Source: a virus. Taken from it: 35,656 bases of DNA. The stretch spans positions 1 through 35,656 of the IMG/VR virus record IMGVR_UViG_3300047560_001146, one strand, 5' to 3'. Positions 1 to 35,656 of the stretch are shown piece after piece; the stretch's first letter is position 1; each line of letters opens with the position of its first letter. A model generated the notes under the pieces. The model did not search any database, was not told the origin of the DNA, and saw nothing but the letters and a program-made list of their open reading frames with translations. The translations under genes were made by a program, and so were the position numbers.

Positions 1-2
1 GA

Positions 3-866
3 AGTCAAGCATGGGCTTTTGGTATTTGTATGTTTATGCTTAGAACATCTTATAGTAAGATTCCAAATCTTTATCAAATATGGTACGGTGATGATTACTT
101 AGCACAACATTCTAAAAACATATTTGCAATCAATACAAATAAAATCAAAGGAAAGATTTCAGAAACATTAACTAAATTTAATGATCCAAACTGCGATGTT
201 TCAAAACGAATAGAACTAGACTCAAAAAATCTACTTAGATTCAATCATTTTAAAAATTCAAATAACTGGGATATTCCCTCTAATATGATTAAAATGTACG
301 AGTCTCAACGAAAAACTTTAGCGTTATCCAAAAACATATTCGAAACTGAATATGAACGGGCTAAAAAGACTCCTAGTGACATTAATCAAAATGTTCATAT
401 TCTTTATGAGTTAGCAAAAGAGTGTAAAACTGTCGTAGAACTAGGAGTTAGAACTGGAGTGAGCACACGAGCATTCTTAAATTCCGATGTTGATTTATTA
501 TCAATCGACATAGTAAAAAACGATCAAGTTCAACAATTATTTGATAAAGCAAAATCACATAACAAAAACGTTCGGTATATTATCGACAACGTTCTTAATA
601 TCGAAATTAATGAGGTTGATATGATTTTTATTGATACCCTACATACATATAACCAACTTAAACAAGAATTAAAGTTACACGGCAATAAATCTAAAAAGTA
701 TCTAGTGTTCCATGACACATATACTTTTGGATTGATAGGTGAAGACGGCATTGATAAAAAAGGGTTGCTTACCGCAATTATAGAATTTATGATTGACAAT
801 CCTCATTGGAAATTTAAAACTTTTAAGACTATCAATAACGGTATGACTGTACTTGAAAGAATGTAA
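3..866 (+). CDS. Probable glycosyltransferase-methyltransferase fusion, 5' end outside window
   Basis: The reading frame is already open at the left edge, so the true start lies upstream; the first ATG inside the window is at 30. From that ATG, residues 135-145 (VVELGVRTGVS) look like a SAM-binding glycine loop. Residues 197-210 (DMIFIDTLHTYNQL) and 227-234 (FHDTYTFG) fit a class I methyltransferase of the Methyltransf_24 type. The first 70 or so residues (WYGDDYLAQH, then RIELDSKNLLRF) resemble the C-terminal part of phage GT-A glycosyltransferases, so this may be a two-domain enzyme modifying a sugar on the virion or host surface. The methyltransferase call is fairly safe. The glycosyltransferase half is inference because most of it is missing. 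The next gene starts 27 bases downstream. Confidence 0.65.
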   Translation, partial: SQAWAFGICMFMLRTSYSKIPNLYQIWYGDDYLAQHSKNIFAINTNKIKGKISETLTKFNDPNCDVSKRIELDSKNLLRFNHFKNSNNWDIPSNMIKMYESQRKTLALSKNIFETEYERAKKTPSDINQNVHILYELAKECKTVVELGVRTGVSTRAFLNSDVDLLSIDIVKNDQVQQLFDKAKSHNKNVRYIIDNVLNIEINEVDMIFIDTLHTYNQLKQELKLHGNKSKKYLVFHDTYTFGLIGEDGIDKKGLLTAIIEFMIDNPHWKFKTFKTINNGMTVLERM

Positions 867-893
867 ATAGACTACAACTAATCAAAGGTTATT

Positions 894-1790
894 ATGAAAT
901 ATAGCATATTCCATCTTCAAGGTGGCATCGGAAAACATGTTGCAGCAACCGCAGTTGCAAAAGCAATTAAGAATACACATCCAGATAGAAAGTTAATTGT
1001 TGTATGTGCATATCCTGATATTTTTATTAATTTATCGTATGTGGATCGGGTATTCCAAATAGGAGCAACAAAATATTTTTATCAGGAATATGTTCAAGAC
1101 AAAGACTCAATTTTATTTTATCATGAACCATATTATACAACAAATCATATTCATAAACGTAAAAGACTAATCGAAAATTGGTGTGAGTTGTATAATATAC
1201 CATATTCTGGTGAAATGCCGGAAATAAAATTCAACAAATTACAATACAACATTTCAAAGGATATTTGGTCACGAAAGAAACCATTAATGATTTTACACAC
1301 TAATGGTGGAGTAATGGCAACAGATGCTAAACCATATGCATGGACCCGTGATATGCCCCCGACCCTTGCTCAAGAATTAATCGATTACTACAAGAAAGAT
1401 TATCATATCTTACAACTAACAAAAATGAATTCTCCAAAATTAGATGGTGCCGAACATGTCTTTTCAACACCCGATAAAATGTTATCTCTAATGGAGTATT
1501 TTAGTATAATACTTCACTCTAAAAAAAGAATACTTATTGATTCCTCAGTTCAACATGCGTGTGCTGCATTAAAAAAGAAATCAACAGTATTATGGAATGG
1601 AACAAGCCCTTCAGTATTTGGATATGATATGCATGATAATATATGTACTAATATCCCCTATGACTTTAAACTTCCTAACAGTTACTTGTTTGATTTTGAT
1701 TTTAACGGAAATGAAGTTGAATATCCGTTTGTAGACGATGTAAAATTGTTTGATATAAATATGATTATTGATTCGGTTAATAAACAATAA
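894..1790 (+). CDS. GT9-like (heptosyltransferase-type) glycosyltransferase
   Basis: This 298-aa protein has the two-Rossmann GT-B layout of the glycosyltransferase family 9 group. An N-terminal nucleotide-fold glycine loop (LQGGIGKHVAATAVAKAI, residues 8-25) is followed by a C-terminal region where RILIDSSVQHACAAL precedes STVLWNGTSPSVFGY. That C-terminal pattern matches the donor-binding side of GT9 enzymes, which act on nucleotide-heptose donors in lipopolysaccharide synthesis. The substrate here cannot be read from sequence. It sits between a methyltransferase-type protein and a sulfotransferase, which suggests a glycan-decoration module. A weak ribosome site (AAAGG) lies upstream of the ATG. 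Family assignment moderate; the biological role is inference. Confidence 0.6.
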   Translation: MKYSIFHLQGGIGKHVAATAVAKAIKNTHPDRKLIVVCAYPDIFINLSYVDRVFQIGATKYFYQEYVQDKDSILFYHEPYYTTNHIHKRKRLIENWCELYNIPYSGEMPEIKFNKLQYNISKDIWSRKKPLMILHTNGGVMATDAKPYAWTRDMPPTLAQELIDYYKKDYHILQLTKMNSPKLDGAEHVFSTPDKMLSLMEYFSIILHSKKRILIDSSVQHACAALKKKSTVLWNGTSPSVFGYDMHDNICTNIPYDFKLPNSYLFDFDFNGNEVEYPFVDDVKLFDINMIIDSVNKQ

Positions 1791-1800
1791 AGGTATATCA

Positions 1801-2700
1801 GTGGCAGAAAAATATTATTTTATGGCGGGACTACCGAGATCAGGTAGTTCATTACTCTCAGCAATTCTTAATCAAAACCCAAGATTCTATTCTGGTCCAA
1901 GTTCCCCAGTAACAGGATTAATGGTTGCTATGGAAGACACTATCGCAAATGACGAACTATTTAGAGCTTTTCCAAAAACCCAACAAGCTGGCGAATTAGT
2001 TGCAAATATTATTAATCATTATTATAGTGATGTGGAGAAACCAGTAATATTTGATAAAAATCGTTCATGGGTTAATAGGCTCCATTATATTCCGGGATAC
2101 TTCGGAGTTGAGGCAAAGGTATTATGCCCGGTGCGTGATCTTTCGGAAATTCTTGCATCGTTTATTGCAATGCATCGCCGGAATCCATTTGAAGTTAATG
2201 GAAAGATTAACTTCATTGATGAAATGCTTGTAAAAACAAATACACCATTAACTGATGATAATCGTTGTGCATTTATATCAAGTGATAATGGAATCCTTGG
2301 ACAAAGTTATAATGGAATCAAAAAAGCTCTTATGGAGGGTAAACAAAATCAACTTCATTTCATTGAATATAATGATCTTGTTAACAATCCAAAAGAAACT
2401 ATGCGAAAAATATATGATTTCTTAGGGGAAGAATATTTCGAACATGACTTTAGCAATTTAATAAATGTGCATCAAGAAGACGATGCGTCTGTGTATGGAA
2501 TTAGTGATATGCACGATGTTCGCAAAGAATTGTCTAAAACATCAATTGATCCTACAGAAATTTTATCTGAGTTCATTTTATCACAATGCAAAGATGCTGA
2601 ATTTTGGAGAGACTTATCCGATTACGAAGAATTTGAAGAAGTTGAACCATCCAATAACAATGAATCAATCAACGATGACACAAATATTATAGGAAGATAA
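1801..2700 (+). CDS. Sulfotransferase family protein
   Basis: This 299-aa protein carries the PAPS-dependent sulfotransferase signatures. The 5'-phosphosulfate loop near the N-terminus reads GLPRSGSSLLSAILNQNP, and a 3'-phosphate-binding stretch reads CPVRDLSEILASF about 100 residues later. LVNNPKETMRKIYDFLG is also typical of the family, where it lies near the end of the catalytic fold. I prefer the GTG start at 1801 because AAAGG sits 7 bases upstream. An ATG at 1768 would add 11 residues and overlap the preceding gene. The C-terminus is an acidic, Asn-rich tail. Transfer of sulfate to a sugar or protein is expected; the acceptor is unknown. Confidence 0.8.
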   Translation: MAEKYYFMAGLPRSGSSLLSAILNQNPRFYSGPSSPVTGLMVAMEDTIANDELFRAFPKTQQAGELVANIINHYYSDVEKPVIFDKNRSWVNRLHYIPGYFGVEAKVLCPVRDLSEILASFIAMHRRNPFEVNGKINFIDEMLVKTNTPLTDDNRCAFISSDNGILGQSYNGIKKALMEGKQNQLHFIEYNDLVNNPKETMRKIYDFLGEEYFEHDFSNLINVHQEDDASVYGISDMHDVRKELSKTSIDPTEILSEFILSQCKDAEFWRDLSDYEEFEEVEPSNNNESINDDTNIIGR

Positions 2701-2702
2701 AC

Positions 2703-2969
2703 ATGGAAAAAACACGAACACTCGAAGAAATTCAATATACCATTAAAGCAGCATTAGATAGCGTTTGGGTAATTGAAGATACTATTCAACAAATCGCCAA
2801 TGGCGAACCCGCAAATGAACAACGTAAAGGAAATATTGAACGAAATGTTGGTCATTTAAAGATTGTTGTAAGTCAACCCGATTTAATTGAATCTGGTGAA
2901 GATATCAGTGCATTACAGACTGCAATTGAACAGGGTGAAACTATTCTATCAGAATCTAGTTGGGTATAA
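2703..2969 (+). CDS. Small hypothetical protein
   Basis: An 88-aa, mostly helical, acidic protein that starts two bases after the sulfotransferase stop. I see no catalytic motif, membrane segment or signal peptide. Residue pattern (EEIQYTIKAALDSVWVIED, then NIERNVGHLKIVV) suggests two or three amphipathic helices. It is the last gene before the late promoter of the neck genes, so it belongs to the upstream transcript. Function unknown. It is probably real because it has an ATG, tight spacing and coding-like composition. Confidence 0.6.
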   Translation: MEKTRTLEEIQYTIKAALDSVWVIEDTIQQIANGEPANEQRKGNIERNVGHLKIVVSQPDLIESGEDISALQTAIEQGETILSESSWV

Positions 2970-2998
2970 CTAACTAGATAATTGTTTGGCCAGAATTA

Positions 2999-3006
2999 GA
3001 TAAATA
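2999..3006 (+). promoter_or_regulatory. T4-type late promoter (GATAAATA) for neck genes
   Basis: GATAAATA matches the T4 late consensus TATAAATA at 7 of 8 positions. It lies in the 63-base gap ahead of the gp13 gene. Such sites are recognised by the gp55 sigma factor with the gp45 clamp, both encoded in this window. Confidence 0.6.
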
Positions 3007-3032
3007 GTACAATACTAACTTATTTTATAAAA

Positions 3033-3812
3033 ATGGCCACAATAACATCTAGAAATCAGTTTAAAGATTACTGCCTTCGTCGCCTCGGTTTCCCTGTTAT
3101 CGACATTAATGTGGATGATGATCAGGTAGAAGATCGTATCGATGATGCAATACAATATTTTATTGATCGACATGCTGATGGAACACAAAAGTTTTATTAT
3201 GTGAAATTGTTGGATCAAACCGATATAAACAATCGATACATTAATCTAGATCCCTCTGTAGTTGTGGATAAATCGAACAACTCACTAGAAATAACAGGTG
3301 TAACTAGAATTTTTCCTGTGTATGATTCACAAGCAACATTCAATATGTTCGACCTTCGTTATCAGTTGCGTCTGAATGAACTCTATGACTTCACCTCCGC
3401 GTCATACATCAATTATACGATGACCCTGCAACACCTGAGAATGTTGGAACAATTGTTCTCTGGTGAAATTCCTATTCGTTATAACAGACACACGAGAAGA
3501 TTGTTTATCGACTGGAATTGGGGATCATCAGAAGCACCAGTAGGCACTGCGGTTGTACTAGAGTGTTATGCCACTTTAAATCCAGAAATTTATTCAAATA
3601 TGTGGGATGATCGTTGGTTGAAAGAGTATGCTACCGCACTGATCAAAGCAAATTGGGGTGCCAATCTTAAAAAATTCAAAGGCCTACAACTACCCGGTGG
3701 TGTTACATTGAATGCTGATGAGATTTCTCAAGAAGCTGCCGATGAAATACAAAGATTACGAGACAACATGGAGTCCGAATTCGGAGCACCATTAGAATTC
3801 TTCATGAACTAA
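3033..3812 (+). CDS. gp13: Neck protein gp13
   Basis: A 259-aa homologue of T4 gp13 (309 aa in T4), one of the proteins that closes the filled head and forms the neck to which the tail attaches. The opening pattern (SRNQFKDYCLRRLGFPVIDINV, then QVEDRIDDAIQYFID) and the later YATALIKANWGANLKKF are typical of gp13 in marine T4-like phages. Its place immediately before gp14 and gp15 supports the call. The ATG at 3033 has no clear ribosome site but follows the late promoter at 2999. The protein is shorter than T4 gp13, as is common in exo-T-even phages. Confidence 0.88.
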   Translation: MATITSRNQFKDYCLRRLGFPVIDINVDDDQVEDRIDDAIQYFIDRHADGTQKFYYVKLLDQTDINNRYINLDPSVVVDKSNNSLEITGVTRIFPVYDSQATFNMFDLRYQLRLNELYDFTSASYINYTMTLQHLRMLEQLFSGEIPIRYNRHTRRLFIDWNWGSSEAPVGTAVVLECYATLNPEIYSNMWDDRWLKEYATALIKANWGANLKKFKGLQLPGGVTLNADEISQEAADEIQRLRDNMESEFGAPLEFFMN

Positions 3813-3813
3813 T

Positions 3814-4701
3814 ATGGTCACAGGTTTAACAAATCACTATTTCAATAATTATAATGATAAGAATGAGCAAAGACTCATAGAAGACTTGATTGTTGAATCA
3901 ATCAAGATCATGGGTTTCCAAGCTTATTATGTGCCTATTTTTAATCCTGAAGATAGAGACATACTCTTCGGTGAAGATCCATTAAAGAAATTTAAATCGG
4001 CATATCCAATAGAAATGTATCTATCGACTGTTATGAATTATGATGGTGACAGGGATTATTTCTCCAAATTCGGACTCGAAATTAGAAATGAAGCTTCTGT
4101 CATTGTTTCTAAAAGAAGTTTCACACAGAGAATTCCTACCGATATCATAAGACCTAGAGAAGGTGATCTAGTATATGTTCCAGTTATCAATGGTGTAGGT
4201 AATCTTTTTGAGATTACTTTTACCGATCACACCAAAGACTTCTTTATGTTGGGCAGAAAAGTTCCATACTTCTATGAACTCAAACTCGAACAGTTCAGAT
4301 TCTCCCAAGAAATTATCGACACAGGTGTGGAAGAAATTGATTCTATTGTACAAGAAGTTGCATACACCATCGACCTTCATATGGGTTCTGGAGATGGAAA
4401 TTATCAAATGAGAGAAATCGTATATCAATCTCCAGACAGAACATTTGCCAACAATACAGCATATGCATCAGTTCAAAATTGGGATCGTCCTAGTAAAGTG
4501 CTATCAATTACATACATAAAAGGTGAATTTGCAGAAGGTGCAAATGTATTTGGCCAAACAAGCAATACAAGATACATATTGTCAAGTTATAATGATTTGG
4601 ATGTTGTAGTTAAAAATGACACCTACGATAATGATTTTATCAATATCAAAGGAACAGCACTATCTGACAACTCCGAATCCAACCCATTTGGTTCTATCTA
4701 A
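3814..4701 (+). CDS. gp14: Neck protein gp14
   Basis: A 295-aa protein in the gp14 position, starting one base after the gp13 stop. T4 gp14 (256 aa) forms the ring under gp13 in the neck. Features consistent with the family are the conserved segment YVPIFNPEDRDILFGEDP near residue 40 and RPREGDLVYVPVINGVGNLF in the middle. The stop codon overlaps the next start by one base (TAATG), implying translational coupling with gp15. The identification rests on synteny plus overall sequence character. Confidence 0.85.
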   Translation: MVTGLTNHYFNNYNDKNEQRLIEDLIVESIKIMGFQAYYVPIFNPEDRDILFGEDPLKKFKSAYPIEMYLSTVMNYDGDRDYFSKFGLEIRNEASVIVSKRSFTQRIPTDIIRPREGDLVYVPVINGVGNLFEITFTDHTKDFFMLGRKVPYFYELKLEQFRFSQEIIDTGVEEIDSIVQEVAYTIDLHMGSGDGNYQMREIVYQSPDRTFANNTAYASVQNWDRPSKVLSITYIKGEFAEGANVFGQTSNTRYILSSYNDLDVVVKNDTYDNDFINIKGTALSDNSESNPFGSI

Positions 4702-5693
4702 TGGCAAATATTATACACAACGATGTAATACGAAAAATAATATTGGCATTTGGCAATTTATTTAGCCAAATACCTTTGGTTCGTTACAAAGATTCAGACA
4801 CCAACGAATTTGAAAGATTCATTGTATCTTTGATTTATGCACCAAAAGAACAATATGTGCATCGTTTAAATGATGATCCAAACTTGGATGCAAGAGTGCA
4901 AGTTGTTATACCATCACTCTCTTATGAAATGATGGGCATGTCATATGATCCGTCTAGGAAACAAATCACTAATATTAAAAATTTTAGTAGAACTGCTGAA
5001 GGTGTTTTCTCACAATATAATCCAGTACCGTATGATTTTGACATTGACCTACACCTATATTCCAGAACCTTCGAAGATGCTCATCAGGTTGTAGAACATA
5101 TAGTTTCTTACTTTACACCAGATTACACTATCAGAGTGAATCTTGTTCCAGCATTAGGTATAGTGAAAGAACTTCCTGTAATTTTAAAGTCAATTGACAG
5201 GGACGTTACCTATGAAGGTGATCGTGAAGATGGATCAAGAAGAATTATATTCTCATTTCACTTTACAGTCAAAGGATTTATTTTCGGAAAGATCACAGAT
5301 ACCTCCGATAAATTGATCACACATTCGATCACATCAATATACAACAAAATTGATACTCATGATGTGTTTAATTTTGCACTAGCCAATAATGTAACCACAG
5401 TGTATAAATCAAAAGAATTAGTATATCAAGGCGTTTCTGTTAATATGGCCACAGCAACAGGAAATGTTATTAAACATAACACTGCCAATAACATATTACA
5501 AATAACCAACATTTTTGGTGATTTTATACCATCGGAACCAATTAAGGGAGCAACATCTAAATCTTCATACTACTATTCATCAAGTTCACCATCTCCAGGA
5601 AAAATTTCACAAATTGACATCAGAGTCCAACCTGCCGGAGCCAATGTTAATAGTAATTGGACTGCAAACACAATAATAACAGAATTTGAATAA
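4701..5693 (+). CDS. gp15: Tail terminator / sheath stabiliser gp15
   Basis: A 330-aa homologue of T4 gp15 (272 aa), the hexameric ring that caps the tail tube and stabilises the extended sheath at its head-proximal end. The N-terminus (DVIRKIILAFGNLFSQIPLVRY) and the central ARVQVVIPSLSYEMMGMSYDP with PVPYDFDIDLHLYSRTFED are characteristic. The protein is longer than in T4; the extra length is a C-terminal Ser/Thr/Asn-rich tail (about residues 265-330). It is translationally coupled to gp14 by a one-base overlap. Confidence 0.88.
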   Translation: MANIIHNDVIRKIILAFGNLFSQIPLVRYKDSDTNEFERFIVSLIYAPKEQYVHRLNDDPNLDARVQVVIPSLSYEMMGMSYDPSRKQITNIKNFSRTAEGVFSQYNPVPYDFDIDLHLYSRTFEDAHQVVEHIVSYFTPDYTIRVNLVPALGIVKELPVILKSIDRDVTYEGDREDGSRRIIFSFHFTVKGFIFGKITDTSDKLITHSITSIYNKIDTHDVFNFALANNVTTVYKSKELVYQGVSVNMATATGNVIKHNTANNILQITNIFGDFIPSEPIKGATSKSSYYYSSSSPSPGKISQIDIRVQPAGANVNSNWTANTIITEFE

Positions 5694-5706
5694 TGAGTAT
5701 ATCACT

Positions 5707-6144
5707 ATGGGAAAATTTGAGAAATCAATGGAAGAAATTTTCGATCTGGAACCGTTCAACGGAAATCCAAATATAGATCAAGACAAACGGGTAACCGTCC
5801 TGCCACCAGAGGATAAGTCAAATATTGAGCTAGGACTCAAACAAGACCTATCCGATGCATACGAACAATCTAAAGACAATCTTCAAGAGTTGATTGATAA
5901 TGGTAAAGAAGCAATGGAAGAACTGTTGCAAATTGCCAAAGAAGGTCAACATCCAAGAGCTTATGAGGTCTATGGCACGTTATTGAAAAACATGGTCGAT
6001 GCCAATAAAGAACTCCTTGCAATACAAAAACAGATGCAAGAACTCACAGGACAAAAAAAGTCTGCCACCAACAATAAGATTGATAAAGCAATCTTTGTTG
6101 GAACCGCGGCAGACCTGAATAAATTACTGAAAGATGAATCATAA
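5707..6144 (+). CDS. gp16: Terminase small subunit gp16
   Basis: A 145-aa protein in the gp16 position, close to T4 gp16 (164 aa). The small terminase recognises DNA and stimulates the gp17 motor. The central region (residues 45-110) is strongly helical (DAYEQSKDNLQELIDNGKEA, then HPRAYEVYGTLLKNMVDANK), as expected for the oligomerising coiled-coil core. I chose ATG 5707; an in-frame TTG at 5686 would overlap gp15 and is less likely. The stop overlaps the ATG of the following homing endonuclease, so packaging genes 16 and 17 are no longer adjacent. Confidence 0.85.
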   Translation: MGKFEKSMEEIFDLEPFNGNPNIDQDKRVTVLPPEDKSNIELGLKQDLSDAYEQSKDNLQELIDNGKEAMEELLQIAKEGQHPRAYEVYGTLLKNMVDANKELLAIQKQMQELTGQKKSATNNKIDKAIFVGTAADLNKLLKDES

Positions 6145-6749
6145 TGGCAGATTGTAAAAAATATAAACACCATATTATACCCAAACATACTGGAGGAACC
6201 GATGACCCCTCTAATTTGGTGGAATTAACTCTAGAAGAACATGCGGAAGAACACCGTTTATTATATGAAAAATATAATCGATGGCAAGACTATGTTGCAT
6301 GGAGAGGTCTGACCAATTCCATTGGTAAAGAAGAAATTATCAAGTTAAAACAATCCTTGGCAACAAAAGGAAAAAAACAATCAAAAAAACATATTGAATT
6401 GCGTACATCCAAAATAAAAGGCGAGGGAAACGGAATGTACGGCAAAACCGGACAATTAAATCCAATGTTTGGTAAAACAGGACAAATATCTCCACATTAC
6501 GGAAAAAAACACAGCGATGAAACTTGTAGGAAAAAACGACTTTCATTAATTGGAAAATCATATGAAGAACTCCATGGTAAAGAGAGGTCGGAACAGATAA
6601 AAGAAAAACTGAGAAAACCCAAAACAGAAGATCACATACAAAAATTAAGAAAACCAAAACCAAAAGTTGTCACCAGAATATGTGATAAGAAAGTTATGAC
6701 TTTAGGTAATTTTATGAATTGGTATAAAAATGGCCGACTTGCACCCTAG
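6144..6749 (+). CDS. HNH homing endonuclease between the terminase genes
   Basis: A 201-aa free-standing homing endonuclease. The HNH nuclease is at the N-terminus: KHHIIPKHTGGTDDPSNLVE followed by LTLEEHAEEHRLL, giving the His-His, Asn and His ligands of the beta-beta-alpha-metal fold. Downstream are short repeated NUMOD3-like DNA-binding units (NGMYGKTGQ, NPMFGKTGQ, SPHYGKKHSDETCRKK) and a very basic C-terminus. It starts on the gp16 stop (TAATG) and its last 20 bases overlap the gp17 start, so it is fully threaded into the operon. It is probably selfish DNA that cuts gene-16/17 alleles lacking it. It is not an intron: both neighbours are intact. Confidence 0.9.
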   Translation: MADCKKYKHHIIPKHTGGTDDPSNLVELTLEEHAEEHRLLYEKYNRWQDYVAWRGLTNSIGKEEIIKLKQSLATKGKKQSKKHIELRTSKIKGEGNGMYGKTGQLNPMFGKTGQISPHYGKKHSDETCRKKRLSLIGKSYEELHGKERSEQIKEKLRKPKTEDHIQKLRKPKPKVVTRICDKKVMTLGNFMNWYKNGRLAP

Positions 6750-8430
6750 TCAAAGTTACAGAGACAATCCACTACTCAAAAAAGCAGGTGTAAATACCAA
6801 CTACACCAAAACACAAGTTGAAGAGTATAAAAAGTGTGCTGCTGATCCAGTATACTTTGCAATGAACTATATGACCATCATCAACGTTGATGAAGGTCTT
6901 ATCAATTTTAAAATGTGGGAATTCCAGAAAGATATGTTGCGTATCTTTAAGGATAACCGTTTCGTAATCACCAAATGTCCTCGTCAGGTCGGAAAGACAA
7001 CAACCACTGTTGCGTATATGTTGTGGTTAACGTTGTTTCACAACGAACAAAACGTGGCCATTCTTGCTAACAAAGGACAGAATGCAAGAGACATTCTGGG
7101 TAAATATCAACTTGCATATGAAAATCTACCAGACTGGTTGCAACAAGGCGTTGTGACCTGGAACAAAGGTATGGTAGAACTCGAAAACAAATCAAAAATT
7201 ATTGCTGCATCCACCTCATCAGCTGCAATTCGTGGTGGTTCATTCAACCTAGTATTCTTGGACGAATTCGCATTCGTACCGACAAATATTGCAAATGAAT
7301 TCTTCACATCTGTCTATCCTGTAATTTCATCCGGCAAAAAGACTAAGATCATTATCGTTTCGACACCAAACGGTATGAATCTGTTCTATAAGTTGTGGCA
7401 GGATGCAATTGAGAAAAAGAGCAATTATACTCCTTTCGAAATTCATTGGTCTATGGTTCCCGGAAGAGATGAGGCCTGGAAAGAAGAAACGATAAGAAAC
7501 ACATCAGAAAGACAGTTTGCACAGGAATTTGAAACCCACTTTTTAGGAAGTTCAAACACATTGATATCTGGACATAAACTCCAGATGATGCACTATCATA
7601 ATCCAGTCTCGATACACGATCACTTAAACATCTATGAGTATCCAGTCAAAGCAGATGGAGATGAAATAAAAAAAGACCATCTGTATTGCATCACAGTAGA
7701 TCCATCAGAAGGCAGAAATCTGGACTCATGTGCATTCAGTGTTGTAGACATATCCACCACTCCATACAAACAGGTTGCAACATACAAAGATCCGTTGGTA
7801 CACATCATGTTGTTTCCAACTATGATCTACAATGCGGCAAGATTATATAATGATGCATATATTTTGGTTGAAATAAATAATAATCCACAAATTGCAGATG
7901 TATTACACAATGAATTGGAATACGAAAACCTTCTAAAAGTATTTACTGGTAATAAAAAGCCACAACAACTTTCTGCCGGTTTTGCAAGAGGTATTCAGAT
8001 GGGACTAAAAATGTCACCTCAAGCAAAAAGAATAGGTTGTTCGAACCTAAAAACTTTGATTGAAAGTGACAAATTGGTCATTAATGATTTTGACACCTAT
8101 TCAGAATTAACAACATTTGTGGCGAACAAAAATTCATTTGCGGCCGAAGAAGGCTCAAATGACGATCTCGTTATGACTCTAGTAATATTCGCATGGGCAT
8201 CCACACAAAAATATTTTAGAGAAATCGTCAGTCATGATCTTAGAAAACAACTACAATTAGAAAATCTTAATCAACTTGACGAAGAACTTTTACCGGCACC
8301 AATTATTGATGATGGATTAAATGAACAGTTTGAATTTATTGATGGAGATTTCTGGGAATCAGCAATACCGAATCAAAACAATATATCATCACATTGGCAG
8401 TTTTCGGGAAATAAGTTATTGAGAATGTAA
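6730..8430 (+). CDS. gp17: Terminase large subunit gp17
   Basis: The 566-aa DNA-packaging motor (610 aa in T4). The N-terminal ATPase shows Walker A at about residues 83-92 (CPRQVGKTTT) and Walker B with catalytic Glu at about 174-182 (LVFLDEFAF). The C-terminal RNase-H-like headful nuclease begins around residue 322 (TVDPSEGRNLDSCAFSVVD), with later acidic positions near NDDLVM. The start at 6730 lies inside the end of the HNH gene. Its first codons (ATGGCCGACTTG) resemble the HNH start (ATGGCAGATTGT), so the endonuclease may have captured the original 16/17 junction. Confidence 0.96.
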   Translation: MADLHPSQSYRDNPLLKKAGVNTNYTKTQVEEYKKCAADPVYFAMNYMTIINVDEGLINFKMWEFQKDMLRIFKDNRFVITKCPRQVGKTTTTVAYMLWLTLFHNEQNVAILANKGQNARDILGKYQLAYENLPDWLQQGVVTWNKGMVELENKSKIIAASTSSAAIRGGSFNLVFLDEFAFVPTNIANEFFTSVYPVISSGKKTKIIIVSTPNGMNLFYKLWQDAIEKKSNYTPFEIHWSMVPGRDEAWKEETIRNTSERQFAQEFETHFLGSSNTLISGHKLQMMHYHNPVSIHDHLNIYEYPVKADGDEIKKDHLYCITVDPSEGRNLDSCAFSVVDISTTPYKQVATYKDPLVHIMLFPTMIYNAARLYNDAYILVEINNNPQIADVLHNELEYENLLKVFTGNKKPQQLSAGFARGIQMGLKMSPQAKRIGCSNLKTLIESDKLVINDFDTYSELTTFVANKNSFAAEEGSNDDLVMTLVIFAWASTQKYFREIVSHDLRKQLQLENLNQLDEELLPAPIIDDGLNEQFEFIDGDFWESAIPNQNNISSHWQFSGNKLLRM

Positions 8431-8441
8431 ATTCACCATAA

Positions 8442-8449
8442 GATAAATA
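8442..8449 (+). promoter_or_regulatory. T4-type late promoter for tail sheath
   Basis: GATAAATA followed by T, 50 bases upstream of the gp18 ATG in the 69-base gap after gp17. It differs from the T4 late consensus only at the first position. A strong ribosome site (TAGGAG) follows before the gp18 start. Confidence 0.65.
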
Positions 8450-8499
8450 TCGTTATGGTATTATATTACCAGAAGAACTTAATATTTTAGGAGATTAAA

Positions 8500-10188
8500 A
8501 TGGGATTTCAACTTTCTCCCGGCGTAAGTGTATCTGAGATCGACCTAACGACTGTCGTTCCTTCAGTGTTAACTACCGCTGGTGCATTCGCTGGAAATTT
8601 CCAGTGGGGACCAGTAAACCAAGTCGTTTTGATTGATAGTGAAATCAATCTGGCCAAGACATTCGGTGCACCAAATTCAAATACTGCAATTTCATTCTTC
8701 ACATCAGCAAACTTCTTAGCATACGGAAACAACCTGAGTGTTGTTCGTGCAGTTGGCGCTAATGCTAAAAATGCAACTGCAAATACTAATGCACCTATTC
8801 GCATTAATAGTAGTGATGACTATCAGTACACATACATGAGTGTTGACAACAACAATGTATATGGTGCTTTTGCCGCTAGATATCCAGGTTACATGGGCAA
8901 TTCTTTGGGTGTTTCTGTGTGTGACAACTCAACAGATTTTGCTACCTGGAACTATAAAGGTTATTTCCCAAGTGCTCCAGGAACATCAGACTATGTTGCA
9001 GCAGTAAGTGGTTCGCGTGATGAAATGCACGTTGTTGTTTATGACAATCTCGGCCTTTTCACGGGCAGTGCTGGTCAGGTTCTAGAAACCTTCCCATATG
9101 TCTCTAAGGCATCTGATGCAAACATTAACGGCGAATCAAATTACTACAAACAAGTAATTTTCCAAAAATCAAAGTATATCTTTGTAATGGATCCTGTTGA
9201 TTATGCAAACACCAAGACAACTTGGGGAAGAACTGCAACAACCACGTTCGACATTTTAAGTGGCAACAAAACCATGGCTCTTCTCAATGCAGTAGAAGAT
9301 CAACCAAGTGATGGAAATATACAGACCGCATATTCTTTATTCGCGAATAAAGAAACTTATGACATTTCACTGGTACTGACCGGTGGAGCCAACACAACTG
9401 TACAACAGTATGTTATTGATAACATTGCGAATTCTAGAAAGGACTGTGTTGCATTCTTGTCTCCTCCTGCAAGTGCGGTTGTTAACAATGCATCTAATGA
9501 AACGTCTTCAATTCAATCATGGTTAACTGCATTAGCAAGATCATCTTCTTATGCTGTTGCTGACTCTGGTTGGAAGTATCAATATGATGTTTACAACAAC
9601 ACCTATCGTTGGATTCCTCTGAATGGTGATATTGCTGGTCTGTGTGTTAACACCGACAACGTAAGAGATCCTTGGTACTCACCTGCTGGTTTCAACAGAG
9701 GTGCAATCAAGAATGCAATCAAGCTTGCATGGAACCCATCAAAGACATACAGAGACACGCTGTTCTCTGCTGGTGTTAACCCAGTGGTTTCATTCCCAGG
9801 TCAAGGTATTGTATTGTTTGGTGACAAGACTCTACAGAGTAAACCATCAGCATTCGACCACATCAACGTTCGCAGACTGTTTATTGTTCTTGAAAAGGCG
9901 ATTTCTAATGCGGCACAATACTCTCTGTTCGAATTCAATGACGAATTCACCAGAGCGCAGTTTGTTGCTCTTGTAACTCCTTTCTTGCGTGATGTACAGG
10001 GTCGCCGCGGTATCACTGACTTTAAGGTTATTTGTGATACAACCAACAACACTGCACAGGTTATTGATAGTAACCAGTTTGTTGGTGACATTTACATTAA
10101 ACCTGCGCGTTCTATCAACTATATTCAGTTGAACTTTATCGCTGTTGGTTCTGGTGTAGAATTTACAACTGTCGTTGGTGCTGCTTAA
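8500..10188 (+). CDS. gp18: Tail sheath protein gp18
   Basis: A 562-aa contractile sheath subunit (T4: 659 aa). The N-terminus LSPGVSVSEIDLTTVVPSV and the following GAFAGNFQWGPVNQVVLIDS are hallmark sheath sequences. The C-terminal domain (FDHINVRRLFIVLEKAIS, then ARSINYIQLNFIAVGSGVEF) is the conserved core that wraps the tube. The protein is shorter than T4 gp18, consistent with reduced surface insertions. A strong ribosome site (AGGAG, 6 bases before ATG) and its own late promoter fit very high expression. The stop codon overlaps the promoter of the tube gene. Confidence 0.96.
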   Translation: MGFQLSPGVSVSEIDLTTVVPSVLTTAGAFAGNFQWGPVNQVVLIDSEINLAKTFGAPNSNTAISFFTSANFLAYGNNLSVVRAVGANAKNATANTNAPIRINSSDDYQYTYMSVDNNNVYGAFAARYPGYMGNSLGVSVCDNSTDFATWNYKGYFPSAPGTSDYVAAVSGSRDEMHVVVYDNLGLFTGSAGQVLETFPYVSKASDANINGESNYYKQVIFQKSKYIFVMDPVDYANTKTTWGRTATTTFDILSGNKTMALLNAVEDQPSDGNIQTAYSLFANKETYDISLVLTGGANTTVQQYVIDNIANSRKDCVAFLSPPASAVVNNASNETSSIQSWLTALARSSSYAVADSGWKYQYDVYNNTYRWIPLNGDIAGLCVNTDNVRDPWYSPAGFNRGAIKNAIKLAWNPSKTYRDTLFSAGVNPVVSFPGQGIVLFGDKTLQSKPSAFDHINVRRLFIVLEKAISNAAQYSLFEFNDEFTRAQFVALVTPFLRDVQGRRGITDFKVICDTTNNTAQVIDSNQFVGDIYIKPARSINYIQLNFIAVGSGVEFTTVVGAA

Positions 10189-10194
10189 TAAATA
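10187..10194 (+). promoter_or_regulatory. Late promoter overlapping the gp18 stop codon
   Basis: AATAAATA (7 of 8 with TATAAATA) begins on the last two bases of the gp18 TAA stop and lies 22 bases upstream of the gp19 start. An AGGAG ribosome site sits between it and the ATG. Confidence 0.55.
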
Positions 10195-10215
10195 TAAGAA
10201 TAATAGGAGATAAAA

Positions 10216-10758
10216 ATGGCATTTAACGTAACAGAATTTAGATCAAACATGGTTGGTGACGGTGCCCGTCCCAACCTGTTCAATGTGACACTAATTCTAC
10301 CATCATTTGTAAATAGAAGCTCCGACTCTAGCAAACAAATTTCGTTTATGGCCAAAGCAGCGCAGTTACCAGGTTCGTCCGTAGGTACTGTGCCGGTTTA
10401 CTACTTTGGTCGTGAAATGAAATTTGCTGGGAACAGAACTTTCGCCGACTGGACATTACAGATTATCAATGACGAAAATTTCTTAATCAGAAATTCTCTG
10501 GAAAATTGGTTAAACAGTATCAACAGTCACGAAGGCAACATACGTTCAGCTAATAGTCTTGCACCAGTTAACTATTCTATTGATGCTAAGGTAACTCAAT
10601 ATGGCAAATCTGGAAACATACTAAAAGAATACAAATTCGTAGGAATGTTCCCTATCGATGTTGCTCCTATTGATCTGGATTGGGGTTCAAACGACACCAT
10701 TGAAGAATATTCAACAACGTTTGCATACCAATACTGGACAGCAGAAACAACCAACTAA
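10216..10758 (+). CDS. gp19: Tail tube protein gp19
   Basis: A 180-aa tube subunit (T4 gp19: 163 aa) that stacks in hexamers inside the sheath. Typical features are the N-terminal GDGARPNLFNVTLILPSFV, the central FMAKAAQLPGSSVGTVPVYYFGRE loop region, and the C-terminal VGMFPIDVAPIDLDWGSND before an aromatic strand. It lies directly after the sheath gene, as in T4, and is followed by a strong terminator. A second protein of the same fold, encoded after the capsid gene (17519-18049), is a probable paralogue with a different tail role. Confidence 0.93.
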   Translation: MAFNVTEFRSNMVGDGARPNLFNVTLILPSFVNRSSDSSKQISFMAKAAQLPGSSVGTVPVYYFGREMKFAGNRTFADWTLQIINDENFLIRNSLENWLNSINSHEGNIRSANSLAPVNYSIDAKVTQYGKSGNILKEYKFVGMFPIDVAPIDLDWGSNDTIEEYSTTFAYQYWTAETTN

Positions 10759-10770
10759 TAATGTTTGATA

Positions 10771-10797
10771 AGGAGGGCTTCGGCCCTCCTATTTTTG
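10771..10797 (+). terminator. Rho-independent terminator after gp19
   Basis: An 8-bp stem AGGAGGGC / GCCCTCCT closed by a UUCG tetraloop and followed by ATTTTT. It would separate the tail sheath/tube transcript from the portal gene. Confidence 0.9.
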
Positions 10798-10810
10798 AAA
10801 AAAGGAAAAC

Positions 10811-12580
10811 ATGGCAACATTAAACAAATTCTCACTTTTCGGTTTCACTATTGCTCGCAATAAGGCCGAACAAGACCAAATTGCCCAACAGTCATTCACA
10901 CCACCTCAAAATGATGATGGTGCGCTTACTATCACTTCAGCGGCATACTATGGCACATATGTTGACCTAGATGGAACCGCAAAAAATGAGGTTGAACTCA
11001 TTTCTCGTTATCGCGAAATGGCAATGCAACCAGAAATTGAATCCGCTATTGATGACATTGTAAATGAAGCCATTTGTCAAGACGATGATGGAACAACTAT
11101 CAAAATTGTACTGGACAAACTAAATCAACCAGACAAAATCAAAGAAGCCATCAAAAAAGAATTCAGCACTATCTTGAAACTGTTGAACTACAACAACATG
11201 TGTCAAGATATTTTCAGAAGATACTACGTTGACGGTAGACTCTTCTATCATATTATCATAGACAGAGAAAACCCTGTCTTAGGAATCAAAGAACTTCGGT
11301 ATGTCGATCCTAGAAAACTCAGAAAAGTAAGAGAGGTTAAAAAAAGGAAAGATGAAAGAACCGGAGTCGAAATTATGGATGTGGTTAACGAATACTACAT
11401 CTATAACGATAAGGTGGTTACAGGATCATCTTCCAACTATGGCCCCGTGGGTGTACGAATTACTACCGATTCTGTTGTCGCTGTTGTATCCGGTCTTATG
11501 GATTCTAGGCGCGCTGTGGTACTTTCATACCTCCATAAAGCAATTAAACCACTGAACCAGTTGCGTATGATTGAAGATGCGACAGTTATCTATCGTATCT
11601 CTCGCGCACCAGAAAGACGTATTTTCTACATCGATGTAGGCAACTTACCAAAACAAAAAGCAGAACAATACCTTCGTGATATCATGGTCAAGTACAAAAA
11701 TAAACTTGTCTATGATGCAAACACAGGTGAAGTTAGAGATGACCGTAAGTTCATGTCTATGATGGAAGACTTTTGGTTGCCTCGTAGAGAAGGCGGTAAG
11801 GGTACAGAAATCTCCACACTCCCAGGCGGTCAAAACCTAGGAGAACTGGAAGATGTGAAATACTTTGAAAAGAAACTGTACAAATCACTAAACGTTCCTA
11901 TTTCTCGTTTGGAACCTAATCAGGGGTTCTCTATTGGTCGTGTTGCAGAAGTCACTAGAGATGAATTAAAGTTCTCCAAGTTCGTAGACAGACTTCGTAA
12001 TAAGTTTGCAGACTTGTTTGATCAGGCTTTGAGAGTACAGTGTGTTCTTAAAGGCATCTGCACAAACGAAGAATGGAATGAATTTAAAGAAAACATCTAT
12101 TACGATTTCATTCAAGACAACAACTTCACTGAACTAAAAGAAGCGGAGTTGATGAAAGAAAGACTTGCTCTTCTTGGTGCAGTCGATCCTTATACTGGTC
12201 GTTACTATTCACAGGCTTGGATTCAACGCAACGTTCTACGCATGACTGATGATGAAATCAAAGACATGCAAAAGGAGATCGACAAAGAAAAGAAAGATGG
12301 TTTAGGATTACCCACAGAAGTTATGTCAAATGTGGCACAACAACAAATGATGGGTGATATACAGAATGACCAACAAATGCAGATGATGAAAGCACAGGCA
12401 AAAATGATGCCCCCCGAACCATCAGCAAGTGAGTCGCAACCGAAATCCCCAAATGGTGGTTCCGATACAAAAAAGAAACCACAGCCAAAGAAAACTGATG
12501 ATAGACCAAACAGAATCAATTATCCAGATGTACAAGTAGAGGATGATACTGGTTTTAACAAACTAAAGAAGTTACTATAA
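10811..12580 (+). CDS. gp20: Portal vertex protein gp20
   Basis: A 589-aa portal (T4: 524 aa), the dodecameric ring at the packaging vertex. Conserved stretches include YREMAMQPEIESAIDDIVNE, YVDGRLFYHIIIDRENPVLG, ELRYVDPRKLRKVREV and the clip/crown-side LEPNQGFSIGRVAEVTRDE. The extra length is a hydrophilic C-terminal tail from about residue 505, rich in Gln/Met then Pro/Lys (QQQMMGDIQNDQQMQMM), probably disordered. The start has GGAAAA upstream, shortly after the gp19 terminator. The stop is embedded in the late promoter of the next gene. Confidence 0.96.
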   Translation: MATLNKFSLFGFTIARNKAEQDQIAQQSFTPPQNDDGALTITSAAYYGTYVDLDGTAKNEVELISRYREMAMQPEIESAIDDIVNEAICQDDDGTTIKIVLDKLNQPDKIKEAIKKEFSTILKLLNYNNMCQDIFRRYYVDGRLFYHIIIDRENPVLGIKELRYVDPRKLRKVREVKKRKDERTGVEIMDVVNEYYIYNDKVVTGSSSNYGPVGVRITTDSVVAVVSGLMDSRRAVVLSYLHKAIKPLNQLRMIEDATVIYRISRAPERRIFYIDVGNLPKQKAEQYLRDIMVKYKNKLVYDANTGEVRDDRKFMSMMEDFWLPRREGGKGTEISTLPGGQNLGELEDVKYFEKKLYKSLNVPISRLEPNQGFSIGRVAEVTRDELKFSKFVDRLRNKFADLFDQALRVQCVLKGICTNEEWNEFKENIYYDFIQDNNFTELKEAELMKERLALLGAVDPYTGRYYSQAWIQRNVLRMTDDEIKDMQKEIDKEKKDGLGLPTEVMSNVAQQQMMGDIQNDQQMQMMKAQAKMMPPEPSASESQPKSPNGGSDTKKKPQPKKTDDRPNRINYPDVQVEDDTGFNKLKKLL

Positions 12581-12583
12581 ATA
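12576..12583 (+). promoter_or_regulatory. Perfect late promoter TATAAATA over the gp20 stop
   Basis: An exact T4 late promoter consensus that contains the gp20 TAA stop codon. It lies 31 bases before the ATG of the 67-like core gene, which has a TTGGAG ribosome site. It should drive the prohead core and protease genes. Confidence 0.75.
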
Positions 12584-12613
12584 ATAACTATAAACACTTT
12601 TTGGAGATAAGAA

Positions 12614-13066
12614 ATGTCTAATACGAAGGCCTTTATTGATTATACACTGGATGATAATGGCAGTTCAGCCCGTGAAGCACTATATTCTGAAATTCACAAC
12701 AGAGTTATGGCACACATCGAAGCCAAGAAAATTGAACTTGCTGGTGGAATGTTGACCAGAGAAGAATCACATTGTGATATGGACGATAAAGAAGAAAAGA
12801 TTGCAAAGAAAGAAAAGAAAATTGCTAAATTGAAAGAAGAACTTGCAATTATGGAAGCGTCCATGTGTGATTCTGAAGATGACGATGATGACTCTGAGTA
12901 TCAGGAAAAGAAAAAGAAGTTAAAGAAGGCAGAAAAGAAACTCAAGAAGTTAAAAGAATCCTTAGAACTGTCTGAGTCTGGCGGTGACGAAATTGATGAG
13001 AATGGTGATTGGTCTGAAGAACCAGATGAAGATGATGACGAATTGGAAGTTTCTGAAGAACAGTAA
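12614..13066 (+). CDS. Prohead core protein, gp67-like
   Basis: A 150-aa highly charged protein in the T4 gene 67 position (between 20 and 21). The N-terminal third (SSAREALYSEIHNRVMAHIE then AKKIELAGGML) has the helical pattern of T4-like core proteins. The rest alternates Lys-rich coiled coil (KEEKIAKKEKKIAKLKEEL and KKKKLKKAEKKLKKLKESL) with Asp/Glu runs, ending in a strongly acidic tail. T4 gp67 is an internal core protein cut by the gp21 protease into internal peptides; by analogy this may be too. It is much longer than T4 gp67 (80 aa). The identity rests on position and composition. Confidence 0.65.
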   Translation: MSNTKAFIDYTLDDNGSSAREALYSEIHNRVMAHIEAKKIELAGGMLTREESHCDMDDKEEKIAKKEKKIAKLKEELAIMEASMCDSEDDDDDSEYQEKKKKLKKAEKKLKKLKESLELSESGGDEIDENGDWSEEPDEDDDELEVSEEQ

Positions 13067-13287
13067 TGAAAACCTTTAGTCAATTCATGAATTCATTGGA
13101 GGAGTCCAGAGACACTATGGACCCTCCAAACATACTAATCATGAAAAGGAAGTCAATAAGACAATATTCAAACGGACAAAGAGTTGCATTGTATTTTGTT
13201 GATAAGGTTAATAAATATGTAACAGTACCATACACAGCATATCAATGGAGCTCTTCTCCGGCTGTTGAGGAAGAAACAGAAAAATAA
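13066..13287 (+). CDS. Small prohead-region protein
   Basis: A 73-aa protein whose ATG overlaps the preceding stop (TAATG). Its first residues (MKTFSQFMNSLEE) match a short N-terminal pattern that I associate with small head-region proteins of marine T4-like phages; it may be a core-targeting signal. The middle is basic and aromatic (KRKSIRQYSNGQRVALYFVD, then TVPYTAYQW) and the end is acidic. No enzymatic motif is visible. It could be a divergent core component, but the function is not established. Confidence 0.6.
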   Translation: MKTFSQFMNSLEESRDTMDPPNILIMKRKSIRQYSNGQRVALYFVDKVNKYVTVPYTAYQWSSSPAVEEETEK

Positions 13288-13298
13288 AAGGTTAAAAA

Positions 13299-13838
13299 AT
13301 GGCAAATCAATTTACATATCAAATATTAAAAGACACCAACCAGAAGGCAGTAATCAAACTTACTGGTTTCTTTGATGGTGCTTCAGGTGATGAATCTAAT
13401 GTTGCCAGAATCTCAGCAAACACACTATATGGTGCATTGGACGCCAACAGTGTTCCACTAAGGTCGTCTTCTAGTGTCAGTAATACTGCACTTTCTTATT
13501 ACGGACTTTCTGTTGAAAAGATTTGGTTCGAAGCAAACTTCGCAGGAACTGGTCACGCAAGACTCTTCTGGAATGCGACCACACCAAAAACAATTATTGG
13601 TGTAACGGGTCAGGGTGTTGGTGTATACAATGACAATGGAAATTGGATTACAATTCCAAACAATGCAGCCGGAACTGCTGGTTGCAACGGCGACATTGGT
13701 ATTCAAACCTACGGTGTAACTGCAAACGCAACATACAATATTATTATGGAATTGCGTAAGGACAATGGTTATTTTGACCGCGGTCAATTTGAAGATCCTG
13801 CTGCATTCAATTTCGGTGTATATTCCATTAAACCCTAA
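13299..13838 (+). CDS. Putative virion structural protein, unknown
   Basis: A 179-aa protein embedded in the head-assembly operon between two core-type genes. It is not one of the T4 67/68 proteins. Composition is rich in Gly, Asn, Ala and Thr with alternating hydrophobic residues (FTYQILKDTNQKAVIKLTGF, TVNATYNIIMEL-like strands near the end), which suggests a beta-sandwich typical of capsid decoration or fibre-like proteins. No signal peptide or catalytic motif is seen. It has its own ribosome site (AAAGG) 11 bases after the previous stop and ends in a TAATG overlap with the next gene. I infer a head surface or completion role from location only. Confidence 0.6.
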   Translation: MANQFTYQILKDTNQKAVIKLTGFFDGASGDESNVARISANTLYGALDANSVPLRSSSSVSNTALSYYGLSVEKIWFEANFAGTGHARLFWNATTPKTIIGVTGQGVGVYNDNGNWITIPNNAAGTAGCNGDIGIQTYGVTANATYNIIMELRKDNGYFDRGQFEDPAAFNFGVYSIKP

Positions 13839-14230
13839 TGAATGACATTATAGAAAATATCCTGGCAGAAAACTTTTTAAAAGCCAAGGAGATTTTTAAT
13901 ATAGAAATGGATAAACTGGTTGAAGACAAACTCAACCAGTTATATCAATCTATGTCAAATGAAATGTTTGAGTCACATAATGTACAGAAATTGGGAAGAA
14001 TAAGACTCGTTAGAGCAAGAGTAAGACAAGGAAAAATACAAAGACGAAAAAAATTATCAAATGTCCCAGGATATACAATCAGACAAGGACATATGGTAAG
14101 AATGTCTTCACAGGAAAGACAACATAGAAAGTTGGCAGCAAGAAGGTCTAAACCACAAAGAAAAGCACACTTACGCCAAGCATTAATAAAAAGAAGAATT
14201 TCTTTAAGAAAACGAAGAGCAAACGTATGA
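13838..14230 (+). CDS. Arg-rich prohead core protein, gp68-like
   Basis: A 130-aa protein in the T4 gene 68 slot, immediately before the gp21 protease. The N-terminal 45 residues are helical and acidic/amphipathic (ENILAENFLKAKEIFNIEMD), like the T4 core family. From about residue 50 the protein becomes extremely basic (RIRLVRARVRQGKIQRRKK, finally RRISLRKRRANV), a composition suited to binding DNA or the acidic core. Its start overlaps the upstream stop and its stop overlaps the gp21 start by 4 bases (ATGA). The gp68 equivalence is inferred from position and architecture. Confidence 0.6.
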   Translation: MNDIIENILAENFLKAKEIFNIEMDKLVEDKLNQLYQSMSNEMFESHNVQKLGRIRLVRARVRQGKIQRRKKLSNVPGYTIRQGHMVRMSSQERQHRKLAARRSKPQRKAHLRQALIKRRISLRKRRANV

Positions 14231-14871
14231 AACTCATTACCGAATTAACAGAAACAGTCAGTTACTTAACTGAAGACCAAAACGGTGTAAAGTCACTTTT
14301 CATTGAAGGTCCTTTCTTAGTAACCGAAAGAAAAAATCGTAACGGTCGCATGTATAAAGAAGAAACCATGCGTAAAGAAGTACACCGTTACACAGAAGAA
14401 TATATAAATAAAAATCGTGCCTTTGGTGAACTAGGTCACCCAGATACACCATCAATCAATCTAGATAGAGTCTCACACATGATCGTGTCTCTCCGTCAAG
14501 AAGGAAACGATTGGATAGGCAAAGCTAAAATTCTTGAAACACCTATGGGTAGTATTGCAAAGAATCTTATCGAAGGTGGCGCACAACTTGGTGTGTCCTC
14601 TAGAGGTATGGGGTCTTTAAAGAATATCAACGGGGTAAATATTGTTCAAGATGACTTCTATCTGGCCACAGCGGCGGATATTGTAGCAGATCCTTCTGCA
14701 CCTGGTGCTTTTGTACAAGGTATTATGGAAGGAAAAGAATGGATGTTGGTGAACGGTGTTTGGGCCGAAGTCGATTATGAAAATGCTCGTAAACAATTAA
14801 GACAAGCATCCAGAAAAGAAATTGAAGAAGTTGGCCTAAAAATCTTCGAAAACTTCATTAGAAAACTTTAA
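14227..14871 (+). CDS. gp21: Prohead core protease gp21
   Basis: A 214-aa serine protease, almost the same length as T4 gp21 (212 aa). Catalytic candidates are His71 in GELGHP and Ser124/125 in LGVSSRGMGS, the His and Ser positions of the T4 prohead protease family. Other conserved elements are LFIEGPFLVTERKNRNGRMY near the N-terminus and DIVADPSAPGAF. In T4 it cleaves core, scaffold and capsid proteins after Leu/Ile-X-Glu. Translation is coupled to the Arg-rich core gene by an ATGA overlap. Confidence 0.93.
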   Translation: MKLITELTETVSYLTEDQNGVKSLFIEGPFLVTERKNRNGRMYKEETMRKEVHRYTEEYINKNRAFGELGHPDTPSINLDRVSHMIVSLRQEGNDWIGKAKILETPMGSIAKNLIEGGAQLGVSSRGMGSLKNINGVNIVQDDFYLATAADIVADPSAPGAFVQGIMEGKEWMLVNGVWAEVDYENARKQLRQASRKEIEEVGLKIFENFIRKL

Positions 14872-14873
14872 AA

Positions 14874-14881
14874 TATAAATA
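14874..14881 (+). promoter_or_regulatory. Perfect late promoter TATAAATA for scaffold gp22
   Basis: An exact T4 late consensus starting three bases after the gp21 stop and 38 bases before the gp22 ATG. A good AAGGAG ribosome site follows. Confidence 0.75.
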
Positions 14882-14911
14882 TCCAGTATAAAAAATCAAG
14901 GAGATTTTCAA

Positions 14912-16063
14912 ATGGGAAAATTTAATCTAACCGAAGCCGCTAAAGAAATCTTAGATACCAATGTGGCATCTAAGCAGCGTGGTCAGCAAAGCGGAGTCGG
15001 TGATACTAAAATAGACACTTCTGTTGCATATGGTCAGAAGGATGTCGGCAAGATCGGTGACTCTCCAGAGAAGAAGGATGAACAAAATCCTAATTACACC
15101 AAGGGAACACCATCAGCTACTCCTCCAGGTGCAACACCACCAGTAGGTTCAGAACCAAAGAAGGTTCTTGACTCTCAACCACAACAGTCTCAAGGCCGTT
15201 CCGACCTTCTGTCTGTTGACCAGGCAGCGGCCACTGACTATTCTGCAATTCGTGATCGTATTGCTGGAAAACTTGCGCCACAGACCATGCAGGCAAATCC
15301 TGGTGCATCATTCCAGTCATATCACGAAGATATTGAAGCTATGCTTTCAGGCGAAAGTCTGTCAGAAGACTTCAAGTCTAAGGCATCTATGATCTTTGAA
15401 GCAGCAGTTATTGCAAAGGCATCTACTGTTGCAGAAGAAGTTGTAGCAGAAGCAGTTGAAGAACTGGAAAATGAATTCAATGCCACTCTTGAAGAAATCA
15501 AAGAAGAAATGGCCGACAAGGTTGACGGTTATCTCAACTATATGGTTGAAGAGTGGGTTAAAGAAAACGAACTGGCTATCACTAAAGGACTTCGTTCTGA
15601 AATCGTTGAAGATTTCATTGAAGGCCTGCGTAATCTGTTCATTGAACATTACATTGATATTCCAGAAGACAAGGTTGACATCGTTGAAGAATTGACCAAT
15701 AAGATCGAAGAACTTGAAGGCGAATTAAACGAACAAATCAAGTTTACTGTTGATCTTTCTCAAGAAATCAACGAACACAAAAAGATTGAGGCTATTTACG
15801 CAGCATGTGAAGGCCTGACGCAGACACAGGTGGAAAAAATCAAATCACTTGCAGAAAGTATTGAGTTTACCTCCGATGAAGACTTCGCGGATAAACTGGA
15901 AACCATTAAGGAATCTTACATTGGTTCTACAGTAAAATCTGCTGATAGTTCTGCTCTTGATGATGAAGTACAAATCATTGAAGAAGATAAGAAGGTTGGT
16001 GGATTTGCAGATCCAGAAATGGCAGCATACACTAAAACCATCTCGCGTACTTTAATTAAATAA
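14912..16063 (+). CDS. gp22: Prohead scaffolding core protein gp22
   Basis: A 383-aa acidic scaffold, longer than T4 gp22 (269 aa). The first 130 residues are Gly/Pro/Gln/Ser-rich and probably disordered (TPPGATPPVGSEPKKVLDSQ). From residue about 135 onward the protein is a long acidic helix/coiled-coil region (EAVEELENEFNATLEEIKEE, then EELTNKIEELEGELNEQI), the scaffold hallmark. Leu/Ile-X-Glu triplets that gp21 could cleave occur repeatedly (for example LSED, LAES). Position between the protease and the major capsid protein confirms the role. Confidence 0.88.
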   Translation: MGKFNLTEAAKEILDTNVASKQRGQQSGVGDTKIDTSVAYGQKDVGKIGDSPEKKDEQNPNYTKGTPSATPPGATPPVGSEPKKVLDSQPQQSQGRSDLLSVDQAAATDYSAIRDRIAGKLAPQTMQANPGASFQSYHEDIEAMLSGESLSEDFKSKASMIFEAAVIAKASTVAEEVVAEAVEELENEFNATLEEIKEEMADKVDGYLNYMVEEWVKENELAITKGLRSEIVEDFIEGLRNLFIEHYIDIPEDKVDIVEELTNKIEELEGELNEQIKFTVDLSQEINEHKKIEAIYAACEGLTQTQVEKIKSLAESIEFTSDEDFADKLETIKESYIGSTVKSADSSALDDEVQIIEEDKKVGGFADPEMAAYTKTISRTLIK

Positions 16064-16066
16064 ATA
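16059..16066 (+). promoter_or_regulatory. Late promoter overlapping the gp22 stop
   Basis: AATAAATA, containing the gp22 TAA stop, followed by a T-rich stretch. It lies 36 bases before the gp23 start, which has an AAAGGAG ribosome site. Confidence 0.6.
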
Positions 16067-16101
16067 TTTGTTTTAACAGATACTTAAAGGAGATAAACTA
16101 A

Positions 16102-17430
16102 ATGTATCTTACAGAAGAACTTCAAAAGAAGTGGCAGCCTGTTCTGGAACACCCAGAACTTGAAGCCATTAAAGATCCTTACAAGAGAGCGGTAACGACT
16201 CTTGTTCTGGAAAACCAACAAAAGGCACTCAAGGAAGATCGTTCAGTTCTTTCTGAAACACTTTCAGACGCTGGTCCTACCAACGTAACTGGTGGTGTTC
16301 AAAACTTCGATCCTATTCTGATCTCTCTTGTTCGCCGTGCTCTGCCTAACCTGATTGCTTATGACGTTGCTGCCGTTCAGCCTATGACTGGTCCTACTGG
16401 CCTGATCTTCGCTATGCGCGCTCGTTATGACAACATGACTGGTTCAGAAGCATTCTACAACGAAGCTAACACAGTATTCTCTGGTCGTACTTCTGCGGCA
16501 AACCCATACGGTTTCCAAGGAACTCTGGCAACTGATACTGCTAATAACTTCCAAGCAGGTACAACCACTACCGGTATCGGTATCCCAACTGTTAATGCAG
16601 AATTCTTGGGTGCTGCTGACTATGGTACTGGTGCAAACGTATTCCAGCAAATGGCGTTCAGCATTGAAAAGGTTACTGTAACCGCTCAAAGCCGTGCGTT
16701 AAAGGCAGAATACTCACTTGAACTTGCTCAAGACCTTAAGGCTATCCACGGTCTGGATGCAGAAACAGAACTGTCTAACATTCTGTCTACTGAAATCCTT
16801 GCTGAAATCAACCGTGAAGTTATCCGTTCTATCTACACTGTTGCTAAGCCTGGTGCTCAGTATGGTGTTACTACTCCTGGTTACTTCGACCTTGACACCG
16901 ACTCTAATGGTCGTTGGTCAGTTGAACGTTTCAAGGGTCTTATCTTCCAGATCGAACGTGATGCTAACGTAATTGCTAAGCAGACTCGTCGTGGTAAGGG
17001 TAACGTCCTGATCGTTTCTTCAGACGTTGCGTCTGCAATGGCTATGGCTGGTGTTCTTCAGTACACTCCTGCACTGTCTGCTGACCTTCAGGTAGATGAC
17101 ACTGGTAACACTTTCTGTGGTATGTTACATGGCCGCATTAAGGTTTACATCGACCCATACTTCGGTGGTTACACTTCTAACCAAGAACTTGTTACTATCG
17201 GTTATAAGGGTTCTTCTCCTTATGATGCAGGTCTGTTCTATTGCCCATATGTTCCTCTGCAAATGGTTCGTGCAGTTGATCAGTTCACTTTCCAACCAAA
17301 GATTGGTTTCAAGACTCGTTACGGAATGGTTGCAAACCCATTCGCAGAAGGTCTGGACGCTGGTCAAGGCAAGTTGAATGCTGGCAAGAACGTTTACTAC
17401 CGTCTGTTCGGTGTAAAGAACCTTATGTAA
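16102..17430 (+). CDS. gp23: Major capsid protein gp23
   Basis: The 442-aa major head subunit (T4: 521 aa). The N-terminus is a helical propeptide. A plausible gp21 cleavage site is after Glu52 in VLSE-TLSDAG, releasing a mature form of about 390 residues; this is inferred from the Leu-X-Glu rule. Conserved capsid segments include FDPILISLVRRALPNLIAYD, VQPMTGPTGLIFAMRARY and FKTRYGMVANPFAEG. Codon use is strongly biased (Arg nearly always CGT, many C-ending Asn/Phe codons) compared with AGA-rich neighbours, as expected for the most abundant virion protein. Tandem stops (TAA TGA) and a strong terminator follow. Confidence 0.97.
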   Translation: MYLTEELQKKWQPVLEHPELEAIKDPYKRAVTTLVLENQQKALKEDRSVLSETLSDAGPTNVTGGVQNFDPILISLVRRALPNLIAYDVAAVQPMTGPTGLIFAMRARYDNMTGSEAFYNEANTVFSGRTSAANPYGFQGTLATDTANNFQAGTTTTGIGIPTVNAEFLGAADYGTGANVFQQMAFSIEKVTVTAQSRALKAEYSLELAQDLKAIHGLDAETELSNILSTEILAEINREVIRSIYTVAKPGAQYGVTTPGYFDLDTDSNGRWSVERFKGLIFQIERDANVIAKQTRRGKGNVLIVSSDVASAMAMAGVLQYTPALSADLQVDDTGNTFCGMLHGRIKVYIDPYFGGYTSNQELVTIGYKGSSPYDAGLFYCPYVPLQMVRAVDQFTFQPKIGFKTRYGMVANPFAEGLDAGQGKLNAGKNVYYRLFGVKNLM

Positions 17431-17460
17431 TGATAAAGTCTCCGTTAAGAGAGACACTAG

Positions 17461-17487
17461 AGGGTGCCTTCGGGCACCCTTTTTTTA
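17461..17487 (+). terminator. Rho-independent terminator after gp23
   Basis: An 8-bp stem AGGGTGCC / GGCACCCT with a UUCG loop followed by seven T. It isolates the capsid transcript from the following tube-like gene. Confidence 0.93.
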
Positions 17488-17518
17488 TGTCCTAAATACC
17501 GTAATACTGGAGGCATAA

Positions 17519-18049
17519 ATGAGCGCACTAGAACGTACACCCGAACACACAGGTTTTCTACAACCTACAAAGTTTTTACTCACATTCGATAGAATTCCAA
17601 ACGTCACATATTTCTGCCAAGAAGCAAATGTGCCTGGTGTTACCATACCAGCAATTACAGTAACATCACCAATGTTGGATTATCATGTTACTGGAAACAA
17701 ATTAACATTCGGAAGTTTCAACATAAAATTTTTGATTGATTCTAGAGCAGAAGGTTGGAAAAGCATATATGATTGGTTGTTGGCATTGGGATCACCACAC
17801 AGTTTCCAAGAAAGAAACCATCTGTTAGAGATACAGAATCAATATAAAAAGACAGACTTTAAAGGGTATTCTGATGCGGTGTTGACTGCACTTTCAAACC
17901 TAAACAATCCTATATTCAGGATACATATTGCCGGCCTGTTTCCACTATCACTGTCTGACATCCAGTTTGATACAACATTGTCTGCTGATCATATAATGAC
18001 CGCAGATGCCAGTTTTTCAGTAAAATATTTTGAATTCCTGGAGCTTTAA
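17519..18049 (+). CDS. Tail tube-fold protein (gp19 paralogue, candidate gp3/gp54 role)
   Basis: A 176-aa protein with the tail-tube layout. The N-terminal FLQPTKFLLTFDRIPNVTYF is followed by the loop region CQEANVPGVTIPAITVTSP, then INVKFLIDSRAEG-like strand sequence and a C-terminal GLFPLSLSDIQFDTTLSAD with a final aromatic strand (VKYFEFLEL). This mirrors gp19 (10216-10758) segment by segment, although sequence identity is low. The location right after gp23 is where related marine phages carry a gene annotated as tail completion gp3, whose T4 length is also 176 aa. A tube initiator (gp54-like) role is an alternative. TGGAGG precedes the ATG; a weak late-like CCTAAATA lies at 17491. Confidence 0.7.
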   Translation: MSALERTPEHTGFLQPTKFLLTFDRIPNVTYFCQEANVPGVTIPAITVTSPMLDYHVTGNKLTFGSFNIKFLIDSRAEGWKSIYDWLLALGSPHSFQERNHLLEIQNQYKKTDFKGYSDAVLTALSNLNNPIFRIHIAGLFPLSLSDIQFDTTLSADHIMTADASFSVKYFEFLEL

Positions 18050-18057
18050 TATATAAT
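18030..18057 (+). promoter_or_regulatory. Candidate sigma70 promoter for uvsY-uvsW
   Basis: TTGAAT at 18030-18035 and a perfect TATAAT at 18052-18057, spacing 16. The -35 lies in the end of the tube-like gene and the uvsY ATG follows at 18081. It would let recombination genes be read before late transcription begins. Confidence 0.5.
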
Positions 18058-18080
18058 TAAAACATTAGTCATGGTATATT

Positions 18081-18515
18081 ATGGACACAATAGAGAAGAT
18101 ACTAGAAAGTTGGGAAAAAGATTCTGTTATTGATCAAACAGAACCATCAAAAGAACTAATACGAATTCCTATTCTTCACAGCAAATATCTGAACATACTT
18201 ACTAAAAGCAAACTGGCATCCAAAAAAGCACAGTTTGATTATGTTCAGATGAAAAAGAAAAAGTGGGAATATTATAATGGAAAGATGTCAGAAGATGAAC
18301 TAAAAGACATAGGATGGGAACCATTCCCCTTCGTGTTAAAGTCTGATATCAATTTATATCTTGAAAGTGATTCTGACCTCATCAACCTACTCAAGAAAAA
18401 AATCATACATGATGAGATTGTTTCAGTCTCGGAAGCAATTCTTTCGGAACTAAAAAGTCGAACATTCCAACTTAGAGATTTTATATCTTGGGAAAGATTT
18501 ATTGGTGGCAATTAA
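18081..18515 (+). CDS. uvsY: UvsY recombination mediator
   Basis: A 144-aa protein similar in size and pattern to T4 UvsY (137 aa), which loads the UvsX recombinase onto gp32-coated single-stranded DNA. Recognisable features are the N-terminal IEKILESWEKDSVIDQTEP, the central LHSKYLNILTKSKLASKKAQ with KKKKWEYYNGKMSEDEL, and the C-terminal SEAILSELKSRTFQLRDFI. It is directly followed, with a one-base overlap, by uvsW, an arrangement common in T4-like phages. uvsX itself is not in this window. Confidence 0.85.
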   Translation: MDTIEKILESWEKDSVIDQTEPSKELIRIPILHSKYLNILTKSKLASKKAQFDYVQMKKKKWEYYNGKMSEDELKDIGWEPFPFVLKSDINLYLESDSDLINLLKKKIIHDEIVSVSEAILSELKSRTFQLRDFISWERFIGGN

Positions 18516-20026
18516 TGGCTGATCTGTTGATACACAAACACAATGAGGTATACGCAAAACTGAGTTGTGAAAAATACATTCTGAGGGAACTTGCGGACGT
18601 ATTTACTTTTTTTGTGCCAGGACACCAATTCACTCCAGAATTCCGCAATAGAATCTGGGACGGAAAAATTAGGTTACTGAATTTAAACACCAAATTAATT
18701 TATTTGGGCCTGTTACAGTACATTGAAGAGTTTTGCATTAGTCGAGATTACACTTTCGAATTTGTAAATTTTAATCCTGATGTTGAAGATGAATTCAGTG
18801 TGTATCACGCAGAAAAGTTCATAGAAGGTTTAAAACTGTCCTCACAAGGAAGATCAATACAACCTAAAGAACACCAGTTAAGAGCCTTTATCGGCGCAAT
18901 GCAAAATCGCAGAAAACTGATATTGTCTCCTACTGCATCAGGCAAATCACTCATCATCTATTTGTTATTCAGACAGTTGTTGGATTACCAAAATCTAAAA
19001 GGACTGATTGTGGTGCCGACAACATCTCTCGTTGAACAACTATACTCAGACTTCCAAGACTATTCTTATTTTAATGACTTTGATGTGTCGGAAAATGTAC
19101 ACAAAATCTACCAAGGAATAAGTAAGAATTCTGAAAAGAAATTAGTTATATCCACATGGCAATCTATCTACACCATGCCAGAGGAATATTTTCACCAGTA
19201 TGACTATGTGATTGGTGATGAAGCACACCTATTCAAAGCAAACTCACTCATGGGTGTGATGACAAAGTGCATCAATACAAAGTACAGAATTGGTTTAACT
19301 GGAACCTTAGATGGCACCAAGACACACAAGTTGGTTCTAGAAGGACTTTTCGGACCAGTTGAAAGAGTAATCTCAACAAAAGAATTGATTGATGGTGGCC
19401 ATCTATCTGACTTTGAAATCAAATGTCTGGTTTTAAAGCACCCAGAAGAAGACTGTAAAAATATGTTCAAAAAGGAATACAAAGACGAACTTCAATTCCT
19501 AATATTGAACGAACAGAGAAATAAATTTATAAAAAATCTTGCTATAAGTTTAAAGAAAAATACACTAATTCTTTACCAAATGGTTGATAAACATGGCAAA
19601 TTACTGTATAATATGTTATTACAAACTGAAAAATTAGGTAATAGAAAAGTATTTTTTGTTCATGGAGGAACAGAAACAGAAGATAGAGAAAAAATCAGGA
19701 AGATAATGGAGACGGAAGAAGATGCAATTATTGTAGCTTCATTTGGAACTTTCTCCACAGGCATCAATATAAGAAACCTACATAATGTTATATTTGCTTC
19801 TCCATCCAAATCAAGGGTGAGAAACCTACAGTCAATAGGTAGAGTCTTGAGAAAGAGTGATGCAAAAGATAAGGCTGTGTTGTATGACATATCTGATGAT
19901 CTTAGACATGGAAAATACATCAACCACACTCTGAGACACTTCATTGAAAGGTCTAGAATTTATACTGAAGAAAAGTTTCCTTTTAAACTTTATAAAATAC
20001 AATTAAAAAATGGAAGACCAAATTAA
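18515..20026 (+). CDS. uvsW: UvsW ATP-dependent DNA helicase
   Basis: With the ATG at 18515 (TAATG overlap with uvsY) the protein is 503 aa, exactly the T4 UvsW length; an upstream ATG at 18488 is less likely. The N-terminal domain (HNEVYAKLSCEKYILRELAD) precedes superfamily 2 motifs: Walker A at about residue 138 (SPTASGKSLI), DEAH box at about 233 (IGDEAHLF), motif III GLTGTLDG, and motif VI IGRVLRKSDAKDKA. UvsW unwinds R-loops and branched DNA and switches replication to the recombination-dependent mode. The end overlaps the next gene by 17 bases. Confidence 0.93.
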   Translation: MADLLIHKHNEVYAKLSCEKYILRELADVFTFFVPGHQFTPEFRNRIWDGKIRLLNLNTKLIYLGLLQYIEEFCISRDYTFEFVNFNPDVEDEFSVYHAEKFIEGLKLSSQGRSIQPKEHQLRAFIGAMQNRRKLILSPTASGKSLIIYLLFRQLLDYQNLKGLIVVPTTSLVEQLYSDFQDYSYFNDFDVSENVHKIYQGISKNSEKKLVISTWQSIYTMPEEYFHQYDYVIGDEAHLFKANSLMGVMTKCINTKYRIGLTGTLDGTKTHKLVLEGLFGPVERVISTKELIDGGHLSDFEIKCLVLKHPEEDCKNMFKKEYKDELQFLILNEQRNKFIKNLAISLKKNTLILYQMVDKHGKLLYNMLLQTEKLGNRKVFFVHGGTETEDREKIRKIMETEEDAIIVASFGTFSTGINIRNLHNVIFASPSKSRVRNLQSIGRVLRKSDAKDKAVLYDISDDLRHGKYINHTLRHFIERSRIYTEEKFPFKLYKIQLKNGRPN

Positions 20027-20384
20027 AATTTTAAGACTGGTAACTGGTGAAGACATCATCTGCAAATATTTAAAGTTGGAAAAACAACTATACTATGTAA
20101 TGGATCCTATGACGCTTGTGATCAGATACAAGTCCGGTGAATCTACAATTCTTATGCAACATTGGCTACCTGTTGAAGTCTTAGAGAAGAATGAAGTAAC
20201 TCTTCAAGATAGAGATATCTTGACGTTCATTGAACCTAATGAACATATGAGAGAATATTATGCTTCTTTATCGGAGAAACTCCGAGAGGAAACTTCAAGG
20301 TTAAAAGAACTTAAAAGTTCTATTGAAACGGAGACAATGGAAATTCTTAATGCATTTAAGGTTAAGAATGAATCAATTCATTGA
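20010..20384 (+). CDS. Conserved T4-like hypothetical protein, possible Sm-like fold
   Basis: A 124-aa protein overlapping the uvsW end. Residues 1-60 are beta-rich (IKILRLVTGEDIICKYLKLE, then YVMDPMTLVIRYKSGESTIL, MQHWLPVEVLEKNEVTL), a pattern resembling small Sm/LSM barrels found in marine T4-like phages. Residues 75-115 form an acidic helix or coiled coil (MREYYASLSEKLREETSRL). It lies between uvsW and the late sigma factor gp55, suggesting a role in DNA or RNA metabolism. The fold is my inference from the strand pattern, and the function is unknown. Confidence 0.6.
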   Translation: MEDQIKILRLVTGEDIICKYLKLEKQLYYVMDPMTLVIRYKSGESTILMQHWLPVEVLEKNEVTLQDRDILTFIEPNEHMREYYASLSEKLREETSRLKELKSSIETETMEILNAFKVKNESIH

Positions 20385-20454
20385 TCTCTAAAGGGCGACA
20401 TACCTATTGTATCAATTTGGCAACCAGTTTGTCAAGCATTATTTTGAGAATATT

Positions 20455-21000
20455 ATGGCAGAAAAGATCAAAGCAAAGAAAGAATATGTAAATAATGATG
20501 ATTTTGTTAAGGCACTGGTGGATTACAAAGAAAAATCTGCATATGCCAAAGAACACAACACCACACCCCCTAAGATTCCCAATTATATCGGTGAGTGTTT
20601 TTATAAGATTGCAGAAGGACTCTCAAGGAAACCAAATTTCATAAACTACACATACAAAGATGAAATGATTTCTGATGGTGTAGAAAACTGTTTGATGTAC
20701 TTTGAGAACTTCGACCCATCAAAGACCAAGAATGCATTCTCCTATTTCACCACAGTCATCTGGTATGCATTCCTAAGACGCATACAGAAAGAAAAGAAAC
20801 AACTGTACATCAAGTATAAGGCCACAGAACAAATGGGCATACTGGATGAATATGAACTTCTTGAACTTGAAGACGGACAGAATAGACAATTTGAGATGTA
20901 CGATAATATTTCAGAATTCATTGAAAACTTCGAAGAGAACAAGAAGAGCAAAAAGATCATAAAGAAAAACACCGGGCTTGACTTATTCTTCGAAGAGTGA
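20455..21000 (+). CDS. gp55: Late-transcription sigma factor gp55
   Basis: With ATG 20455 (GAG ribosome site in TTTTGAGAAT) the protein is 181 aa, close to T4 gp55 (185 aa). It matches T4 gp55 in order: KEYVNNDDFVKALVDYKEKS, IGECFYKIAEGLSRKPNF, DEMISDGVENCLMYFENFDP, FSYFTTVIWYAFLRRIQKEKK. The C-terminus GLDLFFEE corresponds to the T4 gp55 tail that binds the gp45 sliding clamp, so clamp-coupled late transcription is probably conserved. It should recognise the TATAAATA sites in this window. The frame is open to a TTG at 20407, but that extension has no homologous character. Confidence 0.93.
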   Translation: MAEKIKAKKEYVNNDDFVKALVDYKEKSAYAKEHNTTPPKIPNYIGECFYKIAEGLSRKPNFINYTYKDEMISDGVENCLMYFENFDPSKTKNAFSYFTTVIWYAFLRRIQKEKKQLYIKYKATEQMGILDEYELLELEDGQNRQFEMYDNISEFIENFEENKKSKKIIKKNTGLDLFFEE

Positions 21001-21006
21001 TATAAT
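20978..21006 (+). promoter_or_regulatory. Strong sigma70 promoter for gp47/gp46 genes
   Basis: TTGACT at 20978-20983, a 17-base spacer, and TATAAT at 21001-21006. The -35 is built from codons of the gp55 C-terminal tail. Transcription would begin near 21013, about 130 bases before the gp47 start. Confidence 0.7.
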
Positions 21007-21193
21007 GTACAAAATTAGGTTTAAACTGCAAGAGTATCCTTGTGTGTATACAAAGTATTTCGGTACTAGACCTGAATTAAGTAGGTTTATGGAAAGAATC
21101 GCCAGAAACTCTGGCGCAATAATTGAGATTACTGATTCAAATAATGAAAATAGCACTCATCACCGATCAACACTTCGGAGCAAGGAACGATAA
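21005..21193 (+). CDS. Small hypothetical protein overlapping gp47 start
   Basis: A 62-aa frame starting at ATG 21005, four bases after the gp55 stop, and overlapping the gp47 start by 50 bases in another frame. Its N-terminal 45 residues look like real protein (MYKIRFKLQEYPCVYTKYFG, then LSRFMERIARNSGAIIEITD). The last part, inside gp47, looks like a frame-shifted shadow (STHHRSTLRSKER). The ATG lies within the -10 of the 20978 promoter, so transcripts from that promoter would lack this start. It would have to be read from upstream transcripts. Function unknown; existence moderately supported. Confidence 0.45.
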   Translation: MYKIRFKLQEYPCVYTKYFGTRPELSRFMERIARNSGAIIEITDSNNENSTHHRSTLRSKER

Positions 21194-22211
21194 CCAACTG
21201 TTCTTGGATTACTACGAACAGTTTTATTCTGAGGTCTTTTTTCCTAAGCTCAAAGAAGAAGGAATAAAAGAACTTCTTATTCTTGGTGACACATTTGACC
21301 GTAGAAAGTATATCAATTTCAACACATTACAACGTGCTAAGAAGATGTTTTTCGATAAACTCGAAGAGCATGAAATCTCAACTTACATGTTGGTTGGCAA
21401 TCATGACACGTTCTATAAGAATACAAACGATGTAAATTCTATTCGGATACTTATTGGTGAAGATGATTATCACATTCAAGTAATTGATAGGCCCACAACC
21501 ATTAAAATTGACGGTGAAAAGGTATGCATGATACCTTGGATATGTGCAGACAACTATGATGAATGTCTAAAGGAAATAAATACCACTCCAGCAACCCTTT
21601 GTGCAGGACATTTTGAAATTGAGGGATTTGCTATGTATCGCGGTCTCCAAAGTCAAGAGGGGTTAAGTCGTGGACTTTTTAACAAATTCGAATATACTTT
21701 TTCCGGCCATTATCATCACAAATCTAGTTCTGTCGGTATTCACTACCTTGGCAATCCGTATGAACTTACCTGGCAGGATTTTAATGATCCTCGTGGTTTT
21801 CATACCTTCGATCTTAGTGATAGAACTCTTACTTTCCATCGTAATCCGTATGTGATGTTTCATCGAATCCACTATGATGACTCACAGGGTCTCATAGAAG
21901 GATTACAATCTGGTTATGATCACTTGAGAGATCGTTATGTTAAAGTAGTAGTAATAAACAAAACCAATCCTTATCTTTTTGATCGGTTCATGGATGCAAT
22001 TTATTCCGTTGAACCGGCCGATGTTAAAATTGTCGAAGACTTCAGTGATATTTCTGAAGGCATTGATGATGAAATGGTCGACCAGGCTGAAGACACACTT
22101 ACCATATTAAATAAGTATGTTGACGGTCTGTCCGAAACTTCAATTGACAACAATAAATTGAAGAACATTTTGCGTGAATTGTATATTGAATCTGTTAACT
22201 CTGAATCATGA
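21144..22211 (+). CDS. gp47: Recombination nuclease subunit gp47 (Mre11/SbcD-like)
   Basis: A 355-aa nuclease subunit (T4: 339 aa). Metallophosphatase motifs are in order: I, LITDQHFGARND; II, LLILGDTFDRR; III, MLVGNHDTF; IV/V, AGHFEIEG and FSGHYHHKSS. Together with gp46 it forms the Mre11-Rad50-type complex that resects ends for recombination-dependent replication and degrades host DNA. I chose ATG 21144 because MKIALITDQHFGA is the usual N-terminus; an upstream in-frame start adds seven unlikely residues. The stop overlaps the gp46 start (ATGA). Confidence 0.95.
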   Translation: MKIALITDQHFGARNDNQLFLDYYEQFYSEVFFPKLKEEGIKELLILGDTFDRRKYINFNTLQRAKKMFFDKLEEHEISTYMLVGNHDTFYKNTNDVNSIRILIGEDDYHIQVIDRPTTIKIDGEKVCMIPWICADNYDECLKEINTTPATLCAGHFEIEGFAMYRGLQSQEGLSRGLFNKFEYTFSGHYHHKSSSVGIHYLGNPYELTWQDFNDPRGFHTFDLSDRTLTFHRNPYVMFHRIHYDDSQGLIEGLQSGYDHLRDRYVKVVVINKTNPYLFDRFMDAIYSVEPADVKIVEDFSDISEGIDDEMVDQAEDTLTILNKYVDGLSETSIDNNKLKNILRELYIESVNSES

Positions 22212-23926
22212 TCCACTTTAAATATGTCAAATGGCGAAACTTTCTTTCGACTGGTAACAATTGGACTACTATCGATCTTAGCCGTAGTTCTAATACTCTT
22301 ATTATTGGTACTAATGGCGCTGGCAAGTCCACTCTTCTTGATGCTCTATGTTTTGGACTTTTTGGTAAGCCCTTTCGCAAAATTAATAAACCACAACTTA
22401 TCAATTCAATCAATCAAAGAGACTGTGTTGTTGAAGTTGCATTTTCAGTAGGTCAAAAGTCCTATCGTGTTGTTCGTGGAATTAAACCTAACGTCTTTGA
22501 GGTCCATTGCAATGACGAGTTGGTCAACCAAAATGCGAAGAACACAGACTACCAAGAAGTTCTAGAACGTCAAATTCTGAAGTTCAACTTCAAATCCTTT
22601 ACTCAGGTTGTAATTCTTGGATCAGCTTCATTTGTTCCTTTTATGCAGTTGTCTGCGGCTGATCGTAGAAATATTATCGAGGAACTTCTTGATATTCAAA
22701 TCTTTTCTTCTATGAACAAACTTGTTAAAGAAAAGTTAGATGATATCAAAGATAAGAGTAAAGACAATAAGTATGCTATGGACTTGACTTCTGAAAAGAT
22801 TAAACTTCAGAAACAAAATATCGAAGAACATAGGAAACATAATGATGAGGAAATTGAGAGAAAGAAAAACGAGATTGAAAACTCTGAACTTCAAGAGATC
22901 AAGTTACAGAATGATATCGAACTTATATCTCAGCACATCGGAGTATTACAAAAAAAGATTGAAGACGAATCTGCCGTACGCGCTAAGAACAAGAAGATTG
23001 TCCAGATGGAATCGAAAATGGAATCTTCGATATCCAAGATTACTAAGGACATTTCTTTCTTACAGGATAACGAAGTCTGTCACACTTGCAACCAACCAAT
23101 CGACAAAGACTTTGCGGCCGAAAGGTTATCGGAAAGAGAGGCGAAGAAAAGTGAGATACAAAACGGACTTGAAATGTTATCTCGCGAGATGGAAAAGAAC
23201 AATGCCAGATTGGAGGTGATCGTAGAGATTAATAAAGATATTGTAAAGCACATGAACGCCGTTACTGAACATAATGCAACCATTCGTGCAATCAACACAT
23301 ATATTAATAAACTACAAAAGGAAATCTCTTCACTCTTGGAGAGAAAGGGTAATATCATTGATGAGAATGAGAAACTTTCAGAACTCAAAGATGAATTGAA
23401 AGAACTCATGAAGAAACATGAAGAATATGTTAATGACAAACATTATTATGAGTATGCAGCAAGTCTACTGAAAGATACTGGTATCAAAACCAAGATTATC
23501 AAGCAGTATTTGCCGATCATGAATAAGTTGATCAATAAGTACTTATCTGCGCTAGATTTCTTTGTTAACTTTGAAATGAACGAAAATTTCGAAGAAACAA
23601 TTAAGTCAAGACATAGGGATGAATTCAGTTATGCTAATTTCTCTGAAGGAGAAAAACAGAAGATTGACTTGGCACTTCTCTTTACTTGGAGACAGGTAGC
23701 TAAACTGAAGAATTCTGCGAATACCAATCTTCTTATTCTTGATGAGGTGTTTGATTCTAGTCTAGATTCATCATCAGTAGAACTATTAATGAATTTGATT
23801 CATGAATTCTCTGACGATACGAATGTGTTTGTTATTAGTCACAAGGGTGATCAATTGTTTGATAAATTTAGATCAGTAATTAAATTTAACAAAAAGGGTA
23901 ATTTCTCCGTAATTGAAGGAAAATAA
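22208..23926 (+). CDS. gp46: Recombination nuclease subunit gp46 (Rad50/SbcC-like)
   Basis: A 572-aa SMC-like ATPase (T4: 560 aa). Walker A is at residues 34-42 (GTNGAGKST). Long coiled-coil arms flank a zinc-hook CxxC at residues 291-294 (CHTCNQ). The ABC signature is near residue 478 (SEGEKQKIDLALL), and Walker B/D-loop near 506 (LLILDEVFDSSLD). All catalytic elements are present. It is translationally coupled to gp47. Confidence 0.96.
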   Translation: MIHFKYVKWRNFLSTGNNWTTIDLSRSSNTLIIGTNGAGKSTLLDALCFGLFGKPFRKINKPQLINSINQRDCVVEVAFSVGQKSYRVVRGIKPNVFEVHCNDELVNQNAKNTDYQEVLERQILKFNFKSFTQVVILGSASFVPFMQLSAADRRNIIEELLDIQIFSSMNKLVKEKLDDIKDKSKDNKYAMDLTSEKIKLQKQNIEEHRKHNDEEIERKKNEIENSELQEIKLQNDIELISQHIGVLQKKIEDESAVRAKNKKIVQMESKMESSISKITKDISFLQDNEVCHTCNQPIDKDFAAERLSEREAKKSEIQNGLEMLSREMEKNNARLEVIVEINKDIVKHMNAVTEHNATIRAINTYINKLQKEISSLLERKGNIIDENEKLSELKDELKELMKKHEEYVNDKHYYEYAASLLKDTGIKTKIIKQYLPIMNKLINKYLSALDFFVNFEMNENFEETIKSRHRDEFSYANFSEGEKQKIDLALLFTWRQVAKLKNSANTNLLILDEVFDSSLDSSSVELLMNLIHEFSDDTNVFVISHKGDQLFDKFRSVIKFNKKGNFSVIEGK

Positions 23927-23927
23927 T

Positions 23928-24533
23928 ATGAGTGATGTAATTAAAATTAGTACTGATGGTTACAATGGTACTACTATTCAACCTGACATTGTAATATTGC
24001 AATTGGTTGATGAAAATGATCCTGTTCTCAGAAGTGGTACTACACAGTTCGACTTTGAAGATCCGTGTTTTGAACCTGTTGAGTTTGCTTCTCAGTTGGC
24101 GGAAACATGCAAGGTTAAGGGTGGTTTTGGATTGGCTGCACCTCAGGTTGGAATCTCAGCCAGGGTTTTCGTTATGGGTGGAGGAGACGAATATGTTGCA
24201 ATGTTCAATCCGTCTATCTTAGAAGAATCTAAAGAACATAGTCTTGTGGCCGAAGGTTGTCTTTCTTTTCCTATGTTGGCACTAAAGATTTCTAGACCCA
24301 AAAAAATTAAAGTCGAATATTATGACTTTACTGGTGAGAGACATGAAACAGTATTTGAGGGTTTGACCTCACATGTATTCCAGCATGAGCTTGACCATTT
24401 AAATGGAATATGTTATACTGATCGGGCAAAACCAATGGCACTTAAGATGGGTCTAAAGAAGAGAGACAAATTTAGCAAACTTGTTACCCGTTACGAGGCC
24501 GCGAAGAAAAGATTAAATAGTTTGAGTGAATAA
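23928..24533 (+). CDS. def: Peptide deformylase
   Basis: A 201-aa polypeptide deformylase removing the formyl group from N-terminal methionines. All three family motifs are intact: GLAAPQVG at about residue 68, EGCLSFP at about 109 (metal-binding Cys), and QHELDHLNG at about 152 (HExxH). ATG 23928 follows AAGGA by seven bases. Phage-borne deformylases occur in cyanophages and other aquatic phages and may sustain protein maturation during infection; that role is inference. The insertion between motifs I and II is normal length. The stop overlaps the next start by one base. Confidence 0.93.
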   Translation: MSDVIKISTDGYNGTTIQPDIVILQLVDENDPVLRSGTTQFDFEDPCFEPVEFASQLAETCKVKGGFGLAAPQVGISARVFVMGGGDEYVAMFNPSILEESKEHSLVAEGCLSFPMLALKISRPKKIKVEYYDFTGERHETVFEGLTSHVFQHELDHLNGICYTDRAKPMALKMGLKKRDKFSKLVTRYEAAKKRLNSLSE

Positions 24534-25798
24534 TGCCTACACCTATTGAATTTGTTGATGAACAGTGGAAAATTTGGCAGGAAAATAATCCTGCCGAAAA
24601 CTTTGGTCACGTGGATACTGAAGAACTAAAATCTAAATTAATTTCTGATTTGGAATATGCCTCTAAGATGGATGTTAGAGAATACACTTTGTATCAAAAG
24701 TGGTGTGAAGTGCAAGAGAAGTATCCAACAAAAGAAGTCTGTACACTGTTTGGTGAAGAAACTCAACTTGTAAATTCTGAACAGGTCAAACTTATTGAAA
24801 AGGTTAGAAGTAATTTTTGGGTACCAGAAAGTCCTGATGATTATGAAAAACTGGAACCTGTTATGGTTTTACACAACGGTGAATTGGCTGAAACCTGGAA
24901 CACCTTGAGGACATTCTCTTCTACCATGAAGAACAATTCTAACATCGGTAGAAATCTGTATTACATTCTAACTGACGCAGTATCTTCTAAATACTTAGGA
25001 GTCATTTGCATTTCATCAGACTTTCTTGACTTGACGCCTAGAGACAACTTTATCGGTTGGTCTAGAGACGTTAAGACTCAACAGGGTATGATTAATCATA
25101 CTGCAATTGGTTCTACGATTGTGCCTTTACAACCTCTCGGATTCAATTATATGGGTGGAAAGTTACTGGCACTTATGTGTCTATCTGACACTGTACAAAA
25201 AGATTGGAGGGAGAAATATGGAGATGTTCTGGTCGGTGTTACAACTACTTCTCTATATGGGAACACTAAGTCTGGTGGTCTTTCTCAGTATGACGGTCTT
25301 GAACACTGGACAAAAATGGGTTTCTCTTCCGGTTCGGTCGCGTTCGAACCAACAAGAAAAACGTCTAGACTAGTATTTGATTGGATCAAAGAAAATCATA
25401 CAAGAAAGTATTTCGAATGGTGGGAGGCAAAAAACCAAAATGGCCTCCCACTAAAACGCGATCATAAAAATCGCTCTTTGAATTTTGCGTATTCTAAACT
25501 TGGAATTCCCAAAGAACTTGTTCGCGCTGATCATCAACGCGGTATCTATTTTTCTACACTATATAATAATACATGTGAATATCTCAAAAAAGAGATAACT
25601 GATAGTGAACTTATAAAATCTTTCGATACTTCGGAACAAACGCTTGCCAATATTTGGAAAACCAAGTATGCTAAGGGTCGGATTTCGATGTTGAAAAAGA
25701 AAAACAATGTATCAACTGATTCGTTATTCTACGATGATTTGATCTACTTGTCTTGGGATGAAACCAAAGAAAAATACCTAAGACAAGTTGGAAGGTGA
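24533..25798 (+). CDS. DUF4338 (DruA-like) protein
   Basis: A 421-aa protein with the DUF4338 pattern found in DruA of the Druantia defence system. A middle region of a hydrophobic strand (KYLGVICISSDF), then PRDNFIGWS, then NHTAIGSTIVPLQPLGF and LLALMCLSDTVQKDWREKYG, is followed by GVTTTSLYG and a Trp/His/Lys-rich C-terminal half. No helicase partner (DruE) is nearby, so this is a solitary phage copy. The N-terminal 110 residues are acidic and helical. Solitary DUF4338 genes occur in T4-like aquatic phages; the activity is unknown. The family call is by pattern memory, not by alignment. A terminator overlaps its last codon. Confidence 0.65.
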   Translation: MPTPIEFVDEQWKIWQENNPAENFGHVDTEELKSKLISDLEYASKMDVREYTLYQKWCEVQEKYPTKEVCTLFGEETQLVNSEQVKLIEKVRSNFWVPESPDDYEKLEPVMVLHNGELAETWNTLRTFSSTMKNNSNIGRNLYYILTDAVSSKYLGVICISSDFLDLTPRDNFIGWSRDVKTQQGMINHTAIGSTIVPLQPLGFNYMGGKLLALMCLSDTVQKDWREKYGDVLVGVTTTSLYGNTKSGGLSQYDGLEHWTKMGFSSGSVAFEPTRKTSRLVFDWIKENHTRKYFEWWEAKNQNGLPLKRDHKNRSLNFAYSKLGIPKELVRADHQRGIYFSTLYNNTCEYLKKEITDSELIKSFDTSEQTLANIWKTKYAKGRISMLKKKNNVSTDSLFYDDLIYLSWDETKEKYLRQVGR

Positions 25799-25825
25799 AT
25801 ACAATTCTGTGAGTTGTATTTTTTA
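25798..25825 (+). terminator. Terminator after the DUF4338 gene
   Basis: A 7-bp stem AATACAA / TTGTATT with a 9-base loop and a following T run. The first stem base is the last base of the upstream stop codon. Confidence 0.7.
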
Positions 25826-25830
25826 TTAAT

Positions 25831-25847
25831 ACTAGAATGTTTCTAGT
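25831..25847 (+). promoter_or_regulatory. Second hairpin before the ParB-like gene
   Basis: A perfect 7-bp inverted repeat ACTAGAA / TTCTAGT with a 3-base loop, without a T run. It sits 5' of the GGAG ribosome site of the next gene, so it may protect or regulate the mRNA 5' end rather than terminate. Confidence 0.4.
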
Positions 25848-25862
25848 TGTTGGAGTAATTAT

Positions 25863-26918
25863 ATGAAACCACATTTTGATGTTGATTTGTCTTTACGTCT
25901 TTGCCCACCCAATTATACTAAGGGTGTCAGATTCAAGAAAAGAATCGTTTTGAATAGAGGTCAAGATGGTGTTGTAACTTACAATCCTATCGATAATCCT
26001 AGAGTCATGTCTGTTGTACAGAATAAGATTCCTCCTTTGGTTGATTCATTTAAGGTCTTTGGTTACCGGATTGATTGCAGTCCTCCTACAATCAAGGTCG
26101 ACCCCAAAAACAAAAATAGATTTGTAGGACTAACTGGTTTCCATAGAGATGCGGCGGCCGCCCGTCTGGATTGGGAGACTATGGTCTATGATATTGTTGA
26201 GTTTGATTCGCCTTTAGATGAAAGGATTCATGTTGTTAGCAGCAATAACAATGTTTTGCCTGCTATTCCAAATACAATTTTGGATATCGTAAAACAAGTA
26301 AAGGAAGCTCTAGTTAACAAAGAAATTGAAAATGATGATGATGCAATTCGTTCTCTTATCGAGAGTTTGGCGTCCGATAAGACTAAGGACGCAAAATCAA
26401 AGATTTTTAAAAAGTTGAGAGATCATATATCATATTCCTCTACACTGAGGAGTTATCACACTGATGGTGGTGAAAATTCTACACAAGAATTTGCAGAGAA
26501 ATATAATCTCCCATTTGAAGGAGATAGGAGATATTTACAATCTGGAAAATTGGGGTATATTACAGGTATTAAAACACCAAAGACAACTCTTTTTGATGCG
26601 AAGAATTTGTCTAACACATATGGTAATATTCCAGTATACATATATGCATGGATCAAGGATAATCCTAAAGAAGCGCCTGCTATTTACAAACAGCGAAAGT
26701 ATTGGCTGGAAAGATTCAATCAGTTCGTTCGAGAAGACTGTGAAGCAATGAAGAACATTATGTCTGCTATGAATATTACGGTTGATGTTGATAAGTTGGT
26801 TGATAATCATCCTGTAAAATTTGGTGGTTTTTTGGCCCAAGATTTAACACCAGACATTTTTAATGGTGGGAATCCTAAAGAAGATGGTTTGGTTGATGTT
26901 AACGGAAATGCAATTTAA
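25863..26918 (+). CDS. ParB/sulfiredoxin-fold-like protein
   Basis: A 351-aa protein. Residues 35-125 resemble a ParB/Srx nucleotide-binding domain: YNPIDNPRVMSVVQNKIPPL, then FKVFGYRIDCSPP, then a GLTGFHRDAAAARLDWETMV segment where ParB-type proteins have G-x-HR-x-x-A-A. The C-terminal two thirds are helical with many charged residues. It does not look like a chromosome-partition ParB (no helix-turn-helix domain seen). Solitary ParB-like proteins in phages have varied roles, including nuclease or DNA-modification functions. The role here is unknown. Start ATG 25863 has TTGGAG upstream, and the gene begins a new unit after the terminator at 25798. Confidence 0.5.
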   Translation: MKPHFDVDLSLRLCPPNYTKGVRFKKRIVLNRGQDGVVTYNPIDNPRVMSVVQNKIPPLVDSFKVFGYRIDCSPPTIKVDPKNKNRFVGLTGFHRDAAAARLDWETMVYDIVEFDSPLDERIHVVSSNNNVLPAIPNTILDIVKQVKEALVNKEIENDDDAIRSLIESLASDKTKDAKSKIFKKLRDHISYSSTLRSYHTDGGENSTQEFAEKYNLPFEGDRRYLQSGKLGYITGIKTPKTTLFDAKNLSNTYGNIPVYIYAWIKDNPKEAPAIYKQRKYWLERFNQFVREDCEAMKNIMSAMNITVDVDKLVDNHPVKFGGFLAQDLTPDIFNGGNPKEDGLVDVNGNAI

Positions 26919-26932
26919 TTGATGGAGTTATT

Positions 26933-27751
26933 ATGGAAATTTCTATTAAGAAAGAAGATTTACAAAAGCACAAATTGTTTGTTGCTACACCAATGTATGG
27001 TGGAATGAATCATGGACTTTACATGAAGGCTTGTTTAGATTTACAAGCACTCTGTATGGCATATGGCATACAGGTAAAGTTTTCATTCCTTTTCAACGAA
27101 TCACTTATCACAAGGGCAAGAAATTATCTTGTTGATGAGTTTCTTCACCGTTCTGATTGTTCTCATCTGTTGTTCTTGGATTCAGACATTTCATTTGATC
27201 CTAATGACGTTATTGCTCTACTTGCACTAGACAAAGATGTTATTGGTGGCCCGTATCCTAAGAAGGCAATTAAGTGGAAAGCAGTTAAGACTGCAATCAA
27301 CAAGAATGCAACAATTGATGCTGGTACTCTAGAAAAGGTCGCTGGTGATTTTGTGTTTAATCCTGTAAAGGGCACCGCACAATTCACTGTTACTGAACCT
27401 TTACAGGTACTTGAAATTGGCACTGGTTTCATGTTGGTTAAACGCGAAGTCTTCACCAAGATGGAAGAAGCATATCCAATGATCCGATACAAACCTGACC
27501 ATGTTGGACAAGCACACTTCGATGGATCTCGTTACATTCACGCATTCTTTGATACTGTAATCGACACTAAGGATTCTATTACTGGTGGTGGTTCTGAACG
27601 ATATCTCTCAGAAGATTATATGTTCTGTCAGATGTGGCGCAAGATCGGTGGTGATATCTGGTTGTGTCCTTGGATGAGAACTTCTCATATTGGTACTTAT
27701 CACTTCCAGGGTGATATGCCTGCTGTTGCTAACTTTGTGGGTGAAATGTAA
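26933..27751 (+). CDS. GT-A fold glycosyltransferase
   Basis: A 272-aa glycosyltransferase. An N-terminal strand (KLFVATPMYGGMNHGLYMKA) is followed by SLITRARNYLVDEFL and the metal-binding DxD in LLFLDSDISFDP. GGPYPKKAI and LEIGTGFMLVKREVF follow, and the C-terminal SEDYMFCQMWRKIGGDIWL with HIGTYHF looks like the acceptor side. It is grouped with replication and nucleotide genes rather than with surface genes, so modification of phage DNA (as T4 does with glucose) is possible, but no hydroxymethylase is visible in this window. GGAG precedes the ATG, and it overlaps the next gene by one base. Confidence 0.75.
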   Translation: MEISIKKEDLQKHKLFVATPMYGGMNHGLYMKACLDLQALCMAYGIQVKFSFLFNESLITRARNYLVDEFLHRSDCSHLLFLDSDISFDPNDVIALLALDKDVIGGPYPKKAIKWKAVKTAINKNATIDAGTLEKVAGDFVFNPVKGTAQFTVTEPLQVLEIGTGFMLVKREVFTKMEEAYPMIRYKPDHVGQAHFDGSRYIHAFFDTVIDTKDSITGGGSERYLSEDYMFCQMWRKIGGDIWLCPWMRTSHIGTYHFQGDMPAVANFVGEM

Positions 27752-28074
27752 TGACAAACGTGCAAGATCAAATTACCGATTCTGTAACAGTGGGTAAAAA
27801 ATATGATCTTGGGAAGCCGATGTATAGTCTGCTTCCCACCAAAGCACTAAGAGCCACTGTAGATGTGTTGACCTTTGGTGCAAACAAATATGATATTGAT
27901 AACTGGAAATATGTGAATGATTCCAGACGCAGATATTTCGATGCGGCCCAGAGACACTTATGGGCTTGGAAAGAAGGAGAACAACTCGATCAGGAATCTG
28001 GTATGCACCATCTAGCACACGCAATGTGTTGTTTGATGTTCTTATATGAGAAAGACTTGGAAGGAAAGGATTGA
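27751..28074 (+). CDS. dATP/dGTP diphosphohydrolase-type protein
   Basis: A 107-aa protein matching the dATP/dGTP diphosphohydrolase N-terminal family. The pattern is KYDLGKPMYSLLPTKALRAT, then LTFGANKYDIDNWKYV, then RRYFDAAQRHLWAWKEGE and SGMHHLAHAMCCLMFLY. The His and acidic residues in the last two segments are the expected metal-binding helices. Related phage enzymes hydrolyse dNTPs and in some cyanophages (MazZ type) help build diaminopurine DNA. No PurZ-like partner is present in this window. It sits just before the clamp gene, whose promoter overlaps its stop. Confidence 0.75.
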   Translation: MTNVQDQITDSVTVGKKYDLGKPMYSLLPTKALRATVDVLTFGANKYDIDNWKYVNDSRRRYFDAAQRHLWAWKEGEQLDQESGMHHLAHAMCCLMFLYEKDLEGKD

Positions 28075-28099
28075 CAAGTTGATATTTTTTTGTTATAAT
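28071..28099 (+). promoter_or_regulatory. Perfect consensus sigma70 promoter for sliding clamp
   Basis: TTGACA at 28071-28076, exactly 17 bases, then TATAAT at 28094-28099. The -35 contains the TGA stop of the preceding gene. Transcription would start near 28106, giving the clamp mRNA a leader of about 23 bases. Confidence 0.9.
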
Positions 28100-28128
28100 G
28101 TAACTGTTTTTTATGATGAGGACTAATA

Positions 28129-28800
28129 ATGAAACTTTCTAATGAAACTTTGGCCGTGTTGAAGAATTTCTCAACCATCAATTCCGGTCTTGAGTTTAAA
28201 TCTGGTAATCAAATCGCAACAATGTCTCCAGGAAAGACCGTTCTTGCCAAGGCAGAACTCAATGATTCTTTCCCAGAAGATTTTTGTGTGTTTGATTTGA
28301 ATCAATTCTTGAGTGTTCATGCCACATTCCAGAACCCCAATCTTGACTTTGATGAGTTCAACATCATCTTTAATGAAAACAAGAGAAACACAAAATACAG
28401 GAAGACTGCTAAGGAGATGATTATTACACCTCCAGATAAGGCACTTACTCTTCCCACTGTAGATGCATCATTTAAGATTGAAGAATCAAATCTAATTTCA
28501 ATTCTAAAGACCGCCAACATTTTGCAATCACCGCACATTGCAATCGAATCTGATGGTGATAAGATTTGTCTGACATCCTTTAATGCAAAGGATGATTCGG
28601 CACACGTTAATACAATTGAACTTGCAGAAGGAAACGGTAATAAATTTACCGCTGTATTTCTGGCTGAGAACTGGAAAATGATTTCCGGAACTTACGATGT
28701 AGAAGTCTCATCTAGAGGCTTGGCATCATTTAATAACTGCAATCAAGGTATTCAGTATTGGATTGCACTTGAAGCAAAAGAATCTAAATTTGGAGAATAA
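28129..28800 (+). CDS. gp45: DNA polymerase sliding clamp gp45
   Basis: A 223-aa clamp (T4: 228 aa), a trimeric ring that tethers the polymerase and also activates late transcription with gp55. The N-terminus KLSNETLAVLKNFSTINSGL and FKSGNQIATMSPGKTVLAKA match T4 gp45 closely. Further clamp-like strands are FPEDFCVFDLNQFLSVHATF and ISGTYDVEVSSRGLASFNN near the end. A perfect host-type promoter precedes it, fitting early expression. Confidence 0.94.
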   Translation: MKLSNETLAVLKNFSTINSGLEFKSGNQIATMSPGKTVLAKAELNDSFPEDFCVFDLNQFLSVHATFQNPNLDFDEFNIIFNENKRNTKYRKTAKEMIITPPDKALTLPTVDASFKIEESNLISILKTANILQSPHIAIESDGDKICLTSFNAKDDSAHVNTIELAEGNGNKFTAVFLAENWKMISGTYDVEVSSRGLASFNNCNQGIQYWIALEAKESKFGE

Positions 28801-28803
28801 TAT

Positions 28804-28989
28804 ATGATCTGGTTGTCTGATGTTAAAAATAATCACAAGGTTGCTGTTAACCCAAGTAATGTCGTTGCTGTGTTTACAGCACCAGACGGAGAGTTTGAAG
28901 GCAAGACTGTTGTTAGTCTTGTGAGTGGAACTCTTGTGGTTAATGAGACTGATCTTGATGTTGTAAGTATGGTAGAAGGAGCTAAGTAA
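28804..28989 (+). CDS. Small beta-rich hypothetical protein
   Basis: A 61-aa protein between clamp and DsbA-like genes, with GGAG upstream and a one-base overlap (TAATG) downstream. The pattern MIWLSDVKNNHKVAVNPSNV, then KTVVSLVSGTLVVNETDLDV is a small beta-sheet protein, reminiscent of FlbD-type short proteins in its strand-turn-strand with a conserved G. That likeness does not define function. Its operon position suggests a replication or transcription accessory. Confidence 0.6.
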   Translation: MIWLSDVKNNHKVAVNPSNVVAVFTAPDGEFEGKTVVSLVSGTLVVNETDLDVVSMVEGAK

Positions 28990-29264
28990 TGAGTATCACT
29001 GTTCAAACTCTATATGGTACCTTTGATGAAAAACAGTTGAGGGAACTTAAGAGTGCGATTAATGAAATTGATGTTGAGATGACCAAAATTGATGGTCTTA
29101 ATGAATATATTGCAGATATTTGTGAAGTGACTCACCAGAATATTGGTATTCCTAAGAAGATTGTCAAGAAACTTGCTATCTCTAAACATAAACAAAACCT
29201 TGCACAGGTCGTTGCAGAAAGTAACGAACTTGAATCACTATACGAAGCAATCGGTAAAGTTTAA
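28989..29264 (+). CDS. DsbA-like double-stranded DNA-binding protein
   Basis: A 91-aa helical protein. T4 DsbA (89 aa) is a double-stranded DNA-binding protein acting at late promoters. The similarity I see is in the order NEYIADICEVTHQNIGIPKK, then VKKLAISKHKQNLAQVVAES, then ELESLYEAIGKV, which parallels the second half of T4 DsbA as I remember it. The N-terminal part is less similar. Location between clamp and clamp-loader genes fits a transcription/replication role. A terminator follows. Assignment is moderate and not supported by an alignment run. Confidence 0.6.
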   Translation: MSITVQTLYGTFDEKQLRELKSAINEIDVEMTKIDGLNEYIADICEVTHQNIGIPKKIVKKLAISKHKQNLAQVVAESNELESLYEAIGKV

Positions 29265-29271
29265 AATCTGT

Positions 29272-29295
29272 TGCCCCTTCGGGGGCATCTTTTAT
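29272..29295 (+). terminator. Rho-independent terminator before gp44
   Basis: A 6-bp stem TGCCCC / GGGGCA with a UUCG loop followed by TCTTTTATT. The T run is interrupted, so termination may be partial, allowing the clamp transcript to extend into the clamp-loader genes. Confidence 0.8.
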
Positions 29296-29308
29296 TATGG
29301 AGTATATT

Positions 29309-30238
29309 ATGGATCATATGTTGTGGGTTGAAAAGTATCGTCCTTCGAAGATTGCAGACTGTGTTCTTCCTGATAATATCAAGAAGATGTTTCAAGATTT
29401 TGCTGATCGCAAGGAAGTGCCAAATCTGCTTTTGTCTGGTGGTGCTGGTGTAGGAAAGACCACAATCGCCAAGGCACTTTGTAATGAAGTTGGTTGTGAT
29501 TACATGATGATCAACGGATCCGCAGATAATGGTATTGATTATATGCGGGTTCAGGTTAGAAATTATGCATCTTCTATGAGTCTGGCTGGAGGTCGAAAGG
29601 TCATCATCATTGACGAAGCAGATAATCTTTCACATGAGGCACAAAAGGCCTTGCGTGGTATTATCGAAGATGTGTCTATTAACTGTGCTTTCATTTTCAC
29701 ATGTAACTTTAAAAACAAGTTGCTGGATGCATTGCATTCTCGTTGCACCGTTATTGATTTTAAACTGAACGGAAGCAAACAAAAAGTTGCAGCCCAATTT
29801 TTCAAGAGGGTCGAGTATATTCTCGCTCAAGAGAATATTGAGTACAACAAAGAAGTTGTTGCGAATATCATCACCAAATATTTCCCAGACAATCGTAGAG
29901 TTCTAAATGAACTACAGAGATATTCTGTTTCTGGAACAATTGATGTTGGTGTTCTGAATTCGACATCTGATGTTGGTGTAGGTGAATTGGTCAAGAGCAT
30001 CAAACAACGTGATTTAGGATCCGCAAGAAAATGGGTCATTAATAACATTGATAACGATGTTGCATCAATGCTTCGCAAACTATATGATAGTTTGTACGAA
30101 TCACTCAAACCATCCTCTGTTCCTCAGATGATTATTTCAATTGGTACTTGGCAATATCGTAGTGCATTTATGGCCGATAATGAAATCGTTATGATGTGCT
30201 GTATTACTGAAATCATGTCTGATGCGGAGTTTAAGTAA
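29309..30238 (+). CDS. gp44: Clamp loader large subunit gp44
   Basis: With ATG 29309 (GGAG 6 bases upstream) the protein is 309 aa; T4 gp44 is 319 aa. It is an AAA+ ATPase: LWVEKYRPSKIADCVLP at the N-terminus, Walker A GGAGVGKTT at about residue 44, Walker B VIIIDEADNL at about 97, and the SRC motif (HSRCTVIDF) near 143, which supplies the arginine finger in trans. Four gp44 with one gp62 open and load the gp45 ring. An alternative start at 29297 adds only four residues. It overlaps gp62 by one base. Confidence 0.95.
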   Translation: MDHMLWVEKYRPSKIADCVLPDNIKKMFQDFADRKEVPNLLLSGGAGVGKTTIAKALCNEVGCDYMMINGSADNGIDYMRVQVRNYASSMSLAGGRKVIIIDEADNLSHEAQKALRGIIEDVSINCAFIFTCNFKNKLLDALHSRCTVIDFKLNGSKQKVAAQFFKRVEYILAQENIEYNKEVVANIITKYFPDNRRVLNELQRYSVSGTIDVGVLNSTSDVGVGELVKSIKQRDLGSARKWVINNIDNDVASMLRKLYDSLYESLKPSSVPQMIISIGTWQYRSAFMADNEIVMMCCITEIMSDAEFK

Positions 30239-30624
30239 TGCCTGATTTATTCAGAGAAATTATACCATCAATCTTACAGAACAAAAAGAATGTATTTGAA
30301 AATGGTATTTACTCAGATTACAATCCTTTTATTGTAAACCGGGCTTTATCCTATCATCTCGATTGTCTTCCATATGTTGCTGAATTGTCAATGTTATCAC
30401 ACCTTGATAAAGATATGCAATATCAGTACCTTATAAATACAATAAGGTCTTATAAACGCCCATTCCATAAATGGCAAAAAGTAGAGACTGTGGAAGATTT
30501 AGAATGTGTTAAAACCTATTTTGGTTACTCCAATCAAAAAGCAAAGGAAGCATTACGCATTCTCAACAATGAACAAATCGCTGAGATAAGAAAAAAAACG
30601 GACAAAGGCGGAGTGAAGAAGTAA
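30238..30624 (+). CDS. gp62: Clamp loader small subunit gp62
   Basis: A 128-aa protein in the gp62 position, shorter than T4 gp62 (187 aa) as in other marine T4-like phages. Characteristic segments are EIIPSILQNKKNVFENGIYS, DYNPFIVNRALSYHLDCLPY and QYQYLINTIRSYKRPFHKW. It is one-base coupled to gp44 before it and to regA after it, giving the classic 44-62-regA order. Confidence 0.92.
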   Translation: MPDLFREIIPSILQNKKNVFENGIYSDYNPFIVNRALSYHLDCLPYVAELSMLSHLDKDMQYQYLINTIRSYKRPFHKWQKVETVEDLECVKTYFGYSNQKAKEALRILNNEQIAEIRKKTDKGGVKK

Positions 30625-31028
30625 TGATTAACATTTCAAATTTAGTTGAAGTACGATTAATTGAGGAGGATGATTTTCTAAAAGTCAGAGAAACACTGAC
30701 TCGTATTGGTGTGGCCTCAAAAAAAGACAAGATACTGTATCAGTCTTGTCATATATTGCACAAGCAAGGACACTACTATATCGTACATTTTAAAGAATTA
30801 TTTTCGTTAGATGGTAAACCTACTGACATTTCTGAAAATGATTTGGCTCGTAGAAATGCAATTGCTAAATTATTGGAAGATTGGGGTCTTGTTGAAATTG
30901 TAAATAAGAAACAGATTGAGACTCCAGAACCTATTTTCTTGTCGCAGATCAAGATCATATCACACAAAGAAAAAGGTGAATGGGAATTAGTTCCGAAATA
31001 CAACATCGGAAAGAAAAAAGTCGTATAA
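30624..31028 (+). CDS. regA: RegA translational repressor
   Basis: A 134-aa homologue of T4 RegA (122 aa), an RNA-binding repressor of early mRNAs that acts at translation start regions. The match is strong: DFLKVRETLTRIGVASKKDK, LYQSCHILHKQGHYYIVHFK, LLEDWGLVEIV and GEWELVPKYNIG. The stop codon lies inside a perfect late promoter, so the regA end doubles as a regulatory site for the hsp20 unit. Confidence 0.95.
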   Translation: MINISNLVEVRLIEEDDFLKVRETLTRIGVASKKDKILYQSCHILHKQGHYYIVHFKELFSLDGKPTDISENDLARRNAIAKLLEDWGLVEIVNKKQIETPEPIFLSQIKIISHKEKGEWELVPKYNIGKKKVV

Positions 31029-31031
31029 ATA
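31024..31031 (+). promoter_or_regulatory. Perfect late promoter TATAAATA over the regA stop
   Basis: Exact late consensus including the regA TAA. If transcription starts a few bases downstream of the box, as in T4, the transcript begins around 31037, precisely at the first hairpin of the structured leader upstream of hsp20. Confidence 0.75.
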
Positions 31032-31036
31032 ATTAT

Positions 31037-31141
31037 ATCCCTCGGGATGGGACGCAAAGATCCACCTTAGGATCGTCTTGCCGTAGGAGCGTATGCCTAC
31101 TCCGGATCGGTAACCGGAACTATCACGCCTTCGGGGTGATA
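31037..31141 (+). ncRNA. Structured leader RNA upstream of hsp20 (possible riboswitch-like element)
   Basis: About 105 noncoding bases form five consecutive hairpins. A: ATCC/GGAT (31037-31048). B: GAC + GATCC / GGATC + GTC (31051-31077), with a five-base GCAAA bulge on the 5' side. C: GTAGG/CCTAC (31083-31100). D: TCCGG/CCGGA (31101-31118). E: TATCAC(G)CC/GGGTGATA with a UUCG loop (31121-31141). The bulge bases GCAA could also pair with TTGC at 31078-31081. The segment GGGACGCAAAG equals a stretch of the c-di-GMP-I riboswitch core as I remember it, but the other half of that core is absent. Cyanophage cis-regulatory RNA families such as manA or wcaG are candidates; I cannot confirm any. Confidence 0.65.
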
Positions 31142-31176
31142 CTTTAACATTAACTCGCTTTAATAGGAGAACTAAA

Positions 31177-31626
31177 ATGACACATGCATATGGCAGAAAT
31201 CTGCTTCCTCTATCTGTTGGTTTTGACCATCTTCTCTCTACTCTTCAAGAATTCGAAGATATTGCCAAGCCATCAACATATCCTCCATACAATATTGTAA
31301 AGTTTGATGAAGATAATTATCAGATTCAAATTGCAGTTGCAGGATTTGGTCCTGATGAACTTGAAATTGAAGTGAAGGAAAACAAACTCACAGTAAATGG
31401 TGAAATTAAATCTGCATACACTTCAGATGTACAATTTCTACACCACGGTCTTGCATCCAGAGACTTCTCACACACGTTTAGATTGTCTGACACTGTTGTT
31501 GTAAAGACAGCTGATATTGTTAATGGTGTATTGAAGATTGATCTAGAGAATGTACTACCAGAAGAGAAGAAACCTCGCAAAATTCCTATTGGAAATGAAC
31601 CTCTCTTGACTTCTGACAAGAAGTAA
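31177..31626 (+). CDS. hsp20: Small heat-shock protein Hsp20 (IbpA-type)
   Basis: A 149-aa alpha-crystallin-domain chaperone. The domain runs from about residue 37 (PPYNIVKFDEDNYQIQIAVA) through GPDELEIEVKENKLTVNGEI and HHGLASRDFSHTFRLSD to NGVLKIDLENVLPEEKKPRK. The A-x-x-x-F-x-L and G-x-L motifs of the family are present. Hsp20 genes are common in cyanophages and other aquatic T4-like phages and are thought to stabilise proteins during infection. Its ribosome site (TAGGAG) is outside the hairpins of the leader, so it does not look like a classical RNA thermometer. Confidence 0.92.
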   Translation: MTHAYGRNLLPLSVGFDHLLSTLQEFEDIAKPSTYPPYNIVKFDEDNYQIQIAVAGFGPDELEIEVKENKLTVNGEIKSAYTSDVQFLHHGLASRDFSHTFRLSDTVVVKTADIVNGVLKIDLENVLPEEKKPRKIPIGNEPLLTSDKK

Positions 31627-31634
31627 TATATAAT
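31606..31634 (+). promoter_or_regulatory. Sigma70 promoter interleaved with the hsp20 terminator
   Basis: TTGACT at 31606-31611, a 17-base spacer and TATAAT at 31629-31634. The expected start near 31641 falls inside the following terminator hairpin. Transcripts made here would lack the left stem arm and escape termination. Confidence 0.7.
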
Positions 31635-31661
31635 AGGGGGAAGAAATTCCCCCTTTTTTTA
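31635..31661 (+). terminator. Rho-independent terminator after hsp20
   Basis: An 8-bp stem AGGGGGAA / TTCCCCCT with a GAAA tetraloop and a run of seven or more T. It ends the hsp20 transcript. Confidence 0.92.
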
Positions 31662-31675
31662 TTTTGAGATTTGGA

Positions 31676-31867
31676 ATGAAGAACAAGATCAAACCAGTTC
31701 TAAGAAAAGTTAGACCTCTTGGAAATTTAGAAGATATATATTACACATATTCAAATTGGGACACCAAATTGATTGATGGTGTTGAGTACATCTATGTGGT
31801 TAAGAATATGGGTACAAGAGATACACCTAAATTAATGCGTAAAGACAACTTAGAAACGGTAAAATAA
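31676..31867 (+). CDS. Small basic hypothetical protein
   Basis: A 63-aa basic protein (MKNKIKPVLRKVRPLGNLED, then YVVKNMGTRDTPKLMRKDNL) starting at ATG 31676 with GAG upstream. A TTG eleven bases earlier is a less likely start. It is the first gene read from the 31606 promoter and is coupled by TAATG to the next small gene. No motif is recognised; the beta-rich centre (DIYYTYSNWDTKLIDGVEYI) suggests a small folded domain. Confidence 0.55.
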   Translation: MKNKIKPVLRKVRPLGNLEDIYYTYSNWDTKLIDGVEYIYVVKNMGTRDTPKLMRKDNLETVK

Positions 31868-32028
31868 TGGCACTGAAACAATCAAATAAGAATCGCAAAA
31901 AGAATACTTCTAAACAGACACAAGAAGAAATTAATCCAATAAAATCCTGGTGGTGGTTTCCCAACAAACCTAAACTGTATATTGTTGGAACAGGAGTGTT
32001 AATTTTTGTTTTGTTATTTTTGATATAA
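31867..32028 (+). CDS. Small C-terminal-anchored membrane protein
   Basis: A 53-aa protein starting on the previous stop (TAATG). Residues 3-26 are Lys/Asn/Gln-rich and soluble. A WWWF cluster (28-31) marks a membrane interface, and residues 38-53 (YIVGTGVLIFVLLFLI) are a single hydrophobic helix at the very C-terminus. It is likely a tail-anchored inner-membrane protein with the basic N-terminus in the cytoplasm. Small proteins like this in phages include lysis regulators and superinfection-exclusion factors; no specific role can be assigned. Confidence 0.6.
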   Translation: MALKQSNKNRKKNTSKQTQEEINPIKSWWWFPNKPKLYIVGTGVLIFVLLFLI

Positions 32029-32042
32029 CACAAGGGTATATT

Positions 32043-32408
32043 ATGAGACTTACTGGTCATGTTGAGAAATCTTGGGGCAATGAACTTATCTGGGCAACAA
32101 ATGATAAGTATTGTGGAAAACTACTAAATTTTAAGACAAACACTGAATTCTCCATGCACTTTCATTCTGAGAAAGATGAAAGTTGGTACGTCCTCAGTGG
32201 AAAATTTATTGTAAAATTTCTTGATACCAATACAGCCACGTTAAAACAACGCGAATTGTTACCAGGAGACACCTGGAGAAACGAACCGTTGTTACCACAT
32301 AAGTTGATATGCCTTGAAGAAGGAACGATCATTGAGGTGTCTACCGCAGACAGTGTGGAAGACAACTATAGAATTGCTCCTGGTGATTCACAAAGGAATC
32401 AAAAATGA
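32043..32408 (+). CDS. ManA-like cupin (mannose-6-phosphate isomerase type II domain)
   Basis: A 121-aa single-domain cupin. The N-terminal HVEKSWGNELIWATNDKYCG followed by KTNTEFSMHFHSEKDESWYV contains the metal-binding H-x-H and downstream Glu. LLPGDTWRNEPLLPHKLICL gives the second cupin motif with His, and the end GTIIEVSTADSVEDNYRI is typical of phage ManA-like cupins. In cyanophages these are usually annotated as mannose-6-phosphate isomerase-like. Sugar phosphate isomerisation is plausible but unproven for such short forms. It shares a unit with small proteins and dCMP deaminase and overlaps the latter by 4 bases. Confidence 0.8.
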   Translation: MRLTGHVEKSWGNELIWATNDKYCGKLLNFKTNTEFSMHFHSEKDESWYVLSGKFIVKFLDTNTATLKQRELLPGDTWRNEPLLPHKLICLEEGTIIEVSTADSVEDNYRIAPGDSQRNQK

Positions 32409-32830
32409 AACAGAAATTTCTGGATGCATACATGGATGTTGCCCATCGTTTTGCACAGTTATCTACCGCAAATCGATTACAGGTTGGAGCAATCATTGTG
32501 AAAGATGATAGAATTATTTCTATCGGATACAATGGTATGCCTGCCGGCTGGACAAATGTTTGTGAACACTTTGTTGACAATGGACAACAGTCCGGATTTG
32601 TAACTAAACCTGAAGTCATTCATGCGGAAGCAAATGCAATCGCAAAGCTTGCCAAGTCACCAGAAAGTGGTGTAGGATCCACAATGTTTCTTACACATGC
32701 ACCTTGTATAGATTGTGCAAAACAAATCTACACTGCTGGCATAGAGAAGGTCTTTTATAAAGAAGATTATAGAAGTTGCCAAGGTCGAGATTTTCTGTTA
32801 CAATGTGGAATTGAGGTTGTAAAAGTATGA
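32405..32830 (+). CDS. cd: dCMP deaminase
   Basis: A 141-aa zinc deaminase converting dCMP to dUMP for thymidylate synthesis. The pattern is ANRLQVGAIIVKDDRIISIG, GYNGMPAGWTNVCEHF, HAEANAI (zinc His and catalytic Glu) and PCIDCAKQIYTAGI (zinc cysteines). It is shorter than T4 Cd (193 aa). It is coupled by ATGA to the cupin before it and to the small protein after it. Confidence 0.92.
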   Translation: MKQKFLDAYMDVAHRFAQLSTANRLQVGAIIVKDDRIISIGYNGMPAGWTNVCEHFVDNGQQSGFVTKPEVIHAEANAIAKLAKSPESGVGSTMFLTHAPCIDCAKQIYTAGIEKVFYKEDYRSCQGRDFLLQCGIEVVKV

Positions 32831-32958
32831 CTCAATGGCATGGTGGAAAAGGTTCCAGACCAAGAAATGTGGACAAAAAGAAGTTCGATGACAACTGGGA
32901 TCGAATTTTTGGTAAAAAAGATGAAAAAAAAGTGTTGCCAGATGAAAAAAAAAACTGA
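32827..32958 (+). CDS. Small conserved phage protein (43 aa)
   Basis: A 43-aa basic protein starting in an ATGA overlap with dCMP deaminase. Its centre (HGGKGSRPRNVDKKKFDDNW, then DRIFGKK) is a pattern I know from tiny proteins in many unrelated phages (GKGS, then F-x-D-N-W-D-R-I-F-G). It is rich in Lys and Asp and probably binds nucleic acid or a host protein. No experimentally defined role is known to me. The conserved pattern makes it likely to be a genuine gene despite its size. Confidence 0.7.
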   Translation: MTQWHGGKGSRPRNVDKKKFDDNWDRIFGKKDEKKVLPDEKKN

Positions 32959-32986
32959 TACAATACCTAAAAATTGAAAAAACTTG

Positions 32987-32994
32987 TATAAATA
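32987..32994 (+). promoter_or_regulatory. Perfect late promoter TATAAATA before the tRNA leader
   Basis: Exact late consensus 29 bases after the last protein gene of this unit. The expected transcription start, near 33000, coincides with an ATG whose frame encodes only 42 residues with no ribosome site. The promoter most likely produces a noncoding leader. Confidence 0.7.
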
Positions 32995-32999
32995 AAAAC

Positions 33000-33188
33000 A
33001 TGACTACTAAAAATTTATTTAAACTCTTAACCATATCGATGCCCGTGTCAAGCACATGGACTCCAGGTTATCGCCTGAATTCCATTCAATGCGCGGAACA
33101 TGATAGAATCGGGGTTTGTGACAGTTAAAAAGTAGAATTACCAAATAACAATCACAAAACCCGAACCCTAAAAAGTTCGGGTTTTTTG
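33000..33188 (+). ncRNA. Attenuator-like leader RNA before the tRNA array
   Basis: Between a late promoter and a strong terminator lie about 155 bases without a convincing gene; a 42-codon frame (33000-33128) lacks a ribosome site. Hairpins CCGTGT/ACATGG (33043-33059) and CAGG/CCTG (33064-33077) are visible. Segment 33109-33120 (TCGGGGTTTGTG) can pair with 33153-33164 (CACAAAACCCGA) with one mismatch. This uses the left arm of the terminator stem. The two pairings exclude each other, as in attenuators and riboswitch expression platforms. The tRNA array starts 38 bases after the terminator. No known RNA family is recognised. Confidence 0.55.
33156..33188 (+). terminator. Strong terminator upstream of the tRNA array
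   Basis: An 11-bp stem AAAACCCGAAC / GTTCGGGTTTT with an 8-base loop and six T. The T run is partly inside the stem, so it is efficient on paper. Its left arm can alternatively pair with 33109-33120. Confidence 0.88.
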
Positions 33189-33226
33189 TTATTAAGCTCT
33201 TTAAAAATATAGAACGTTTGTATAGT

Positions 33227-33301
33227 GGTGACTGTGGTGTAATGGTAGCACCTCTCTCTGTGAAAGAGAAAGCACGGGATCGATACCCGTCAGTCACCCC
33301 A
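33227..33301 (+). tRNA. tRNA-His (GTG)
   Basis: Anticodon loop CTGTGAA on a TCTCT/AGAGA stem. The extra 5' G pairs with the C before an encoded CCA, as is typical of His tRNA. First gene of the array; a weak promoter-like TTGTTA-16-TATAGA lies at 33186-33213. Confidence 0.9.
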
Positions 33302-33302
33302 A

Positions 33303-33378
33303 GCCGGTTAAGCTAATCTGGTGAAAGCGCTTGTCTGAAGAACAAGAGAGCGTGGATCAAAACCACGAACCGGCACCA
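33303..33378 (+). tRNA. tRNA-Phe (GAA)
   Basis: Acceptor GCCGGTT/AACCGGC, anticodon loop CTGAAGA on CTTGT/ACAAG, CCA encoded. Only one base separates it from tRNA-His. Confidence 0.92.
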
Positions 33379-33383
33379 ATTTT

Positions 33384-33457
33384 GGGTCTTTGGTGAAATG
33401 GAATCACACCCTCCTTACAAGTGGGAGTCAGCGGATCGATACCGTTAAGACCTACCA
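33384..33457 (+). tRNA. tRNA-Val (TAC)
   Basis: Acceptor GGGTCTT/AAGACCT, anticodon loop CTTACAA, CCA encoded. The anticodon stem CCCTC/GTGGG has one T-T mismatch. Confidence 0.82.
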
Positions 33458-33465
33458 AACAAAAT

Positions 33466-33542
33466 GCCCTTGTAGTGAAATGGAATTATCACGCATCGCT
33501 ACGGACGATGTATTGTGGGTTTGAATCCTGCCGAGGGTGCCA
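33466..33542 (+). tRNA. tRNA-Arg (ACG)
   Basis: Acceptor GCCCTTG/CGAGGGT with two wobbles, anticodon loop CTACGGA on CATCG/CGATG. The A34 would need host TadA editing to inosine to read CGU/CGC/CGA. CGT is the main Arg codon of the capsid gene. Confidence 0.85.
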
Positions 33543-33548
33543 ATTTAT

Positions 33549-33637
33549 GGAGGGTTATGTAACCTGGGATGTTACGTCTGGTTTGAACCCAGAGCGAGCC
33601 GAAAGGCCAGGAGTTCGATTCTGCCATCCCTCCGCCA
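33549..33637 (+). tRNA. tRNA-Ser (TGA)
   Basis: Class II tRNA with a variable arm GCC-GAAA-GGC and anticodon loop TTTGAAC on TCTGG/CCAGA. The D-arm stem GTAAC/GTTAC is unusual. The T-arm stem has mismatches and the seventh acceptor pair is poor, so it may be partly degenerate. Confidence 0.75.
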
Positions 33638-33762
33638 ATTATAGGAGAAAAGAAATGGGGAGTACGAGTATTTAAATTATCAATATGTTGTTGATGATTA
33701 TACATTATACACATATACGGATTTTATGAGTGACTTCATCATATTTTTTTCTTTTAGTTTTT
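33638..33762 (+). other. Gap in the tRNA array with a ribosome site and mini-frame
   Basis: This 125-base spacer is the longest noncoding gap in the array. ATAGGAGAAAAGAAATG at 33641-33657 looks like a good translation start, but the frame ends after six codons (MGSTSI). The rest is AT-rich without a tRNA fold that I can see. It may be the stub of a lost gene. Confidence 0.35.
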
Positions 33763-33849
33763 AGAAGATGATATCAGATGGTTCTGATACTTGCTTGGAA
33801 AGCAATGTGGTCCGAAAGGGCTGGGGCTCGATTCCTCCGTCTTCTGCCA
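33763..33849 (+). tRNA. tRNA-Ser (GGA)
   Basis: Class II: acceptor AGAAGAT/GTCTTCT, anticodon loop TTGGAAA, variable arm TCC-GAAA-GGG, CCA encoded. The outer anticodon-stem pair is mismatched. Confidence 0.82.
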
Positions 33850-33858
33850 ATTCAAAAC

Positions 33859-33946
33859 GGAAGATTAATCAGTTGGGAACTGGAACGGTTTGCTAAACCA
33901 GTTGAACCTGCAAGGGTTTGGGGATCGAGACCTCAGTCTTCCGCCA
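33859..33946 (+). tRNA. tRNA-Ser (GCT)
   Basis: Class II: acceptor GGAAGAT/GTCTTCC, anticodon loop TTGCTAA with only three strong stem pairs (GGT/ACC), variable arm around AACCTGCAAGGGTT, CCA encoded. It completes the serine codon set with the two other Ser tRNAs. Confidence 0.78.
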
Positions 33947-33952
33947 ATTTAT

Positions 33953-34029
33953 GGTAGTGTGTCCGAATGGGAAGGAAGCTGATTGCAAATCAGTTATGTT
34001 TGCGGGTTCGAATCCTGTCACTACCTCCA
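33953..34029 (+). tRNA. tRNA-Cys (GCA)
   Basis: Acceptor GGTAGTG/CACTACC, anticodon loop TTGCAAA on CTGA/TCAG, T-loop GGTTCGAATCC, CCA encoded. Confidence 0.9.
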
Positions 34030-34041
34030 AACAAAAAGTGC

Positions 34042-34070
34042 TTGACAAGGAAGACACTCTAGTGTATAAT
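34042..34070 (+). promoter_or_regulatory. Perfect sigma70 promoter inside the tRNA array
   Basis: TTGACA at 34042-34047, exactly 17 bases, TATAAT at 34065-34070. It lies between tRNA-Cys and tRNA-Glu and would start transcripts near 34077, about 20 bases before tRNA-Glu. It divides the array into an upstream group of eight tRNAs and a downstream group with strong host-polymerase expression. Confidence 0.9.
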
Positions 34071-34097
34071 ATCTTCCATCAAGTGAGAGAAAGTTAT

Positions 34098-34174
34098 GGA
34101 CCTGTCGTCTACTTGGTTTAGGATACAAGATTTTCACTCTTGTGAACGGAGTTCGAATCTCCGCAGGTCTACCA
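34098..34174 (+). tRNA. tRNA-Glu (TTC)
   Basis: Acceptor GGACCTG/CAGGTCT, Glu-like D-arm (TCGTCTA), anticodon loop TTTTCAC on CAAGA/TCTTG, CCA encoded. Confidence 0.9.
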
Positions 34175-34180
34175 AACAAT

Positions 34181-34266
34181 GCGTAAGCGCCGGAGTGGGA
34201 GAGCCGGGCCAGACTGTAAATCTGTTGTCTCTGACTGAATAGGTTCGAATCCTATATTACGCACCA
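34181..34266 (+). tRNA. tRNA-Tyr (GTA)
   Basis: Class II tRNA with anticodon loop CTGTAAA on CAGA/TCTG, a variable arm (TTGTCTCTGACTGAATA region), acceptor GCGTAA/TTACGC and encoded CCA. Confidence 0.88.
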
Positions 34267-34271
34267 ATTTT

Positions 34272-34346
34272 GAGAGTGAAGCTTTAATGGTGAAGCATCT
34301 GGCTCTTAACCAGACGAAGAGGGATCGTTACCTTCCACTCTCACCA
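34272..34346 (+). tRNA. tRNA-Lys (CTT)
   Basis: Acceptor GAGAGTG/CACTCTC, anticodon loop CTCTTAA on TCTGG/CCAGA, CCA encoded. Confidence 0.9.
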
Positions 34347-34349
34347 AAT

Positions 34350-34472
34350 GTGTTGCAACTAATGTCGGTGCTGTCGTTCTCCCGACTTAAAATAACCGTT
34401 AATACCAGAATGAATATCAACTAGGTTCGAAACTAGAAGAGACACGGACTGGAGTAGGTAACAACGACACCA
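34350..34472 (+). ncRNA. Unresolved tRNA-like element ending in CCA
   Basis: This segment fills the slot between the two Lys tRNAs and ends AACGACACCAA like its neighbours. The 3' strand pairs with TGTCGTT at 34372-34378 (7 bp), giving a roughly 100-base element. With a bulge it also pairs with GTGTTG at 34350-34355. A T-loop-like GGTTCGAAAC occurs at 34424-34433, but 30 bases before the 3' strand instead of next to it. No T-arm adjoins the acceptor and no clear anticodon arm is found. A further nested pairing is CCAG (34405)/CTGG (34449). It could be a decayed tRNA, a tRNA with an insertion or a distinct RNA processed with the array. Confidence 0.5.
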
Positions 34473-34479
34473 ATTTTTT

Positions 34480-34553
34480 GGGGGTGTAATTCAATGGTAG
34501 AATAACTGGCTTTTAACCAGTCCACCGTGGTTCGATTCCACGTACCCCTACCA
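34480..34553 (+). tRNA. tRNA-Lys (TTT)
   Basis: Acceptor GGGGGTG/TACCCCT, anticodon loop CTTTTAA on ACTGG/CCAGT, T-arm GTGG-TTCGATT-CCAC, CCA encoded. Confidence 0.92.
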
Positions 34554-34558
34554 ATATT

Positions 34559-34632
34559 GCCCGATTAGTTCAAAGGTAGAACACGCAACTGATAATTGCG
34601 AAACGTTGGATCGATACCATCATTGGGCACCA
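34559..34632 (+). tRNA. tRNA-Ile (GAT)
   Basis: Acceptor GCCCGAT/ATTGGGC, anticodon loop CTGATAA on CGCAA/TTGCG, CCA encoded. Confidence 0.9.
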
Positions 34633-34637
34633 AATTT

Positions 34638-34731
34638 GTCTCTATAGTGTAACGGTAGCACTCCGGCTTTATACTCCGGCATGGCCCCAGATTAGGGCGT
34701 AGTGTAGGTTCGAATCCTACTAGAGACACCA
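34638..34731 (+). tRNA. Long-variable-arm tRNA, probable Ile (TAT)
   Basis: A 94-base tRNA with sound acceptor (GTCTCTA/TAGAGAC), T-arm (GTAGG-TTCGAAT-CCTAC) and CCA. The best anticodon stem CCGGC/TCCGG (one C-T mismatch) gives loop TTTATAC and anticodon TAT, reading the AUA codon. A 24-base variable region with hairpin GCCC/GGGC is class II-like, which is unusual for isoleucine. Confidence 0.65.
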
Positions 34732-34736
34732 ATTGA

Positions 34737-34810
34737 AGAGGATTAGGCTAGTGGTAAACCTTGGGATTCATATTCCTATATCATCAGTTCGATTCTGATA
34801 TCCTCTACCA
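34737..34810 (+). tRNA. tRNA-Met or Ile2 (CAT)
   Basis: Acceptor AGAGGAT/ATCCTCT, anticodon loop TTCATAT on TGGGA/TCCTA, T-arm ATCAG-TTCGATT-CTGAT, CCA encoded. Sequence alone does not tell elongator Met from a lysidine-modified Ile tRNA; it is not an initiator type. Confidence 0.85.
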
Positions 34811-34816
34811 AACAAT

Positions 34817-34892
34817 GGGTATGTAGTAATCTGGTGATTACGCTTGTCTGTCGAACAAGTTTAGGAGGGTTCGATCCCCTTCATACCCGCCA
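34817..34892 (+). tRNA. tRNA-Asp (GTC)
   Basis: Acceptor GGGTATG/CATACCC with G discriminator, anticodon loop CTGTCGA on CTTGT/ACAAG, CCA encoded. Confidence 0.9.
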
Positions 34893-34898
34893 ATTTAA

Positions 34899-34976
34899 TG
34901 TGCCTTAGCGATCACGGTGATTGCATCTCGCTGTTAACGAGAATGAAGCTCAGTTCGATTCTGAGAGGCACAGCCA
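34899..34976 (+). tRNA. tRNA-Asn (GTT)
   Basis: Acceptor TGTGCCT/AGGCACA, anticodon loop CTGTTAA on TCTCG/CGAGA, G discriminator, CCA encoded. Confidence 0.92.
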
Positions 34977-34982
34977 ATTTAT

Positions 34983-35058
34983 CTCTGTAAAGTGTTACTT
35001 GGCAGCATACTCCGTTTGGGGCGGAGTGGTGAAGGTTCAAATCCTTCTACGGAGACCA
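34983..35058 (+). tRNA. tRNA-Pro (TGG)
   Basis: Acceptor CTCTGTA/TACGGAG, anticodon loop TTTGGGG on CTCCG/CGGAG, T-arm GAAGG-TTCAAAT-CCTTC, CCA encoded. Confidence 0.9.
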
Positions 35059-35063
35059 AATAT

Positions 35064-35138
35064 GGGGACAGTAATGGGTTACGGAGTTGCCTTGCAAGCT
35101 ACTTGTCTAGAAGGGTTCGATTCCCTCGGTCTCCACCA
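35064..35138 (+). tRNA. tRNA-Ala (TGC)
   Basis: Acceptor GGGGAC(A)/(G)GTCTCC, anticodon loop CTTGCAA on GTTGC/GCTAC (one mismatch), CCA encoded. The canonical G3-U70 identity wobble is present: the third acceptor pair is G35066 with T35132. Confidence 0.85.
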
Positions 35139-35143
35139 ATTAT

Positions 35144-35220
35144 GATCTTATCGTCTAGAAGGTTAAGGACACTGGTCTCTCAAACCGGAAAATTGGGTTC
35201 GATCCCCAATAAGATCACCA
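35144..35220 (+). tRNA. tRNA-Glu (CTC)
   Basis: Acceptor GATCTTA/TAAGATC, Glu-type D-arm (TCGTCTAGAAGG), anticodon loop CTCTCAA on CTGGT/ACCGG, CCA encoded. Second Glu tRNA, covering GAG. Confidence 0.88.
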
Positions 35221-35226
35221 AATGAT

Positions 35227-35303
35227 GCGGATATAGCCCAATTGGCAGAGGCGGTAGGTTCAAACCCTACTCAGTGTCAGTTCAAATCTGACTATCCGTA
35301 CCA
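35227..35303 (+). tRNA. tRNA with Leu anticodon (CAA) but short variable loop
   Basis: Acceptor GCGGATA/TATCCGT, anticodon loop TTCAAAC on GTAGG/CCTAC, T-arm GTCAG-TTCAAAT-CTGAC, CCA encoded. The variable loop is only five bases (TCAGT), whereas bacterial leucine tRNAs are class II with a long arm. Decoding of UUG is predicted; charging identity is uncertain. Confidence 0.8.
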
Positions 35304-35305
35304 AC

Positions 35306-35339
35306 TTGACATTTGTTGAACACTGTGTTATTATAAATA
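35306..35339 (+). promoter_or_regulatory. Sigma70 promoter overlapping a late promoter box
   Basis: TTGACA at 35306-35311, a 17-base spacer and TATTAT at 35329-35334. A perfect late box TATAAATA at 35332-35339 shares bases with the -10. The gene at 35363 could therefore be read both early by host polymerase and late by gp55 polymerase. Confidence 0.75.
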
Positions 35340-35362
35340 TAATAAAAAGATGAGAGGGTTCA

Positions 35363-35656
35363 ATGAATAAAAAAGACGAAATAATTAGATTGTTAAATGA
35401 AGGTAAATCTGTTTCTGAAATAGTTTCTTTAGTAAAATGTTCTAAAGGTACTGTTTCATACTATAGAAAAGAGCTTGGTTTGATTTATGAAAATCCAAGA
35501 AAACCAATAGATTCATTTCATTGGAGTGTCATACAACAAAATTATGATGAAGGTTGTTTATCTGTTTCTCAAATTTGTAAAAAGTATGGAATTTCAAGAA
35601 ACAATTTATTAGAAGCTAAAGAAAAAGGTTTATTTAATATAATACCTCAATCATAC
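35363..35656 (+). CDS. Helix-turn-helix protein, C-terminus outside window
   Basis: Ninety-eight codons remain open at the right edge. Residues 4-38 (DEIIRLLNEGKSVSEIVSLV, then KCSKGTVSYYRKELG) form a resolvase/psq-type helix-turn-helix. A second similar unit spans residues 52-90 (FHWSVIQQNYDEGCLSVSQI, then CKKYGISRNNLLEAKEKG). Phage proteins with this paired arrangement often continue into an HNH nuclease domain, so a homing endonuclease is my leading guess. A transcription regulator is possible. A GAGG ribosome site and a strong promoter precede it. Confidence 0.65.
   Translation, partial: MNKKDEIIRLLNEGKSVSEIVSLVKCSKGTVSYYRKELGLIYENPRKPIDSFHWSVIQQNYDEGCLSVSQICKKYGISRNNLLEAKEKGLFNIIPQSY

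Follow-up and report, generated by a model that had tools for sequence, protein, structure and literature searches.

A conserved pseudoknotted RNA and a probable ROSE-like RNA thermometer in the late hsp20 leader of T4-like aquatic phages

Introduction

The leader of T4 gene 32 has a 5′ pseudoknot in a phage mRNA that affects translation or stability, and the leader described here may be likened to it in having a pseudoknot at the 5′-end; the structure and the gene differ. Structured 5′-leaders in T4-like phages also include the manA RNAs (RF01745), which in cyanophages precede ibpA chaperone genes, among others (PMC2864571), and so provide the nearest precedent. Also close are the ROSE-like RNA thermometers of bacteria, of which the hallmark is a U(U/C)GCU sequence that pairs imperfectly with the Shine-Dalgarno (SD) sequence (PMC3669281). 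With the short Pseudomonas ibpA thermometers and Rfam family ROSE_3 (RF02523), the leader of a phage-encoded small heat shock protein (sHSP) gene, hsp20, shares a 3′-module that is made of two hairpins and leads into an sHSP gene, a hairpin with a YGCC...GGG top, and a U(U/C)GCU sequence, with a bulged G, facing the SD. Unlike these bacterial elements, it is phage-borne, follows a late promoter rather than a sigma-32 promoter, scores below the family cut-off and has a long pseudoknotted domain in front. The kind of thermometer is already known from bacteria, and the leader provides a probable phage example; in a search of open-access papers, subscription papers lying outside its range, we found no report of RNA thermometers for phage hsp20 genes.

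Results

The hsp20 locus and its leader

The DNA analysed (the window, all 35,656 nt of IMG/VR record IMGVR_UViG_3300047560_001146, a 35.7-kb viral contig) represents part of the genome of a large T4-like phage that infects aquatic bacteria; no DNA similarity match between the window and isolate phages was found. Genes that, from reading the ORFs, we take to encode the sliding clamp and the clamp loader are followed by regA (30624–31028, stop codon 31026–31028; Pfam Translat_reg, E = 6.1e-47), the leader, and hsp20 (31177–31626, + strand; Pfam HSP20, E = 4.8e-18; PHROG 432 Hsp20). The hsp20 transcript is closed by an intrinsic terminator with an 8-pair stem and a U-tract (31635–31661, +), beyond which come two small ORFs and a cupin gene (32043), then a gene resembling dCMP deaminase and a cluster of tRNA genes. 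Fifteen tRNA genes are located within ~2 kb (33228–35300). The earlier note on this DNA had linked the leader to the cupin, described as ManA-like, but as the terminator and two ORFs intervene, the cupin gene probably belongs to another transcript and its control by the leader appears unlikely.

An exact match to a T4-type late promoter, TATAAATA, which the earlier note had recognized, is positioned at 31024–31031 (+), overlapping the regA stop codon. There are eight copies of this sequence in the window versus 2.5 expected, as many being present in one of 100 shuffles, and relatives have kept [N]ATAAATA or CTAAATA at the promoter position. Based on the spacing of T4 late promoters, which we take to apply here, transcription is expected to start at ~31037, immediately ahead of the first hairpin (31038), in agreement with the 5′-end that had been placed at that hairpin. 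Folding predicted the five consecutive hairpins described in the note (31038–31052, 31059–31074, 31083–31100, 31101–31118 and 31121–31141), together with a sixth, weak hairpin (31154–31169), not counted there, that contains the SD. Folded as one sequence, the leader has an ordinary energy (z = −1.17; 23 of 200 shuffles as good), so the number of hairpins by itself proves nothing, and conservation was therefore tested. The note had proposed that covariation be sought in homologous leaders, and it is this covariation, present in the pseudoknotted core, as two-sided changes, and in hairpin I of the ROSE-like module, that establishes the leader structure as real. The leader, which extends up to hsp20, is noncoding, has multiple hairpins and consists of two modules, the core (31053–31118) and the ROSE-like module (31121–31176). 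Its interpretation as a conserved structured RNA thus stands, whereas the two-module construction and the main functional clue, the likeness to ROSE thermometers, had been missed.

The 5′-terminal hairpin, predicted by folding as UCCC-UCGGGAU-GGGA (31038–31052, +), is kept in many relatives as UCNCxUCGRGAUGGGA, with pairing that is only partial (67.9% of cells in alignment A4). Two other roles for the leader were considered and rejected. The region might have encoded a conserved peptide, which the note had named as an observation that would overturn its reading, but no start codon is kept and the open frame shifts between relatives. A second possibility, that the leader is antisense to 23S rRNA, arose because ACCUUAGGANCGU can pair with a segment that is universal in 23S rRNA. 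The best leader–rRNA duplexes are no better than those of shuffled leaders; complementarity of the leaders to 16S and 23S rRNA is at the chance level set by shuffled leaders (for the window, 103 of 300 shuffles were as good).

A search with Hsp20 identified at least 80 viral loci, and pattern scans greatly enlarged the set of leaders, the counts of which are lower bounds. Some viral sHSP leaders have nothing but the promoter and a short 3′-module (L003 and L067 among them), some have an H-type pseudoknot and the 3′-module (L011, L064 and L071), and some have the invariant CCUUAGG and a GUAA loop (the window, L002, L007 and L008, with longer forms in L012–L061).

A pseudoknotted core RNA

The core (31053–31118, +; covariance model R1) is composed of hairpins A, B and C and a pseudoknot, PK1. 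Hairpin A (GAUCC-ACCUUA-GGAUC; 31059–31074, +), preceded by the stretch ACGCAAAG that had been noted earlier, has a loop, CCUUAGG, that is unchanged or almost unchanged in every relative. Hairpin B (GUAGG-AGCGUAUG-CCUAC; 31083–31100, +) has two-sided changes at four of its five pairs within the window clade and at all five in other clades. Two-sided changes are present at three of the five pairs of hairpin C (UCCGG-AUCGGUAA-CCGGA; 31101–31118, +) in alignment A3, and its closing pair in the window clade is U-A, G-C or C-G. PK1 is formed by GCC (31080–31082, +) and the GGU of a CGGUAA sequence inside loop C (31109–31111, +), and this pairing also covaries. The key pair is present in 43 of 43 relatives, as G-C in 18, C-G in 13 and U-A in 12, and alignment A3 has 15 GC, 12 UA and 4 CG pairs at this position. 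A second pseudoknot, between CGU (31074–31076, +) and GCG in loop B (31089–31091), is possible; it is paired in nearly all relatives, yet hardly varies and so is not proven.

Among 31 sequences from other clades, 99.6% of the cells in the core are paired, as compared with 84.0% when shuffled, where paired cells are counts of sequences rather than independent events. Two-sided change is present at nine pairs in these sequences, none of 500 shuffles attains this result, and when the structure is slid along the alignment the pairing falls to 22–50%. Model R1, from which the window clade had been left out, matches the window at 31056–31118 with 33.3 bits (E = 2.4e-6), and its sole match in 584 kb of decoy contigs has 12.6 bits (E = 0.83). 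Near the hsp20 genes of isolate phages R1 found nothing, and the core matches no Rfam family. Covariation demonstrates the core structure, and the core is a well-supported structured RNA family, undescribed as far as Rfam 15 shows.

Gene contexts of the core

There are at least ~170 distinct copies of the core, of three types, and the neighbour on the upstream side is most often regA. Nearly all of the copies that have sufficient sequence on the downstream side lead into the ROSE-like module and then into an sHSP gene or a gene for a 74-aa phasin-like protein, behind which an sHSP gene is usually next. The designation phasin-like is a weak one (Pfam Phasin_2, E = 0.0086, below cut-off); genes of this type (74–76 aa), with a core-ROSE leader and often with hsp20 next, are present in L208, L220, L247, L258 and many other contigs. 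Three matches to the core search string that lack both continuations (L332, L355 and L401) appear to be chance matches within genes.

On at least seven contigs the core is located beside regA with neither the ROSE-like module nor hsp20 on the stretch examined. In L177, L191 and L480, which are one lineage, the core comes after a CATAAATA promoter, and in L493, L506, L557 and L562 it comes directly behind the stop codon of regA, no late promoter being present there; in L557 a U-tract follows hairpin C. In L140 and L073, hsp20 has a late promoter of its own, and the core stands ahead of that promoter, next to regA. Given these arrangements, the core and the thermometer are separable modules, and a core that is kept beside regA without hsp20 and ROSE must have a role of its own. 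In other phages, a different H-type pseudoknot or nothing is present where the core would stand.

Several further arrangements were observed. The H-type pseudoknot module follows GGGAUGGG in the leaders of L024, L021, L013, L011 and L064, with stems that vary strongly and stay complementary. In L047, a tmRNA gene (2516–2932; above cut-off with both the beta_tmRNA and the permuted tmRNA model) is directly upstream of the hsp20 late promoter, approximately the position of the core in other phages. A partial match to the core, its B-C part (21.6 bits, E = 0.0016), is present on the minus strand of L449, from a 262-kb phage contig (G004), downstream of an alanine-rich ORF and with an intrinsic terminator directly after it. 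A weak core-like match (19.3 bits) lies at ~1501–1544 of L451, beside a tRNA pair, on a contig (G010) that also has the L140 core. Short ORFs that resemble, by eye, pqqA (PQQ precursor peptide) are located beside the leader, upstream of hsp20 in L081 and upstream of the core in L234, L394 and L428, which suggests methylotroph hosts.

A ROSE-like 3′-module

The first hairpin of the 3′-module, hairpin I (31121–31141, +), has an outer stem, UAUCAC/GUGAUA, and a YGCC...GGG top that is the same as in Rfam ROSE_3. The outer stem covaries, with 298 of 325 cells paired in 65 distinct stems (shuffle mean 186, maximum 210). In hairpin II (31154–31169, +), UCGCU (31155–31159) faces the SD, AGGAG (31165–31169), with G31157 bulged. 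All leader types have the YGCC...GGG-topped hairpin, followed by AACUCGCUU...AAGGAG...AUG. Among loci picked by protein similarity alone, every one of the 37 distinct sHSP leaders had the ROSE motif upstream of the SD, compared with 6 of the 208 remaining ORFs (p = 6e-38). It also precedes hsp20 in eight of the nine isolate phages examined, namely S-PM2, P-RSM4, P-TIM40, HTVC008M, HTVC115P, Melnitz-3, C48C1 and Atu_ph07 (L453–L458, L460 and L461), S-TIM5 being without it; these eight, which are cultured or named, would make a convenient set for tests. A search of 84,980 bacterial and archaeal species genomes for the pattern of hairpin 3′-end, motif and SD found it three times, twice ahead of an sHSP gene.

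ROSE_3 is the top Rfam match in the window, at a sub-threshold 14.9 bits versus a cut-off of 43, and is also the top match in L208, L012, Melnitz-3 and C48C1; the relative L073 is over the gathering cut-off (44.1 versus 43 bits). As its score is below the cut-off, the window module is designated ROSE-like rather than a member of ROSE_3. It has the motif facing the SD, a covarying hairpin upstream and a position directly before hsp20, and from its resemblance to ROSE-like elements, the 3′-module is very probably an RNA thermometer that would melt as they do. Nearest-neighbour folding from 4 to 42 °C, a model that is poor for the non-canonical pairs of ROSE elements, gave the SD an unpaired probability of 0.20 at both ends of the range and ~0.15 between, a prediction of almost no opening that counts against the thermometer.

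Discussion

The reading that we favour, and regard as reasonably probable, is that of a composite 5′-UTR of a late mRNA, with a ROSE-like thermometer as its 3′-half and a pseudoknotted end-block as its 5′-half. At low temperature, UCGCU and its neighbours would pair with the SD and translation would be held back; warming would melt this weak, G-bulged helix and Hsp20 would be made. The core would be a structural block, shielding the late hsp20 (or phasin-like) mRNA at its 5′-end and, if no late promoter intervenes, the regA mRNA at its 3′-end. RNA-end stabilization is our guess as to the role of the core, which stands after the late promoter, at the predicted 5′-end. The core may also form the 3′-terminal region of regA RNA, in keeping with its place right behind regA, with no late promoter or hsp20, in L493, L506, L557 and L562 and with the U-tract in L557; the exchange of the core for a different H-type pseudoknot, or for nothing, fits a generic mechanical role better than it fits one fixed ligand. 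The invariant core loops, CCUUAGG, CG and GUAA, count against an end-block, as their conservation exceeds the needs of a mere mechanical block, and so allow for recognition of a ligand or a protein, or for action in trans. It may instead be, although we would not expect it, that the core is a widespread family of pseudoknotted phage RNAs, anchored between regA and the hsp20 or phasin-like genes of T4-like aquatic phages, with its own function as a ligand sensor or trans-acting RNA, and that with the ROSE thermometer it forms a two-input leader.

More specifically, the core could act as a riboswitch aptamer of a new kind, or as a site bound by a protein regulator, and set the level of Hsp20 together with the thermometer. 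In favour of this is the compact pseudoknotted fold, in which loop bases are invariant across clades and the stems vary, and structured leaders, the manA motif, are known before ibpA-type genes in T4-like cyanophages (PMC2864571). However, unrelated pseudoknots, or nothing, take the place of the core before orthologous genes, the core is still found next to regA where hsp20 and any obvious expression platform are lacking, and no Rfam aptamer matches it. We consider this reading unlikely, and ligand binding, which the earlier note had suggested for the leader, is for the core an unsupported possibility.

That the core is released from the transcript as a small RNA and acts in trans, using the exposed ACCUUAGG loop for its seed, appears distinctly unlikely. 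The loop is conserved and the core is kept without hsp20, the L557 core has its U-tract after hairpin C, and a terminator follows the partial B-C match (21.6 bits) in G004/L449, all of which are consistent with such an RNA. In the window, however, there is no terminator between the core and hsp20, and the complementarity of the leader to rRNA is that of shuffled sequences (103 of 300 as good); the RNA is a candidate only.

The 3′-module, in turn, might be a constant translation element of late genes and not a thermometer. The motif also precedes the phasin-like gene, which is not an obvious heat-shock gene although an sHSP gene is usually next, isolated cases of the motif alone stand before other genes, and the temperature response in silico is weak. 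But the motif is nearly confined to sHSP genes (37/37 versus 6/208 other genes), the two bacterial copies stand before sHSP genes, and the anatomy is the same as in the tested ROSE-like thermometers of Pseudomonas ibpA (PMC3669281). A constant element is, on this evidence, very improbable.

Finally, it is hardly conceivable that the leader is a divergent member of the manA, wcaG or GEMM-I families, as the earlier note had suggested, since a search of the whole of Rfam with 221 nt and an E-value limit of 10 matched none of these and returned only ROSE_3 and freshwater-2. The suggestion drew on the 11-mer GGGACGCAAAG, which is indeed present (31049–31059) and is all that is shared with the c-di-GMP-I riboswitch (GEMM-I, RF01051), the second half of which is absent; relatives have not kept the 11-mer, having GCAUAG, GCACAGG, GUAAAG or nothing in its place. 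manA RNAs do precede ibpA chaperone genes in cyanophages (PMC2864571), but manA is a 192-nt RNA with a different architecture and other conserved strings, and its 192-position covariance model gave no candidates in the window record, with P-RSM4 as a positive control at 171.5 bits. A sub-threshold manA-like RNA (25.9 bits, E = 0.0018) was observed before an ORF in the pelagiphage HTVC008M (L464, 5037–5223).

The persistence of the core family without hsp20 calls for a function. With a composite leader that combines the core and a probable thermometer, our analysis indicates that phages place their own chaperone genes under RNA thermometers of a bacterial type, and the response of phages to the warming of lakes and seas becomes directly testable in phages that are in culture, S-PM2 and HTVC008M among them.
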